This document shows positions 1-64,000 of a stretch of 64,000 bases of DNA, piece by piece (the stretch's first letter is position 1; each line of letters opens with the position of its first letter). The stretch is taken from contig NZ_LT607755.1 in the NCBI RefSeq assembly GCF_900090275.1, positions 2,294,001-2,358,000 of the forward strand, read 5' to 3'. Both the position numbers and the translations under genes were made by a program. The notes beneath the pieces are model-generated. The model had not been told where the DNA came from, did not search any database, and worked only from the letters and a program-made list of their open reading frames with translations. Source of the stretch: Micromonospora zamorensis. Lineage in GTDB: Bacteria; Actinomycetota; Actinomycetes; Mycobacteriales; Micromonosporaceae.

Positions 1-135
1 GCCGCGTACCACCTGCGTCTGGTGGCGTCCGAAGCCTTTCCGACGGGAGTGCTGCGCGTCATCTACGCGCCGGGCGTGGCCCCGAACGCGGCCGGCTACG
101 ACGACGTCAAGGACCAGGTGCCGGCCGGAAGCTAG
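1..135 (+). CDS. C-terminal end of an unidentified protein (5' incomplete)
   Basis: Frame 1 is open from the first base of the window to a TAG at 133-135, giving the last 44 residues of a protein that starts outside the window. Codon use (G or C at almost every third position) is that of a real actinomycete gene. The tail contains LRVIYAPG and ends in DQVPAGS; I recognise no motif and cannot name a family. It is co-oriented with the esterase that follows, but 115 bases and a good promoter separate them, so they are probably not one transcript. Confidence 0.6.
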   Translation, partial: AAYHLRLVASEAFPTGVLRVIYAPGVAPNAAGYDDVKDQVPAGS

Positions 136-181
136 TACGCGTCCCACACCCTGACCCACCATTTAATTAGCCCCATCTATA

Positions 182-210
182 TTGACGTTCGGCCTTGGCA
201 ACGACAGGAT
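182..210 (+). promoter_or_regulatory. Probable sigma-70-type promoter of the SGNH esterase
   Basis: TTGACG at 182-187 is followed after 17 bases by CAGGAT at 205-210, close to the actinomycete housekeeping consensus TTGACR-N17-18-TAGRRT. It lies in a locally AT-richer stretch (from about 163) and about 40 bases upstream of the esterase ATG. A purine-rich ribosome site, GGGAGA, follows at 241-246. Confidence 0.5.
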
Positions 211-250
211 CTTGGCACCACCCCCACTGTGATCCCGTCTGGGAGACGCC

Positions 251-1144
251 ATGAACCGTCCTCGCCTGCCCCTCCTGCGGTCAGCCACCCGGCTGGCCGC
301 ACTCGCACTGGCCACCGCCGGCGTGCTGCTCACCGTCGCCACACCCGCCAGCGCGGCCGTGCCCGCCGGCCGCTACGTCGCGCTGGGCGACTCGTACGCC
401 GCTGGTCCGCTGATCCCCACCCAGGTCGACCTGAACTGCCTGCGGTCCAACCGCAACTACCCGTCGCTGGTGGCCACGGCCGCCAGCTCGTCGTCGTTTG
501 CCGACGTGAGCTGTTCCGGGGCCACCACGGAGGACATCCTCTCCGGCGGCAGCGGCGCGCTGGGCATCGCACTGCCGCCACAACTGAACGCGGTCACGTC
601 GAACACGTCGCTGGTGACGGTGCAGATCGGCGGCAACGACATCGGCTTCTCCGGCATCATCACCGACTGCGCGGAGGCGAGCCTCAGCAGCCCGCTCGGC
701 TCGCCGTGCAAGAACCGTTTCACCGCCGGAGGTGTCGACCAGTTGCAGGCGAGGATCGTCGCCGCGACGCCGAAGGTGACAGCGGTGCTTCAGGCCGTCC
801 GCCGGGCCGCGCCGGGCGCGCGGGTCGTGGTGCTGGGATACCCGGCGATCCTGCCGGACTCCGGGTACGGGTGCTGGCCCGTCGTTCCGATCGCCTACCA
901 GGACGTGCCGTACCTGCGGGGCGTCGAAAAGTCGCTCAACGCCATGCTGGCCAGCGCCGCAGGCGCCAACGGCGCCACCTACGCCGACGTCTACACCCCG
1001 TCGATCGGCCGCGACACGTGCAAGAGCAGTGGCACCCGGTGGGTCGAGGGGCTGGTGCCCCAGAACGCGGCCGCCCCGTTCCACCCGAACGCCCGGGGTG
1101 AGCAGGGCATGGCCACGGCCGTGCTCGCCAAGCTGAACAGCTGA
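251..1144 (+). CDS. Secreted SGNH/GDSL-family esterase or lipase
   Basis: A 297-residue exported hydrolase of the SGNH superfamily, expected to cleave acyl or ester bonds outside the cell. Residues 1-36 form a Sec signal peptide (two arginines, hydrophobic core, cut near ASAA). Block I is GDSYAAG with Ser48 as nucleophile; GGND puts Asn129 in the oxyanion hole; FHPN near the C-terminus supplies His278. Several cysteines (for example Cys63 and Cys88) suggest the disulfide-stabilised form seen in Streptomyces extracellular lipases of this family. The start follows a GGGAGA site by 4-5 bases. A perfect hairpin follows the stop and a tetR gene converges on it. Substrate cannot be told from sequence; phospholipase activity is possible. 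Confidence 0.88.
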   Translation: MNRPRLPLLRSATRLAALALATAGVLLTVATPASAAVPAGRYVALGDSYAAGPLIPTQVDLNCLRSNRNYPSLVATAASSSSFADVSCSGATTEDILSGGSGALGIALPPQLNAVTSNTSLVTVQIGGNDIGFSGIITDCAEASLSSPLGSPCKNRFTAGGVDQLQARIVAATPKVTAVLQAVRRAAPGARVVVLGYPAILPDSGYGCWPVVPIAYQDVPYLRGVEKSLNAMLASAAGANGATYADVYTPSIGRDTCKSSGTRWVEGLVPQNAAAPFHPNARGEQGMATAVLAKLNS

Positions 1145-1162
1145 CCCGGCCCGCGATCGGTT

Positions 1163-1196
1163 GAACCTGCCCCGTCGGCAACGGCGGGGCAGGTTC
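1163..1196. terminator. Bidirectional terminator between esterase and tetR
   Basis: Perfect 12-bp stem, GAACCTGCCCCG at 1163-1174 pairing with 1185-1196, around a 10-base loop. It lies 18 bases after the esterase stop and 12 bases beyond the stop of the converging tetR gene, so it can serve both. There is no U-tract, as usual in actinomycetes. Confidence 0.7.
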
Positions 1197-1208
1197 GCGG
1201 CTGCCGTC

Positions 1209-1922
1209 TCAGCGACGTGGCGATGCCCAGCCGCGCTGGTGCAGGCGTTCGATGCCGTCCAGCAGCAGGTCCAGCGCGAACTCGAACTCGAACTGGTCGT
1301 CACAGCCCTGCCCCAGGACGGACTCGTCGTCGTGCGACGCCGCCATGGCGATCTCCGCGACATGCGGGAACCTGGCCGCGATCTCCGGTGGTAGGGCCGC
1401 CGGCGGTGGGGCCGGGTCGGTCCTGCCGGATCGACCGGCGCGCCGGGAGTCGTCGAAGAGTTCCTGGCTGAAACCCAGAATTCGGCTGCCCATCGCGTGC
1501 ATCACGTGGTGCGCGAGATCGACGGAGAATCCGCCGGCCCGGAACGCCCCGATCATGGAGTCGAGGTAGGCCAGGACGGCCGGCGTCGCCATGTTCCGCG
1601 TCTCGATCGCCAGCGGCGCCCAGGGATGGCGCAGCAGCACCTGCCGCGCCGAGAGGATGCGCTGGCGGACCGCGTGCTTCCAGTCGGCCCCGGGCACGGG
1701 CGGGTCGATCTCACCGACGACCACGTCGATCATGCCGTCGAGCAACTCGTCCTTGTTGGCCACGTGCTTGTAGAGGGCCATCGGCACGACGCCCAGGTCC
1801 TGGGCGAGGTTGCGCATGCTGAGGGACTCGATCCCGGCCTCGTCGGCGAGCGCGACGGCGGCGCGCAGGATCCGGTCCCTGCTCAGCGGCGTACGGCGCA
1901 GCGTCTCAGCCTGCTCAGCCAT
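1209..1922 (-). CDS. TetR-family repressor with tetracycline-repressor-like C-terminal domain
   Basis: A 237-residue one-component regulator. Residues about 13-60 carry the TetR helix-turn-helix (ILRAAVALADEAGIESLSMR followed by LAQDLGVVPMALYKHV), and the rest resembles the TetR_C_1 ligand-binding and dimerisation domain. It is divergent from the medium-chain dehydrogenase at 2036 across a 113-base gap that holds two similar dyads (1972-1986 and 2004-2018). The arrangement strongly suggests that it represses that dehydrogenase and possibly itself. The inducer is unknown, probably a small electrophile or a product related to the dehydrogenase substrate. Confidence 0.88.
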   Translation of the reverse strand: MAEQAETLRRTPLSRDRILRAAVALADEAGIESLSMRNLAQDLGVVPMALYKHVANKDELLDGMIDVVVGEIDPPVPGADWKHAVRQRILSARQVLLRHPWAPLAIETRNMATPAVLAYLDSMIGAFRAGGFSVDLAHHVMHAMGSRILGFSQELFDDSRRAGRSGRTDPAPPPAALPPEIAARFPHVAEIAMAASHDDESVLGQGCDDQFEFEFALDLLLDGIERLHQRGWASPRR

Positions 1923-1964
1923 CTCGCTCCTCGTCGTCGGGCGGGCATTCGAACCCTAATCCCC

Positions 1965-2018
1965 TTGACAGGTGTACGCCGTATACCTACCGTTCTCTCC
2001 AAGGTGTACGGCGTACAC
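1965..2018 (+). promoter_or_regulatory. Dehydrogenase promoter with two TetR-type operator dyads
   Basis: A perfect -35 TTGACA lies at 1965-1970, with a plausible -10 TACCGT at 1988-1993 (17-base spacer). Dyad O1, GTGTAC-GCC-GTATAC (1972-1986), fills the spacer. Dyad O2, GTGTAC-GGC-GTACAC (2004-2018), has perfect 6-bp arms and lies just downstream. The two centres are 32 bp apart, about three helical turns, so two dimers could bind the same face and block RNA polymerase. Confidence 0.7.
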
Positions 2019-2035
2019 CAGGGGAGGGGAGAGGG

Positions 2036-3019
2036 ATGAAGGCCATCGTTCAGGACCGATACGGTCCGCCGGAAACGCTCACACTCACGGACGTGGAGAC
2101 GCCGGTGCCTGCCGCCGACGAGGTGTTGGTGCGGGTGGAGGCCGCCGCGCTCAACGCGTACGACTGGCATGCCATGCGAGGCGACCCACGAATGGCCCGG
2201 TTGGCGATGGGCCGGTCGAGGCCCCGCGCGCGCATCCGTGGCCGGGACTTCGCCGGGCGGGTCGAGGCCGTCGGCGCCAGCGTTCGGCAGGTCCGCCCGG
2301 GTGATGCCGTCTTCGGCGACCTCGGTGACGCCAACGGCGCGTTCGCCGAGTACGTGTGCGTGTCCGAGACCCTGGTCGCGACGGCGCCGGCGAACCTGAC
2401 GCCGCAGCAGGCGGCGGCCCTGCCGCTGGCCGGCATCACCGCGCTCATGGGTCTTACCAGCGCCGGGCGGGTCGAGCCAGGCCACCGCGTTCTCATCAAC
2501 GGTGCCTCCGGTGGCGTCGGCACGCTGGCGGTCCAACTGGCCACGGTGCTCGGCGCGAGCGTGACCGCCGTGTGCAGCACCCGCAACGTCGATCTGGTCC
2601 GGTCGCTCGGTGCCGAGAACGTCGTCGACTACACGCGTGACGACTTCGCCCGCGACACCCGTCGCTACGACGTCGTGTTCGACCTGGTCGGCAACCGTTC
2701 CCTCGCGGCGCTCCGACGGGTCCTGACCCCGACCGGGACGCTGGTGCTCTCCGGCGGCGGTGTGTACCGGGGCGGCAGCCTCATCGGCCCGGTCGGGCTC
2801 ATCGCGCGTGGGCGGCTGCTGGCACCCTTCGTCCGACAGCGCATCGTCGTCCTCGCGGCGGTGCCCGGTCGGCAGCACCTCGACGCGCTCCGCGCCCACG
2901 TCGAAACCGGCCGCCTCACCCCGGTCATCGACCGGACCTATCCGCTGCGCGAGGTGCCCCAGGCCATGCGATACCTGGAGACCGAACACGCGCGGGCCAA
3001 GGTCGTCATCACCGTCTGA
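2036..3019 (+). CDS. Zinc-independent quinone-oxidoreductase-like alcohol dehydrogenase (MDR superfamily)
   Basis: A 327-residue medium-chain dehydrogenase/reductase. The N-terminal GroES-like part has GRDFAGRVEAVG and a PGDAVFGD turn. The Rossmann part has the nucleotide-binding stretch INGASGGVGTLAVQLA, and no cysteine-rich structural zinc loop is visible, so it resembles NADPH:quinone reductases and enoyl reductases of this superfamily. It starts at ATG 2036 behind a GGGGAGGGGAGAGGG site. The divergent TetR gene and paired operators mark it as an inducible, substrate-responsive enzyme, probably for reductive detoxification of quinones or alpha,beta-unsaturated carbonyls. The exact substrate is not readable from sequence. 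Confidence 0.85.
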   Translation: MKAIVQDRYGPPETLTLTDVETPVPAADEVLVRVEAAALNAYDWHAMRGDPRMARLAMGRSRPRARIRGRDFAGRVEAVGASVRQVRPGDAVFGDLGDANGAFAEYVCVSETLVATAPANLTPQQAAALPLAGITALMGLTSAGRVEPGHRVLINGASGGVGTLAVQLATVLGASVTAVCSTRNVDLVRSLGAENVVDYTRDDFARDTRRYDVVFDLVGNRSLAALRRVLTPTGTLVLSGGGVYRGGSLIGPVGLIARGRLLAPFVRQRIVVLAAVPGRQHLDALRAHVETGRLTPVIDRTYPLREVPQAMRYLETEHARAKVVITV

Positions 3020-3146
3020 CGTGCTGTTTCGCCATCGGTGTCGACGGTGGGGGCGGTCCGGACGCGGCCGGTCGCGCGCACCCACGAGGACGGTCGACCG
3101 ACCGGGTGGTGCTTGAGATCGGGAAGTCCGGGGTACCGAAAGCTTC

Positions 3147-4592
3147 ATGCCGAGTGTGGGGCAAGTCGTCGGAGACCGTTACCGTCTGGTCGAAAGCATC
3201 GCCAGTGGCGGTATGGGCGACGTGTGGCGAGCCGTCGACGAAACCCTGGACCGCTGTGTGGCGATCAAGATGCTGCAACCTCGGCTGGTCACCGACGCCG
3301 GCTTCGGCGAGCGGTTCCGCCGCGAGGCCCGGGCGATGGCGGCCCTGCGTCACCCGGGCGTCGCCCAGGTCTACGACTACGGCGAGGTGTCGCATGCCGG
3401 AGCGCCGGTCCTCGCCTACATCGTGATGGAATGCGTGCAGGGGCAGCCCCTATCGCAGCGGATCGCCGAGGTCGGCCGGCTGGATGTGGCCGAGGCGATG
3501 TCGATCGCCGCGCAGACCGCCCGTGCCCTCCAGGCGGCCCACGACGCCGGGGTCGTCCACCGGGACGTCAAGCCCAGCAACCTGATCATCGAGCCGGACG
3601 GCCACGTCGTCCTCGTCGATTTCGGCGTCGCGGTGACGCAGGAGGCGGTGAGCCTGACCGCTACGAACCAGGTCGTCGGCACCGCCCTGTACATGGCTCC
3701 GGAGCAGATCGCGAAGAACGAGACCTCTTCGGCGATCGACATCTACGCGCTGGGCGCCGTCGTCTACCACTGCCTCGCCGGCCGGCCGCCGCACCAGGGC
3801 GAGACCGCCCTCGCGGTGGCGCTGCGGCACCTCGGAGAGGAACCGCCTCCGCTGCCCGAGGACGTTCCGGACGCGGTCCGGCGGCTGGTCGCCACCGCGA
3901 TGGCCAAGGAGCCCGCCCACCGCTTTCCGACGGCGGCGGCCATGGCCACGGCGGCGCAGGCGGTCACCGACCCGTCAGATGAGTTGCTGCGGACCGCCAC
4001 CGCGGCGACCTCGATCGCGGTGCCCGCCGAGCAGCGGGTTGCCCGGCGCTCAGCCCTCGGCGGCGCGGAGCGGCGGGCGCGTCGGGCGGGCAGCCCTGGG
4101 ACCACCGGGCTCGCGGTGCTCCTCGGATCGCTGGCCGCCGCGGCTGCCGTCCTGGTGTTCGCCGATCCCACCGGGATGATGACGGGCCCGACCGGGCGGC
4201 CGTCGACCCCTCCCGCGGTGCCACCCGCGGTGTCGCCAACGGTGCCGCCGCAGGGGGAGCCCGGCCCCGGTGTCGGCGGTGGCGAACCGGCCACCCGTGA
4301 CTCCGCGGGTCTGCCGGTGCGGGCACCCGGATCTCCGACCCCGACGGCCACCGGCTCAGCGGGCGGGGCCGCGGCGAGCCCGTCGGCGTCGCCCGGTGGG
4401 GGCACTGTGGATACGCCCGAGCCCACCACGTCCGAGAGTGCCCCGGCTGAACCGACGGGAGCCCCGACGGGTGAGACGACGGAGGAACCGACGGACGAAC
4501 CAGGTTCGGATGAGACCGACGAGCCGTCGACCGAGGAGTCGGCGGCGGGGGATGAGTCGGCGGCGGGGCAGACCGCACGACCGCAGGTGTAG
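3147..4592 (+). CDS. Membrane-anchored eukaryotic-type Ser/Thr protein kinase
   Basis: A 481-residue PknB-type kinase. The kinase domain spans about residues 10-275: glycine loop SGGMGDVW, catalytic Lys41 in VAIKML, HRDVKPSN with Asp140, DFG at 158 and an APE motif after the activation segment, so it should be active. One membrane helix lies near 320-341. The extracytoplasmic tail of about 140 residues is rich in Pro, Thr, Ser, Glu and Gly and has no PASTA repeats, so it may be a wall-spanning or disordered sensor. No strong ribosome site precedes ATG 3147. It converges on the xylanase gene with a shared hairpin between. Substrates are unknown. Confidence 0.9.
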   Translation: MPSVGQVVGDRYRLVESIASGGMGDVWRAVDETLDRCVAIKMLQPRLVTDAGFGERFRREARAMAALRHPGVAQVYDYGEVSHAGAPVLAYIVMECVQGQPLSQRIAEVGRLDVAEAMSIAAQTARALQAAHDAGVVHRDVKPSNLIIEPDGHVVLVDFGVAVTQEAVSLTATNQVVGTALYMAPEQIAKNETSSAIDIYALGAVVYHCLAGRPPHQGETALAVALRHLGEEPPPLPEDVPDAVRRLVATAMAKEPAHRFPTAAAMATAAQAVTDPSDELLRTATAATSIAVPAEQRVARRSALGGAERRARRAGSPGTTGLAVLLGSLAAAAAVLVFADPTGMMTGPTGRPSTPPAVPPAVSPTVPPQGEPGPGVGGGEPATRDSAGLPVRAPGSPTPTATGSAGGAAASPSASPGGGTVDTPEPTTSESAPAEPTGAPTGETTEEPTDEPGSDETDEPSTEESAAGDESAAGQTARPQV

Positions 4593-4665
4593 GGCGTGTT
4601 TCGGAAGCGCTGGCCGGCCTGCGCCGGGAACGCCGAGGCGAGGTGGGGACGTACCCGTGGCACGG

Positions 4666-4699
4666 CTCTGGCGTGGCGGCCGGGGCCGCCACGCCAGAG
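4666..4699. terminator. Bidirectional terminator between kinase and xylanase
   Basis: A perfect 15-bp stem (CTCTGGCGTGGCGGC at 4666-4680 with 4685-4699) closes a CGGG tetraloop. It lies 74 bases after the kinase stop and 25 bases beyond the stop of the converging xylanase gene. Confidence 0.8.
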
Positions 4700-4723
4700 T
4701 GTGATTGTCAGGAGCTGACCAGG

Positions 4724-5981
<1,258 letters not shown>

Positions 5982-6184
5982 CACGCTGGCAACGTCGCGG
6001 CGACCGGCCGTCTGCCGTGGGAGCGGTATCTATCCAGGTCAGTAGTCGATCAGAAGCCGAGACGCTCTCCCTGGGAGCTGTGTCGGTCGATGAGCACGCG
6101 AGAAGAGCCTGCCGAGAACTTCCGGAGACTTTCCGGACCGCAATCACCCGGCGGTCAAAGGGTGCGAGGCAGGCAGGAGCCCGG
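5982..6184. other. Gene-free stretch between xylanase promoter and ECF sigma gene
   Basis: Together with 5756-5981 this makes 429 bases without a gene. The part nearer the xylanase holds its leader, promoter and palindrome. In 5982-6184 I see no open frame with convincing codon use and no clear hairpin. It would contain the 3' end of the sigma factor transcript. Confidence 0.5.
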
Positions 6185-7327
6185 TCAGCTCCGGAGGGCG
6201 TTGAGCCGCGCGGCCTGGCGGGTCAGGTGGTCGCGCTCGGCCAGGTTGGCGGCCCTCCGGGCCGCCTCGGCGTACAGCCGCGCCGCCGTCGCCGCGCCGC
6301 CGTCGCGCTCGTGCAGGTAGGCCGCGACCGCCGTGTAGCGGGGCAGTGCGTCGTCCAGTGTCGCGAGCGCCGCGAGGCCGGCGCGCGGGCCGTCGGCCTC
6401 GCCGACGGCGACCGCGCGGTTGAGCCGGACGATCGGGCTGTCGGTCAGCAGCGCGAGTTCGTCGTACCACTCGACGATCTGCACCCAGTCGGTCTCCCCG
6501 GCGGTCGGAGCGTCGGCGTGCAGCGCCGCGATGGCGGCCTGGGCCTGGAACTCGCCCAGTCGGTCCCGGGCGAGGGCCGCCTGGAGGATTCCGACGCCCT
6601 CGGCGATCAACGCGGTGTCCCATCGGCCGCGGTCCTGCTCGGCCAGCGGCACCAGGCTGCCGTCGGCCGCCCTCCGGGCGGCGCGCCGGGCGTGGTGCAG
6701 CAGCATGAGGGCGAGCAGCCCCGCCACCTCGGGGTGGTCGATCGCGGCCGCGAGCTGCCGGGTGAGCCGGATGGCTTCGGCGGCGAGGTCGACGTCGCCG
6801 AAGTAGCCCTCGTTGAAGACCAGATAGAGGACGCGCAGCACGGTGGCGACGTCACCGGGCTGGTCGAACCGCACTCCGGAGACGGTGCGCTTGGCCCGGC
6901 TGATGCGCTGCGCCATGGTCGCCTCGGGCACCAGGTAGGCCTGGGCGATCTGGCGGGTGGTCAACCCGCCGACGGCGCGCAGCGTGAGCGCGACCGCTGA
7001 CGACGGCGTCAGCGACGGGTGGGCGCACAGGAAGTAGAGCTGGAGCGTGTCGTCCACCGCCGGGGTGGGGCCGGGCGGAGGTTCCTCGTCGACGAGGTCC
7101 TCACGCCGACGGCGGGCCGCGTCCGCCCGGGTCGCGTCGAGGAACCGGCGCCAGGCCACGGTGACGAGCCAGCCCTTCGGGTCCCGTGGCGGGTCGGCCG
7201 ACCAGACGCGGATCGCCTCGACCAGCGCATCCTGTACGGCGTCCTCGGCCGCCGCGAAGTCAGCTCCGCGGCGGACGAGGACCCCGAGCACACTCGGCGT
7301 GAGGCTCCGGATCAGTGCCTCGTTCAC
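6185..7327 (-). CDS. ECF RNA polymerase sigma factor, ECF42-type with long C-terminal extension
   Basis: A 380-residue sigma factor with region 2 (about residues 10-80, EDAVQDALVEAIRVW), region 4 (about 120-170, LTTRQIAQAYLVPEATMAQR) and about 200 helical C-terminal residues. This extension (DUF6596/TPR-like) defines the ECF42 group, which is controlled without an anti-sigma factor and is encoded beside DGPF (YCII-related) proteins, exactly as here. I choose the GTG at 7327, whose GTGA overlaps the stop of the DGPF gene, over an in-frame ATG at 7375 inside that gene: the overlap implies translational coupling. A matching ECF42 promoter precedes the pair. The inducing signal is unknown. Confidence 0.88.
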   Translation of the reverse strand: MNEALIRSLTPSVLGVLVRRGADFAAAEDAVQDALVEAIRVWSADPPRDPKGWLVTVAWRRFLDATRADAARRRREDLVDEEPPPGPTPAVDDTLQLYFLCAHPSLTPSSAVALTLRAVGGLTTRQIAQAYLVPEATMAQRISRAKRTVSGVRFDQPGDVATVLRVLYLVFNEGYFGDVDLAAEAIRLTRQLAAAIDHPEVAGLLALMLLHHARRAARRAADGSLVPLAEQDRGRWDTALIAEGVGILQAALARDRLGEFQAQAAIAALHADAPTAGETDWVQIVEWYDELALLTDSPIVRLNRAVAVGEADGPRAGLAALATLDDALPRYTAVAAYLHERDGGAATAARLYAEAARRAANLAERDHLTRQAARLNALRS

Positions 7328-7731
7328 TCCGTGATGGTGGGCGGCTCGGTCAGGAACGGGCGCAGTTCGAGCCACTCGTGGATCGGCTTCCCGTCCTTTC
7401 CGGGAGCGGCGGACAGCTCCCCGGCCAGCTCGACGGCGCGTTCGTAGCTGTCGACGTCGATCACCATCCAGCCGGCGATGAGGTCCTTGGTCTCGGCGAA
7501 CGGGCCGTCGGTGACCGGCGGGCGGCCCTCACCGTCGTACCGGACGAACACCCCGTCGGGGGCCAGGGCCTGACCGTCGACGAACTCGCCGGTCTGCTCG
7601 AGCCGTGCCGCGAAGTCGTTCATGTACGCGATGTGCGCCGTGATCTCCTGCGGCGTCCACTGGTCCATGGGTACGTCGTTGACCCCGCTCGGGGCGCCGC
7701 GGTAGTGCTTGAGCAGCAGGTACTTCGCCAT
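7324..7731 (-). CDS. YCII-related DGPF-domain protein, partner of the ECF42 sigma factor
   Basis: A 135-residue single-domain protein of the YciI/DGPF fold with the signature VTDGPFAETKDLIAGW, which gives the family its name. ATG 7731 (MAKYLLLKHYRG) is chosen because GAGGAGA sits 6-7 bases upstream; an earlier in-frame start would add about 27 low-complexity residues. It is the first gene of a two-gene unit and overlaps the sigma gene by four bases. DGPF proteins are typical ECF42 target genes, and an enzymatic or sensory role has been proposed but not settled. Confidence 0.85.
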   Translation of the reverse strand: MAKYLLLKHYRGAPSGVNDVPMDQWTPQEITAHIAYMNDFAARLEQTGEFVDGQALAPDGVFVRYDGEGRPPVTDGPFAETKDLIAGWMVIDVDSYERAVELAGELSAAPGKDGKPIHEWLELRPFLTEPPTITE

Positions 7732-7784
7732 CGTCTTCTCCTCGGTGCGGGTGTCGGGCCCTTCGTGGCCGCCTTCACCCCGGG

Positions 7785-7811
7785 GACGGAGCTGGTCGCC
7801 GGTTCTCGACA
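7785..7811 (-). promoter_or_regulatory. Candidate ECF42-dependent promoter of the DGPF-sigma operon
   Basis: On the minus strand TGTCGA (7811-7806) is followed after 17 bases by CGTC (7788-7785), about 54 bases before the DGPF start. From memory of published work on ECF42 factors, the group recognises TGTCGA at -35 and CG(A/T)C at -10, so this is a full match at suitable spacing and implies autoregulation. Confidence 0.6.
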
Positions 7812-7892
7812 TGGCCGTCCGGATTATTTTTACTCTGGCTCAGGAGCGTGGGTGGAACCGGTCGGACACGGTGGCGCGGGATCGGCGTGAAA

Positions 7893-10659
<2,767 letters not shown>

Positions 10660-10669
10660 CCGCCTGACA

Positions 10670-10716
10670 CCGACGAGCCCCGACCGATCGCTAGTGGATC
10701 GGCCGGGGCTCGTCGG
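10670..10716 (+). terminator. Strong terminator after katG
   Basis: A 20-bp stem with a single mismatch (5' arm 10670-10689, 3' arm 10697-10716) closes a 7-base loop, 10 bases after the katG stop. It should end the furA-katG transcript. Confidence 0.85.
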
Positions 10717-10803
10717 CGTTCACGCCACCCGCGCCACCATCGACGGGCGTCCGGAAAGGCGACTAATCTGTTGCCCCACACTCCATCGATGTGAGGAGAT
10801 GCG

Positions 10804-11481
10804 ATGGCGCGTCGCACCGGCCGGCCTTCCTACCTGTCGGACAAAGCCGACGTGCGCCATCGCCGCGCGACACGCTTCGTGGCGGTCGCGGGGGCGGTCG
10901 CGCTGGTCACCGCCCTGTTGGGTGGGCTGGTCGGCTACCAGGTGGGTCGCCCGGACGCCACCGAGGCGGCCATCGCGACCATCCAGGAGGCCGATGCAAA
11001 GCGGGACGCTCAGCAGATCCTGGAGCTGACCGAAACGGCCCGACGCGTCCGCGACCAGGTCGCCCCCGTCCTGGCCGCCATCAAGACGGAGACGTCAGCC
11101 GGGCGTGCGCCGGATCCGGGCCAGGCGCGCCAATGGCGGGAGACCATGCGCCAGGCAGCCGAGCCGTTCGCTGACCCACCGTCGGGCACCACCGCCACCA
11201 ACGTGGCGCGTGGAGGGTTGCGGGCGGCGATCCAGCAGGCGTCGCTGGCCGTCGACGCGTACGCGCTGGCCGCCGACGTCCCTGCGGCGCAGCGTGCGGC
11301 CCTGCTGGCCGTCACGGCGCGACAGGCGGCCCAGGCGGTGACGATGTGGTCTGTCGCGGCGACCCAGCTCGACCAGGTCAGCGTCGACGCCGGGCACGGC
11401 CATCAGCACGTGTTCCTCGACACAGACTCCCACGAGGGGGCGCTCACGCCGGACGGGGCGCCCGAGGGGACCGGCGGCTGA
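10804..11481 (+). CDS. Single-pass membrane protein with histidine-rich C-terminal tail, function unknown
   Basis: A 225-residue protein I do not recognise. A basic N-terminus (residues 1-22) precedes one hydrophobic helix (about 23-47, ending LVGYQVG), so the rest is probably outside the membrane. Residues about 50-200 are predicted helical, alanine- and glutamine-rich. The C-terminal part contains HGHQHVFLDTDSHEG followed by an acidic, Pro/Gly-rich end; four clustered histidines plus acids could bind metal. The ATG follows GAGGAG by 5 bases. It stands alone between the katG terminator and the amino acid transporter. A link to peroxide or metal stress is only suggested by position. Confidence 0.75.
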   Translation: MARRTGRPSYLSDKADVRHRRATRFVAVAGAVALVTALLGGLVGYQVGRPDATEAAIATIQEADAKRDAQQILELTETARRVRDQVAPVLAAIKTETSAGRAPDPGQARQWRETMRQAAEPFADPPSGTTATNVARGGLRAAIQQASLAVDAYALAADVPAAQRAALLAVTARQAAQAVTMWSVAATQLDQVSVDAGHGHQHVFLDTDSHEGALTPDGAPEGTGG

Positions 11482-11655
11482 GCGGCGCTTTGCTGCTTGA
11501 TGTCTGGTTCGACTGCGGGCGCTGCTGCCGTGGCGGCCGGACGGCCGCTCAAGATCTGGGAGTGGTCGGCCGGATCGGGTACGGTCGCTTATCGCAAAGT
11601 CTATGAACCAGATTGGCTTTCTGTGCAAGGGAAGCCGCATCGGAGGGACACAGCC

Positions 11656-12474
11656 GTGAGGTTCCCAACTGCCGTCCGTCGGGCCGGTCTCGTCGCGGCC
11701 ATCGCCGCCCTCGCGCTGAGCGCGGGTTGTGCCAAGAAGGACGACAGCGAGGTCCAGGCGAGCGGGGTCAAGCTGGTCGAGGCGGGCAAGCTGACCGTCT
11801 GCACCCACCTGCCGTACCCGCCGTTCCAGTCGAAGGACGCCAGCGGCAAGGTCACCGGCTTCGACGTCGAGATCATGGACCTGGTGGCCAAGGAGCTGGG
11901 TGTCGAGCAGACGATCATCGACACCCCGTTCGAGGGGATCAAGTCCGGCCAGGACCTGAACACCGGCAAGTGCGATGCGGCCGCCGCCGGCATGACGATC
12001 ACCGAGGAACGGCAGAAGGTGATGAACTTCTCCGACCCGTACTTCGACGCCACGCAGGCGCTGCTGGTGAAGACCGGTAAGCCGTACAAGTCGCTCGACG
12101 ACCTCAAGGGCAAGAAGTTCGGTGTCCAGGCGGCCACCACGGGTCGTGACTACGCCAAGAAGTTCGAGGCGGAGAAGGGCCTTCAGCTCGTCGAGTTCGA
12201 GGACCTCGCCGCCCTGCAGCAGGCCGTCGCCAACGGCCAGGTCGAGGCCGCCATCAACGACCTGCCGGTCTGGAGCGAGTACCTCAAGAAGAACCCGGGC
12301 GGGTTCGAGGTCTCCGCTGAGTTCGACACCGGCGAGCAGTACGGCTTCCCCGTGAAGAAGGACGCCAACCCGGAGCTGCTCAAGAAGATCAACGAGGTGC
12401 TGGCCAAGGCCAAGCAGGACGGCACGTACGACACGATCTACGAGAAGTGGATCGGCAAGCGGCCGAGCGCCTGA
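11656..12474 (+). CDS. Polar amino acid ABC transporter, substrate-binding lipoprotein
   Basis: A 272-residue solute-binding protein of family 3. A signal sequence with lipobox LSAGC near residue 23 anchors it as a lipoprotein. The body has the family hallmarks: GKLTVCTHLPYPPFQ at the start of lobe 1, TGFDVEIMDLVAKELG, and GMTITEERQKVMNFSDPYF. GTG 11656 is chosen because GGAGGG lies about 9 bases upstream and the signal peptide then begins at once; in-frame codons upstream would add about 50 non-signal residues. It is the first gene of a three-gene importer. Substrate is probably a polar or acidic amino acid (glutamate/glutamine group). Confidence 0.9.
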   Translation: MRFPTAVRRAGLVAAIAALALSAGCAKKDDSEVQASGVKLVEAGKLTVCTHLPYPPFQSKDASGKVTGFDVEIMDLVAKELGVEQTIIDTPFEGIKSGQDLNTGKCDAAAAGMTITEERQKVMNFSDPYFDATQALLVKTGKPYKSLDDLKGKKFGVQAATTGRDYAKKFEAEKGLQLVEFEDLAALQQAVANGQVEAAINDLPVWSEYLKKNPGGFEVSAEFDTGEQYGFPVKKDANPELLKKINEVLAKAKQDGTYDTIYEKWIGKRPSA

Positions 12475-12488
12475 TCATCGCGTGGTAC

Positions 12489-12517
12489 CGGAGGGCGTGC
12501 GCCCCGCGCGCCCTCCG
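12489..12517 (+). terminator. Intra-operon stem-loop between binding protein and permease genes
   Basis: CGGAGGGCG (12489-12497) pairs with CGCCCTCCG (12509-12517) around an 11-base loop, 14 bases after the binding-protein stop. Hairpins here commonly stabilise or attenuate the message so that the binding protein exceeds the membrane components. Confidence 0.55.
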
Positions 12518-12550
12518 TGTCGGTAATCTCCGGGAAGGCAACGAGCGAAC

Positions 12551-13345
12551 GTGAAGCTGCGACGCCGCCAGCGGGAGCGGTTGTCCCTCGGGCTCCAGTA
12601 CCTGGTCTTCATCGCCGTCATCGCCGCGGTTCTCTTCGCCGCCGACTGGGACAGGCTGGCCGACGCGTTCTTCCGCGTCGACATCATCAAGTCGATGTTC
12701 CCGACGATCATCACCGTGGCGCTGCGCAACACCATCCTCTACACGCTGGGCGCGTTCGCCTTCGGTCTCGTGTTCGGGACCATCCTGGCGCTGATGCGGC
12801 TGTCCCGGGTCGCGCCGTACCGCTGGGTGGCGACGGCGTACATCGAGCTGTTCCGGGGTCTACCCGCCCTGCTGGTGCTGTTCCTCGTCGGGTACGGCAT
12901 CCCGATCGCCTTCCCGGAGCGGGAGATCCCGGGCGGGGTGTTCGGTTCGATCGCGATCGGCCTCGGGTTGACCGCGGCGGCCTACATGGCCGAGACCATC
13001 CGTGCCGGCATCCAGGCCGTCCCCAAGGGGCAGATGGAGGCGGCGCGCACCCTCGGCATGTCGCACTTCACGGCCATGCGCACGATCGTCATCCCGCAGG
13101 CGTTCCGGATCGTGATCCCGCCGCTGACGAACGAGCTCATCCTGCTCACCAAGGACTCGTCGCTGGCGTACGTGCTGGGCGTGACGGCGCAGACCATCGA
13201 GATCACCAAGTTCGGTCGGGACATGCTGAACGACCGGGTGAACGCCACCCCGCTGCTGGTGGCCGGCCTCGCCTACCTGATCATCACTCTGCCCCTGTCC
13301 CAGGTGGTACGTCGCCTCGAACTCCGCTACGCCAAGGCCCGGTGA
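12551..13345 (+). CDS. Polar amino acid ABC transporter permease
   Basis: A 264-residue integral membrane protein of the HisM/GlnP type with about five helices. The cytoplasmic coupling loop reads [21 protein letters not shown] (about 160-181), the EAA motif that contacts the ATPase, and the N-terminal [16 protein letters not shown] is characteristic of this permease group. GTG 12551 is the start. The ATPase gene begins four bases after its stop, so the two are translationally linked. Confidence 0.92.
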
Positions 13346-13349
13346 CCGC

Positions 13350-14189
<840 letters not shown>

Positions 14190-14203
14190 CCAACTGATCC
14201 TGT

Positions 14204-14239
14204 ACGTCGGGCCGCCTCAGCGATGAGGCGGCCCGACGT
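14204..14239 (+). terminator. Terminator of the amino acid importer operon
   Basis: A perfect 16-bp stem (ACGTCGGGCCGCCTCA at 14204-14219 with 14224-14239) closes a GCGA tetraloop. Confidence 0.88.
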
Positions 14240-14322
14240 CGTTCTGGCGGCCTGTGTGTCAGCTTCATGTCAATCGACGGCCGTCGTGATGTCAAGGTAA
14301 TCTTCTTGCAATCAGACCCTGT

Positions 14323-14367
14323 ACTTTCGTCGATGGATTACATAAGTTGCTGTCATCCACCGAAAGT
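14323..14367 (+). promoter_or_regulatory. Imperfect inverted repeat in the laccase upstream region
   Basis: ACTTTCGTCGATGG (14323-14336) and CATCCACCGAAAGT (14354-14367) are imperfect inverted copies, 17 bases apart, in an AT-richer part of the 247-base leader before the laccase. It could be a wide operator or an RNA stem. No regulator is encoded alongside, and no clear -35/-10 pair is evident. Confidence 0.3.
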
Positions 14368-14486
14368 CTTGAGTCTTCCGAGCAAAGTTCGCGACGAGCC
14401 TCACCCTCAGTCGTGCTACCGCCCCCGTGCTCGGGTCGATGCACCCTGTCCTCGTCGCGTCTTCGCCCGGTTGGGAACGGAGACCC

Positions 14487-15491
14487 ATGGACGATCACGC
14501 CGTTGGCTCCCACCGCCACCTGTCCCGCCGATCGCTGATCGCCACCGGCGCGCTCGCCGCCGGGGCGTTGGGTGCGTCCGCCCCGACGATCGGCACCGCG
14601 TTCGGAGGCAGCCCCGCCCGGGCGGCCGCCGGCGTCACCAAGAAGATCACCATCTACGCCGAGCAGTTGCCCGGCAACCTGTTCGGCTACGGCCTCGCGC
14701 CCGGTCAGGCCACCGTGCCCGGGCCACTGCTGGAGATGTACGAGGGCGACACCCTGGAGATCACCCTGGTCAACACGACCGACCAGCGGTTGTCCATCCA
14801 TCCGCACGGGGTGGACTACAGCACCGAGTCCGACGGCAGCCCGTTCAACGCCTCGTTCAACAATCCCGGTGAGACACGGACGTACGTCTGGCGCTCCCAC
14901 GAGATGGTGGCCGCGGCGGGTCGGCGGTACATGCCGGGCAGCGCCGGCTACTGGCACTACCACGATCACGCGATGGGCACCGACCACGGCACCGCCGGTG
15001 TCGCGAAGGGACTGTACGGGGCGCTGATCGTCCGGCGCCGTGGCGACATCCTGCCGGAGAAGCAGTTCACTGTCGTGTTCCACGACATGATGATCAACAA
15101 CCGGATGGCGCCGGCCACGCCCATGTTCGAGGCCAACCTGGGCCAGCGGGTGGAGTGGATCGCCATCGGCCACGGCAACCTCTTCCACACCTTCCACCTG
15201 CACGCCCACCGCTGGGCGGACAACCGCACCGGAATGCTGGAGGGCCCGAGCGACCCGAGCCTGGTCGTCGACAACAAGGACCTCAACCCGGGCAGCTCGT
15301 TCGGTTTCCAGGTGCTGGCCGGGGAGGGCGTCGGACCCGGGGCGTGGATGTACCACTGCCACGTGCAGACCCACTCCGACGGCGGCATGGCCGGGATCTT
15401 CCTGGTGCGCAACGCCGACGGCAGCATGCCACCGGGCGCCGAGGAGGCGATCCACCGGTTCCAGGGCCACACCCACACGCACGGAAGTTAA
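14487..15491 (+). CDS. Tat-exported two-domain (small) laccase, multicopper oxidase
   Basis: A 334-residue copper oxidase of the small-laccase type, known from Streptomyces as a trimer that oxidises phenols or mediators and reduces oxygen to water. SRRSLIA near residue 12 begins a Tat signal with a long alanine-rich core. All four copper-binding segments are intact: HPHGVDY, WHYHDHAMG, HTFHLHAHRW and WMYHCHVQTHSDGGM, the last holding the type 1 Cys-His-Met site. ATG 14487 is chosen because GGAACGGAG precedes it and the Tat motif follows. It heads a run of four co-oriented exported proteins, the next starting 18 bases after its stop, and may act as the terminal oxidase for them. Confidence 0.93.
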   Translation: MDDHAVGSHRHLSRRSLIATGALAAGALGASAPTIGTAFGGSPARAAAGVTKKITIYAEQLPGNLFGYGLAPGQATVPGPLLEMYEGDTLEITLVNTTDQRLSIHPHGVDYSTESDGSPFNASFNNPGETRTYVWRSHEMVAAAGRRYMPGSAGYWHYHDHAMGTDHGTAGVAKGLYGALIVRRRGDILPEKQFTVVFHDMMINNRMAPATPMFEANLGQRVEWIAIGHGNLFHTFHLHAHRWADNRTGMLEGPSDPSLVVDNKDLNPGSSFGFQVLAGEGVGPGAWMYHCHVQTHSDGGMAGIFLVRNADGSMPPGAEEAIHRFQGHTHTHGS

Positions 15492-15509
15492 CCGAAAGTG
15501 GGGACGGGG

Positions 15510-18500
15510 ATGACCAGAAAAATACGACGAGTTCTTGCCGCGGTAGCGGCCTTCGCGACACTGATTCCCGCGACGACGGCGGCAGCCGCGCCGCCACCGG
15601 CAGCCGCCCCGCAGGCAGCGCAGGCGCAGCGGACCGCCGTCCTCGTGTTCCACGGGCCGGTGGCCGAGCAGCAGGACCCGGTGGCCCGTGCGGTGGACAC
15701 CATCAAACAGCTTGCTGCCGGTCATGACATCGATGTCACGGCCACCACGGACCCCGCTGTCTTCACCACGGCCAAGTTGTCCGCGTACCGCAGCGTGGTG
15801 TTTCTCTCCGCGACGGGCGCCGCGCTCAACCGCGACCAGGAGTCGGCGCTGCAGAGTTACATGAAGGCCGGCGGCGGTTTCGTCGGCATCGCCGACGCCG
15901 CCCGCGCCCAGGTCGACTCCACCTGGTTCACCGGCCTGATCGGCACCCGCCCGGCGGGCGCCATCCCGGTGGCCGAGCCGGTGGCCCGGGTGACCGCCAG
16001 TGGTGAGAACCCACCCAACGAGACCAAGGAGAAGCTGACCGACGGCGACGCCAACACGAAGTGGCTCGTCCGCACCCCGACCGCCTGGGTGGCGTACGAG
16101 TTGAGCGCACCCAAGCGGATCACCGGGTACGCGTTGACGTCGGCCAACGACTCCTCCGGCCGGGACCCGAAGGACTGGACCCTCCAGGGCTCCACGGACG
16201 GCCAGACCTGGACCGATCTGGACCGGCGCACCGGCCAGAGCTTCCCGGACCGGTACCAGACCCGCCGGTTTGACATCGCCACCCCGCAGGAGTTCACGCG
16301 CTACCGGCTCAACGTCACCGCGAACAGCGGCGAACCGCTGGTCCAGCTCGCCGACCTGCGCCTGTTCACCGGCAGCACCACCGCTCCGGAGCCGCCCGCG
16401 GTGAACCGCGCGGTGGTCGACATCCTGGACCGGAAACACCCGGCCACGGCGTCGCTGCCGCTGACCATCACCCGATCCGACCGCTGGGAGAACTGGGACC
16501 CGAACCCGATCGGCACGGTGCACACCCTCGCCCAGGTCGAGGAGCGGCACTACAACCCGGGAGCGGCCGCCAACGGCGCCTTCCACCCGGTGTCCTGGTG
16601 CCGGGACTACGACGGCGGCCGGTCGTTCTACACCGGCATGGGTCACACCGAGGGCAGCTACGGCGAGGAGGCGTTCCGCACGCACCTCACCGGGGCTCTC
16701 AACTGGACCACCGGCCGCGTACGCGGTGACTGCCAGGCCACGATCGCCGCGAACTACAAGGTGGAGCGACTCACCGCGGCCAACCAGACCGGGCAACTGG
16801 ACCAGATCGGCGAGCCGCACGGGCTCACCATCGCGCCCGACGGCACGGTCTTCTACGTCGGCAAGGCGGCCTGCCCGAGCGGCCCGATCGCGGACTGGAA
16901 CAACCCGAAGGTCGGCCTGGGCTGCGGCACCATCCACTCCTGGGACCCACGGACCAAACAGGCAAAACTGCTCACGACCCTGGAGGTGATGGGCAACCGG
17001 GGCAGCGGCTCGGAGCTGGTGAAGAACGAGGAGGGCCTGCTCGGCATCGTGCCCGACCCGAAGTTCGCCGACAACGGCTGGCTCTACGTCTACTGGATGC
17101 CGCACGAGTCGGTCGACCGGGTGCAGCGGGTCGGGCAGCGCACCATCTCGCGGTTCACCTACGACCGCCAGGCGCAGACCATCGACCAGAGCACCCGCAA
17201 GGACCTGTTGCAGTTCCCGGTGCAGGTGCACAGCTGCTGCCACGCGGGCGGCGGCATGGCGTTCGACGCCAAGGGCAACCTCTACGTCGGCTCCGGCGAC
17301 AACAACTCCTCCGAGGGGTCGCAGGGCTACTCCGGCAACAACTGGACCCAGGAGTACCAGGGGATCTCGTTCCAGGACGCCCGCCGCACCTCGGGCAACA
17401 CCAACGACCTCGCCGGCAAGATCATCCGGATCCACCCGGAGGCCGACGGGACGTACACCATCCCGGAGGGCAACCTGTTCCCACCGGGCACCGAGAAGAC
17501 CCGCCCGGAGATCTACGTGATGGGCGTACGCAACATCGCCCGCCTCCAGATCGACCCGGTGCACCAGTGGCTGACCGCGGGCTGGGTCGGCCCGGACGCC
17601 TCGTCGCCCAGCCCCACCCTGGGCCCGGCCAAGTACGAGACGGCCACCATCATCACCTCCGCCGGTAACCAGGGCTGGCCGTACTGCATGGGCAACCGGC
17701 AGCCGTACCGGGACCGCAGCAGCACCGACGCGACGGTGCTGACCGGCTGGTACGACTGCGACAACCTGAAGAACACCTCGCCCCGCAACACCGGTCTGGT
17801 GGACATCCCCGCCGCCCGGGACAACATGATCTGGTATTCGCCCGACGGCGGCGGCCCGGTCTTCCCGAAGCGGACCGACGGCAGCGGCCTGCCGACCTAC
17901 GTCGCGGCCGATGCCACCTACACCCAGCCGTACCTGCGCGGCGGCGGGCAGGCCATCATGTCCGGCCCGACGTACCACCGGGAACTCGTCGACACCACCA
18001 GCGGTGTGGCGTGGCCGGAGCACTGGGACGGTAAGTGGTTCATCGGCGACCAGTCCAACGCCGCCAACCGGGTAGCGGTCACCGTCGACCCGGCCGGCGT
18101 GCCGCAGGCCACCCCACCGGTGTACGCCGAGTCCCTGCGCGCCATCATTCCGGGCGGCAACGGCGACGCCCGGCTGCAGAGCTGGATGGACGCCAAGTTC
18201 GGCCCGGACGGCGCGCTCTACCTGCTGGACTACGGCGGCGGCTTCTTCAGCCTGCACCCCAACCAGAAGCTGATCCGGATCACCTACACCGGTGGCGCGC
18301 CCACCCCGGTGCCGGCGGCGAACTCAGTCGCCGTGCAGAACAAGCCGCTCACCATCGCCTTCGACGGCGCCCGCTCCGGAGGCGTCAGCCACCGGTGGGA
18401 GTTCGGCGACGGCACCACGTCCACCGAGGCGAACCCCCGGCACACGTACGCCACTGTCGGCACCTACACCGCGAAGCTGACCGTCACGTACGCCGACGGT

Positions 18501-19445
18501 GAGACCGCGACGGTGCAGAGCACTGTCACGGTGGGCTGCGCGGTGCCCGACAGCCGGCAGAACGTGTGGCTCGACGACACGGACACCGGGGTGCCCAGTC
18601 GCCCGGTCGGGCAGGGCTGCACGATCAACGACCTGATCGACGACGAGAGCACCTGGACCGACCACGACGCCTTCGTCCGACACGTGGGCGCGGTGACCCG
18701 CGCGTTGCAGGACGACGACCTGCTCACGGCCCGGGAGTCCGGCACCCTCACCCGCCTGGCCGCGGCGTCGGAGGTCGGTCGGAACGGGCGCACCGGCTAC
18801 GAGCCGCTCTTCGACGGCACCGCCGAGTCGCTGCGCGGCTGGGAGCAGGCGCCGACGGGCTCGTTCGCCATCCAGCCGGACGGTTCGCTGCGCTCCAGCG
18901 GCGGCCTGGGCATGCTCTGGCACACGAAGGAACTGGGCGACTTCTCGCTGAAGGTGCAGTTCCGCGACATCGCACCAGGCACCGGCCGGGCCAACACCGG
19001 CGTCTTCACCCGCTTCCCGGACCCGCGGATCCCGCTGGAGCAACGCCCGCCGGGCAGCTGCGGCACTGTCGGATCGGCCCGCACCTCGCAGGCCTGGGTG
19101 GCGATCTACTGCGGACACGAGATCCAGATCTACGACGGTGAGACCGGCGAGCCGCAGAAGACCGGCTCGGTCTACAACTTCGACCCGGTGCCGCTCGCCC
19201 AGGCCGGCGTCACCCCGAAGGAGCAGTGGAACGACTACGAGATCCGCGTCGTCGGGCAGCACTACACGATGGTCCGCAACGGTGTGGTGATCAACGAGTT
19301 CGACAACACGCCGGGCAAGCAGTCGTCCCGCGCCGGCGACCCGCCGACGGACCTGCGGCAGTTCCTGCGCGGCTTCATCGGCCTGCAGAACCACGGTGAC
19401 AACGACCTGACCGAGTTCCGCAACGTCCGCGTGCGCGAGCTCTAG
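15510..19445 (+). CDS. Giant secreted ThuA / discoidin / PQQ sugar dehydrogenase / PKD / DUF1080 protein
   Basis: A 1311-residue exported multidomain protein. After a signal peptide (1 to about 30) come: N-terminal half of a ThuA-like domain (about 40-150); an F5/8 type C discoidin domain (about 158-290) set inside it; the remaining ThuA half (about 300-407, with YTGMGHTEGSY); a soluble-type glucose/sorbosone dehydrogenase beta-propeller (about 414-927, with EEGLLGIVPDPKF, HAGGGMAFD and YVMGVRNIARLQIDP); a PKD domain (about 930-1008); an unnamed module with GCTINDLIDD (about 1010-1090); and a DUF1080 domain (about 1097-1311, NTGVFTRFPDP, HEIQIYDGETGE). The propeller should oxidise sugars using PQQ; ThuA and DUF1080 are both linked to 3-keto-glycosides in other bacteria. 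ATG 15510 is preferred over GTG 15498. Confidence 0.88.
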   Translation: MTRKIRRVLAAVAAFATLIPATTAAAAPPPAAAPQAAQAQRTAVLVFHGPVAEQQDPVARAVDTIKQLAAGHDIDVTATTDPAVFTTAKLSAYRSVVFLSATGAALNRDQESALQSYMKAGGGFVGIADAARAQVDSTWFTGLIGTRPAGAIPVAEPVARVTASGENPPNETKEKLTDGDANTKWLVRTPTAWVAYELSAPKRITGYALTSANDSSGRDPKDWTLQGSTDGQTWTDLDRRTGQSFPDRYQTRRFDIATPQEFTRYRLNVTANSGEPLVQLADLRLFTGSTTAPEPPAVNRAVVDILDRKHPATASLPLTITRSDRWENWDPNPIGTVHTLAQVEERHYNPGAAANGAFHPVSWCRDYDGGRSFYTGMGHTEGSYGEEAFRTHLTGALNWTTGRVRGDCQATIAANYKVERLTAANQTGQLDQIGEPHGLTIAPDGTVFYVGKAACPSGPIADWNNPKVGLGCGTIHSWDPRTKQAKLLTTLEVMGNRGSGSELVKNEEGLLGIVPDPKFADNGWLYVYWMPHESVDRVQRVGQRTISRFTYDRQAQTIDQSTRKDLLQFPVQVHSCCHAGGGMAFDAKGNLYVGSGDNNSSEGSQGYSGNNWTQEYQGISFQDARRTSGNTNDLAGKIIRIHPEADGTYTIPEGNLFPPGTEKTRPEIYVMGVRNIARLQIDPVHQWLTAGWVGPDASSPSPTLGPAKYETATIITSAGNQGWPYCMGNRQPYRDRSSTDATVLTGWYDCDNLKNTSPRNTGLVDIPAARDNMIWYSPDGGGPVFPKRTDGSGLPTYVAADATYTQPYLRGGGQAIMSGPTYHRELVDTTSGVAWPEHWDGKWFIGDQSNAANRVAVTVDPAGVPQATPPVYAESLRAIIPGGNGDARLQSWMDAKFGPDGALYLLDYGGGFFSLHPNQKLIRITYTGGAPTPVPAANSVAVQNKPLTIAFDGARSGGVSHRWEFGDGTTSTEANPRHTYATVGTYTAKLTVTYADGETATVQSTVTVGCAVPDSRQNVWLDDTDTGVPSRPVGQGCTINDLIDDESTWTDHDAFVRHVGAVTRALQDDDLLTARESGTLTRLAAASEVGRNGRTGYEPLFDGTAESLRGWEQAPTGSFAIQPDGSLRSSGGLGMLWHTKELGDFSLKVQFRDIAPGTGRANTGVFTRFPDPRIPLEQRPPGSCGTVGSARTSQAWVAIYCGHEIQIYDGETGEPQKTGSVYNFDPVPLAQAGVTPKEQWNDYEIRVVGQHYTMVRNGVVINEFDNTPGKQSSRAGDPPTDLRQFLRGFIGLQNHGDNDLTEFRNVRVREL

Positions 19446-19453
19446 GAGAGACG

Positions 19454-20980
19454 ATGACCCGACGACTGACGGCTGCGCTGGCGGCGTTCCTGCTCACGGT
19501 GATCCCGTGGGCCGCGACGCCCGCCTCCGCCGCCCCGCGCGTCGCGGAACAGGTGTTGACCTGGACCGCCGACGGCGACATCACCCGCTACAAGTCCGCA
19601 CCCGCCCAGGCGGTGGCCGGCGAGACCACGATCATCTGGGAGAACAGCGAGGCCACCGGCAACACCATCGGGATGCCGCACACGCTGACCTTCGACACCA
19701 GCACCGAGGGCTACAACCACGACGTCACGCTGAACATCCTGGCCAGCCCGTTCGACGCCAACAACGGCCGCCACCAGGCGACAGTGACGCTAACCCCGGG
19801 CCGGTACCGCTACTTCTGCTCGATCCCGGGGCACAGCCAGATGGTCGGTGAGCTGGTGGTCACCGACGGCGGCGGAGGCGACGACACCACGCCGCCGACG
19901 GTGACCGCCGCCGTGGCCGGTGACCGCGACGGCGACGGCAACTACCTGGGCGCGGCCACGGTGACCGTGACGGCCACCGACACCGGCTCCGGTGTGGAGA
20001 CCGTCGAGTACCAGGTCGACGACACCAGCTTCCTGCCGTACACCGAGCCGGTGCGGGTGACCGCGATCGGTGACCACTCGGTGCAGTTCCGGGCCACCGA
20101 CCAGGACGGCAACGTCAGCGCGGTCGGCTCGGTGTCGTTCCGGATCGTCGAGCCGGGGGAGGACGACACCACCGCGCCGGTGGTCACGGCCGCACTGGCC
20201 GGCGAGCAGGACGGCGACGGCAACTACATCGGTACGGCCACCGCCACGCTGACCGCCACCGATGCCGGATCCGGTGTCGCCACCATCGAGTACGCGTTGG
20301 ACGGGGCAGCCTTCACCGCGTACACGAATCCGGTCGTCGTGAACGCGGCCGGGATGCACATGCTGCACTACCGGGCCACCGACGTCGCCGGCAACACGTC
20401 GGCGGAGCAGATGTCCCACTTCACCGTCGTCGCCCCGCCGGAGGAGGACGACACACCGCCGGCCGTGGCCGTCACGGTGACCGGCGAGCGCGACGGCGAC
20501 GGCGCGTACGTCGGCGCCGTCACCGTCACCGTCACCGCGACCGACGCCGGCTCCGGTGTGGCGTCGGTCGAGTACGCGCTCGACACCGGGGGCTGGACGG
20601 CATACGCCACCCCGGTCACGGTCCGCGCCACCGGCGCGCACACCCTGCGGTACCGGGCGACCGACGCCGCGGGCAACGCCTCCACCGAGCAGTCGACGAC
20701 GTTCACCGTGGTGGCCGACGGCACCGACGCCTGCCCCGGGTCCGACACCCGGGCCACAGTGGTCATCGACGGTGACGACACCGGGGTCGGCAACGTCGAC
20801 ACCGGCGACGGCTGCACCATCAACGATCTGATCGACGAACACGCCGACTACCCCGGCCACGCCCACTTCGTCCGGCACGTCGAGGCGGTCACCACCGCGC
20901 TGGTGGCCGACGGAACGCTCGACCGGCGGCAGCAGGGCGCCATCGTCCGGGCCGCGGCCCGATCGGACGTCGGCGCATGA
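19454..20980 (+). CDS. Secreted cupredoxin with three Ig-like repeats and CTINDLID module
   Basis: A 508-residue exported copper protein. After a signal peptide (1 to about 27) comes a plastocyanin-like domain (about 30-137) with a complete type 1 copper site: His76 (MPHTLTF), Cys122, His127 and Met130 in FCSIPGHSQM. Three tandem repeats of about 94 residues follow (143-236, 237-331, 332-425), each with VTATDAGSGV, a VEY strand and YRATD.GN.S, resembling OmpL47-type Ig folds. The end (about 427-508) repeats the CTINDLID module of the preceding protein. AGGAGAG links the start to the upstream stop only 8 bases away, so the two are co-expressed. A role as electron carrier is inferred. Confidence 0.88.
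   Translation: MTRRLTAALAAFLLTVIPWAATPASAAPRVAEQVLTWTADGDITRYKSAPAQAVAGETTIIWENSEATGNTIGMPHTLTFDTSTEGYNHDVTLNILASPFDANNGRHQATVTLTPGRYRYFCSIPGHSQMVGELVVTDGGGGDDTTPPTVTAAVAGDRDGDGNYLGAATVTVTATDTGSGVETVEYQVDDTSFLPYTEPVRVTAIGDHSVQFRATDQDGNVSAVGSVSFRIVEPGEDDTTAPVVTAALAGEQDGDGNYIGTATATLTATDAGSGVATIEYALDGAAFTAYTNPVVVNAAGMHMLHYRATDVAGNTSAEQMSHFTVVAPPEEDDTPPAVAVTVTGERDGDGAYVGAVTVTVTATDAGSGVASVEYALDTGGWTAYATPVTVRATGAHTLRYRATDAAGNASTEQSTTFTVVADGTDACPGSDTRATVVIDGDDTGVGNVDTGDGCTINDLIDEHADYPGHAHFVRHVEAVTTALVADGTLDRRQQGAIVRAAARSDVGA
19880..20731 (+). repeat. Three tandem about 285-bp repeats inside the cupredoxin gene
   Basis: Copies at 19880-20161, 20162-20446 and 20447-20731 encode the three Ig-like units. 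Each starts with GACGACAC and keeps the GGCGACGGC and TCCGGTGTG stretches. Recombination between copies could change the spacer length between the copper domain and the C-terminal module. Confidence 0.85.
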
Positions 20981-21012
20981 GTCCTCGAATCTCATCGACA
21001 GGGAGTACAACG

Positions 21013-21990
21013 ATGCCCGGACGTACCGTCGCCAAGCTGGCCACCGTGAGCGCCGTCGTCGCCGCCTCGGTGCTGGCCGTGGCACCCACCGCCCACGCCG
21101 ACCTGGTCACCCACTGCATCGGCACCGGTGGGGCGGTGACCGTGCCCAACGACCTGTACGTGCCGGCGGGGGAGTCCTGCGCGCTCACCGGCACCACGAT
21201 CACCGGCAACGTCACCGTCGCGGCCGGCGGCAACCTGGTGGTGACCGGTGGGCGGGTCAGCGGCGAGGTCCGCGTCGCCGCGGACGGCTACCTCGACGCC
21301 ACCGACACCACAGTCGACGGCCAGGTGGTGCTGGCCGCCGGCGGATACGGCATCTTCCTCAAGGACGCACAGACCGGCACCGTGACCGTGCGGCCGAAGG
21401 GCAGCGCGACCATCGACAGCTTCCTGTTCGCCGAGGAGTCGACGGTCGCCGGGAACGTCACAGTCGGCGCGGGTGAGGTCCGGCTCGACCGGGGCACCCA
21501 GGTGCAGCGCAACCTCAGCAGCACCGGCACCTACTACACCGACCTGCACGACTCGTTCGTCGACGGCACGCTGTCGGTGCTCAACAGCGCCACCGGCAGT
21601 GTCGTGTGCGGCAGCGCGGTACGCGGCAGGGCCACGTTCGCCGGCAACGTGGGCGGCGTGCAGGTCGGCCCGAACGGCGCCCTCGACAGCTGCGCCTCCG
21701 GTGGCTACTGGGGTGGGGACGTCAGCATCACCAGCACCACCGGCGGCGTCACCGTCGACGACAACATCATCAACGGTCAGTTGACGGTGACCGGCAACGA
21801 CCCGGTCGCCCAGGTGGCCGCCAACAACCGGATCCGTGGTGGCGTGACCGGCGACCAGGCGGCCACGACCACCAACCGGGCTGGCCGGGTGGCCGGTGCG
21901 GACCGGGAGGACGCCGGTGACCAGCGGGCCGAGGTCCGCCGCACCTCGGCCGTGCAGGAGGCCACCGCGGCCGGCGCCGCTCGGCTCTGA
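21013..21990 (+). CDS. Secreted beta-helix-like repeat protein
   Basis: A 325-residue exported protein. A signal peptide of 29 residues ends PTAHA. The body consists of short degenerate strands such as ITGNVTVAAGGNLVVTGG, VSGEVRVAADGYLDAT and STVAGNVTVGAGEVRL, a pattern of roughly 20-residue turns expected for a right-handed parallel beta-helix or bactofilin-like polymer fold. I see no catalytic motif. ATG 21013 is preferred because GGGAG lies 7 bases upstream and the signal peptide starts there; ATG 20977 overlaps the previous stop (ATGA) and is a possible alternative. It closes the four-gene run and is followed by a strong terminator, so it may be a surface scaffold for the preceding enzymes. 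Confidence 0.75.
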   Translation: MPGRTVAKLATVSAVVAASVLAVAPTAHADLVTHCIGTGGAVTVPNDLYVPAGESCALTGTTITGNVTVAAGGNLVVTGGRVSGEVRVAADGYLDATDTTVDGQVVLAAGGYGIFLKDAQTGTVTVRPKGSATIDSFLFAEESTVAGNVTVGAGEVRLDRGTQVQRNLSSTGTYYTDLHDSFVDGTLSVLNSATGSVVCGSAVRGRATFAGNVGGVQVGPNGALDSCASGGYWGGDVSITSTTGGVTVDDNIINGQLTVTGNDPVAQVAANNRIRGGVTGDQAATTTNRAGRVAGADREDAGDQRAEVRRTSAVQEATAAGAARL

Positions 21991-22005
21991 CCGATCGACA
22001 CGACA

Positions 22006-22041
22006 GCGGCCGGTCACCCCGAACCGGGGGTGACCGGCCGC
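22006..22041. terminator. Bidirectional terminator after the beta-helix gene
   Basis: A perfect 15-bp stem (GCGGCCGGTCACCCC at 22006-22020 with 22027-22041) closes a 6-base loop. It ends the four-gene exported-protein block and also lies just past the stop of the converging DUF1996 gene. Confidence 0.85.
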
Positions 22042-22054
22042 CGTGCCGGATCGG

Positions 22055-23191
22055 CTAGAAGTTACCGGCCGAGTTGCACTTCACGCCCTGGTCGAGGCAG
22101 TTGCGCACCCGTGCGGCAAGCGCCTCGTCCTTCCACGCGTTGAAGAAGTCCGCGTGCATGGAGAACGACGTGCCGGACGCGAGGGTGATGCCGTCCGTGT
22201 TCGCGCTCAACGGGTACGAGATCACGAACGACACCGAGGGGACCGGCACCGGGTGGCTCTTCGGGCAGGCCCCGGTGTGGTCACCGTTGGCCATGTGCGC
22301 CTTGTGGTCCGGGCTGTCCAGGTGCCTGCCGTCCCAGCAGTCCGGAAAGGTGATCTGCCGGACGACGTTCGCGGTCCTGGCGCAGACCGGGAAGGTCTTG
22401 TCGGCGCTGCGGCCGACCTCGCCTCCGATGCCGGCGCACCAGAAGTGGTTGCCCTGCTTGTCCGGGGTGTCGACCTGGTTCTTGGCGTTCCCGGTGATCA
22501 TGCGCAGGCCGAACGGGAAGGGCTGGGTCCGGCTCGGGTCCTTCAGCCGGGAACCGTAGTAGACGGTCACCTCCGTCGGGTCGACGACCTTGCCGTTCTG
22601 GTACATCGTCGGCACCCAGTAGGCGGACTGGTCGTCCGGCGAGTTGCAGGTGGTCGCCTTCGACGCCCGCAGCGACTCGGCGGTCGAGTTGGCGTCGGTC
22701 GAACGGTTGCCCCAGAAGGTGTGGTTGTGTGAGCCGCCGACGAGCTTGGGCAGCACGATCGGGTCGTCGCTGTTGTGGTGGCTGGTCTTGCAGCCGACAT
22801 TGAACTCGGGGACCTTGACCGGGTTGCCGGTCACCGGCTTGGGTTTGCGCGCGAAGAACGCCTTCGTCGCGGCTGCCTGCGCGGCGGCGTCGATGGTGAT
22901 CCAGCCGCCGGACGCGGTGGGTGGGACGGTGCCGGCCGACGGGGTGGTCGGCTTGCCCGGGGTGGACGGCGTCGCGGACGTGCCCGGGGCGCTCGGCGTG
23001 ACCGACGGGTCGGCCGGGGCCGTGTCCGTCGGCGCCTCAGGGCCGGACGAGCCGATGCCGGTGTCGCCGGATGGGCCGGACGCACCGGGAGTGCCCGGGA
23101 CCTCCTTGCATCCGCCGGCGAGCGCCAGGCTCACCAGCAGCAGGGCGGTGACGGAACGACGGTGTCGAGGGGTGGATCGCAGATTTATCAA
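22055..23191 (-). CDS. DUF1996-domain lipoprotein
   Basis: A 378-residue exported protein. The signal sequence ends LALAGGC (lipobox), followed by about 75 residues of Pro/Ser/Thr/Gly linker and a DUF1996 domain (about 125-355). Signature parts are VGGSHNHTFWGN, PDCWDGRHLDSPDHKAHM and FVISYPLS; the conserved histidines and aspartates suggest metal or carbohydrate binding, but the family has no settled function. DUF1996 proteins are common in fungi and actinomycetes, often secreted on plant material. The start appears to be TTG 23191, behind AAAGG at about 10 bases; confidence in the start is moderate. Confidence 0.82.
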   Translation of the reverse strand: MINLRSTPRHRRSVTALLLVSLALAGGCKEVPGTPGASGPSGDTGIGSSGPEAPTDTAPADPSVTPSAPGTSATPSTPGKPTTPSAGTVPPTASGGWITIDAAAQAAATKAFFARKPKPVTGNPVKVPEFNVGCKTSHHNSDDPIVLPKLVGGSHNHTFWGNRSTDANSTAESLRASKATTCNSPDDQSAYWVPTMYQNGKVVDPTEVTVYYGSRLKDPSRTQPFPFGLRMITGNAKNQVDTPDKQGNHFWCAGIGGEVGRSADKTFPVCARTANVVRQITFPDCWDGRHLDSPDHKAHMANGDHTGACPKSHPVPVPSVSFVISYPLSANTDGITLASGTSFSMHADFFNAWKDEALAARVRNCLDQGVKCNSAGNF

Positions 23192-23615
23192 GGGGGGCGC
23201 ACCTTTCTTCCGAGAAGGAAGAGTACGAGTCGCCCACCTGTTCGTTCACAACCGCAACGATTAAATCTGCCTTAAATATCGCTCAGCAATTGCTTGGTCA
23301 GTTCTGCGGAGCCGCCGCGCTGTCGATTCAATCTCATTTCCGTGATTCTTCTCCAAAAACTGTAATCGGCGACTCCGGCGGCACTCCGCTTCCTGGGCGT
23401 CCTGAGTGCAGGGCCGCGACGAGTTGATCGCGGGCACCCCGCGTCGACCGGCACCGCGTCTTGTCACGAAAGGCGGACAGCGGCGACGAACCCCGGCCGG
23501 GTGATGTGCGGCTGCGCCTTCCCACCTTCGCTTCGTGATTTCCGAAAACAGCGCGCGGCGCCGTGGACGCGGAGAGAATTGCGGCCGGAAAGCACGTAGA
23601 GCCGGGAGACGTTCG
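23192..23615. other. 424-base divergent intergenic region
   Basis: This separates the DUF1996 gene (minus) from the L,D-transpeptidase gene (plus) and is unusually AT-rich between about 23255 and 23365. It contains a perfect palindrome AGCAATTGCT at 23285-23294. On the minus strand TTGCTG (23289-23284) with TTTAAT about 18 bases on could serve the DUF1996 gene. No coding frame with normal codon use is seen. Confidence 0.4.
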
Positions 23616-24884
23616 ATGGGTTTACGAAGGCGAATGGCGCTCGTGGTGGTGACCGTCGCGGCGACACCCCTGGTCCTCGGCGGATGCACCGTCGAGCGGA
23701 AGCCCGCCGCCCGGCCCGCCGAACTGAAGGTGCCGTCGCCGGAGCTGGCCCTCACGCCCGCCGACCGGTCCCGGAACGTGCCGCTCAGCGCCGAGGTCGC
23801 GGTGCTCGTCAAGGGCGGGAAGATCACCGCCGTGCGTATCGCCGATGACAACGGGATGTTGGTCAGGGCGCAGCCGCGGGAGGACGGCTCGGCGTGGGTG
23901 CCGACCGTGCCGCTGCAGCCCCAGCGCACCTACACGGCCGAGGTGATCGCCACCGGTGACTCCGGGGGGACCACCACCCGCACGACGACCTTCACCACCA
24001 TGGCGACGTCGACGAAGCCGCAGGTGACCAGCACGCTGTATTTCGCCGACAGACGGACGTACGGCACGGCGATGCCGGTGACCCTCGCTTTCGATCCGCC
24101 CATCGCCGAGGCGGCTCGTGCCGATGTACAGCGTCGGTTGTTCGTCACCACGAACCCACCGCAGCCGGGTGTCTGGTCCTGGGTGGACGACGGCAGTCAG
24201 GTCTACTACCGCGCTCCGGACTTCTGGCGGCCGGGCACGACCATCAGCGTCCGGGCCGGCCTGGAGGGTCTGCCGATCGGCCGGAACCGGGTCGGTGACG
24301 CCGACCGCACCGCGACGTCCATGATCGGGCGGCAGGTGGCGATCGAGGTCGACAACGCCACCAAGCAGATGCGCGTGCTGCGCGACGGCAAGCTGATCCG
24401 CAGGATCCCGGTCAGCCTCGGCAAGCCGAGCACGCCGACCTCCAGCGGCAAGATGGTGATCATGGAGAAGCACCAGCGCACCACGTTCGACACGCGCGGC
24501 GAGCCGAACGGCGGTTACGTGGTGGACGTCCAGGACGCCCAACGGCTCACCTGGGGCGGCGAGTTCATCCACGGAGCGCCCTGGTCGGTGTCGGATCAGG
24601 GACACCGCAACGTGTCGCACGGCTGCACCAACGTCTCGGCTGCCGCCGCCGACTGGCTGATGGGCGTCACGCAGGTCGGTGATCTGGTCACCTTCACCGG
24701 CACCGAGGTCCGGCTGCAACCGGGCAACGGGTGGACGGCCTGGAACACCAGTTGGGAGCAGTTCGTCAAGGGCAGCGCACTGCCGGTACCCGCCGCTCTT
24801 CGCCCGGCTCCGACCTCGGTGCCGCACGCGGACGCGGCGGGCGGCGGCTCGCCGACGTCCGGTCCCTCCGCCGCCGGCGGCTGA
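23616..24884 (+). CDS. L,D-transpeptidase lipoprotein (Ig-like plus YkuD domains)
   Basis: A 422-residue cell-wall cross-linking enzyme that makes 3-3 peptide bridges or attaches proteins to peptidoglycan. The signal peptide ends LVLGGC (lipobox). Two Ig-like domains (about 40-270) precede the YkuD catalytic domain (about 275-390), with HGAPWS and the active site SHGCTNVS, Cys337 and His335. This is the layout of mycobacterial LdtMt2-type enzymes. A C-terminal tail of about 40 residues is Pro/Gly-rich. ATG 23616 follows GGGAG by about 8 bases; upstream in-frame codons are arginine-rich without signal character and are left out. Confidence 0.93.
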   Translation: MGLRRRMALVVVTVAATPLVLGGCTVERKPAARPAELKVPSPELALTPADRSRNVPLSAEVAVLVKGGKITAVRIADDNGMLVRAQPREDGSAWVPTVPLQPQRTYTAEVIATGDSGGTTTRTTTFTTMATSTKPQVTSTLYFADRRTYGTAMPVTLAFDPPIAEAARADVQRRLFVTTNPPQPGVWSWVDDGSQVYYRAPDFWRPGTTISVRAGLEGLPIGRNRVGDADRTATSMIGRQVAIEVDNATKQMRVLRDGKLIRRIPVSLGKPSTPTSSGKMVIMEKHQRTTFDTRGEPNGGYVVDVQDAQRLTWGGEFIHGAPWSVSDQGHRNVSHGCTNVSAAAADWLMGVTQVGDLVTFTGTEVRLQPGNGWTAWNTSWEQFVKGSALPVPAALRPAPTSVPHADAAGGGSPTSGPSAAGG

Positions 24885-24885
24885 A

Positions 24886-24921
24886 CCGGCAGGTGTCCGA
24901 AAGGCTCAACGCACTTGCCGG
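24886..24921 (+). terminator. Probable terminator after the L,D-transpeptidase gene
   Basis: CCGGCAGGTG (24886-24895) pairs with CACTTGCCGG (24912-24921), a 10-bp stem with one G-U pair and a 16-base loop, directly after the stop. Confidence 0.45.
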
Positions 24922-24941
24922 ACGTCTCTACCCTCCGGGTC

Positions 24942-25394
24942 ATGACGTACGAGCCGATGATGGTTCCCAGCCGGAAGCCCAACCGGACGACTCGTACCGT
25001 CCTGATCGTCGTCGGCGTGGTGTTGACGGTGTGCTGCGTTGTCGGCCTCTGCGGCGGGTTCTGGTTCTACCGCTCCATCAAGGACGCCGTCAAACCGGTC
25101 CGGGTGGCCACGGCTGCGTACATCGACGACGTGCGGGCCGGCAACTACCCGGCCGCGTACGGGCGGTTGTGCGGGGAGATACGCGAGACCATGACGCAGG
25201 CCGATTTCGCCCGGATCCAGGCCGCCCAGTTGAAGATCGGCAGTTACAAGATCGTCGGTGTGTACGTCAACAACTCCAACGGGCGGGTCACCGGGACCTC
25301 GACAGTCGAAATGGTCCAGGAGGCCACGGGTGCACAGATGACGCAGACCATGGTGCTGGTCAAGGAGGACGGTGAGTGGCGCGTCTGCCAGTGA
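24942..25394 (+). CDS. Single-pass membrane protein with NTF2/DUF4878-like extracytoplasmic domain
   Basis: A 150-residue protein: a short basic cytoplasmic part, one helix (about residues 20-43, cysteine-rich: VVLTVCCVVGLCGG), then about 100 residues resembling DUF4878/SnoaL-like lipid- or ligand-binding folds (YIDDVRAGNYPAAYGRLC, VLVKEDGEWRVCQ). Two outside cysteines, one at the end, could pair. ATG 24942 is chosen; ATG 24957 is possible. No clear ribosome site. Such small proteins are common in actinomycetes and have no known role. Confidence 0.72.
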   Translation: MTYEPMMVPSRKPNRTTRTVLIVVGVVLTVCCVVGLCGGFWFYRSIKDAVKPVRVATAAYIDDVRAGNYPAAYGRLCGEIRETMTQADFARIQAAQLKIGSYKIVGVYVNNSNGRVTGTSTVEMVQEATGAQMTQTMVLVKEDGEWRVCQ

Positions 25395-25424
25395 GCGACG
25401 ACCCGGCGAGTCGGTGGTCGGGGC

Positions 25425-26519
25425 TCAGGCCGGGGCGAGTTCCGGCACGCCGTAGTGCTGGTCGAGGACCTGCATGGCTGCGCCCGCGGCGATGACGTCG
25501 GCGCCGAGGCTGGACAGGGTCACCTTCGTGGTGAGCCAGTCCGCGCGTCGCGCGTCGGCCTGGACGGCCTCGGTGACCGCCGCGAGATAGGTCCGCGAAT
25601 GCCGTAGGAGATCCGCGCCCGCCAACACCACGTGGGCGAGGTCGAGTGTCTGGAGCAGGTTGACCACGCCCACCGCCACGACGCGGGCGGCCCGGTCGAT
25701 GTCTCCGGCATGGGCCGCCTGGTTGTGCACGATCTCCAGGCACCCGTGGCGACCGCAGACGCAGCGAGGTCCGTTCAGGTCGACGACCGTGTGGCCGAAT
25801 TCGCCCGCGTTGGTGTGCGCGCCCCGGTGGGCCGTGCCGCCCAGCCAGAATCCGCCCCCGATGCCGGACTCGATCATGATGAGTGCCGCGTCGCCGAACG
25901 TGGCACCGTGGCGCCAGGCCTCGGCCGTGATCCCGGCCGTGACGTCCTTGTCGAGGTGGACGGGCAGGCCGAGGTGTTTCTCGGCGATCTCGCGCAGCGG
26001 TACGTCGTGCCAGTGCCGCAGGCCGTGGGCGTCACGGACCAGGCCGTTGGCGTGGTCCAGCGGGCCGATCATGCCGATGCCCACTCCGGTGAGCCGGCCC
26101 CGGACGTCGCTGCTGCCGGTCATCGCGTCGATGCCGGTCGTCAGGGCGTCGAGAAGCTGTTCCGGGGTGAAGTCGCCGGGCAGTGGGCTGACCGTCGAGT
26201 GGTGCACGGTGCCGGCCAGGTCGACCAGGACCAGCCGCAGGGTGCGCCGGGCCACGTGCGCGCCGATCGCGTACCGGCTGTCGGGGACGAGTTCGTAGAC
26301 GACCGCGGGCTTGCCGATGCCCGTGCGGCGCACACCGGCGGGACGGATCAGGCCGTCGGCGCTCAGGCGGGCGATGACCTTGGAGACCGCCTGCGGTGTC
26401 AGCCCGGTGGCCTCGACAACGGTCGACCGCTCGAACGTTCGCACGGTGCGCCCCAGTGCCATGACCCGTGCCTGGTTGTAGCCGCGCAGGAACCTCACGT
26501 CGGCAGTGATGCGGGTCAT
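25425..26519 (-). CDS. ROK-family transcriptional repressor
   Basis: A 364-residue regulator of the NagC/XylR/Mlc type. The N-terminal winged helix (about 15-80) includes STVVEATGLTPQAVSKVIAR. The ROK sugar-binding part has the glycine loop ESGIGGGF and the zinc site CVCGRHGCLEI. It is probably a sugar-responsive repressor; the kinase function of the family is usually lost in such proteins. It is divergent from an MFS transporter with only 41 bases between them and a dyad in the gap, so it very likely controls that gene and itself. The ligand is not identifiable. Confidence 0.9.
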   Translation of the reverse strand: MTRITADVRFLRGYNQARVMALGRTVRTFERSTVVEATGLTPQAVSKVIARLSADGLIRPAGVRRTGIGKPAVVYELVPDSRYAIGAHVARRTLRLVLVDLAGTVHHSTVSPLPGDFTPEQLLDALTTGIDAMTGSSDVRGRLTGVGIGMIGPLDHANGLVRDAHGLRHWHDVPLREIAEKHLGLPVHLDKDVTAGITAEAWRHGATFGDAALIMIESGIGGGFWLGGTAHRGAHTNAGEFGHTVVDLNGPRCVCGRHGCLEIVHNQAAHAGDIDRAARVVAVGVVNLLQTLDLAHVVLAGADLLRHSRTYLAAVTEAVQADARRADWLTTKVTLSSLGADVIAAGAAMQVLDQHYGVPELAPA

Positions 26520-26535
26520 CTCACCAGCCTATTAC

Positions 26536-26548
26536 GCAACGCTGTTGC
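26536..26548. promoter_or_regulatory. ROK-type operator in the ROK/MFS gap
   Basis: GCAAC-GCT-GTTGC gives perfect 5-bp arms around three bases; outside them TT/AA positions also match. It sits in an AT-rich 41-base gap between the two divergent start codons. The form resembles NagC/Mlc-type operators, which keep AT-rich flanks. Confidence 0.6.
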
Positions 26549-26560
26549 TAAATTTTTTCG

Positions 26561-27787
26561 GTGATCGAGTTGAGCAGAGGTCGACGGGTGGCGGCGTTGG
26601 TCGCGCTGGCACTGGGTGGCGTCGCGATCGGCCTGACCGAGTTCGCGGCGATGGGCCTGCTGCCCGACATCGCGCGCGGCCTGCTCCCGCAGGAGTACGC
26701 CCGGTCGTCCTCGGACGCGGTCGCCCGAGCGGGATGGACGATCACCGCGTACGCCCTCGGCGTGGTCGTGGGCGCGCCCCTGATCGCCGCGCTGAGCGCC
26801 CGCCTGCCCCGCAAGAAGCTCGTGCTCGGTTTGCTCGCGCTCTTCGCCGTCGGCACTGTCGCCTCCGCGATCGCACCCACCTTCGACCTGGTGCTGGTGG
26901 CCCGGTTCGCGGCGGCGTTGCCGCACGGGGCGTACTTCGGGGCGGCCGGTCTGCTCGCGGCGACCCTGATGGGCCCCGGCAACGAGGCCCGTGGCTTCGC
27001 CACAGTGCTCAGCGGCCTGACCGTGAGCAACGTGGTCGGCGTACCCCTCATCACCCGGCTCGGGCAGGCGGCCGACTGGCGCGTCGCGTACCTGGTCATC
27101 GCCGGTGTCTTCGTGCTCACGCTGCTGGCGGTGCTGGCGGTCGTGCCGGAGGTCGCCGCGACGGTCGACGGCTCGCCGGCGGCCGAGCTGAGGTCGCTAC
27201 GGTCCTCGCAGGTCTGGCTGGTCGCGGCGACGGGGGCGGTCGGGTTTGCCGGGTTCTTCGCGGTCAACACCTACATCGCGCCGGTCACCACCGACGTGGC
27301 CGGCCTCTCGGCCGCGACGGTGCCGTGGGCTCTGGTCGCGGTGGGGCTCGGCATGACCGTGGGCAATGCCCTGGGTGGCTGGTTCGCCGACCGTGACCTG
27401 CAACGGAGCATGGTCATCGGCTTCGTCGCGATGACCGTGAGCATCGCCGCGTTCAGCCTCGTCGCGTCGACTCGCGTCGGCCTGTTCGTCGGCGCGTTCC
27501 TGGTTGGCGCGACAAGCCTCTATCTCGGGCCGGTCCTCCAGGCGCGCCTGATCACGGTCGCCCCCCGAGCGCAGATGATGGGCGCGGCGCTCAACCAGTC
27601 CGCCATGAACATCGCGAACAGTCTGGGCGCGGCCCTGGGCAGCGTCGCCATCGCCGCCGGGCTCGGTTACCTCGCGCCGGCCCGGGTGGGCGTCGTCCTG
27701 GCGATCGTCGGGCTGGCCCTGGGGATGGTCAGTTTCGCCGTCGGACGCCGTACGCGTGAGCGGGTCCCGGCCACCGTCGGGAGCTGA
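26561..27787 (+). CDS. Major facilitator superfamily efflux protein (DHA1/AraJ-like)
   Basis: A 408-residue membrane protein with about 12 helices. The loop between helices 2 and 3 reads LSARLPRKKLVLG, a degenerate MFS motif A, and helix 1 begins GVAIGLTEFAAMGLLPDIA, typical of the AraJ/chloramphenicol-resistance branch of DHA1 proton antiporters. GTG 26561 is the start, with no strong ribosome site. Controlled probably by the adjacent ROK repressor, which suggests a sugar or sugar-like substrate, but drug export cannot be excluded. Confidence 0.87.
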   Translation: MIELSRGRRVAALVALALGGVAIGLTEFAAMGLLPDIARGLLPQEYARSSSDAVARAGWTITAYALGVVVGAPLIAALSARLPRKKLVLGLLALFAVGTVASAIAPTFDLVLVARFAAALPHGAYFGAAGLLAATLMGPGNEARGFATVLSGLTVSNVVGVPLITRLGQAADWRVAYLVIAGVFVLTLLAVLAVVPEVAATVDGSPAAELRSLRSSQVWLVAATGAVGFAGFFAVNTYIAPVTTDVAGLSAATVPWALVAVGLGMTVGNALGGWFADRDLQRSMVIGFVAMTVSIAAFSLVASTRVGLFVGAFLVGATSLYLGPVLQARLITVAPRAQMMGAALNQSAMNIANSLGAALGSVAIAAGLGYLAPARVGVVLAIVGLALGMVSFAVGRRTRERVPATVGS

Positions 27788-27813
27788 CGTGGCCGGGCCG
27801 CCCGCGGCCGGGG

Positions 27814-29145
27814 TCAGAAGTCGTCGACGCTGACCGTCACGCGATGGGCACTCGATCTCCAGTTCGGCAGGTTGATCACGTCGTACCCGCCGCCGCGTTG
27901 ACCCACTGTGATCCGCACCAGGCCGAGGTGCGCCGGCGTCGACGGGATGAACAGGTCGACGCCGGTGATGAAGGTCTGGCTGAAGAACTCCGGCAGGGGA
28001 GCGGTCAGATCGGTCACGCCGTCGCTGTCGTCGTCGAACGCGAAGATGGCGATCGTCCGCTTGACCCGCGGCGTGTTCGCCGCGTTCAGGACATCCCGGC
28101 CGTTGATCCAGAGGTTGTCACCGGCGTCGCCCTGGTCGCCCCACCACTCCTTCTGGCGTTGGATCGTCAGCGCGGTGTGCCGGTCGCTGGTGTCCACCAG
28201 CGCGCCGAGCCCTTCGCCGGGAACGCTGGTCGCCAGGCGGACGAACGAGTCCGAGCGGAGGAACGGCTGGGCGTAGAAGTGGTGCGTCGGCGCGCCGGCG
28301 CGCACGATCGCGAACTCGTAGCGGGCCGTGGCGAGCACCGGGACGGGACCGAACGCGCCGTCGCCACTCAGGGGCAGCCGATGAGTGGGCCGGTCCGACA
28401 AGCGACCGCCGGTCAGCGAGTTGACCGGGTAGACCTCCAGGGTGGCGTCGGTGACGCCGACGTTGCTCGGGAAGAGCACCGCGCGACCGGAGACCTGGGC
28501 CGTGCCGAAGAGTTGCGGCACGATCCGCGTCGTGTGTGGCGCGCGACCCTGAAGGAAGCGGAAGATCTCGCCGAACGACTCCGCCGACGACACGGTCTGC
28601 GTGTGGGACTGGTCCGGGAGGTGCACGTTCGTCGCGCCGACGATGGCGCGGGCCGGATCGCCCTCACCCCAGATCGCGAGCGTGGGCACACCGCCCGGCG
28701 GGGACGTCGCGGTGCGCCCGTCCAGGTTGACGTAGTGCGCGACCCGGGCGGCACGCGCCGGTGAGCTGGTGAGGTAAGCCTGCAGGACGAAGGTGCCCAG
28801 GGAGTGCGCGAGCAGGTCGACCCGGTCCACGCCGGTCGTCGCCAGCAGGCGGGAGATCCGCGCGTCGAGCCCCGCGTACACCTGGGGGAGGATCGTGGCG
28901 ATGTTCGGCGAGTCGTACTCGTGGGCCTCGATGATGTCGATCGGGTAGCCGTTGCTGGCGAGTCGTTTGGCCTGGGTCTGGAACTGCGAGGCCGACCCGG
29001 CGCTGCCGTGCACGAAGATCACTGGGCGGTACGTCGGCGTGGCTGCGGCGTCTGCGGCGGCGAGCGGAACGGGGGCGACGGACAAGCCGACCGCAAGGGC
29101 GCCTCCGGCCAGCACGCAGAGCAGTCTCCGGCGGAACGTGTGCAT
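27814..29145 (-). CDS. Secreted alpha/beta-hydrolase lipase with C-terminal beta domain (AFL-like)
   Basis: A 443-residue exported lipase or esterase. The signal peptide covers residues 1 to about 35. The N-terminal hydrolase fold starts with PVIFVHGSAGSASQF (oxyanion loop) and has nucleophile Ser115 in AHSLGTFV; a His in DQSHTQTV could complete the triad. The C-terminal half (about 215-443) is all beta and includes a DDDSDGVTD calcium-like loop and the repeated R..A..V.V ending. This two-part layout recalls the Archaeoglobus fulgidus lipase family. ATG 29145 follows GGTGGAGGA by four bases. Confidence 0.82.
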   Translation of the reverse strand: MHTFRRRLLCVLAGGALAVGLSVAPVPLAAADAAATPTYRPVIFVHGSAGSASQFQTQAKRLASNGYPIDIIEAHEYDSPNIATILPQVYAGLDARISRLLATTGVDRVDLLAHSLGTFVLQAYLTSSPARAARVAHYVNLDGRTATSPPGGVPTLAIWGEGDPARAIVGATNVHLPDQSHTQTVSSAESFGEIFRFLQGRAPHTTRIVPQLFGTAQVSGRAVLFPSNVGVTDATLEVYPVNSLTGGRLSDRPTHRLPLSGDGAFGPVPVLATARYEFAIVRAGAPTHHFYAQPFLRSDSFVRLATSVPGEGLGALVDTSDRHTALTIQRQKEWWGDQGDAGDNLWINGRDVLNAANTPRVKRTIAIFAFDDDSDGVTDLTAPLPEFFSQTFITGVDLFIPSTPAHLGLVRITVGQRGGGYDVINLPNWRSSAHRVTVSVDDF

Positions 29146-29233
29146 CGGTCCTCCACCCTGAGCGACAAAGTATGTGCACTGTTAGCGCAAGTATCGTGTC
29201 AGGGTGAGGCGCGGCGGTCCACACCTTCCTCGG

Positions 29234-30619
29234 TCAGTTGACCTCTTTGGCGAGCAGGTCGCCGACGGCGGCGCGGACCGGGTCGGGGTTCGCCCAGCTC
29301 CAGTTGGGATGCGCGCGGTTGGTGAGCAGGGCCAGGACGAGTCTGCGGCCCGGGTCGACCAGGAGTGAGGGGCCGGCGAAACCGGTGTGGCCGAACGTCC
29401 GGGCCGAGGCGAGCCGACCCATGAACCAGCTCTGGTTGAGCACCACTCCCAGACCGTGGGCGGCGGTCCGATTGGGCCGCTCCGGGTCGACGGCGGGTTT
29501 CCCGGAGTTCTGGTTGGTGAGCATCCGGCGTACGGTCGCCGCCGAGAGGACCCGCTTGCCCTGGTAAGTGCCCCCGTCGAGGAGCATCTGACCGATCGCC
29601 GCCAGGTCGGTGGCGGTGGCGAAGATGCCGGCGTGGCCGGCCACACCGCCGAGGTGGTTGGCGACATCGTCGTGGACGGTGCCCCGGAGCAGACCCCGCG
29701 ACGAGCGGGCGTCGGTGGCGACGAGACGACCGGCCTTCGCGCTGCCGGACAACCAGGTGTTCGGGTTGAAGCCGGTGTCGCGCAGGCCGAGCGGGCCGGT
29801 GAGGCCGCTCTTGAGCGCCTGGTCGAGACGCTGACCGGTGACCTTCTCGACGATCTTGCCGGCGACCATGAGCCCGACGCTGGAATAGCGGAACGTGTTG
29901 CCGGGCACGGCACCGGAGACCAGCCCGGTGGTGAGCACGGCGTTCCAGCGAGCCGCGTTGTCGGAAAGCCCGGTGACCTTGGCGCCGACGGGCAGACCGC
30001 TGGTGTGGGTGAGCAGCATCTCGACGGTGACCCGCTCGGTGCCCGCGCCGGTGAAGGCGGGCAGGTAGTCGCGGACCTGCGCACCCAGGTCGACGCGTCC
30101 CTTGTCGACCTGCTGCAACAGCAGGATGGCCGTGTACACCTTCGTGACCGATGCGAGGTCGAAGACGGAGTCGGGACGCATCTCGACGCGCTGGTCCGCC
30201 GCGAGCAGCTTGGGGCCCGCTCCGTAGCGCAGAGCGTCCCCGACCGCAGTGTGCACCGTTGTCTTCCCGTCGACCAGGACGACAGCGACAGCACCGGGAA
30301 AGCCCTTGTGCTGGACGGTCTGCGGTGTGGCGGGCAGGTGCCGCCGCAGCAGCGCGGTCACGTCCTGCGCGTAGCGGGCCTGCCCGGCCGGCGCGGCGGC
30401 GCCGCTCGGGGACGCGGTGGCGCTCGGAGAGCCCGACGGCGACGTGGCGTTCCCCGCCGCGCCGAAACCCACCCTGTTGCCAGCGGCGTCGGTCGCGGTC
30501 ACCGCGTCACCGGGACCGGCCACACCCGGGTCCGGCGAGCCACTGTCGCCGCACCCGGCAATGGCGGAGGTGGCAGCGGCCAGGCCGGCCCCCAGCAGAG
30601 TACGACGCGCAACGAGCAT
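29234..30619 (-). CDS. Serine hydrolase lipoprotein (class C beta-lactamase / D-Ala-D-Ala carboxypeptidase fold)
   Basis: A 461-residue exported protein. The start at ATG 30619 gives a signal with ARRTLLG and lipobox AIAGC (Cys23); the twin arginine makes Tat export possible. A Ser/Ala/Pro linker (about 24-85) is followed by a penicillin-binding fold: SVTK (Ser157, Lys160), the tyrosine motif YSS (Tyr245) and HTGFAG near the end in place of KTG. Families with this set include esterases, peptidases and N-acetylmuramic acid hydrolases; the role is therefore uncertain. It is divergent from the flavin monooxygenase gene. Confidence 0.85.
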   Translation of the reverse strand: MLVARRTLLGAGLAAATSAIAGCGDSGSPDPGVAGPGDAVTATDAAGNRVGFGAAGNATSPSGSPSATASPSGAAAPAGQARYAQDVTALLRRHLPATPQTVQHKGFPGAVAVVLVDGKTTVHTAVGDALRYGAGPKLLAADQRVEMRPDSVFDLASVTKVYTAILLLQQVDKGRVDLGAQVRDYLPAFTGAGTERVTVEMLLTHTSGLPVGAKVTGLSDNAARWNAVLTTGLVSGAVPGNTFRYSSVGLMVAGKIVEKVTGQRLDQALKSGLTGPLGLRDTGFNPNTWLSGSAKAGRLVATDARSSRGLLRGTVHDDVANHLGGVAGHAGIFATATDLAAIGQMLLDGGTYQGKRVLSAATVRRMLTNQNSGKPAVDPERPNRTAAHGLGVVLNQSWFMGRLASARTFGHTGFAGPSLLVDPGRRLVLALLTNRAHPNWSWANPDPVRAAVGDLLAKEVN

Positions 30620-30854
30620 GCCGGAGATCGTGACAGTTGACACTGACGCACGCCAACCGGACCGGCCGAACGTCGATGTCGTCCATCCCATCGGCCGACA
30701 AGTGGTCACCTGCCGGACACGGTCGGTCGACAACCGTGGGGTTGTGCGACGATCGGCGAGCGTCACGCCGAACGACCGTCCACCGGTCCGACCGCGCACC
30801 GAACGCTGGCGGGCACGGCGGAGGGCACACACCTCGCATCCCTTGGAGAGCACG

Positions 30855-32231
30855 ATGTCCCTCTCCCCTTCCCGGGTCTTCGCAGAGCTGAACGCGGCTC
30901 GACCCCCTGACCAGGCCGCCCCGATGATGGGAACGGCCGTCGTGGTCGGTGGCAGCATCGCCGGCCTGCTGGCCGCCCGGGTGCTGTCCGATCACGCCGA
31001 CAGCGTCGTCATCATCGACCGGGACGACCCCCAGGTGGCCGGCGCGCGACCCGGCGTCCCCCAGGGGACGCAACTGCACGCGCTGCTGCCCGGCGGCCTC
31101 CTCCAGCTGGAGCGCCTTTTCCCGGGATTCCGCGAAGAGGCGCTGGCGCACGGGGCGATCGAGGCGCCACCCGAAGCCCGGCGCAACTACCTCGACGGCC
31201 GCGCGAAGGTCGTCGTCCCCGACGACGCCGACAGCCTGGCGGGCAGCCGGCCGCTGCTGGAGGGGCTGATCCGTCAGCAGGTGCTGCGGCTGCCCAACGT
31301 CAAGACGGTCACCGCCCGAGCCACCGGCCTCGTGTTCGAGGGCGCCGCGGTCACCGGTGTCCGCTGCGAGGTCGGCGGGGTCGTCGGCGTCGAGAGGGGC
31401 GACCTCGTGGTGGACGCCATGGGGCGGTCGAGCCGACTCTCGGACTGGCTGGAGCAGGCCGGCTGGGACCGGCCGGTCACCCGGCGGATGACCACGCACC
31501 TCAACTACGCGACCGCCCTGTTCCGACGCCCGGCGGTCACCCCGCCCTCGACGGTCGTGCTGGCGCTGCACACCCCGAAGGTGGGGCTGGACGTGGCCGG
31601 GGCCGCGTTCTTCGCCATTGAGGACGGCCGGTGGATGGCCATGATGGCCGGTTACGGCGACGACCGCCCGGGGCGCACCGCGGAGGACTTCGTCCGCCGT
31701 CTGCGGGAGCAGTTCCCACCGGAGTTCGGCGAGCTCGCCGACCAGGAGATGCTCGGCGACGTCCAGACCTACCACCACGCCGACAGCCGGCGACGGGACT
31801 TCCACGCGCTGAAGCGGTTTCCGGCCGGCCTGGTCAGCGTCGGCGACGCCGTCGCGTCGTTCAACCCGGTGTACGGGCAGGGGATGACGTCGGCAGCCCT
31901 GCACGCGGCCTGCCTGTCGATGTATCTGCGGTCCGGCCCCGATCTGCGGGCGCCCGCGCACCACTTCCTCGCGTTGCAACAGGTCGTGGTCGACGCGGCG
32001 TGGTCGATCTCGACCTCCGCCGACCTGGCATTGCCCCACGTCGACGGGCCCTACCCGCGCGGCTACCGGATCTCCAGCTGGGCGAGCCGGCAGATCATCG
32101 CCGCCACCGTCACGGACGTGGCGACCGCCCGCCGGTTCAACGACGTGGTCTCCATGCGCGAGCACCCACGGGCGCTGGCCCGGCCCGGCGTGCTCCTCGG
32201 CGCGCTGCGCGCCAACCGACGCGCGCGCTGA
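30855..32231 (+). CDS. FAD-dependent monooxygenase (PHBH-fold)
   Basis: A 458-residue flavoprotein of the class A hydroxylase type. The FAD-binding Rossmann motif is VVVGGSIAGLLAARVL (about residues 28-43), and the second FAD motif is SVGDAVASFNPVYGQGM, where the GD contacts the ribityl chain. Close relatives are annotated as geranylgeranyl reductase-like or 2-polyprenyl-6-methoxyphenol hydroxylase-like proteins. It stands alone, so no pathway is indicated. ATG 30855 follows TTGGAGAG by four bases. Confidence 0.85.
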   Translation: MSLSPSRVFAELNAARPPDQAAPMMGTAVVVGGSIAGLLAARVLSDHADSVVIIDRDDPQVAGARPGVPQGTQLHALLPGGLLQLERLFPGFREEALAHGAIEAPPEARRNYLDGRAKVVVPDDADSLAGSRPLLEGLIRQQVLRLPNVKTVTARATGLVFEGAAVTGVRCEVGGVVGVERGDLVVDAMGRSSRLSDWLEQAGWDRPVTRRMTTHLNYATALFRRPAVTPPSTVVLALHTPKVGLDVAGAAFFAIEDGRWMAMMAGYGDDRPGRTAEDFVRRLREQFPPEFGELADQEMLGDVQTYHHADSRRRDFHALKRFPAGLVSVGDAVASFNPVYGQGMTSAALHAACLSMYLRSGPDLRAPAHHFLALQQVVVDAAWSISTSADLALPHVDGPYPRGYRISSWASRQIIAATVTDVATARRFNDVVSMREHPRALARPGVLLGALRANRRAR

Positions 32232-32256
32232 CGACCCCGCACCTGAGCACTGACGG

Positions 32257-32285
32257 CCCGGCGACCTCGTTACGAGGCCGCCGGG
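32257..32285. terminator. Terminator between monooxygenase and UPF0303 gene
   Basis: CCCGGCG-A-CCTCG (32257-32269) pairs with CGAGG-C-CGCCGGG (32273-32285), 12 pairs with one mismatch and a 3-base loop. It lies between two converging genes. Confidence 0.65.
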
Positions 32286-32294
32286 TCCGATCGT

Positions 32295-32771
32295 CTAGCG
32301 GGGGAGCTTACGCAGGACGTCGACGACGAAACGGTGGTCGTCGAGCTGCGGCAGCCCGGAGACACCGACCCAACCCACCACGCCGGTGCCGCGGACGCGC
32401 AGCGGCACCGCGCCACCGGCCGCCGCGTACCGTGAGGCCGGCAGGCCGTACCTCTCGGCCAGCGTCACCTGCTTGTCCTGGCACAACCGGGCCATGTACA
32501 GCGACGAGTGCTCGAACCGCATCACGACCCGACCCTTGCGGCGCAGCCACGCGTCGTTGTCGGCCGTGGACCCCGGCAGGCCACAGTGGAACAGTTGGCG
32601 CCCGGCCCGCCACACCCCGACCGAGACCGGCAACCGCTGCTCGGTCGCGGCGGTGACGGCGAGCATCCCCAGCTCGTACGCGTCCGTCTCGGACAGGCCC
32701 GCGAGCTCCAGCTCGCCCTCCTCGCGCAGCAGCTCGTCCAGGGTCGGCCACGCGTCACGGTCAGTTGACAT
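32295..32771 (-). CDS. UPF0303 / haem-degrading-domain (HbpS-GlcG-like) protein
   Basis: A 158-residue protein of the UPF0303 branch of the Haem_degrading (DUF336) fold. Typical stretches are LPVSVGVWRAGRQLFHCGLP, NDAWLRRKGRVVMRFEHSS and the glycine-rich end SGLPQLDDH. Relatives include haem-binding HbpS of Streptomyces, but the UPF0303 branch has no settled role. ATG 32771 follows GAGGAGAAG by about four bases, and the gene starts 27 bases after the SDR gene, so it is probably the last gene of the iron operon region. Confidence 0.82.
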   Translation of the reverse strand: MSTDRDAWPTLDELLREEGELELAGLSETDAYELGMLAVTAATEQRLPVSVGVWRAGRQLFHCGLPGSTADNDAWLRRKGRVVMRFEHSSLYMARLCQDKQVTLAERYGLPASRYAAAGGAVPLRVRGTGVVGWVGVSGLPQLDDHRFVVDVLRKLPR

Positions 32772-32798
32772 GTTTCTTCTCCTCGTCGAACGGGGCGA

Positions 32799-34259
32799 TC
32801 ACCAGGCGCAGGGCGCGTAGTCCTTCAGGAAACAGCCGTACAGGTCCTCGCCCAGCTCGCCGCGGACGATCGGGTCGTACACCCGGGCCGCGCCGTCGAC
32901 CAGGTCCAGTGGGGCGTGGAAGCCCTCGTCGGCCAGTCGCATCTTCGTCGGGTGGGGGCGTTCGTCGGTGATCCAGCCGGTGTCGACGCTGGTCATCAGG
33001 ATGCCGTCGGTCAGCATCTCCTCGGCGCTGGTGCGGGTCAGCATGTTCAGCGCCGCCTTGGCCATGTTGGTGTGCGGGTGCCCCGGCCCCTTGTAGCCCC
33101 GGCCGAACTGGCCCTCCATCGCCGACACGTTCACCACGTACTTGCGGCGGGCCGCCGCTGCGGCCATCGCCGGGCGCAGCCGGCTGACCAGCACGAACGG
33201 CGCGGTGACGTTGCACAGTTGGACCTCGAGCAACTCGACCGGGTCCACCTCCTGCACCCGCTGGACCCAGCTGTTGACCGAGTCGAGGTCCGGTACGAGG
33301 CCACCGGCGTCGATGGCCGTGGACGCCGCGATGCGTTCCGGCGAGGCGGAACCGCTGGTGAGCGCCAGCGCGGTGAGCGCGTGCGGAGTGAGCGCCGTCG
33401 ACTGTGGCGCGGCGGTCAGGCTCCCCACCGGGCCGCCCTGGCCGTCCGGCTTGGCGAAGGTGATCAGCTCCGGCAGCGGGCCGTCCGGCAGGGCCGCGGC
33501 CTCCGCGGCGATGAGCTGCGCGTACGCCCCGGGGGAGCGGCGGACGGTCTGCGCCGCGTTGTTGATCAGGATGTCGAGGGGGCCCTGGCTGCTGACCGAG
33601 TCGGCGAGGGCGATCACCTGGGCGGGGTCGCGCAGGTCGATCCCGACGATGCGCAGGCGGTGCAGCCAGTCCCCGCTGTCGGGCATCGCGGCGAACCGGC
33701 GGACCGCGTCGTGCGGGAACCGCGTGGTCACCGTCGTGTGGGCGCCGTCGCGCAGCAACCGCAGAGCGATGTACATGCCGATCTTGGCCCGGCCGCCGGT
33801 GAGCAGGGCGCGCCGCCCGGTCAGGTCGGTACGGGCGTCGCGGCGCTCCCGGTTGAGCGCGGCGCAGGACGGGCAGAGCTGGTGGTAGAAGGCGTCCACC
33901 TCGCGGTAGCGCTGCTTGCAGACATAGCAGCCGCGTGGGTTGTGCAGGAAGCCCGCCGTCTCGCCCGCGACGGAGGTGGCGAGCGGGATGCCCTGGGTCT
34001 CGTCGTCGATGCGTCCCGGAGCGCCGGTGGCGGTGGCCTCCGTCACCGCCCGGTCGGCGGCGAGGATGGCGTCCCGCCGTTCCTCGCGTCGCCTCTGCTT
34101 GATCACCTTGTAGAGCCGCGCGGTGGCCCGCTGCACCCGCACCACGTCGGGATGGTCGGAGGGCAGCGCCTCCAACGCCTCGAAGACGCTGAGGCAGGCC
34201 TCCAGCCGGCTTCGGTCAATGCCGTCCTGACCGTTTTCGGTAATGTTGTCCACCGTCAT
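32799..34259 (-). CDS. Atypical SDR with N-terminal four-cysteine (zinc ribbon-like) region
   Basis: A 486-residue protein. Residues 1-100 are helical; residues 111-132 carry CYVC and CPSC (Cys111, 114, 129, 132), a likely zinc site. The SDR domain follows, with TGGRAKIG (154-161) as the cofactor loop, ILINNAAQT, and VNVSAMEGQFG. The usual catalytic Tyr-x-x-x-Lys is replaced: the aligned stretch reads HPHTNMAKAALNM, with Thr where Tyr is expected. I recall this variant as conserved in relatives, so it marks a subfamily, not damage. ATG 34259 is chosen; it lies 102 bases after the SIP gene and 27 before the UPF0303 gene. Substrate unknown. Confidence 0.8.
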   Translation of the reverse strand: MTVDNITENGQDGIDRSRLEACLSVFEALEALPSDHPDVVRVQRATARLYKVIKQRRREERRDAILAADRAVTEATATGAPGRIDDETQGIPLATSVAGETAGFLHNPRGCYVCKQRYREVDAFYHQLCPSCAALNRERRDARTDLTGRRALLTGGRAKIGMYIALRLLRDGAHTTVTTRFPHDAVRRFAAMPDSGDWLHRLRIVGIDLRDPAQVIALADSVSSQGPLDILINNAAQTVRRSPGAYAQLIAAEAAALPDGPLPELITFAKPDGQGGPVGSLTAAPQSTALTPHALTALALTSGSASPERIAASTAIDAGGLVPDLDSVNSWVQRVQEVDPVELLEVQLCNVTAPFVLVSRLRPAMAAAAARRKYVVNVSAMEGQFGRGYKGPGHPHTNMAKAALNMLTRTSAEEMLTDGILMTSVDTGWITDERPHPTKMRLADEGFHAPLDLVDGAARVYDPIVRGELGEDLYGCFLKDYAPCAW

Positions 34260-34361
34260 GCGTCTTTGTCTCGTCCCGTATCCCGTGCCGGATCCAGCCG
34301 GCTCGCCCCAAGTCCGACCCGAAACTGTACGCACCGTGCGGCCCGCGACGCACGTCGTGCG

Positions 34362-35267
34362 TCAGTTGGCGTCGGCGTGGCCGAGGCGCCAGTAGCCCAT
34401 GAAGGCCACCGCCCGCCGGTCCAGACCTCGCTCGGCGACCAGGTGCCGGCGCAGTGTGCGGATGACGCCGGCCTCTCCGGCCAGCCACGCGTACAGCGGC
34501 GCCGTGGCCACCTCCTCGGGCACCTCCCAGAGGATCTCGGTGTCCACGTCCACGTCCGGGACGGGCTGCCTGGTCGCCGACGCGCGGGGCACCAGCAGTT
34601 GGTCGGCCGCGGCGGCGACGGCGGGCACCAGCCGGCTGCCGTACCCGTCGACACCCCGGGTCATCCAGCGGACCTCGACGCCGGGGGGCGCCACCAGCGG
34701 CAGCACGTCGTCGGCGTGGGGCACCTCCAGCAGAACCACCCCCCGGGTGTCGAGGGGCAGTCGCTCGCAGATGCTGCCGATCGCCGGCACGGCGGTCTCG
34801 TCCCCGGCCAGCAGCAGGCAGCTCCCGTCCGACGGTCGGAACTCGACCCCGCCGTGGTTGCCGTCGTAGCCGGAGTCCGGCCCGACGATGGCGATCTGGT
34901 CGCCGGCGCCCACCCGCCGCGCCCAGCGTGTCGCCGGCCCGCCGTCACCGTGCAGCACCAGGTCGACGTCGACCTCGGCCAGGTGCGGTCGGACGGCCCG
35001 TACGGTGTAGGTGCGGATCGGGTTACGCCTGTGCTCGGGCAGCGCCCGCCACTGCGCGTACCAGTCCGCCCCCTCCGGGAAATCCACCCCGCGCTGGTCG
35101 GGCAGCGGCAGTGCCAACTTGATGCGCTGGTCGTAACCGTTGTCGGCGAAGCGGTCGAGGTCCACTCCGGTGAAGGTCACCCGGAGAAAGGACGGGCTGA
35201 GCCGGCGTACCGCACGGACGGTGACGGTGAACACGCGCCACGGGGCGATGGGCAGGGTGTTGGTCAT
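34362..35267 (-). CDS. Siderophore-interacting protein (flavin-dependent ferric-siderophore reductase)
   Basis: A 301-residue member of the SIP/ViuB family that releases iron inside the cell by reducing ferric siderophores. Characteristic parts are RTYTVRAVRP (FAD site), VGPDSGYDG, LLAGDETAVPAI (NAD(P)H site), and the C-terminal AWLAGEAGVIRTLRRHL followed by GYWRLG. It starts 28 bases after the permease gene, so it belongs to the iron uptake operon led by the ATPase gene at 39250. Confidence 0.94.
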   Translation of the reverse strand: MTNTLPIAPWRVFTVTVRAVRRLSPSFLRVTFTGVDLDRFADNGYDQRIKLALPLPDQRGVDFPEGADWYAQWRALPEHRRNPIRTYTVRAVRPHLAEVDVDLVLHGDGGPATRWARRVGAGDQIAIVGPDSGYDGNHGGVEFRPSDGSCLLLAGDETAVPAIGSICERLPLDTRGVVLLEVPHADDVLPLVAPPGVEVRWMTRGVDGYGSRLVPAVAAAADQLLVPRASATRQPVPDVDVDTEILWEVPEEVATAPLYAWLAGEAGVIRTLRRHLVAERGLDRRAVAFMGYWRLGHADAN

Positions 35268-35295
35268 GGGTGCCTCTCCGGGTTCGGTCCGGCGT

Positions 35296-37404
35296 CTACC
35301 GGGTGTTGGTCGTCTTTGCGCGTGACCGCCACAGCAGCCAGACGAAGTACGGGGCGCCGATCATGGCGGTGACCAGGCCGGCGGGAATCTGGGCCGGAGC
35401 GATGAGCGTCCGGCCGACGGTGTCGGCGATGCTGACCAGCGCCGCGCCGAGCAGCGCGGCCACCGGGAGCACCCGGGAATGCCGGCCACCGACGAGCGCC
35501 CGGGCGGCGTGCGGGGCGACCAGCCCGACGAAGCCGATGACCCCGACGGCCGAGACAGCGGTGGAGGTGAGCAGCGCCGCCGCGCCGAGCGCGATCAGAC
35601 GGGTGCGTTCCAGGGGGACGCCCAGCACCCGGGGAGTGTCGTCGTCCAGCGCCATCAGGTCGAGTTCGCGACGGGCGGCGACGACGGCCGGGGTGAGCAC
35701 CAGCAGGGCGATCAGCACCGGCAGCACCTGGGTGGGCATCCGACCGTAGGTGGAGCCGGACAGCCAGGTCAGCGCCTTGCCGGTGTTCCACGGGTCGAAG
35801 GCGACGACCAGGTAGGTGATGACCGCCATGCCGCCCTGCCAGGCGCCGAAGCCGATCAGCACCAGCCGGTCGGAGCTCAGTCCGCCGCGCCAGGCCAGGC
35901 CGTACACCAGGGCGAAGGCCAGCATCGCGCCGAGCCCGGCGACACCGGAGACGGCCCACACCCCGGCCAGCGGCACGAAGGTGAGCAGTGAGACGGCCCC
36001 CAGCCCGGCGCCGGCGGTGATGCCGAGGATGCCGGGTTCGGCCAGCGGGTTGCGGCAGACCGCCTGAACTGTGGTGCCGGCAACCGCCAGCGCCGCGCCG
36101 GCCAGGACCGCCGCAGCGACGCGCGGCCACCGCTGGTCCAGCACAAAGGTGTACGCGGGCCCGGTGCTGCCGTTGAGCCAGTTCAGCACGTCACCGAGCA
36201 GCACCCAGGTGTCACCGGCGAGCATGCCGACCGCCACGGCGCCAACGGTCAGGACGGCGGTGACGGTGAGGACGCTGCGGTGGAAGGGGGCGGAGCGGAC
36301 GGCCGCGTGCCCGCCGGGCGGGCGGCGGGTGGGGCCCGCGTCGCGGTGCCGGCGGGCCAGCCAGATGAGGATCGCCGCGCCGAACAGGGTGGTGACCACG
36401 CCGGTGGGAATGTCGACACCGGCCTGCCCGCCCATCACGGCGCGCAGCAGCACGTCGGAGCCGAGGACGATGATGACCCCGGCGATGCCGGACAACGGCA
36501 GCAGGATCCGGTGCCGGTGCACCCCCGGCACCACGGGGGCGAGCAGCCGGACGATCACCGGGGCGCACAGGCCGACGAAACCGACCGGGCCGGTGAGGGT
36601 GACGGCCGCGGCGGACAGCAGCACGGCCAGCACCATGACGGTGAGGCGGGTGCGCCGCACGTTGAGACCGAGCACGGTGGCGGTGTCGTCGCCGAGGGCG
36701 AGGATGTCGAGGCGGTGCCCGAGCAGCATCAGCACCACGACGGCGCCGACGAGCACCGGGGCCAGTTGGGTCAGCGCCGTCAGGTCGCTCTGCACCAGCG
36801 AGCCGTTTCCCCAGGCGAACAGACCGATGGTGGCCTGCTCGAACAGGAGCAGCAGCAGGGTCGTCACCGACCCGAGGGCCAGCGCGGTCGCCGAGCCGGC
36901 GAGGATGAGTCGGGTGGTGCCGGCCTGGCCACCGGAGGACATCGCCATCACCAGGCCGGCGGCGGCGAGCCCTCCGCAGAAGGCGAGGCCACCGGCGGGC
37001 AGCGCGGGCAGCGAGACGCCGAACGCGGCCACGGCGACGATCGCCAGGTGGGCGCCCGCGTTGACAGCGAGGGTGTCGGGGGACGCGAGTGGGTTGCGGG
37101 CGATCGACTGCAACGCGGCGCCGGCGAACCCGAGCGCGACGCCGATGGCCAACCCGGCGAGCAGCCGGGGCAACCGGGAGGCGAGCAGGACGCGGGCCGC
37201 CTCGTCGTCGGCGCCCGTCGCCAGCCGCAGCAGGTCGAGGGCGCCGACCGTCGAGGTGCCCTGGGTCAGGTGCACCGCGCCCACCACGAGCAGCAGCAGG
37301 ATCGCGGCGACGAAGACAGCGGCGACGCGGGGGACGGCCAGGCGTCCGCCCGGAGCCGGCCGGGTGGCCGGCTCCGGACGTGGGGGTGCGCTCAGCACGC
37401 TCAC
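35296..37404 (-). CDS. Fused double FecCD-type permease for iron-siderophore import
   Basis: A 702-residue protein holding two complete FecCD permease domains (about residues 50-335 and 370-700), as in FhuB of Enterobacteria; most actinomycetes use two separate genes. Both halves have the R-L-P-R start (SRLPRLLAG; QRWPRVAAA), NPLA..PD/PG and GFVGL..P segments, so both should contact the ATPase. GTG 37404 overlaps the binding-protein stop by GTGA, implying coupled translation and excluding longer starts. Confidence 0.93.
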   Translation of the reverse strand: MSVLSAPPRPEPATRPAPGGRLAVPRVAAVFVAAILLLLVVGAVHLTQGTSTVGALDLLRLATGADDEAARVLLASRLPRLLAGLAIGVALGFAGAALQSIARNPLASPDTLAVNAGAHLAIVAVAAFGVSLPALPAGGLAFCGGLAAAGLVMAMSSGGQAGTTRLILAGSATALALGSVTTLLLLLFEQATIGLFAWGNGSLVQSDLTALTQLAPVLVGAVVVLMLLGHRLDILALGDDTATVLGLNVRRTRLTVMVLAVLLSAAAVTLTGPVGFVGLCAPVIVRLLAPVVPGVHRHRILLPLSGIAGVIIVLGSDVLLRAVMGGQAGVDIPTGVVTTLFGAAILIWLARRHRDAGPTRRPPGGHAAVRSAPFHRSVLTVTAVLTVGAVAVGMLAGDTWVLLGDVLNWLNGSTGPAYTFVLDQRWPRVAAAVLAGAALAVAGTTVQAVCRNPLAEPGILGITAGAGLGAVSLLTFVPLAGVWAVSGVAGLGAMLAFALVYGLAWRGGLSSDRLVLIGFGAWQGGMAVITYLVVAFDPWNTGKALTWLSGSTYGRMPTQVLPVLIALLVLTPAVVAARRELDLMALDDDTPRVLGVPLERTRLIALGAAALLTSTAVSAVGVIGFVGLVAPHAARALVGGRHSRVLPVAALLGAALVSIADTVGRTLIAPAQIPAGLVTAMIGAPYFVWLLWRSRAKTTNTR

Positions 37405-38384
37405 ACCGCGTACGTCTTGACGAGTTCGTCGATGTACTGCTTGCCGGAGAGCGGGCCGCCGAAGGTCCACATGCCGTTGGGCATCTTGCGCACGTTGCCC
37501 TTCTGGACGAAGGGCAGCGACTTCCAGATGGCGTTGCCGGCGAGACCGTCGGCGAACACGTCGTCGCCGTCGGAGGCGTTGTAGAAGAAGCGCAGGTTCG
37601 GGTCCTTGAGGACCGTCATGCCCTCGACGTCGGTCTGGCCGAGACCCCACGCCTCGTCGACCTTGCCGGTCCAGGCGTTGGTGAGGCCGAGCTGGGTGCC
37701 GATCTCGGAGACGAGAGAGCCCTTGCCGAACATGCGGATGCTGACGGTGCTGCCCTCCTTCCAGCCGTCGGCCATGGCGAACGGACGGCCGGCGGCGCCC
37801 GCGTCGGCGATCTTCTTCTTGCCGTCGGCGATGGCCGCGTCGAAGTCGGCGAGCAGCTTCTCCGCCTCGGTGGTCTTGCCGACGGCCTTCGCGATCATGT
37901 TGAGGTCCGCGCGCATCCGGCCGAGGTTGTCGGTGGCGTCACTGCCCTTGGCGACCACGACGGGGGCGTACTTCTCCAGCTGGCTGACCATGTTGGCGCC
38001 CCGGTCGTCCTCCATCACGATGAGGTCGGGCTGGAGGGCGACGATCGAGTCGACGCTGGGCTCGCCGCGCGTACCGACGTCCTTGACACCCGGGTCGAGC
38101 TTCGCGGAGGTGACCCAGGTGCCGTAGCCCTTGGGGTCGGCGACACCGACGGGCATGACGCCCAGGCTGACCAGCATCTCGACCTCGCCCCACTCGAGCC
38201 CGACGACCTTGGTCGCCGGGGCCTTGAGGGTGATCTCCTTGCCGCGGCTGTCGGTGAGGGTGACCGGGCCGCCGGCCGCCGAGGATGAGGTCTCGGGGGC
38301 CGCGGCGTTCTCGGTGGTGCCGCAGGCGCCGAGCGTCAACGCGGCGACGACGGCGAGGAGGGCGGTGAAACGGGTACGGGTCAT
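37401..38384 (-). CDS. Iron-siderophore ABC transporter substrate-binding lipoprotein
   Basis: A 327-residue binding protein of the FepB/FhuD class III fold. The signal peptide ends LGACG (lipobox, Cys21). The domain starts with PVTLTDSRGKEITLK, has VVGLEWGEVEMLVSLG, and the PDLIVMEDD strand at the interlobe helix. Siderophore type is not readable. It starts 32 bases after the ATPase gene and overlaps the permease gene by four bases. Confidence 0.93.
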   Translation of the reverse strand: MTRTRFTALLAVVAALTLGACGTTENAAAPETSSSAAGGPVTLTDSRGKEITLKAPATKVVGLEWGEVEMLVSLGVMPVGVADPKGYGTWVTSAKLDPGVKDVGTRGEPSVDSIVALQPDLIVMEDDRGANMVSQLEKYAPVVVAKGSDATDNLGRMRADLNMIAKAVGKTTEAEKLLADFDAAIADGKKKIADAGAAGRPFAMADGWKEGSTVSIRMFGKGSLVSEIGTQLGLTNAWTGKVDEAWGLGQTDVEGMTVLKDPNLRFFYNASDGDDVFADGLAGNAIWKSLPFVQKGNVRKMPNGMWTFGGPLSGKQYIDELVKTYAV

Positions 38385-38416
38385 GACGGTCTTTCTCTGC
38401 TGGGGATGAGGGGTGT

Positions 38417-39250
38417 TCAGACCAGGGCGCGGATCGCGTGCCGCCCGACCGGGCGGGTGGTGACCAGTCCGCTGATCGGATCGGTGGTCACCTCGATGCG
38501 GATCCCGTAGGTCTCGGTGAGGGCGTCCTCGGTGAAGACCGCCGCGGGGGTGCCGGTGGCGCGCACCCGGCCCTGTTGCAGCAGGACCACCTCGTCGGCC
38601 ACGGCGGCTGCCTGGTTGAGGTCGTGCAGCACGACGCCGACGGCGACGTCGTGGTCGTCCGCGAGGTCACGGACCAGGTCGAGGATCTCCACCTGGTAGC
38701 GCAGGTCGAGGAACGTGGTGGGCTCGTCGAGCAGCAGCACCGGGGTGTCCTGGGCCAGGCAGGTGGCCAGCCACACCCGCTGCAACTCGCCGCCGGACAG
38801 CTCGTCGACGGGTCGATCGGCCATCGCGGTCACGCCGGTGACGTCCATGGCGCGGGCGATGGCCGCCGGACCGTTCGGATCCTCCGCGCGCCAGCGCCCT
38901 CGGTAGGGGTGGCGGCCGTATCCCACGACGTCGTGGACGGTGACCCCGCTGGGCACCGGCCGGCTCTGGGCGAGCAGCGTGACCCGACGGGCGAACTCCC
39001 GGGACGGGAGGCTGGCGGCGGTGACGCCATCGGCGAGGTGGACCACGCCGGACTGGATCGGGTGCAGGCGGGCCAGCGCCCGCAGCAGGGTGGACTTGCC
39101 GCTGCCGTTGGGCCCCACCAGCGCGGTCACGGCACCCGCACGAAGGCTGATCATGGCACCGTGCACCACCGGCACACCGTGGTAGCCCAGACGGAGGTCG
39201 ACGCCGGACAGGCTGCGCTCCCCGTTGGCCGACGCCAACTCGCTCTGCAT
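38417..39250 (-). CDS. Iron-siderophore ABC transporter ATPase (FhuC/FepC-like)
   Basis: A 277-residue ATPase. Walker A is GPNGSGKST, the signature is LSGGELQRVWLATCL, Walker B is PVLLLDEPTTFLD, and the switch His is in VLHDLNQAA. It is the first gene of the operon. Its ATG is overlapped by an iron box and preceded by a promoter whose -10 ends 6 bases before the A, so the message is probably leaderless; no ribosome site is seen. Confidence 0.94.
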   Translation of the reverse strand: MQSELASANGERSLSGVDLRLGYHGVPVVHGAMISLRAGAVTALVGPNGSGKSTLLRALARLHPIQSGVVHLADGVTAASLPSREFARRVTLLAQSRPVPSGVTVHDVVGYGRHPYRGRWRAEDPNGPAAIARAMDVTGVTAMADRPVDELSGGELQRVWLATCLAQDTPVLLLDEPTTFLDLRYQVEILDLVRDLADDHDVAVGVVLHDLNQAAAVADEVVLLQQGRVRATGTPAAVFTEDALTETYGIRIEVTTDPISGLVTTRPVGRHAIRALV

Positions 39251-39287
39251 TAGGTGAGGCTAACCTAAGGAAATGCCCGCGTGTCAA
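39250..39287 (-). promoter_or_regulatory. Iron box (IdeR/DmdR) on a leaderless promoter of the siderophore operon
   Basis: On the minus strand 39268-39250 reads TTAGGTTAGCCTCACCTAA, an 18/19 match to the actinomycete IdeR/DmdR consensus TTAGGTTAGGCTAACCTAA (itself a palindrome). It covers -10 TAGCCT (39262-39257) and the first base of the ATG. TTGACA lies at 39287-39282, 19 bases upstream of the -10. Iron-loaded repressor would block transcription directly. Confidence 0.85.
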
Positions 39288-39362
39288 GCCGGTCCCGGAG
39301 TCGTGGTCCGCGGGGAGAGCGTCGGTGGTCGGGTCCGTGCACGCGTGGGGGATGCTGGTTCC

Positions 39363-42300
39363 GTGCAGATCACGACCCTCGGCCCACTCGCCGTCGACGG
39401 CCGACCGGTCCGGGGTGAACGGCTCGCCGCGGTGATCCGCGCGCTCGTCGACGCGCGTGGACGGGCGGTGTCGACGAGTCTGCTCACGGACGCCGTGTGG
39501 GACGGCGCGCCACCCGACGATGCGACCGGTGCCGTCCAGGCGCTCGTGTCCCGGGTACGTCGTCTCGGTCTGCCCGTGGTCGCGGTGCCGGGCGGATACC
39601 GGCTGCCCGCCGACGAGATCACCCTCGACGCGGTCGAGGCGCGCGCGCTCGTCGACCGGGCGCGGGCCGCGCTCCAGGCCGGCGACGCCGGTGCGGCCCG
39701 CAGCGCTGCCGATCAGGCGCGAGCCCTGTTCCCCGAGGTCCCCGAACTCGACACCACAGAGGACACCCGCCTGTTCGCGGACGTCGCCGCGCTGCGCGCA
39801 CAGGCGGCACTCGCCGGCGCGGGCCCGTTCGACGAGGTCGACCTGGGTCGGCTCGTCGCGCGTACACCGCCGGACGAGCCGTCCGCCGCCCTGCTCGTCC
39901 GGGTCCTCGCCGCTCAGGGACGGGAGGCGGAGGCGCTGGAGGTGGTGGAGAGACTCCGGGCCGAACTCGCCGACCGGTACGGCACCGACCCGTCACCCGT
40001 GATCACACAGGTCCACCTGGCGCTGCTGCGCGGCGAGCTGACCACCCCGGCCGTCGAGCCCTCGCCCCGGCAGCCGATGCGGATCGCCCTGCCCGCCGCG
40101 TGGCGCCGGCCGATGACCGCCCTCGTCGGCAGGGAACGCGACGTCGCGGCCGTGGTGGAGGGACTCGCCGACGCGCCTCTGGTGACGATCGTGGCAGCCG
40201 GCGGCGCGGGCAAGACCCGTCTTGCTGCCGAGGTGACGCGTCGCACGGCGGCGGCCGGACGGTCGGTACGCGTGATCGAACTGGCCGGCCTGCGCTCGTC
40301 CGACGAGGTGCTGCCCACGGTGCTCGCGGCCCTCGGGGGCGCGGACACCTCGGCGACCGGCGGCAACCTGGGCCTGGAGCGGCGGGTGCTCAGCCCCGAG
40401 GAACGGCTTCGTGCCGTGGCACCCGACCTCGACGGGTTGGTGGTGCTGGACAACTGCGAACACGTCCTCGACGCGGTGGCCACCGTCGTCGCGGACCTGG
40501 TCGCGGTGACCTCGCCCGAGGTCACCGTGCTCGCGACGAGCCGGGCACCGCTGGGCCTCGCCGGCGAACTGGTCCACCGGCTGACCGCCCTGCCGGACAG
40601 CGACGCGCTCGCCCTGATCGAGACCCGGGCGAGGGCCGGTGGCGCGGTGCCCACCTGGGACACGACGCGGGCACTCGCACTGTGCCACCGGCTCGACAAC
40701 CTGCCGCTGGCACTCGAACTCGCCGCCGCGCGACTGCGGAGCATGCCGATCGACGACGTCCTCGCCGGTCTGAGCGACCGCTTCGCGCTGCTCGACGACG
40801 CCCTGCGCGGCCTGCCGGAGCGGCACGCGAGCCTGTGGGCGATGGTCGACTGGAGCAGGGAGTTGCTCGCCGAGGACGACCGTGACCTGCTCCAGCGGGT
40901 CGCGGTCATCCCCGCGCCGTTCACCGCGGACCTCGCCGCTGCGGTCGCCCAGGCCCCGGACGTCCGTCGTGGCTTGGCGACACTCGTGGAACAGTCCCTG
41001 TTGACCCTGGTCGAGGGGGACGGTCCACCGCGCTACCGCATGCTCGAAACGGTCCGTGAGTACGGCGAAGCCCGCCTCGACGCGGTGGGTGCACGGGGTC
41101 TGGCCATGGACGGCCTGGTCGAGTGGGCGCGGGAGCAGGCGGTCGCGCTCGCGGACCAGTTCATCGGCCCCGGCCAGATCGACGCGCTCACCCGCTGCGC
41201 CGACGAGCAGGACAACCTGCTCGCGGGTCTGCGCTGGGCACTCGGGCAGGACGACGAGCCGGCCGCCGTCGAGATCGCCACCGCGCTGTTCCACCTCTGG
41301 GCGGTTCGCGGACTGCACCTGGAGGTGTCCGGGTGGGCGGCGGGTCTGCTGCACGTCGAGGACCCGAAGCGACGGCTCCACTCCGCGATCACCAAGGGCC
41401 GTCGCAGCGGCAGACCGCTGCCCAACGCCGACCGGCTGGCCTGGATGTGCCTGTTGATCGGGGTCAACGCCGGCATCAGCGGCGACCTCCGGCTCGCCGT
41501 GCTCGCCCGTCGGGCACTTCGGACAGTCCTCGCCGAACGGCCGGACGAGGTGTCGTCCCGGTTGACCGTTATCGCGACTGCGCTACCCCTGTTCGACGCC
41601 GTCGACCCGGAGGAGAGCATGAAGGGCACCGTCGGCATGGTCGAGCACCCCGACCCGTACGTGCAGGGGCTCGGCCTGTTCGCCCGCGCCGCGGTCCGGG
41701 AGAACGGTGGCATGTACGAGGCGTCGGTCGTCGACGCCGAGCAGGCCTACCGTCGTTTCGAGATGGCCGGTGACCAGTGGGGCATGGCGATGGCGGCCGG
41801 TGCCGTCGGGCAGTTCCTGGTGCCGGGCGAGGGTGCCCGGTCCGCCGAGTGGCTGGCGCGCAGCGTCCGCCACATGGAGCTGATCGGTGCCACGCAGGAT
41901 GCCCGGTCCATCCGGGTGCGGCTGGACGTGCAGCTCGCCCTGGGCGGCGACCCGGACGCCGAGCGGCGACTGGTCGAGACGGCGGCGCCGGGCGAAGCCG
42001 AGGCCGTGGACGCCGCGGTGGCGTGCCTCGGGCTGGCCCACGTGGCGTGGCAGCGCGAGCGGTACGACGAGGCCCGGGCGTACGGCGACGGGGTGATCCG
42101 CATCCTGGCCGGCTGGACCGGCCCGCCGCCGCAGCCCCGCGCCATGCTCCGGGTCGCGGTGGCGGTCCTGCACCTGCGGGTGGCACAGGTGCGACCGGTG
42201 CCGGGAGAGAACGCCGACGCGCGTGCGGCCGCCGCACTGACCCTCGCCAGCGACGAGGCGCTCTCCTCACGGGACCTGCCGGTCATCGGGGCATGGGCGC

Positions 42301-42590
42301 AGGGCGGCGCCGAACTCGCCGCGCACCGGGGCGACGTGGCGGCGGCTCGCGAGTTGTTCGCGCTCGCGACGCGCATCGGCACCCATGCCGGGACGTTCTT
42401 CCCACCCGGCGACGCCGAACGACTCAACGCCGCCCTCGGGGCCGAGGAGCAACGCGAGTCGTTGGTGGCCGTGTGGCGCGGTCGGTCGGTCTCCGCGACC
42501 GTCGCCCGGGTCCGCGAGCTGATGGACGACCTGCTCGCCCAAGGGCCTGTGTCAAAGTCGCAGCTGGGCGCGGACCCTGGTCTATCGTGA
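39363..42590 (+). CDS. BTAD-domain (SARP/AfsR-like) ATPase regulator
   Basis: A 1075-residue regulator of the AfsR type. Residues 1 to about 90 form an OmpR-type winged helix (ITTLGPLAVDGRPV, LLTDAVWDGAPPDDATGAVQ), about 95-235 a bacterial transcriptional activation domain, about 255-560 an NB-ARC-like STAND ATPase with P-loop AAGGAGKTRLA and LVVLDNCEHV, and the rest TPR-like helices. Such proteins switch on gene clusters after ATP- and ligand-dependent oligomerisation. GTG 39363 is the likely start because the DNA-binding domain begins there. It is divergent from the iron operon; its targets could include that operon, the DrrAB exporter, or loci outside the window. Confidence 0.87.
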   Translation: MQITTLGPLAVDGRPVRGERLAAVIRALVDARGRAVSTSLLTDAVWDGAPPDDATGAVQALVSRVRRLGLPVVAVPGGYRLPADEITLDAVEARALVDRARAALQAGDAGAARSAADQARALFPEVPELDTTEDTRLFADVAALRAQAALAGAGPFDEVDLGRLVARTPPDEPSAALLVRVLAAQGREAEALEVVERLRAELADRYGTDPSPVITQVHLALLRGELTTPAVEPSPRQPMRIALPAAWRRPMTALVGRERDVAAVVEGLADAPLVTIVAAGGAGKTRLAAEVTRRTAAAGRSVRVIELAGLRSSDEVLPTVLAALGGADTSATGGNLGLERRVLSPEERLRAVAPDLDGLVVLDNCEHVLDAVATVVADLVAVTSPEVTVLATSRAPLGLAGELVHRLTALPDSDALALIETRARAGGAVPTWDTTRALALCHRLDNLPLALELAAARLRSMPIDDVLAGLSDRFALLDDALRGLPERHASLWAMVDWSRELLAEDDRDLLQRVAVIPAPFTADLAAAVAQAPDVRRGLATLVEQSLLTLVEGDGPPRYRMLETVREYGEARLDAVGARGLAMDGLVEWAREQAVALADQFIGPGQIDALTRCADEQDNLLAGLRWALGQDDEPAAVEIATALFHLWAVRGLHLEVSGWAAGLLHVEDPKRRLHSAITKGRRSGRPLPNADRLAWMCLLIGVNAGISGDLRLAVLARRALRTVLAERPDEVSSRLTVIATALPLFDAVDPEESMKGTVGMVEHPDPYVQGLGLFARAAVRENGGMYEASVVDAEQAYRRFEMAGDQWGMAMAAGAVGQFLVPGEGARSAEWLARSVRHMELIGATQDARSIRVRLDVQLALGGDPDAERRLVETAAPGEAEAVDAAVACLGLAHVAWQRERYDEARAYGDGVIRILAGWTGPPPQPRAMLRVAVAVLHLRVAQVRPVPGENADARAAAALTLASDEALSSRDLPVIGAWAQGGAELAAHRGDVAAARELFALATRIGTHAGTFFPPGDAERLNAALGAEEQRESLVAVWRGRSVSATVARVRELMDDLLAQGPVSKSQLGADPGLS

Positions 42591-42682
42591 GCGGGAAGTG
42601 CCGGTGCGGCGTCCCGGACCGGTGTGCTGGTGAGCCGCTGGTCCACCTTCCGGCCGGCCGACGAACTCATCGGGAGCAGGGC

Positions 42683-43327
42683 ATGGGCCTCATCCACATC
42701 GAGCTGTTCGCCACCCTCGACCTGGTCGGGCAGTCGCCTGGCGGCCCCGAGGAGGACCCGGAGGGGTTCGCGTTCGGCGGTTGGCAGGCGCCCCTGCTCG
42801 ACGAGGTCGCCGGGGCGCAGGTCGCCGCCGCGTACGAGGGCACGGACGCCCTGCTGCTCGGTCGGCGGACCTACGACATCTTCGCCGCCTACTGGCCGCA
42901 CCAGGAGGGCGGCGAGGACAACGCCATCGCCAACCTCTTCAACCGCATCCCCAAGTACGTGGCCTCCCGGGGCGCACCCGACCTCTCCTGGGCCGGCTCC
43001 ACACAGCTCGGCCCGGATCTGGCCGGCGCGGTGCGCGAGATCCGTGACCGGCACCAGCACATCAAGGTCGTCGGCAGCCTGAACCTGGTGCAGACCCTGC
43101 TGCGCGAGCAACTCTTCGACCGACTCGACCTCTGGGTGCACCCGATCGTGCTCGGTGTCGGAAAGAAGGTGTTCGACGGCGGCGCGGTGCCCACCAACGT
43201 GACGCTCCTCGAACCGCCGGTCGCCAGTCCGAAGGGCACCGTTCACCTGCGCTACGGGATCGCCGACGGCACACCCCGGACGGGCGACATGTCCGCGCCC
43301 GATCGTGGTGTCGGGCGCGACGACTGA
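42683..43327 (+). CDS. Dihydrofolate-reductase-like (RibD C-terminal fold) protein, first copy
   Basis: A 214-residue protein of the DHFR/RibD_C family. It has the N-terminal FATLDLVG strand (usual form SLDG), LLLGRRTYDIFAAYWP, KVVGSLNLVQTLL and VLGVGKKVF. Members are usually NADPH-binding reductases of unknown substrate. ATG 42683 follows GGGAG by about 7 bases. It is a distant paralogue of the gene at 46525. The C-terminal tail (about 20 residues) is charged and likely disordered. Confidence 0.83.
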   Translation: MGLIHIELFATLDLVGQSPGGPEEDPEGFAFGGWQAPLLDEVAGAQVAAAYEGTDALLLGRRTYDIFAAYWPHQEGGEDNAIANLFNRIPKYVASRGAPDLSWAGSTQLGPDLAGAVREIRDRHQHIKVVGSLNLVQTLLREQLFDRLDLWVHPIVLGVGKKVFDGGAVPTNVTLLEPPVASPKGTVHLRYGIADGTPRTGDMSAPDRGVGRDD

Positions 43328-43382
43328 CGCCGTCCGGGTGTTGCTGCCGTCGGCGGTGAATCCAGCCGGGCCAGCATTCGGC

Positions 43383-43416
43383 CACGGCGTCGGCAGGTCG
43401 AGGTGCCGACGCCGTG
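43383..43416. terminator. Bidirectional terminator between DHFR-like and drrB-like genes
   Basis: A perfect 13-bp stem (CACGGCGTCGGCA at 43383-43395 with 43404-43416) closes an 8-base loop, between two converging genes. Confidence 0.75.
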
Positions 43417-43422
43417 ACCAGG

Positions 43423-44246
43423 TCAGATCTTCTTGCGGTACGCGCGCAGCGCCAGCGGCATGAACACCGCGACGAAGCCGGCGCACCAGGCGAGCGTCCA
43501 CCACACGTGGTTGCCGACCGGCGTGCCGAGGAACAGTCCGCGTACCGACGCCACCAGGTGGGTCATCGGGTTGACGTCCACGAACGCCTGCATCCAGCCC
43601 GGCAGCGTGTCGGCGCCGACGAACACGTTCGACGCGAAGCTCAACGGCATGATCAGCGCGAACATCAGACCCTGTACGGCACCCGGGGTGCGCACCTTCA
43701 TCGACACGAAGACCGGCAGCCAGCTCAGGCAGAGCGCGAACAGCACCGCGAGCAGACACCCGGCGATCGCCCGGAACAGGTCGGTGTCGATCCGGAAACC
43801 CATCAGGTAGCCGATCGCGAGGGTCGAGACCGTGACGATCACGTACCGGACGACGTCGCCGAGGACCGCGCCGACCAGTGGTGCGGAGCGGGGGATCGGC
43901 AGGGACCGGAACCGGTCGAAGATGCCCTTGGCGATGTCGGTGTTGAGGTTGACGCCGATCGCGATGGCACCGGTGGCGATGGTCTGCGCCAGGATGCCGG
44001 GCAGCAGGAACTGAAGGTAGTCGTGGGTCGATCCGGCGACCGCGCCGCCGAAGATGTACACGAAGATGATGAGGAACAGCACCGGTTGCAGCGTGACGTC
44101 GATGAGCGCCTCGGGCGTGCGCCAGGTCTTGATGAGGCTGCGCTTGGCCAGCGCCAACGAGTGCCGGACCAGCCGGAACGGGCGGGGGTTCGGGGTCGTT
44201 GTCGAGAGCGCGCGGCTTCTCGTGGGTGCCGTGTCGATCAGAGTGC

Positions 44247-44250
<4 letters not shown>
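43423..44250 (-). CDS. ABC-2 type exporter permease (DrrB-like)
   Basis: A 275-residue membrane protein with about six helices of the ABC-2 family. The conserved loop TDIAKGIFDRFRSLPIPRSAP before helix 3 is typical of daunorubicin-resistance DrrB proteins. ATG 44250 overlaps the ATPase stop by ATGA, so it is translated together with it. Substrate is unknown, probably a hydrophobic antibiotic or lipid. Confidence 0.91.
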
Positions 44251-45227
<977 letters not shown>

Positions 45228-45233
45228 GCGTGC

Positions 45234-45288
45234 AGCCTGCGCGGGTTGGCTGACACCGCCCTGACAAGCCACCGACACCGGCTGACAC
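45234..45288 (-). promoter_or_regulatory. Four helically phased direct repeats before drrA-like gene
   Basis: On the minus strand the heptamers GTGTCAG (45288-45282), GTGTCGG (45278-45272), TTGTCAG (45267-45261) and GTGTCAG (45256-45250) recur every 10-11 bases. A -10-like CAGGCT (45239-45234) follows. Heptamers with 11-bp phasing next to a -10 are the classic form of a SARP binding site. Confidence 0.5.
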
Positions 45289-45300
45289 GGGTGCCGCGAG

Positions 45301-45768
45301 TCAGACCGCCGGGCCGTCCGTGTTCCGGATCATCTGCCGGAGCACCCTCAGTGCCGTCACGTAGTCGGCGTCGTCGATTCCCTGATGGATGCGGGCGCGG
45401 ATCGCCGGAGCATGCTGCTTGAGGTCGACGCGGGCCGCCTCACCCGCCTCGGTGATCCACAGTCGCTCGTGGTCGTCCCGGGTGAGCCAACCCCGATCCA
45501 GCAGAACGCCGGCCTCGGCCTCCAGATCGTCCTCGGACCTCAGGTAGGTGCTCATCGCCGATTCAAGCTCGGCGATGGTCATGCCGTACCCGTCGGGTGA
45601 GATGTCGTTGCCCGACAGGTTGCGGAGCAGCCAGAACTGGGGCTGGGTGAAGCCGAACTCGGCGTGGCGAGCCCGCGTGAAGGCGATGAGGGACTCGTAG
45701 GCCACGCCGGTCCAGTACGCGGCGGGCTGCGTCGCGAGTTCGGCGTCGGACAGGCGCTGGGTTGCCAC
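45301..45768 (-). CDS. MarR-family regulator
   Basis: A 155-residue winged-helix protein (FGFTQPQFWLLRNLSG; LLDRGWLTRDDHERLWITEAG for the wing). The dimerisation helices at both ends are present. It is read in the same direction as the exporter genes and probably controls them and itself through the palindrome upstream. The ligand is probably the exporter substrate. Confidence 0.85.
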   Translation of the reverse strand: MATQRLSDAELATQPAAYWTGVAYESLIAFTRARHAEFGFTQPQFWLLRNLSGNDISPDGYGMTIAELESAMSTYLRSEDDLEAEAGVLLDRGWLTRDDHERLWITEAGEAARVDLKQHAPAIRARIHQGIDDADYVTALRVLRQMIRNTDGPAV

Positions 45769-45806
45769 GGGTGCCTCCTGGGAGTGTTCGACTGAGCGAC
45801 CCTAAA

Positions 45807-45826
45807 ACCTCAAGTCATGTTGAGGT
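45807..45826. promoter_or_regulatory. Likely MarR operator
   Basis: ACCTCAA-GTCATG-TTGAGGT is a perfect 7-bp inverted repeat with a 6-base centre, 39-58 bases upstream of the MarR start. Size and position suit a MarR dimer autorepressing its own promoter. Confidence 0.65.
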
Positions 45827-45936
45827 CAATGAGGTCACCCGGCTGTCCCCGTGCACGAGCCGCTACGGCGCAGACCGGCCGGCGACGGCGTTCGCGAGGG
45901 TCGTAGCCAGGTCTCCGTTGTGTGTAGGTTGCGGAA

Positions 45937-46515
45937 GTGACAAGAAGCGAGCGAATCGCGGACCAGCTGGACCGGCACTGGCAGAAGAACCTGCGGCCGC
46001 GGCTGCACGGTCTTGCCGATGAGGAGTATTTCTGGGAGCCGGTGCGTGGCTGCTGGAGCATCCGTCCACGTGGCACGTCGGCCACACCGATGTCGGCAGG
46101 TTCGGGGGAATGGGCGATGGACTCCGCGTCCCCTGACCCGGTCCCGGCGCCGGTGACCACGATTGCCTGGCGGCTGGCGCACATCATCGTCTCCTGCCTG
46201 GGTTATCGGGTCGGATGGCACTTCGGCGGCCAGGATGTCGACTCCCGGACATTCGCCTACGCGGGGACCGCTGACGAGGCGCTGAAACAGCTCGATGAGA
46301 TGTACGGGAGATGGAACGCGGGGGTCCGCGAGCTCTCGGACGCCGACCTGGAGAATCCGCCGACTGTGGGTCCCGAACGGTTTCCCATGGAGGGCATCGT
46401 CCTGCACGTCAACAGGGAGCTGATCCATCACGGCGCCGAGATTTCCCTGCTGCGTGACCTCTTCCGCTGGCAGGGCGGCGTGGTCGGTTCCAAGATGGCG
46501 CAGCTTCAACGTTGA
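45937..46515 (+). CDS. DinB-superfamily-like protein
   Basis: A 192-residue protein with the DinB/YfiT four-helix pattern: TIAWRLAHIIVSCLGYRVGW in the middle and HVNRELIHHGAEISLLRDL at the end, whose histidines resemble the metal triad of thiol-transferase-like DinB proteins. Function unproven; relatives often bind nickel or zinc and use mycothiol or bacillithiol. GTG 45937 is the start. The DHFR-like gene begins 9 bases after the stop, so they form one unit. Confidence 0.78.
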   Translation: MTRSERIADQLDRHWQKNLRPRLHGLADEEYFWEPVRGCWSIRPRGTSATPMSAGSGEWAMDSASPDPVPAPVTTIAWRLAHIIVSCLGYRVGWHFGGQDVDSRTFAYAGTADEALKQLDEMYGRWNAGVRELSDADLENPPTVGPERFPMEGIVLHVNRELIHHGAEISLLRDLFRWQGGVVGSKMAQLQR

Positions 46516-46524
46516 GGGGCACCG

Positions 46525-47136
46525 ATGGGCAGCACGGTGTTGAGCATGAGCGTGTCGTTGGACGGCTTCGCCGCCGGCCCTGACGTCACCGCCGGACAAC
46601 CGATGGGCAGAGGCGGCGAGCGGCTGCACGAGTGGCTGTTCCAGGCCGACGGGGATCGCGCTGTTGCGGCTGACGGCGTCACCCCGGTCGGGGTCGACGC
46701 CGCGCAGGTACGAGAGCGTCATGCCACGACCGGGGCCGTGGTGATCGGCAAACGGACGTTCGATGTCGGTGTGGACCTGTGGCAGGACACTCCGTTTCCG
46801 GTGCCGTGCTTCGTGGTCACGCACGAGTCGCGCGACCCGTTGCGGATGAGGAGCGACGTCTTCACGTTCGTGAACGACGGCCTCCACAGCACGCTGAGCC
46901 AGGCGCGCCAGGCAGCAGGCGACCGGAACGTCCTCATCATGGGCGGGCCCACCACAGCACAACAGTTCGTCCGGGCCGGGCTGGTGGACGAGATCCACGT
47001 GCAACTCGTACCGGTGTTCCTCGGCACCGGCACCCGCCTGTTCGACCACCTCGGCACCGACCACATCGAACTCGAACGCACCGCGGTGATCGAATCACCG
47101 CACGTCACGCACCTGCGCTTCCACGTCCCGAGGTGA
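46525..47136 (+). CDS. Dihydrofolate-reductase-like (RibD C-terminal fold) protein, second copy
   Basis: A 203-residue DHFR/RibD_C-type reductase with VLSMSVSLDGFAAGPD at the N-terminus, VVIGKRTFDVG, NVLIMGGPTTAQQFVRAGLVDEI and PVFLGTGTRLF. The SLDG motif is intact. Co-transcribed with the DinB-like gene. Substrate unknown; such proteins often appear beside DinB-like or regulator genes. Confidence 0.88.
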   Translation: MGSTVLSMSVSLDGFAAGPDVTAGQPMGRGGERLHEWLFQADGDRAVAADGVTPVGVDAAQVRERHATTGAVVIGKRTFDVGVDLWQDTPFPVPCFVVTHESRDPLRMRSDVFTFVNDGLHSTLSQARQAAGDRNVLIMGGPTTAQQFVRAGLVDEIHVQLVPVFLGTGTRLFDHLGTDHIELERTAVIESPHVTHLRFHVPR

Positions 47137-47392
47137 CCGCTTGGCGTCGGCCGGCTCGCGGTGCGGACTCGACTTCCGCGTGCGGGCCGGCCAGTGCTTG
47201 CGCTGCCACACCGGCGGTCGAAGTCGCGATATGCTGGCGGCGGCAGAGCGCCTGCCCGCGCCCGATGTGGTGGCCCACGCCCGACCGCATGCTGGGGCCA
47301 AGAGTCTCCGACTCCGCGCCGCTGTGTCGACTCCCGGCGTGCCAGCCACGCCGCCTGCTCGGTGGAGTGCGTGGGGCTGCACCGGAGGCGTC

Positions 47393-48334
47393 ATGTCTGA
47401 TCACCAACCACGGCGGACCCCCACCCCGGGACGTGCCCGCAAGCGCGCCATCCGGGAGCACGCCGCCCAGGCCGGTGTCGCCTACTCGGTGGCTGCACGC
47501 CACCTTGAGTCGGTGGGGCTGCGACCCGGCGAAACCCTCGCCACGTACGGGCGGACGATCTATCCGATCGGGTTCGATCCGCATCGCCAACTGCTCGTCG
47601 AACGCCGTGAGCGGCGGTCGTTCGACGAACGGGTTTCGGACACCAGGCGGGCCGCGGTCCTGCCTCATGGCCGCGCGCAGCACCTCGCCGAGCGGTTCCC
47701 GCCCAGCCGTGGTCGTACCGGCAGCGGGGTGGGCGCGCTCTATCACGGCGAGGGCCGGGTGGAACTGCTCGCGATGGTGTACGTGGTGATCGCGGCCGAG
47801 TCCCCGGGGCTGCTGCCCGAGGTGGGGGATCTCGTCTGGATCGCGGAGCTGGGCGAGGACACCGCGCTCGACACGGCCTGCGCCGAGGTCGACCGCGAGG
47901 CCCGCCGGGTGCTCGATCGGGAGCCCCTGGCGCTCTGGTCGGTCATCGAGGCGGCGCTGGCCGTCGCCGAGCACACCGCGGACTGGCAGATCCGCCAGGA
48001 AGCGATCCGGCAGGCCGCGCTCCTCCGCACGATGATGACGCCGCGGATCGGGTACGCGGGCGAGCCGTACGTGCCGGGGCTGCCCGTCGCCGGCGTCCGG
48101 CAGATCCTCGACGCGCTGCTCATCGTCGCCGACGACGGACACGCGCCGGGCACCCGGGTACGCCTGCGCAGACATCCGGACGACGTGGGGTTGGCCACGA
48201 TCATCGAGGCCACGTGGGGGTCGTCGGGTCCGCCGGTGGGCTATCTCGTGTGGCCCGACGCGGCGACGGCGCCGCAGTCGGCCCGCGCCGACGACCTGAT
48301 CGTCCTGGCCGACCAGGAGTCGATTCCTCGGTGA
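47393..48334 (+). CDS. Unknown actinomycete protein with N-terminal helix-turn-helix-like segment
   Basis: A 313-residue protein I cannot assign. The basic N-terminus (RKRAIREHAAQAGVAYSVAARHL) looks like a helix-turn-helix or similar helical segment common at the start of actinomycete orphan proteins. The middle has GALYHGEGRVELLAMVYVVIAAE, a hydrophobic strand, and near the end RVRLRRHPDDVGLATIIEATWG, which resembles a small SH3-like or Tudor-like barrel. No membrane helix. ATG 47393 follows GGAGG by 5-6 bases; in-frame upstream codons lack a start with a ribosome site. Confidence 0.65.
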   Translation: MSDHQPRRTPTPGRARKRAIREHAAQAGVAYSVAARHLESVGLRPGETLATYGRTIYPIGFDPHRQLLVERRERRSFDERVSDTRRAAVLPHGRAQHLAERFPPSRGRTGSGVGALYHGEGRVELLAMVYVVIAAESPGLLPEVGDLVWIAELGEDTALDTACAEVDREARRVLDREPLALWSVIEAALAVAEHTADWQIRQEAIRQAALLRTMMTPRIGYAGEPYVPGLPVAGVRQILDALLIVADDGHAPGTRVRLRRHPDDVGLATIIEATWGSSGPPVGYLVWPDAATAPQSARADDLIVLADQESIPR

Positions 48335-48526
48335 GCGAGGGCCCGGCTGAGTCGGCTAGCTGAGGCGGCCGAGCCCGTGCGACCTCGCGGCGGACGGCCG
48401 CTGGCCGCAGCTCGGCGCGCGGTCGGCGCGCCGGGGGTGTACGAGGTGGCACGGCAGTGACGAGAATGGCGACCAACGTGAATGTCCCTCGGGCAGCGGC
48501 GCTCGGGGGCGACGGGGGGAGAACCG

Positions 48527-50902
48527 GTGACAGCATCAACACGCCTCGGCGCGGCGGGGGTGGTCCTGGGCCTGGTCCTGGTGGGCCTGAGCGGGCCCCC
48601 GGCCGGCGCGCACCAGCGCGACCGGGGCTACTCGGCCGAGATCCGACGCGCGTCGTACGGCGTCCCGCACATCACCGCCACGAGCTACGCCAACCTCGGC
48701 TTCGGGATCGGGTACGTTCAGGCGGAGGACAACCTGTGCGTCATCGCGGAGAAGGCGGTGACGGTCAGCGGCGAGCGCTCCCGCTACTTCGGCGCGACCG
48801 GCCCGACCGACGCGAACGTGCGCAGCGACCTGTTCTTCCGCAAGGCCATCGAGGATCGGACGGTGGAGCGGCTGCTCGACGGTCGCCGCGACGGCGTGCA
48901 CTCCCCGTCCAACGACGTCCGTGACCAGATTCGCGGCTTCGTCGCCGGCTACAACTCCTACCTGCGCCGCACCGGCGCGGCGAGGCTCACCGACCCGGCA
49001 TGCCGGGCCAAGCCGTGGGTTCGCCCGCTGACCGAGCTGGACATCTGGCGTACCACCTGGGACAGCATGATCCGGGCTGGCTCAGGGGCGCTGCTCGACG
49101 GGATCGTCGCCGCCGCCCCGCCCACCGCCACCGGCCCGGCGGCCGTCCAGGACGCGACCGGTGCGGCCGCCGTGCTCGCGTCGGTCGACGGCGCACCCGC
49201 CGGGGTGGGCAGCAACGCGTACGGGCTGGGCGAGGCGGCGACCGCCAACCGGGGCGGCATGGTGCTGGCCAACCCGCACTTCCCATGGGAGGGCGCGGAA
49301 CGCTTCTACCGCATGCACCTCAAGGTGCCCGGCCGCTACGACGTCGAGGGCGCCGCGCTGATCGGCGACCCGATCATCGAGATCGGGCACAACCGCACCC
49401 TCGCCTGGAGCCACACCGTCTCCACCGCTCGCCGGTTCGTCTGGCACCGCCTCGCGCTGGTCCCCGGCGACCCCACCTCCTACTACGTGGACGGTCAACC
49501 ACGGAAGATGACCACCCGCACCGTCACGGTGCGGGTGCCCGGCCCGAACGGCGGCACGGTGCCGGTCAGCCGGACCTTCCACGACACCCACTTCGGGCCG
49601 GTCGTGGTGGTGCCCGGCAGCTTCGACTGGACCGCCAGCACCGCGTACGCCATCACCGACATCAACGCGACCAACAACCGGGCCTTCGACGGCTGGCTGC
49701 AGATGGGCCGCGCCGAGACGGTCCGGGACCTCAAGCGCGTACTCGACCGTTACCAGTTCCTGCCCTGGGTCAACGTGATCGCCGCCGACGCCAGGGGCGA
49801 GGCGCTCTACGCCGACCACTCGGTCGTGCCCCGGGTGACCGACGCCCTCGCCGCCGCCTGCATTCCGGCACCGTTCCAGCCGCTCTACGCCAGCAGCGGC
49901 CAGGCTGTCCTGGACGGCTCCCGGTCGGCCTGCGCGCTCGGCGCCGACCCGGACGCCGCCGTGCCCGGCATCCTCGGCCCCGCGAACCTGCCCGTCCGCT
50001 TCCGCACCGACTACGTCACCAACTCCAACGACAGCTTCTGGCTCGCCAACCCCGAGGCCCCGTTGGAGGGCTACGCGCGGATCATCGGTGACGAACGCAC
50101 CCCCCGCAGCCTGCGTACCCGTCTCGGCCTCGACCAGGTGCAGCAGCGCCTCGACGGCACCGACGGGCTACCCGGCCGCGGGTTCACCACCGACCGTCTG
50201 TGGCGGACCGTCTTCGGCAACCGGGTGTACGGCGGCGAACTGGTCCGCGACGACCTGGTGGCGCTCTGCACCGCCCAGCCGACCGGGACCGCCTCGAACG
50301 GCGCGACGGTCGACCTGCGCGCCGCCTGCACGACACTGGCCCGCTGGGATCTGCACGCCGACCTGGACAGCCGCGGAGCACACCTGTTCACCGAGTTCGC
50401 CCTGGCCAACGGGCTGCGCTTCGCGGAGCCCTTCGCCGTCAGCGACCCGGTGCACACGCCACGCCGGCTCGACACCGCCAACCCGGGCGTACGTACCGCG
50501 CTCGCCGACGCCGTACAGCGGCTCGCTGGCATCCCGCTCGACGCGCGTCTCGGCGACGTCCAGACCGAGCAGCGCGGCGACCGGCGTATTCCGATTCACG
50601 GCGGGCGCGCCGAGGCCGGCATCTTCAACATGATCGTCAACAACCGGGTGCCCGGCGTCGGCTACCCGAAGGTGGTGCACGGCTCGTCGTTCGTGATGGC
50701 CGTGGAGCTGGGCCCGCACGGGCCGTCCGGGCGCCAGATCCTCACCTACTCCCAGTCGACCAACCCGAACTCACCCTGGTACGGCGACCAGACCGCGCTC
50801 TACTCGGGCAAGGGCTGGGACACGATCAAGTACACCGAGGCGCAGATCAAGGCGGACCCGAACCTGCGCACCTACCGGGTGGTGGAGGGCCACCACCACT
50901 GA
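48527..50902 (+). CDS. Secreted penicillin acylase-family Ntn hydrolase (aculeacin A acylase-like)
   Basis: A 791-residue exported Ntn hydrolase that should be cut into alpha and beta subunits. A signal peptide covers residues 1 to about 30. The autocatalytic site is GVG-SNAYGLG, making Ser229 the N-terminal nucleophile of the beta subunit; NPHFPWEGAERFY and the Asn in VTNSNDSFW are typical of the family. Length and layout match aculeacin A/echinocandin acylases of Actinoplanes and AHL acylases, which remove fatty acyl chains from lipopeptides or quorum signals. GTG 48527, behind GGGGGGAGA, is preferred over ATG 48482. It is monocistronic with a terminator. Confidence 0.9.
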   Translation: MTASTRLGAAGVVLGLVLVGLSGPPAGAHQRDRGYSAEIRRASYGVPHITATSYANLGFGIGYVQAEDNLCVIAEKAVTVSGERSRYFGATGPTDANVRSDLFFRKAIEDRTVERLLDGRRDGVHSPSNDVRDQIRGFVAGYNSYLRRTGAARLTDPACRAKPWVRPLTELDIWRTTWDSMIRAGSGALLDGIVAAAPPTATGPAAVQDATGAAAVLASVDGAPAGVGSNAYGLGEAATANRGGMVLANPHFPWEGAERFYRMHLKVPGRYDVEGAALIGDPIIEIGHNRTLAWSHTVSTARRFVWHRLALVPGDPTSYYVDGQPRKMTTRTVTVRVPGPNGGTVPVSRTFHDTHFGPVVVVPGSFDWTASTAYAITDINATNNRAFDGWLQMGRAETVRDLKRVLDRYQFLPWVNVIAADARGEALYADHSVVPRVTDALAAACIPAPFQPLYASSGQAVLDGSRSACALGADPDAAVPGILGPANLPVRFRTDYVTNSNDSFWLANPEAPLEGYARIIGDERTPRSLRTRLGLDQVQQRLDGTDGLPGRGFTTDRLWRTVFGNRVYGGELVRDDLVALCTAQPTGTASNGATVDLRAACTTLARWDLHADLDSRGAHLFTEFALANGLRFAEPFAVSDPVHTPRRLDTANPGVRTALADAVQRLAGIPLDARLGDVQTEQRGDRRIPIHGGRAEAGIFNMIVNNRVPGVGYPKVVHGSSFVMAVELGPHGPSGRQILTYSQSTNPNSPWYGDQTALYSGKGWDTIKYTEAQIKADPNLRTYRVVEGHHH

Positions 50903-50918
50903 CCCGCGAGCACGCGGC

Positions 50919-50947
50919 GGCCGGGCTCCCTGGCGGGGAGCCCGGCC
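50919..50947. terminator. Bidirectional terminator between acylase and methyltransferase
   Basis: GGCCGGGCTCCC (50919-50930) pairs perfectly with 50936-50947 around a 5-base loop, between two converging genes. Confidence 0.75.
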
Positions 50948-50958
50948 GGTGCGGTTGC

Positions 50959-51762
50959 TCATTTCGGCAGGCGACCCCGCGTGGAGACGAAGTGGTACGA
51001 CATGACGGCGAACCCGGGATCGCGGACCAGCCGCCGGAAGGCGTTCAGCTGGTTGGGTGACAGCCCCGCGGCGAGCAGGTCCGGTTCCAGCTGGCGGGAG
51101 TTCGTCTCGTAGAGCGACGCTCCGGTCGAGCCGCCAGCCCAGCTCTGCGAGTGGGTGATGGTGTCCAGGTCGGTCAGACCGGCGAGGGCCATCTCGGTGT
51201 GCACGTCCTGCGCCCACCCGAGGTCGGCGCCGTGGTCCGCCAGGACACCCATCATGGCGTCCATGACCTGCGCGAAGAGCTTCGCGGCGTCGTCGGTCGG
51301 TGCGGTCAGCACCCGCAGCGGCGCGGTGCAGTCGAACTCCTCGACCACCAGCCACCCGCCGGGAGCCAGCGCGCCGGTGAGCGTACGCAGGACCCGTCGC
51401 CGGTCGGGGAGGTGCAGCAGCACCAGCCGGGCGTGGATCAGGTCGAACGCGTCCCCGGGTGGCGGTTCGGTGCGCACGTCGTGCCGGCGTACGTGCAGGT
51501 TGCCCTCCGCCGCGAGGTGCGTGGGGTCGATGTCGGTGGCCAGCACGTGGCCGTCGTCGCCGACCGCGCGGGCGATCCGCCGGGCCATCGAGCCGCCGCC
51601 CGCCCCGACTTCCCAGCAGGTCGCTCCCGGTCGCAGCACCGGTTGGGCCAGTCGACGCGTCGTGATCGGGTCCAGGAAGGACTCCAGCGCCTGCATCTGG
51701 GGAACGGCGTCCGGTTGGCCGTTGTCGAACGTGTAAGTGCCATCGCTGGAAGCGGTTGCCAT
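50959..51762 (-). CDS. Class I SAM-dependent methyltransferase
   Basis: A 267-residue methyltransferase. Motif I is CWEVGAGGGSMARRIA, followed by the acidic ATDID of motif II and a post-I region DAFDLIHARLVLLHL. The C-terminal part is variable and gives no substrate; small-molecule methylation is likely. It begins 7 bases after the livF stop and is therefore probably the last gene of the liv operon, though it may have a separate role. Confidence 0.87.
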   Translation of the reverse strand: MATASSDGTYTFDNGQPDAVPQMQALESFLDPITTRRLAQPVLRPGATCWEVGAGGGSMARRIARAVGDDGHVLATDIDPTHLAAEGNLHVRRHDVRTEPPPGDAFDLIHARLVLLHLPDRRRVLRTLTGALAPGGWLVVEEFDCTAPLRVLTAPTDDAAKLFAQVMDAMMGVLADHGADLGWAQDVHTEMALAGLTDLDTITHSQSWAGGSTGASLYETNSRQLEPDLLAAGLSPNQLNAFRRLVRDPGFAVMSYHFVSTRGRLPK

Positions 51763-51769
51763 CGGGTGT

Positions 51770-52564
51770 CTACCTCTCCGAGGGGTCGGGTGACGTGGGG
51801 GTGTCGGCCCAGAGCCGAGGGGCCGGTCGGTTGGGCGGCGGCGGTGGGGCGGCGGCGACGCTCAACATCGCCGCCAGTGGGGCCGGGTCGACGCGCGCCT
51901 CGGCCGTCGGACGGTCGTAGACCACCCGGCCGTACTCCAGCACCGCCACCCGGTCCGCGACGTCGATCGCGTGCTGGAGCTGCTGTTCCACGAGCAGCAC
52001 GGTCAGGCCGTCGGCGGCGAGACCGTTGACCAGCTCACGCACCCGCGCCGCCAGATCAGGTGAGAGGCCCTCACACGGCTCGTCGAGCAGCAGCACCCGT
52101 GGTTGGCCGAGGAGCGCCCGCGCTATCGCCAGCATCTGCTGCTCGCCGCCGGAGAGTTCGCAGCCGCGGTGTCGCAGCCGTGCCGCCAACCTCGGCAGCA
52201 GTTCGAGGGTCCGAGCCACCGTCCAGCCCTCGCCACCGGAGACGGGTGCCCGCCACGGCGCGGCCGCCAGGTGCAGGTGCTCGGCCACGGTCAACCGGGA
52301 GAAGACCCGCCGGCCCTGCGGGACGAGACCGACGCCGGACTGGGCGATGCGATGCGGTTGCCGACCGGCCACGTGCACACCGCCGATCTCGATGCGACCA
52401 CTGGAGGCTCGCACCAACCCGGCGATCGTGTGCACGAGCGTGCTCTTGCCCGCGCCGTTGCGACCCACCACGGCCTGGATGCTGCCCGGGCGGACCCGCA
52501 GGCTGACCTCGTGCAACACGATCCCTCCGGCGTAGCCGGCGCACAGGCGATCCACCGACAGCAT
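51770..52564 (-). CDS. livF: Branched-chain amino acid/urea-type ABC transporter ATPase LivF
   Basis: A 264-residue ATPase. Walker A is GRNGAGKST, the signature LSGGEQQMLAIARAL, Walker B VLLLDEPCEGLSPD; the LivF-type VPQGRRVFSRLTVAEHL precedes the signature. About 30 extra Pro-rich residues end the protein. ATG 52564 overlaps the livG stop by one base (TGATG). Confidence 0.92.
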   Translation of the reverse strand: MLSVDRLCAGYAGGIVLHEVSLRVRPGSIQAVVGRNGAGKSTLVHTIAGLVRASSGRIEIGGVHVAGRQPHRIAQSGVGLVPQGRRVFSRLTVAEHLHLAAAPWRAPVSGGEGWTVARTLELLPRLAARLRHRGCELSGGEQQMLAIARALLGQPRVLLLDEPCEGLSPDLAARVRELVNGLAADGLTVLLVEQQLQHAIDVADRVAVLEYGRVVYDRPTAEARVDPAPLAAMLSVAAAPPPPPNRPAPRLWADTPTSPDPSER

Positions 52565-53307
52565 CACGCCACCCCGTCGGCGTAGGCCTGCCGCACCAGC
52601 GGCGAGGTACGGATCTCGTCCGGCGTGCCGGCGGCCAACGTCCGACCGTCGCGTAGGACGGTGACGGTGTCGGAGAGCGCGTACACCAGGTCCAGTCGAT
52701 GTTCGACAAGCAATACGGCGACCGCTCTGGGCAGCGCCTGGAGCAACTCGACGAGCCGGCCGACCTCGACGGCGGACAGCCCGGCCGCCGGTTCGTCGAG
52801 GAGCAGCAGGCGAGGGCGACCGGCAAGGGCCATGGCGATCTCCAACTGGCGTCGTTGGCCGTGTGCGAGGTGCCCGGCCGGCACCGTCGCGACGTCGGCG
52901 AGGCCCATCTGATCCAGCAGCGGGCCCGCCCGGTGTTGCGCGATGCGCCGACGTCCACCCGGCCACCACCTGCGGTGGGGCGTGAGCCGGGGCAGCGCGG
53001 CGACCACCACGTTCTCCATCGCGGTGAGTGTCGGAAAGACGGCGGGTCGCTGGTGGATGCGGTTGATACCTCGTCGGGCCCGGGCCGCCGGGCCGAGCCG
53101 ACCGAGGTCGCGTCCGTTGAAGATCACCCTGCCGCGCTGGGGTTTCGTGGACCCGCCGATCACGTTGAGCAGTGTCGTCTTGCCGGCTCCGTTGGGGCCG
53201 ATCAGCGCGTGCCGCTGACCGTCGTGGATGCACAGGTCCACGCCGGCCAGCGCGGCCAGCGAGCCGTACCGCACGCTGACCTCCTCGACGTTCAGCAGAC
53301 CGGTCAT
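52564..53307 (-). CDS. livG: Branched-chain amino acid-type ABC transporter ATPase LivG
   Basis: A 247-residue ATPase. Walker A is GPNGAGKTT, INRIHQRPAVFPTLTAMENV is the LivG form, and Walker B is LLLLDEPAAGLS. The signature reads LAHGQRRQLEIA, with Ala replacing the usual Ser of LSHGQ. Its ATG overlaps the livM stop by ATGA. Confidence 0.92.
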   Translation of the reverse strand: MTGLLNVEEVSVRYGSLAALAGVDLCIHDGQRHALIGPNGAGKTTLLNVIGGSTKPQRGRVIFNGRDLGRLGPAARARRGINRIHQRPAVFPTLTAMENVVVAALPRLTPHRRWWPGGRRRIAQHRAGPLLDQMGLADVATVPAGHLAHGQRRQLEIAMALAGRPRLLLLDEPAAGLSAVEVGRLVELLQALPRAVAVLLVEHRLDLVYALSDTVTVLRDGRTLAAGTPDEIRTSPLVRQAYADGVA

Positions 53308-54323
53308 CGGTGCAGCTCCGGGACTGTGGCCTGGTCACGGGCGGGTGGCGCGTCCGGCTGAGTCGCCGGCGCGCTCGGCAGACGCCACCGGCCCCGTGCC
53401 CGGTGCGTGCCGGTGGGCAGCAGGTAGACCGTCGCGACGAACAGCGCGCCCAGCACCAGCGGCGCGTGGCCGGGCAGCACCCCGAACAACCAGTCCCGTA
53501 CGGCGATGACCAGCGCCGCGCCCACCAGGGCGCCGCCGACCGAGGCGGTGCCACCGATGACGACACCGAGCAGCAGCAGCGCGGAGGTGTCGAAGCCGAA
53601 ATCGGCGGGGGAGATGTACTGCTGGGCGACGACCAGGAGCGAGCCGGCCGCGCCGGCTATCGCCCCGGCGGCCATGTGCGCTCCGGACAGGTAGAGCGGC
53701 ACCCGGTGACCGCTGGCCCGCAGCCGCGTCTCGTCGTCCCGGCCGGCCCGCAGCAGCAGCCCCGCCCGGGTACGCAGCAGCAACAGCACCGCGCCGACCA
53801 GCACGGTCACGACGACCAGGGCGTACAGGTAACGGGCCTGGTCGTTGGCCAGGACCGGGAGCCCCCAGAACGGGCGGACCGCGGCGATGCCGGCCAACCC
53901 GTCAGTGCCACCCGTCACCGACCGCCAGCGGCCGAGGACGGTGACGGCGAGTTCACCGATCGCCAACGTGATCATCAGGACGATCACCCCTCGGGCGTGG
54001 ACGACGAGCGGCACGGTGAGCGCGGCCAGCACCGCCCCGGCGGCCGCCGCGACGACGAGTTGCACGACGCCGACATCGGAGATCCGGCTGCCGACCACCG
54101 CGCACGCGTAGGCGCCCGCCGCGTACGGTGCGGTCTGGCCGAGGGTGGGCATGCCGGCGACGCCGGTGAGCAGGGCGACGCTCACCCCGACCAGGGCCAG
54201 CGCCAGCGTCCGGGCGAGGATCGCCGTGGTGTAGTCGTCCACCACCCAGGGCGCCACGACCAGGCCGGCCAGGGCCAGGGCCGCCACAGCGCCCCGCGCG
54301 CGCCGGATCACCTCGTCCCTCAT
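53304..54323 (-). CDS. livM: Branched-chain amino acid-type ABC permease LivM
   Basis: A 339-residue permease with about nine helices, with GMPTLGQTAPYAAGAYACAV (usual form LSLGQ.AF.G.GAY) and GGTASVGGALVGAAL near the end. ATG 54323 overlaps the livH stop by four bases, which decides it over an in-frame ATG four codons upstream. The C-terminal about 40 residues are a polar tail. Confidence 0.9.
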   Translation of the reverse strand: MRDEVIRRARGAVAALALAGLVVAPWVVDDYTTAILARTLALALVGVSVALLTGVAGMPTLGQTAPYAAGAYACAVVGSRISDVGVVQLVVAAAAGAVLAALTVPLVVHARGVIVLMITLAIGELAVTVLGRWRSVTGGTDGLAGIAAVRPFWGLPVLANDQARYLYALVVVTVLVGAVLLLLRTRAGLLLRAGRDDETRLRASGHRVPLYLSGAHMAAGAIAGAAGSLLVVAQQYISPADFGFDTSALLLLGVVIGGTASVGGALVGAALVIAVRDWLFGVLPGHAPLVLGALFVATVYLLPTGTHRARGRWRLPSAPATQPDAPPARDQATVPELHR

Positions 54324-55216
54324 GCCGCCCTCCACCTGCTGGCCAGGCCACGCGCCCGCACAGCCAGCACCGCCGCCATGGCGGCGAACAGCAGGAACGG
54401 TGCGGCGGACGGCAGCAGCGCCACTCCCAGCGTCTGGATCTCGCCGATAGCGAGAGCGGCCAGCAGGGTGCCGCCCATCGACCCGAGCCCGCCGAGGACG
54501 ACGACCACCAGGGACAGCAGCAGCACGGTGTCGGCGGTGTCCGTGCCGGGGCCGATGATCGGCGCGCCCAGCACGCCGGCCGCACCGGCCAGCGCGCCGG
54601 CGGCGGCGAGCACGCCGGCACGGATCCGCGCGGGACTCACGCCCAGACAGGCGACCATCTCGGGGTCGTCGACGGCCGCCCGGACCAGCATGCCGGCCCT
54701 GGTGCGTCGCATGACGAGGTAGAGCGCGGCGGCGATCACCGCGGCGACGACGATGAAGACCAACCGGTACGCGGCGTAGCGGTGACCGGCGACCACCACC
54801 GACCCCTCCAGGGCCGCGGGCACCAGGACCTGCGGATCGTCGGGACCGAAGCCGGCGACGAGCAGGCTGCCGCCGGCCAGCGCCACACCGAACGTCAGCA
54901 GCGCCTGGCTCAGATGGTTACCGGCGGCGACCGGTGCGAGCAGGCCGGCCAGGAGCACACCCGCCGCGGCGGCGGCCAGCACACCGACCGTCAGCGCCAA
55001 CGCCAGACTCGCCCAGCCGCCGTCGAGCAGCGCCGCGGCGGTGTAGCCGCCGATCGCGTAGAGCATGCCGTGCGCCAGGTTGAGGATGTTGGCGACGCCG
55101 AAACAGAAGACCAGGCCCGACGCGGCGACGAACACGAGCAGCCCGTAGGCGACCCCGTCCAGCGCCGGTATCAGGTACGGATCGATCCGGTTGGTGCCGG
55201 CCGCCACCACCATCAT
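54320..55216 (-). CDS. livH: Branched-chain amino acid-type ABC permease LivH
   Basis: A 298-residue permease with about eight helices: FGVANILNLAHGMLYAIGGY at the start (the NLAHG signature) and VVVLGGLGSMGGTLLAALA. Its first ATG (55216) overlaps the stop of the binding-protein gene. Confidence 0.91.
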   Translation of the reverse strand: MMVVAAGTNRIDPYLIPALDGVAYGLLVFVAASGLVFCFGVANILNLAHGMLYAIGGYTAAALLDGGWASLALALTVGVLAAAAAGVLLAGLLAPVAAGNHLSQALLTFGVALAGGSLLVAGFGPDDPQVLVPAALEGSVVVAGHRYAAYRLVFIVVAAVIAAALYLVMRRTRAGMLVRAAVDDPEMVACLGVSPARIRAGVLAAAGALAGAAGVLGAPIIGPGTDTADTVLLLSLVVVVLGGLGSMGGTLLAALAIGEIQTLGVALLPSAAPFLLFAAMAAVLAVRARGLASRWRAA

Positions 55217-56406
55217 CGGCCGACGGTCGCGAGGTCACCCACGACGGTGTTGGACAGCGCCCGCCCGTCCTGGCGGACCTGCCGCAGATACCACTTCTGC
55301 ACGGGGGAGTGCGTGGTGGTGGAGAACTGCCAGGTGCCGCGCGGGCTGGCGATCTGGCCGAGCTGGCCGATGGCCGTGTTGATGGCCTCCGGAGTCGGGT
55401 CGCTTCCGGCGGCGCCGATCGCCCGGTCCAGCACCGCCGCCGCGTCGTACGAGGCGAGCGCGTAGGTCGTCGGTGAGCCGTCGTGCTTGGCCTTCCACGC
55501 CGCCACGAAGGCGCGGTTCTCCGCGTTGTCGAGGTCCGGCGAGTAGTTCAGCACGGAGAAGATGTCCCGGGCTGCCTCGCCCTGCGCGTTGAGCACGCCG
55601 CCCTCGGTGAGGAACCCGGCCGCGTACAGCGGGACGTCCTTGATCTCGGACTGCGCGTACTGCTTGACGAAGTCGACAGCGGCGCTGCCGGCGTAGAACG
55701 TGTAGACGGCTGCCGCGCCGGAGGCCTTGATCCGGGCGAAGTACGGGGTGAAGTTGGTGGTGGCCGGGAACGGGGTGAAGGTCGTCTTGCCGTCGGAGTT
55801 CGCGAGCTTCCCACCGATCTTCCCGAACGCGTCGGTGAACCCCCGCAGCTCGTCCCAGCCGCCCTGGTAGTCCGGGCCGATCGCGTAGACGGAGCCCTTC
55901 ACGTTGTCGCGGACGTGTTGGGCGATTGCAGCCCCGGGCTCGTCGGAGAGGTACGAGGTGTGCCAGACCCGGGAGACGTCCTTGAGTTCCGGTCGCCCGT
56001 TGGAACCGACGAGCGGCACCTTCGTCTCGTCGAGCAGGGGGGTGACCCCGGCGACGGAGCCACCACCGACGATGCCGGTGAGCGCGGACACCCGGTCCTG
56101 CTTGAGCAGTTTGGTCGCTGCCGGGACCGCGGTCTGGGCGCCGTTGCCCTCGTCGGCGATGACGAGGTCGACCTGTCGACCGCCGAGTTTGCCGTCGTGG
56201 GTGTCCAGGTAGAGCTGGAAGCCGTCGCGGATCTCCGTGCCGACCGCCTGGTACGTCCCGGACAACGAGGCGAGCAGGCCGATCTTTATCGAGCCGCTGG
56301 CGCTGGTGCCCGGCGCGTCGTTGCCGCAGGCCGTGCTGGTGGTCAGCACGGCCGCGAGCAGCGCGGCGGTGAGGGCACGGCTGCGCCAAGGCGTGGTGAG
56401 AGGCAT
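55213..56406 (-). CDS. livK: Branched-chain amino acid/amide-type ABC binding lipoprotein LivK
   Basis: A 397-residue solute-binding protein of the Peripla_BP_6 class. The signal ends LTTSTACG (lipobox Cys27). IKIGLLASLSGTYQAVG and YALASYDAAAVLDRAI are typical. The family transports branched-chain amino acids, amides, urea or aromatic acids; the nearby NIT sensor makes a nitrogen compound plausible. It starts 52 bases after the roadblock gene. Confidence 0.91.
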   Translation of the reverse strand: MPLTTPWRSRALTAALLAAVLTTSTACGNDAPGTSASGSIKIGLLASLSGTYQAVGTEIRDGFQLYLDTHDGKLGGRQVDLVIADEGNGAQTAVPAATKLLKQDRVSALTGIVGGGSVAGVTPLLDETKVPLVGSNGRPELKDVSRVWHTSYLSDEPGAAIAQHVRDNVKGSVYAIGPDYQGGWDELRGFTDAFGKIGGKLANSDGKTTFTPFPATTNFTPYFARIKASGAAAVYTFYAGSAAVDFVKQYAQSEIKDVPLYAAGFLTEGGVLNAQGEAARDIFSVLNYSPDLDNAENRAFVAAWKAKHDGSPTTYALASYDAAAVLDRAIGAAGSDPTPEAINTAIGQLGQIASPRGTWQFSTTTHSPVQKWYLRQVRQDGRALSNTVVGDLATVGR

Positions 56407-56435
56407 GTCTGACTCCAGAGGAAGGGGAAGGGTCT

Positions 56436-56453
56436 CCGGCGTGGGGGCGCCGG
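56436..56453 (-). terminator. Short hairpin between roadblock gene and livK
   Basis: CCGGCG (56436-56441) pairs with CGCCGG (56448-56453) with a 6-base loop. The 6-bp stem is too weak to be a sure terminator; it may merely attenuate read-through from the kinase-roadblock pair into liv. Confidence 0.35.
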
Positions 56454-56458
56454 GGTGG

Positions 56459-56863
56459 TCAGCGGCTGCGGGCGAGTGCCGCTCGGGCCGCGGGGGTCAG
56501 GGCGTCCCCGATACGGTTGGCCAGCTCGGTCATCTCGTAGGAGACCTTGCCCACGTCGCACTCGGGTGCGGCGAGCACCAGCAGCGAGGCACCGTCGTTG
56601 AAGGCCATCGAGAACATGAAGCCGCCCTCGAGCTGCGTGACGTTGGAGATCACCGCGCCGGCGTCGAAGAAGGCCGCCGCGCCCCGCAGCAGGCTGACGA
56701 GCCCGCTACCCGTCGCGGCCAACTGGTCTGCCCGGTCCGGCGGCAGGTCGCGGGTGGCGGCCACCATCAGACCGTCGCTGGAGATGGCGATCGCGTGGCT
56801 GACCTCGGTCGCCCGCGCGGCGAAGGTGTCCAGCAGCCAGCCGAGATCCTGTTGGTCGGTCAC
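56459..56863 (-). CDS. Roadblock/LC7-domain protein (CvnB/MglB-like)
   Basis: A 134-residue protein with the roadblock fold: LDTFAARATEVSHAIAISSDGL and VISNVTQLEGGFMFSMAFNDGASLLVL. Such proteins dimerise and act as partners of small Ras-like GTPases (CvnD/MglA). In conservons the order is kinase, roadblock, DUF742, GTPase; here only the first two genes are present. GTG 56863 is chosen, with AGGAGA 4 bases upstream. Confidence 0.9.
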   Translation of the reverse strand: MTDQQDLGWLLDTFAARATEVSHAIAISSDGLMVAATRDLPPDRADQLAATGSGLVSLLRGAAAFFDAGAVISNVTQLEGGFMFSMAFNDGASLLVLAAPECDVGKVSYEMTELANRIGDALTPAARAALARSR

Positions 56864-56879
56864 GTGCTCTCCTGTCGCG

Positions 56880-59345
56880 TCATTTGTTGCCGAGGTTGAT
56901 CGGGGTGCGCCGGCGGTTCGCCACACCCCGCGCGTACGCGGCCATCGCCGTCGCCACCTGGGCCGGATCGCGGTACTCGGACCGTTGTTGCTGCTGGGGG
57001 ACGGTCACGCCGCCGGGGACGAGTTGCCGTTGCGGTTGCCGTTTGGGCAGGCCGGAGTTGGTGGTGGTGGCGACCTCGGGGGTGTGCGCCTGGGCAGCCG
57101 TGCGCCAGGCGTCGTCGGCTGGACCGGACCATTCCTGGCCGTCGTGGCCCTCGGCGACGTCGCTCTGGAACCAGTGGTTGACCTGTTCGAAGATGAGGAG
57201 CTCCTCGGTGGGCGCGTCACCCCGGTCCGGGGGTGGGGGAGCCGGTCGGAACACCGGCGCCGCCGGGAGGGTCCGCTCGGCCGGGGGTCGCCCGGCGGTG
57301 GGCTCGGGCCGCGGCTGGTAGGGCGGCGGGGGATTGGCCGTGCGCGCCGCCCTCCGCGAGAGCCGTCCGGGTGCGAGCAGGTATTCCTCCGGTGGCAGAG
57401 ACCGGATGATCGTCGCGGGCAGCGTCGCCTCGGCGAGGATGCCGCGTCGGGGGCCGCGTCGCAGTTGGACGGTGGCGCCCAGCCGGGCCGCGAGCTGACC
57501 CACGACGACCAACCCCATCGCCCGTACGGCGGCCACGTCGATCGCCGGTGGGCGGGCCAACAGCTCGTTGAGCTGCTGCATCCGTTGCGGGGACAACCCC
57601 ACACCCTCGTCACTGATCTGGATGATGACGCGGTCACCGAGGCTCCGGCCGCTCACCCACGTCTCGCTGGCCGGCGGCGAGTACGTCGTCGCGTTGTCCA
57701 TGAGTTCGGCGATCAGGTGCACGACCTCGTCGACGGTCTTGGCCGCCACGGCGACGTCGCCGTCGATCATGCCGAGCCGGATCCGCGCGTAGTGCTCGAT
57801 CTGGGACAGCGCCGCCTGGAGCACCTGTTGCAGGGGGACGTCGCGCTGTCGTACGCGACCGACGCCGACGCCGCCGAGCACCAGCAGGCTGGCGTTGATG
57901 CGGCCCATCCGGGTCGCCAGGTTGTCCAGCGTGTACAGCTGGTGGAGCCGGTCGGGGTCGGTCTCGTCCCGTTCGACGAGGTCCACCTGGGCCAGGACGG
58001 CGTCGACGAGCCGCTGTTCGCGGCGGCTCAGGTGGATGAAGATGTCGGCGGTGTTGGCGCGCATGACGGCCTGCTCGGCGGCGGTCCGCACGGCGGCCTG
58101 GTGGACGGCGCTGAACGCCTGGCCCAGCTCGCCGATCTCGTCGCCGGTGGACGGTTCGAGTGCGGCGCTGGACTGCTGGCGGGCCAGTTTGTCCGGGTCG
58201 ACGGCGGCGCTGCCCGGCTGCTGGAGCTGGGCCACCACGGCGGGGAGCTGTTCGAACGCCACCGCGTTCGCGGCGTCCCGCAGGCGACGCAGTCGCCGGG
58301 TGATCTGCCGGGCGACTGCCCAGGTCACCAGCGCGGTGAGGACGAGTGCCAGGAGGACGCCGACCGCCTCGGCGACGGCCCGGCGGCGCTGGTCGGTGTG
58401 CGCGGCCCGGACGTCGTCGCGGACCGCGGCGTCGACCCGCCCCCGCAGCTCGGCCAGACGGGCGGCACGCGTCTGGGTGGTGGACACCCAGCCGCCGGTC
58501 TCCAGTTGCAACCGCGACCCCGGTTGGGCCCGGGACACCTCGTCCTGCATCCGTTGCAGGGCGAGCGCCTCCTTGCCGGTGCCGGCCTGCTCCCACCAGA
58601 GGCTCCACTCGGCCGGGGCCAGGGCCAGGAACGACAGGCTCGACTCGGTGTAGCTGGTGCGGGCGGCGGTGATGTCCTGTTGCATGGCCGGGGTCAGCTC
58701 GCCGCCCGCGACCGCCCGCAGCACGGCGACCTGCTGCTGACCGATCGCCTCGGCCGTCTTCGACAGTGCCGCCGACGCCCGGATCCCGTCGGCGAGCCGG
58801 GCGTCCACCACGCCGTGCGAGACGGTCTCCCGAAAGTTGATCAAATCGGCGATGGCGATGCGGTAGCTGAAGGTCATCGCCGACACCGAGGCGTGCGTCG
58901 CCGTGCGTACCTGGGTGCGCAGCGGGGCGAGGCTGCCCAGAGCCGCGTCGATGCGGCGCAGGAGAGCCCGGTTGGCCTCGGCGTCGGCGGACAGCCGGTC
59001 TCGCTGCCTCCGGTAGCGCGTGACAGCGTCGTCGGTGGTGGCCATCTCCGCACCGAAGGCGTCCTGCTGCTCCGGCCCGCCGTAGGTGAGCAGGTCGGCG
59101 GCGGCGATGCGTTCGCGTTGCAGGCGGTAGGCGAGGTCACCGGCCTCGGCGCCGACCTGGGCCAGGACCCGCAGGTCGCTGGCCCGGGCTGTCTGGCGTG
59201 CGCTCTCGGTCAGCGCGAGACCGGCGAAGCCGATCACGGCGACGAGCGGTGCCGCGACGATGAGGCGCATCCGGCCGGCGATCTTCCAACCGCGTCGCCG
59301 GGTCGGGTAGGGTCTGGCCGCGTGGGACCGGGTGCTCGACGCCAA
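56880..59345 (-). CDS. NIT-domain sensor histidine kinase (CvnA-like) with altered phospho-acceptor site
   Basis: An 821-residue membrane kinase. TM1 spans about 27-48, the nitrate/nitrite-sensing (NIT) domain about 50-325, TM2 about 326-346, HAMP about 347-430, a dimerisation helix pair about 435-495, and the ATPase domain about 505-640 (N-box [12 protein letters not shown] with Asn551, G1 DEGVG). A Pro/Gln-rich tail of about 180 residues follows. In relatives, as I recall, the helix reads LDHLATRM; here it is [10 protein letters not shown], with Asn475 replacing the His thought to be phosphorylated. The ATP site looks intact. The start is TTG 59345, the only one before TM1 leaving the [10 protein letters not shown] lead. 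It precedes the roadblock gene by 16 bases. Confidence 0.88.
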
Positions 59346-59443
59346 GATTGACTCCCACGACTCGTCGATGACGGTCTATCCGCACGTTGCCGAATGCAAG
59401 TCCCATTCGGCCGGAAGCCGGGCTCGTAGGCCAGACCTGGCCG

Positions 59444-59464
59444 TGGTACAAACTGGCCGTACCA
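59444..59464. promoter_or_regulatory. Inverted repeat upstream of the NIT kinase
   Basis: TGGTAC and GTACCA form perfect 6-bp arms around a 9-base centre (AAACTGGCC), in the 177-base gap between the kinase start and the upstream helix-turn-helix gene stop. It is a candidate regulator site; the small helix-turn-helix protein next door is one possible binder. Confidence 0.4.
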
Positions 59465-59522
59465 GCATCTGTACCCAACGTCAGCGGCCGGTGACGCCCG
59501 AGACCGAGCCGGGATCGTGGGG

Positions 59523-60005
59523 TCAGCGCTGGTCGTCGCGGGGGTCGGCCGGCGGCTGCGGCCGCTGTGCGTCGTCCGGACCGGACGGGCCGTTGAGCAC
59601 CTGCCCGATCAGCTCACGCAGCTCGTCGATCGCGTCCACCACGGCGCCGGGGTCGCGCGCGTCGCGTCGATCACGCTGACGTGGCGCCGGCCGGCCCGGC
59701 CGGACCGGTGGTGAGGCGCGGGGGCCCCGGCGGCCATCGGCCGCCGCCTGTTCGGCCGCCACCTGCGGCCACAGCGCCGCGAGTCGGCCGTCGGTGCCGA
59801 GCACGTCGTCGCAGCGCAGCGCGAACTCGTGACTGCCGAACCGGCGACCGGACTCGACCGCCGCGACCGTCTCCCGGCTGAACCGCACCAGATCCGCCAG
59901 CGCCCGCTGGGTCAGACCCCGCCGGACGCGGCAGTTGCGCAGTTCCCATCGGAACCGTTCGCTGGCCGCAGGGGGAGCAGGGCTCGACGGGGACGTGTGC
60001 TCCAT
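59523..60005 (-). CDS. Small XRE-type helix-turn-helix protein
   Basis: A 160-residue protein. Residues about 18-65 form a Cro/C1-type helix-turn-helix: RNCRVRRGLTQRALADLVRF and SRETVAAVESGRRFGS. The rest is charged and Pro/Arg-rich, without a DUF5753-like sensor domain, so it is shorter than the usual Streptomyces family. ATG 60005 is chosen. Its neighbours are the NIT kinase (downstream, same strand) and the P450 gene (upstream, same strand). Confidence 0.78.
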   Translation of the reverse strand: MEHTSPSSPAPPAASERFRWELRNCRVRRGLTQRALADLVRFSRETVAAVESGRRFGSHEFALRCDDVLGTDGRLAALWPQVAAEQAAADGRRGPRASPPVRPGRPAPRQRDRRDARDPGAVVDAIDELRELIGQVLNGPSGPDDAQRPQPPADPRDDQR

Positions 60006-60191
60006 GCGCTCACCTTCGTGGCTTCGAGAATCAGCAGCGGAAGCCGGATCGAGATTGGCTGATGAGCTGAACATTCACAGAGGACAATTCTTAACCCAGG
60101 ACGCGATGGGTGTGAAGACGTTCACCGACCTGGATCGTCGGGCAAAGCAGAAAAGGGTGCGTGTCAGGCCCCTTGCCGGTGCCGGGCAGGG

Positions 60192-60213
60192 GCGGGAAGG
60201 CCACCCTTCCCGC
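60192..60213 (-). terminator. Terminator after the P450 gene
   Basis: GCGGGAAGG (60192-60200) pairs perfectly with CCTTCCCGC (60205-60213) around a CCAC loop, 43 bases beyond the P450 stop. Confidence 0.65.
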
Positions 60214-60255
60214 ACTCGTCCGCGCGCGGGCAGGCGCGTTGGCGCACCGGCACTG

Positions 60256-61548
60256 TCAGGCGGCCTGCGCTTCGACGGCCGCCTCACCTCGCGCCGCCGG
60301 AACGTCGGCCGGTGCCATGGTATCGATTACCGCGAGCAGCGTGTGGTGGGCTCGAAACGCGACATTGGCCTTGTACGAGCGCTGTTGCCCAGTCGCCAGG
60401 CGGAGGCCGGGAATGGCTTCGGTGAGTCGGGTGATGGCGATTTCAGCCTCCAGCCGCGCCAATCCCGCGCCTATGCAGAAATGCGGGCCATGGCCGAACG
60501 ACAGGTGATTGCCCACGTCCGCCCGAGGTGGATGAAACTGGTCCGGGTGGGCGAAGACCGCGGGGTCGCGGTTCGCCGCCCCGATCAGCAGCAGGCAGCG
60601 TGCCCCGGCGGGGATGGTCACCGTTCCCAGTGTGACGTCCCGGTTGGTCACCCGCAGCCAGCCGTCGATGGCGGGCGCGAAGCGCAGGGTCTCGCCCACG
60701 AACGCGGAGACGGCCCCCGGGTCGGTGGTGAGCTCCGACCAGTGCCGCGGACTGGACAGCGCCTGGTCGAGGGCGTGGGCGAGCAACCCGGCGGTGGTCT
60801 CGTGGCCGGCGACGAGGAGGTTGAAGGCCAGGCTCGCGACCTCGGGCACGGTCAGCACCGCGTCGTCGTCGTCCCGGTATGCCAGGGCGCGGCTGATGAA
60901 GTCGTCGCCCTGGTGTCCACTGTCCACCCGTTGGCGGACAAGCTCCTCGCAGTAGTGCCAGAACTCCAGCAGATCCTGCGCCAGGCGCACCTGCTCCGCA
61001 GGCTCCGGTTGCCCCCAGATGAGCGCGATCTGGCCGTCCGCCCAGCTCCGGATCCGCCCGATGTCGCCGTCGGGCACCCCGAGGATGTCCAGGACCACCA
61101 GCAGGGGGAGCTCGGTGGCGAATTCCGGGATCAGGTCGACCTGATCGCCCCGGCGGGCGGCGAGCCGGGACACCAACTGGTCGACCCGGCGCCGGATGAT
61201 CGGGCCGTACTCGACCTCGACCCGCTCGGGGGTGCTGGCGAAGGCCGCCCGTAGGGCCCGACGGGTGCGGGGGTGCACCGGCGGGTCGGCAGCGGCCGTC
61301 GTGGGGGGCGCGTCGATCTGCATGATCACGCTCATCGCCTCCGGGCACACCTCGTAGACCGGGGCGAGCGTGAGGGCGTTGCCGAACGTCGCGACGTCGG
61401 CGAGTGCGCGCCGGACGTCCGCGTGTCTGCTGATCAACCACAACCCCAGATCCTCGGCGTAGTGCACACCGTCGGGATCGTCGAGAATGCGCCGCCACAT
61501 GCTTGCCGGATCGGTGAGATAGACCCCGGCGAACGGATTCAAACGCAT
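60256..61548 (-). CDS. Cytochrome P450 (CYP) monooxygenase
   Basis: A 430-residue soluble bacterial P450. The I-helix oxygen-activating motif is AGHETT (247-252), ExxR is ETLR (286-289), and the haem loop is FGHGPHFCIGAGLARLE with Cys358 as ligand. All key residues are present. The 93-residue N-terminus and PPVHPRTRRALRAAF segment are typical of actinomycete class I enzymes needing external ferredoxin; no redox partner is encoded here. The ATG follows AGGAGG by five bases. P450 genes are often found beside conservons, which may explain its position. Confidence 0.93.
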   Translation of the reverse strand: MRLNPFAGVYLTDPASMWRRILDDPDGVHYAEDLGLWLISRHADVRRALADVATFGNALTLAPVYEVCPEAMSVIMQIDAPPTTAAADPPVHPRTRRALRAAFASTPERVEVEYGPIIRRRVDQLVSRLAARRGDQVDLIPEFATELPLLVVLDILGVPDGDIGRIRSWADGQIALIWGQPEPAEQVRLAQDLLEFWHYCEELVRQRVDSGHQGDDFISRALAYRDDDDAVLTVPEVASLAFNLLVAGHETTAGLLAHALDQALSSPRHWSELTTDPGAVSAFVGETLRFAPAIDGWLRVTNRDVTLGTVTIPAGARCLLLIGAANRDPAVFAHPDQFHPPRADVGNHLSFGHGPHFCIGAGLARLEAEIAITRLTEAIPGLRLATGQQRSYKANVAFRAHHTLLAVIDTMAPADVPAARGEAAVEAQAA

Positions 61549-62043
61549 GGAAAGCCTCCTGATGCGCGCGGCGCGAAACCGGCAGCGCCTCCATTTTTGA
61601 GGTCGGTCAGTTTGGGCCGATAATGGCGCGCATCTGCCTCTGGCTCTTTACGGTGCGCTGAGTAGCCGCACAAGTCAAGATTGGTCACCGTCTATTTATG
61701 CCGCGACATAATGCGTGCTGCAACGGACGGCTGAAACCGGCTGGATGCAACTTGCGCCTGGGTCCTTGCCGTCGGTCGACCCCATTTCACGACGAGATGC
61801 CCGTTGCGCGCGACAACGAGACCATCGGGAACAGATGAGGCGGACGACCGCCCATGATGGACGGCGGAATCACGGTGCCGCTCTCCCTCATGACCGGAAA
61901 ACGATCTCCGGACCGGCAGGTGACGCAGGGCTCGGGCCACCTGCCTGGCCGAGGGACCGGCGACGCCCGCACGCGTCGCGGGGGCTCCGGCCCAGGCCGG
62001 AACCCCCGCGATGTTCTGGCGTGACGACCCGCCGGGTCAGCGG
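61549..62043. other. 495-base region without a convincing gene
   Basis: Between the P450 start and the end of the GH2 gene. It has the P450 leader, a possible -35 TTGACT on the minus strand at 61678-61673 without a good -10, and the terminator at 61977-62010. Short open frames occur but lack ribosome sites and usual third-base GC bias. It is locally AT-richer around 61640-61710. Confidence 0.5.
61977..62010 (-). terminator. Terminator after the GH2 gene
   Basis: CGCGGGGGCTCCGGCC (61977-61992) pairs with 61995-62010 with one mismatch; the tip of the stem must open to form the loop. It lies 33 bases beyond the GH2 stop. Confidence 0.75.
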
Positions 62044-64000
62044 TCAGGGCGCCCAGGGGCTGGCGATGTTCCAGGTGCTGTCGGCGGTCCACAACGTCGG
62101 CGTGTTGTACGCGTCGCCGCCGGTGCCGTTGCTGAGCCAGACCTCCGAGTTGTAGTGCCGCAGGTACCTGCCCCGGAAGTTGTACGACTCCAGCGACACA
62201 CCCGAGCCGGTCAGCCCGACCCGTGCGCACCAGGTGGCGTCGGCACGCAGGAGCGTCGAGCCGTCGTCCGGCGAGTTGCGGACCCGGGAGTTCTGGTGGC
62301 GCAGGTACTGCCCGGGAAAGTTGACCGACTCGAACGAGTAGCAGCCGGCATCGGCCAGGCCGGCCCTGATGGTGTACGTGGCGTCGGCCTTGAGCAGGCT
62401 GGGGCTCGCGGCGGCGACCACCTCGGTGTAGGCCAGGCTGTCCTGGTGGCGCAGGTAGCGGTTGGTGAAGCCGGGCGTCGTCACCTGCAACGACCGCCGG
62501 GTGTTGACCGGCAGGGCCACCGGCGCCGAGCTGCCGATGGTCTTCGAGGCGTTGATCAGGGCGGTGTTGGCGGCGCGGACCCGCGCCTGATCCATCTTGA
62601 TCACCTGCCGGTCATAGGTCAGGAAGCCGTTCAGCTCGCCCTCCAGATCGGTGATCTCGGTGTAGACCGAGGCGCTGAGTCCCTTGCCGACCATCAGGTT
62701 CTGGCTGCCCTGCACCAGACCCACGTACCGATCGGTGAGGGCGCTCGAACTGGTCTGCCACTCGTAGGCGAAGAAGCCGCCGCTCGGGCTGTACTCGTGG
62801 CCCGGCGTGTGCAGGCCCAGCCCACCGAACTCACCGAGTACGGCGATCCGGCTGCTCGACGGTGTGGGCGAGTCGGGCCCGAGGTAGACGTGCCAGTCGT
62901 CGATGTCGCCGTTGCCGGGATTGCCGAGGGACTGGCAGCAGTTGTGGCCGCTGTGCGGGTTGACCAGACGTGTCGGGTCCTGGTTCTTGATGTTCTGCGC
63001 GACCCGCCGGGTGTCGGCGAGGGACCGCTCACCCCACCCCTCGTTGTAGGGCGTGTACGCGACCACTGCGGGCGAGCTGCGGTGCTCGTCGACGATCTCG
63101 CGTGCCTCGGCCTCGAACTGCGCCTGCTGGGCGTCGGTCGGGTTGATGTCCTGCGCGGTCAGCGACGGGATGTCCTGCCAGACCAGCAGGCCGAGCCGGT
63201 CCGCGTGGTAGAACCAGCGCTGTGGCTCGACCTTGATGTGCTTGCGCACCATGTTGAAGCCCAGGTCCTTGTGCTTCTGCAGGTCGAAGGCGAGCGCGGC
63301 GTCGGTCGGCGCCGTGTAGAGGCCGTCCGGCCAGAAGCCCTGGTCGAGGGTGCCGACCTGGAACACGAACTGGCCGTTGAGCTTGGGGCGCAGCACCCCG
63401 TTCACCAGACCCGTGGTGATCTCCCGCATGCCGAAGTAGTGCGCTGTCCGGTCCACAGTGGAGGCTGAGCCGTTGCGGAGGGTGACGCGGAGATTGTAGA
63501 GGAACGGGTCGTCGGGCGACCATCGGCGTGCGTTCGGCACCGGCACGCTGAACTCGGTGAAGCCGCCGGTGGCCGAACCGACCACGGTGCTCCCGTTCAG
63601 CGCCTCGGCGAGCACGCTGTGGCCGCTCACGTCCCCCCGGGTGAAGACCCGCACCCGCAACGTGTTGGTGCTCAGGTTCGGGTAGACGTCCACGCTGCTG
63701 ATGGAGGCGGTGGGCACCGGCTCCATCCACACCGTCTGCCAGATGCCGGAGCTGGGGGTGTAGAAGATCCCGCCGGGTGTCTTGGTCTGCTTGCCGATGG
63801 CGGGCAGGCTGCCGTTCTGTCGGGTGTCGGTTGGGTCCCAGACCTTGACGACGATCTCGTTCGCCCCGGTGGTGAGCTGGGGGGTCACGTCGAAGGTGAA
63901 GGCGTCGTAGCCGCCGGTGTGCGCGCCGACCCGTACGCCGTTGACCCAGACGGTGCTCTGCCAGTCGACGGCGCCGAAGTGCAGCAGGGTCCGCCGTCCC
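62044..64000 (-). CDS. Glycoside hydrolase family 2 enzyme with C-terminal CBM42 (AbfB); 5' end outside window
   Basis: At least 652 residues; the frame stays open to the edge at 64000, so the N-terminus is missing and the Met-like GTG at 63888 is internal. First comes the GH2 jelly roll (STVWVNGVRVGAHTGGYDAF), then the Ig-like domain, then the TIM barrel with acid/base Glu in YNEGWGE and a nucleophile candidate in VLGEFGG. The last about 150 residues form a three-part beta-trefoil (NRYLRHQ, GQYLRHQ, GRYLRHY), which is the AbfB/CBM42 arabinofuranose-binding module. It is thus a debranching or galactosidase/glucuronidase-type enzyme acting on arabinose-bearing polysaccharides; the exact activity is uncertain. 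Confidence 0.9.
   Translation of the reverse strand, partial: GRRTLLHFGAVDWQSTVWVNGVRVGAHTGGYDAFTFDVTPQLTTGANEIVVKVWDPTDTRQNGSLPAIGKQTKTPGGIFYTPSSGIWQTVWMEPVPTASISSVDVYPNLSTNTLRVRVFTRGDVSGHSVLAEALNGSTVVGSATGGFTEFSVPVPNARRWSPDDPFLYNLRVTLRNGSASTVDRTAHYFGMREITTGLVNGVLRPKLNGQFVFQVGTLDQGFWPDGLYTAPTDAALAFDLQKHKDLGFNMVRKHIKVEPQRWFYHADRLGLLVWQDIPSLTAQDINPTDAQQAQFEAEAREIVDEHRSSPAVVAYTPYNEGWGERSLADTRRVAQNIKNQDPTRLVNPHSGHNCCQSLGNPGNGDIDDWHVYLGPDSPTPSSSRIAVLGEFGGLGLHTPGHEYSPSGGFFAYEWQTSSSALTDRYVGLVQGSQNLMVGKGLSASVYTEITDLEGELNGFLTYDRQVIKMDQARVRAANTALINASKTIGSSAPVALPVNTRRSLQVTTPGFTNRYLRHQDSLAYTEVVAAASPSLLKADATYTIRAGLADAGCYSFESVNFPGQYLRHQNSRVRNSPDDGSTLLRADATWCARVGLTGSGVSLESYNFRGRYLRHYNSEVWLSNGTGGDAYNTPTLWTADSTWNIASPWAP

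Follow-up and report, generated by a model that had tools for sequence, protein, structure and literature searches.

Several described systems share parts with the locus reported here. In copper nitrite reductase (6tfd, 2dv6), a cupredoxin domain is the electron donor of a two-domain copper enzyme, a trimer, in which the type 1 (T1) copper is placed elsewhere; this donor domain matches the cupredoxin of our locus, but the enzyme reduces nitrite, unlike the system proposed below. Caulobacter LacABC is a flavin enzyme. Its sugar 3-dehydrogenase gene lies near a gene for a DUF1080 hydrolase and the system is extracytoplasmic, which resembles our locus; according to the excerpts of that work used here, however, LacABC is membrane bound, whereas our locus encodes a propeller dehydrogenase, a cupredoxin and a laccase, all apparently secreted (PMC9007349). 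When the products of all four genes were scanned against Pfam and NCBIfam, no domain of the large LacA-type dehydrogenase subunit was seen. Compared with the PQQ aldose sugar dehydrogenases (3a9g, 2ism, 3das and 2g8s) and sGDH (1qbi and 1cq1), our enzyme has CysCys before the His, carries partner domains, places a Met opposite an Arg of 2ism, and is found mostly in hosts in which no PqqC was found. A transfer from a quinoprotein to a blue copper protein, similar to the one considered here, was proposed for the PQQ dehydrogenases of heterotrophic Thaumarchaeota, but these belong to another dehydrogenase class feeding the respiratory chain, and no laccase module is described in the excerpts of that report (PMC7300363).

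For two decades, work on two-domain laccases, including SLAC of Streptomyces coelicolor, has relied on model phenols and dyes, and their natural role remained open, with only speculation reported in the excerpted sections of a 2020 review (PMC7036934). The laccase of our locus is likewise a two-domain multicopper oxidase with T1 in domain 2; SLAC, however, was studied alone as a phenol oxidase in the excerpts at hand, whereas our laccase sits in a three-gene set with the dehydrogenase and the cupredoxin (hereafter, the module). No description of such a set was found among the open-licence papers listed, which for several topics were the top 12–20 of many. A fixed set of genomic partners makes the natural role of two-domain laccases directly testable. 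If the reading developed below is true, the module would stand beside the known 3-keto-glycoside routes as an extracellular counterpart based on a propeller dehydrogenase and copper proteins, and laccases used in biotechnology would gain a natural electron donor.

Locus layout and protein features

The window, i.e., the whole stretch of 64,000 nucleotides that was analysed, comes from a host genome that forms a single contig of 7.1 Mb. Inspection of open reading frames and starts bore out the initial annotation of four co-oriented genes spaced by 18, 8 and 32 bases (Table 1); an alternative upstream ATG of gene 4, at 20977, would place the start of this gene across the cupredoxin stop (ATGA). 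Judged by eye, the N-termini of all four proteins resembled export signals, in agreement with the predicted export of the products: the laccase shows the twin-arginine motif SRRSLIA, and the other three proteins appear Sec-like. The hairpin beyond gene 4 was strong upon folding (−44.2 kcal/mol, z −5.6, with 0 of 200 shuffles equally stable). A shared end terminator had been claimed at this place; the hairpin itself is present, and because no T run follows it, we infer its terminator function rather than read it from the letters.

Table 1. Coordinates of the genes, domains and hairpin within the window
Feature	Position	Strand	Remarks
Laccase	14487..15491	+	ATG start; two-domain SLAC-type, twin-arginine signal; Cu-oxidase_2/_3
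Multidomain dehydrogenase	15510..19445	+	ATG start; ThuA split by F5/8C, GSDH, PKD, ~80-aa domain, DUF1080
ThuA, first half	15597..16013	+	Within dehydrogenase; whole-protein ThuA Pfam score 182.8 bits
F5/8 type C (CBM32-like), inserted in ThuA	15975..16379	+	Nearest solved relative lies in GH92 mannosidase 7nsn
ThuA, second half	16356..16709	+	Pfam and domain mapping
GSDH (glucose/sorbosone-dehydrogenase) propeller	16710..18299	+	HSCCHAGG motif
~80-aa domain, dehydrogenase copy	18528..18785	+	Alignment A4; pLDDT 93.4; no Pfam match
DUF1080 / 3-keto-disaccharide hydrolase	18795..19442	+	PF06439, 115.2 vs cut-off 26.8 bits
Cupredoxin protein	19454..20980	+	ATG start; type 1 copper domain, OmpL47-type repeats, ~80-aa domain
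Cupredoxin domain	19532..19873	+	Ligands His, Cys, His, Met
~80-aa domain, cupredoxin-protein copy	20720..20977	+	Alignment A4; 48% identical to dehydrogenase copy
Gene 4	21013..21990	+	ATG start; exported repeat protein, family without assignment
GC hairpin	22006..22041	+	15-bp stem; closes the four-gene set, also 3' end of a convergent DUF1996 gene

The best solved relative of the laccase was 3t9w (E 1.8e-133), presumably an Amycolatopsis protein, and SLAC itself (3cg8) matched with E 1.4e-110; together with the Cu-oxidase_2 and Cu-oxidase_3 domains and the motif noted by eye, these matches uphold its description as a Tat laccase. It has the two cupredoxin domains, the trinuclear His and the T1 His-Cys-His-Met set in domain 2 that characterise type B two-domain laccases. 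All 12 copper-ligand letters are present, at positions that we take to be given by the pattern HxH/HxxHxH/HCHxxxHxxxxM. The same 12 letters were complete in 133 of 137 laccase frames from the loci compared; the four incomplete frames are second copies, and each of the 132 loci had an intact one. A module laccase from Streptomyces (L024) was closer to SLAC 3cg8 (E 1.1e-172) than to 3t9w (3.9e-112), and by this sequence comparison the laccases of the Streptomyces loci are orthologs of SLAC, the classical small laccase, which in S. coelicolor is SCO6712 according to the excerpted source (PMC3918160). The probable cupredoxin-DUF1080 gene of S. coelicolor was identified from gene order, not from its own sequence.

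The dehydrogenase contains the Pfam set ThuA, F5/8C, GSDH, PKD and 3keto-disac_hyd (DUF1080), a combination also present in homologs, and the reported fusion to ThuA and DUF1080 is thus real. The insertion of F5/8C within ThuA, as well as a domain of ~80 residues common to the dehydrogenase and the cupredoxin protein, had been overlooked; while F5/8C lies inside ThuA in the window type, no such domain was detected among the Streptomyces members of the class set described below. The GSDH part has the propeller fold, and the catalytic H179, R275 and N276, which align with 2ism, were invariant in both alignments (A2 and A5). In sGDH, a Lys and two Arg bind PQQ. The Lys and Arg positions matching these contacts were not conserved, and an invariant Met was aligned by HMMER to an Arg of 2ism within a weakly aligned stretch. 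PqqC was above the cut-off in 6 of 296 Actinomycetes genomes and in 4 of 44 genomes with the module, and the host genome gave no match. Such sparse occurrence is compatible with PQQ use, given that PQQ may be taken up. The label ‘PQQ-type’ therefore keeps the fold and the catalytic His and Arg-Asn on its side, and appears doubtful in detail with respect to PqqC and the PQQ contacts. To our knowledge, no GSDH-type enzyme oxidises C3. An abundant GSDH protein of Streptomyces could not be equated with the module dehydrogenase from the excerpts of two reports (PMC4098958, PMC4567563).

In the cupredoxin protein, which also contains OmpL47 repeats, the Copper-bind domain scored barely above its cut-off (22.2 vs 21.2 bits). 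Its solved relatives were auracyanin, nitrite-reductase cupredoxin domains and plastocyanin, and the complete type 1 site that had been claimed was confirmed, with the His, Cys, His and Met ligands present in the window and in all 131 cupredoxin domains under a relaxed pattern (116 of 131 under a stricter one). Three homolog sets, each with 120 proteins listed, showed no fusion of dehydrogenase and cupredoxin.

Co-occurrence of the module genes and movement of DUF1080

Queries for the laccase, the cupredoxin domain and the GSDH portion of the dehydrogenase were run against 296 Actinomycetes genomes, ‘drawn evenly’ with a completeness of at least 90 requested, at thresholds of E 1e-40 for the laccase and E 1e-8 for the cupredoxin and with up to four dehydrogenase candidates scored per genome. 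As congeneric genomes are not independent, a genus tally is given beside the genome counts. A dehydrogenase ortholog was found in 44 genomes (56–100% identity, E <1e-180), with a clear gap to the best remaining genome (E 1e-77) and to the others listed, which reached at most 52% identity over shorter stretches. Laccase and cupredoxin occurred in an identical set of 45 genomes (9 of 105 genera for both copper proteins) that included all 44 with the dehydrogenase. The laccase adjoined the dehydrogenase at all 44 loci (the window and 43 others), and at 43 of them the cupredoxin was encoded on the same stretch; in G144, it was found on a separate contig whose first bases encode a DUF1080 end.

Within Micromonospora, all three genes were present in the same 17 of 41 genomes and jointly absent from the same 24, and one genome (G320) had all three doubled. 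The resulting 18 copies formed two lineages in which the three genes shifted in step, with identities, own sequence excluded, of 91–98% or 49–51% for the laccase, 91–97% or 78–79% for the dehydrogenase, and 82–95% or 59–63% for the cupredoxin. The second lineage, of whose seven copies six were fetched, had the order cupredoxin-laccase-dehydrogenase; the remaining copy, in the 890-contig assembly G308, was spread over three contigs. Searching GTDB genomes with an alignment of the laccase yielded 567 loci, of which the best 80 were kept, all titled actinobacteria and including Micromonospora, Actinoplanes, Saccharothrix, Kibdelosporangium, Amycolatopsis, Jiangella, Promicromonospora and Kribbella. 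All three genes lay within the fetched stretch at 79 of these best 80 loci. In Saccharomonospora saliphila (L112), laccase and cupredoxin were present with a 100-N run between the two domains, and this scaffold gap may conceal the dehydrogenase. The laccase was placed upstream, divergently, or between cupredoxin and dehydrogenase, and because order and orientation vary, mere retention of gene order does not explain the linkage. The co-occurrence check suggested by the initial annotation was thus strongly positive for laccase, dehydrogenase and cupredoxin.

Independent occurrence of the genes elsewhere, which would have spoken against a joint system, was nearly lacking in the class and limited to exceptions in one genus, whereas laccases outside the class stood alone. 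Genome G014, the one of the 45 outside the 44, carried laccases and a cupredoxin, and no dehydrogenase ortholog was found among the 4 of its 18 candidates that were scored; one of its laccases (L181) had neither partner in the fetched stretch. Genus g20 (family f16) had clusters of the laccase-laccase/cupredoxin kind (L178, L179 and L180, the stretch of the last beginning inside the cupredoxin gene), with no dehydrogenase in the 6.5–8.4 kb fetched on their open sides. Two of the three genomes holding these clusters also have the full module, and clusters of this kind are expected if laccase and cupredoxin are direct partners. In other classes of the phylum, related laccases with 37–54% identity were found in 14 of 20 matching genomes, and in five other-class genomes the match read through an internal stop. 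Module partners were near none of 15 such loci, three of which lay on contigs shorter than 6 kb and one of which (L163) ended 85 bases past the laccase; the partnership is therefore a trait of the Actinomycetes clade and not of two-domain laccases at large.

The position of DUF1080 varied between two proteins of the module. In the 24 class-set loci from outside Streptomyces (the window and 23 more), it closed the dehydrogenase or lay close to its end, preceded by the ~80-residue domain in 22 of them (undetected in L014 and L015). In family f18 (20 of 20 loci), only ThuA and GSDH were seen on the dehydrogenase, and the ~80-residue domain and DUF1080 terminated the cupredoxin protein. This family corresponds to Streptomyces, since the named organisms among the 120 listed homologs, the best 120 of 2931 and counted by eye, were all Streptomyces; PF06439 was present on all of these 120 homologs of the f18 cupredoxin-DUF1080 protein. 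At the loci fetched from the second Micromonospora lineage, DUF1080 was present on the dehydrogenase as well as on the cupredoxin protein (6 of 6), and G144, whose two contigs terminate inside a common repeat, resembled this type. If the two proteins of one operon did not work jointly, such an exchange of DUF1080 between them would be difficult to account for.

Forty copies of the ~80-residue domain were aligned across 87 columns, two of which hold an invariant cysteine. The predicted structure comprised three strands and three helices (pLDDT 93.4), and no convincing family or fold was found for it. It was present on the cupredoxin protein at 36 of the 44 class-set loci and unseen at 7, some of them clipped by contig ends; one further stretch was without the cupredoxin. 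This domain may co-localise dehydrogenase and cupredoxin.

Proposed electron route and competing explanations

For DUF1080 proteins, hydrolysis of 3-keto-disaccharides alongside a 3-dehydrogenase has been described, and the family also includes an endo-xanthanase/lichenase, as stated in the excerpts of one study (PMC9007349); in the excerpts of another, deletion of BT2157 and BT2158 in Bacteroides left growth on raffinose-family sugars unimpaired (PMC11501099). Joint retention, loss and copying of the genes across soil actinobacteria suggest that the small laccases of these bacteria may serve an extracellular sugar-oxidising chain and not act alone on phenols. Given the linkage, co-inheritance, domain swapping and intact copper ligands observed, our preferred reading is that the three core genes form one extracellular glycoside-oxidising chain ending on oxygen, a proposal whose probability we place a little under one half. 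Its substrate, its cofactor, the C3 position, and the direction and partners of electron transfer are putative. F5/8C and PKD would bind a glycan, and the GSDH propeller would take two electrons from a sugar or glycoside, with DUF1080 cleaving or processing the oxidised, probably 3-keto, product. The electrons would go singly to the cupredoxin, whose type 1 copper is carried on a repeat arm, and from there to the two-domain laccase, where O2 would be reduced to water. Counting against this reading are the rarity of PqqC in module genomes, the unconserved PQQ-contact positions, the point that no GSDH-type enzyme is known to act at C3, the tunnel-facing T1 sites described below, the laccases without partners in other classes and in G014, and the missing dehydrogenase-cupredoxin fusion among the homologs listed. 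We advance with greater reserve the wider proposal that the small laccases of Actinomycetes, instead of being free-standing phenol oxidases, act as terminal oxidases in a secreted, membrane-free chain that runs from a glycoside dehydrogenase through the cupredoxin to the laccase and oxygen and is coupled to 3-keto-glycoside cleavage, with the hopping DUF1080 marking a physical unit.

Fungal dehydrogenases are able to reduce laccase-made quinones and radicals with sugar electrons. A quinone cycle of this sort, in which the laccase would turn phenols from lignin or humic matter into radicals or quinones, these would be re-reduced by the dehydrogenase with electrons from sugar, and the cupredoxin would be an extra acceptor, needs no direct contact between cupredoxin and laccase and fits the same co-occurrence data. 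The T1 sites of type B two-domain laccases face a tunnel within the trimer, according to the excerpted source (PMC13151041), which favours small mediators and may block docking of the cupredoxin, and the excerpts of a further study report that an Amycolatopsis small laccase is active on lignin (PMC8559727). Such a cycle gives no reason, however, for the strict retention of the cupredoxin in the same 45 genomes as the laccase, nor for laccase-cupredoxin clusters without the dehydrogenase, and we consider it unlikely, if a serious candidate.

A role in copper homeostasis or supply, with the laccase as cuprous oxidase, the cupredoxin as copper carrier and the dehydrogenase merely co-regulated, appears improbable, as CsoR-like operators (TACCC-N-GGGTA, up to one mismatch) were found in the upstream zones of only 5 of 127 loci, and neither the DUF1080 domain on the cupredoxin protein nor the presence of the dehydrogenase in 44 of 45 genomes would be explained. 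Modification of the wall or matrix, in which oxidised sugars and laccase radicals would cross-link hyphal surface polymers instead of feeding the cell, is favoured by the secreted look of the parts, the glycan-binding F5/8C and PKD, and long repeat arms of variable length, and the excerpted 2020 review reports speculation that laccase takes part in the morphogenesis and pigmentation of Streptomyces (PMC7036934). DUF1080 is tied to glycoside cleavage and not to cross-linking in the excerpts of the LacABC study (PMC9007349), and 24 of the 41 Micromonospora live without the module; we give this explanation, too, a low probability. The close spacing means that block transfer would keep even three genes with unrelated functions together, but inheritance as passive neighbours is very hard to reconcile with the altered order and orientation, the joint absence from 24 of 41 congeners and the movement of DUF1080 between proteins, and we regard it as highly improbable.

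Gene 4 and further candidates

Control of the module by CsoR was unsupported, given the few operator sites, and a link through SCO6710 is a lead only. Excerpts of PMC10628242, PMC13273386, PMC7500650, PMC3603459 and PMC3902906 served for the CsoR operator and general background. Regulation by light and suberin was considered and set aside, as the excerpts of PMC12705666 concern expression tools and the abundant Streptomyces GSDH protein mentioned above could not be tied to the module. A connection to LPMO feeding was uninformative, LPMO_10 being present in all 41 Micromonospora genomes regardless of the module.

The claim that four genes form one system was strongly supported for three of them, based on their co-occurrence and on DUF1080 moving between two proteins, and did not extend to gene 4, which accompanies only some lineages. 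Its description as a beta-helix protein came from the look of its repeats, and no Pfam or NCBIfam match was obtained at E 0.01. Gene 4 had no match at any of the 43 class-set loci outside the window and lay near the module at 56 of the best 80 of 567 laccase loci, at one of which (L134) it occupied the opposite side and strand; it was therefore rejected as a core part and is accessory to the module. In Micromonospora, 11 of the 41 genomes carried it, all of them among the 17 with the module, and in all 11 it adjoined the dehydrogenase.

Laccase copies and site variants

Four loci carry a tandem second laccase with a damaged type 1 copper (T1) site, and each damaged copy adjoins an intact one; mixed trimers are possible. 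In the second Micromonospora module lineage (L145–L150), Trp replaces the conserved laccase His preceding the HDH motif, a residue that was left out of the copper-ligand count.

Features located in the window and in the fetched loci
Feature	Sequence	Positions	Remark
Unannotated ~80-residue domain, dehydrogenase copy	Window	18528-18785	
Unannotated ~80-residue domain, cupredoxin-protein copy	Window	20720-20977	
DUF1996 gene	Window	22058-23191	Convergent to four-gene run
Tandem second laccase, T1 damaged	L014	5638-7131	Cys, His, Met lost
Tandem second laccase, T1 damaged	L015	6209-7795	Cys, His, Met lost
Tandem second laccase, T1 damaged	L008	5698-7299	His -> Tyr
Tandem second laccase, T1 damaged	L048	1055-2431	His -> Tyr

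Dehydrogenase and shared domain

The domain common to the dehydrogenase and the cupredoxin protein contains two invariant cysteines, and its structure was predicted with confidence. In Micromonospora tarensis (L072), the dehydrogenase is split into two frames, and that of M. parastrephiae (L062) lacks part of its N-terminal half; these split and shortened forms reflect either decay or sequencing error. No PqqC was found in the G000 genome, which has 12 GSDH-type places.

Module composition and surroundings

Halopolyspora algeriensis (L133) has an additional 1529-residue frame upstream of the module, comprising ThuA, GSDH, DUF1080, OmpL47, and the shared ~80-residue domain. Three loci of genus g20 (L178, L179, and L180) are laccase-laccase/cupredoxin clusters, with no dehydrogenase seen within the fetched stretch. 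The module of L109, whose record is titled Rhodococcus rhodnii, has frame lengths close to those of Kibdelosporangium (L107 and L108), a resemblance that may reflect either a mislabelled strain or transfer. In the window, a single hairpin is common to the 3' end of the DUF1996 gene and the end of the four-gene run.
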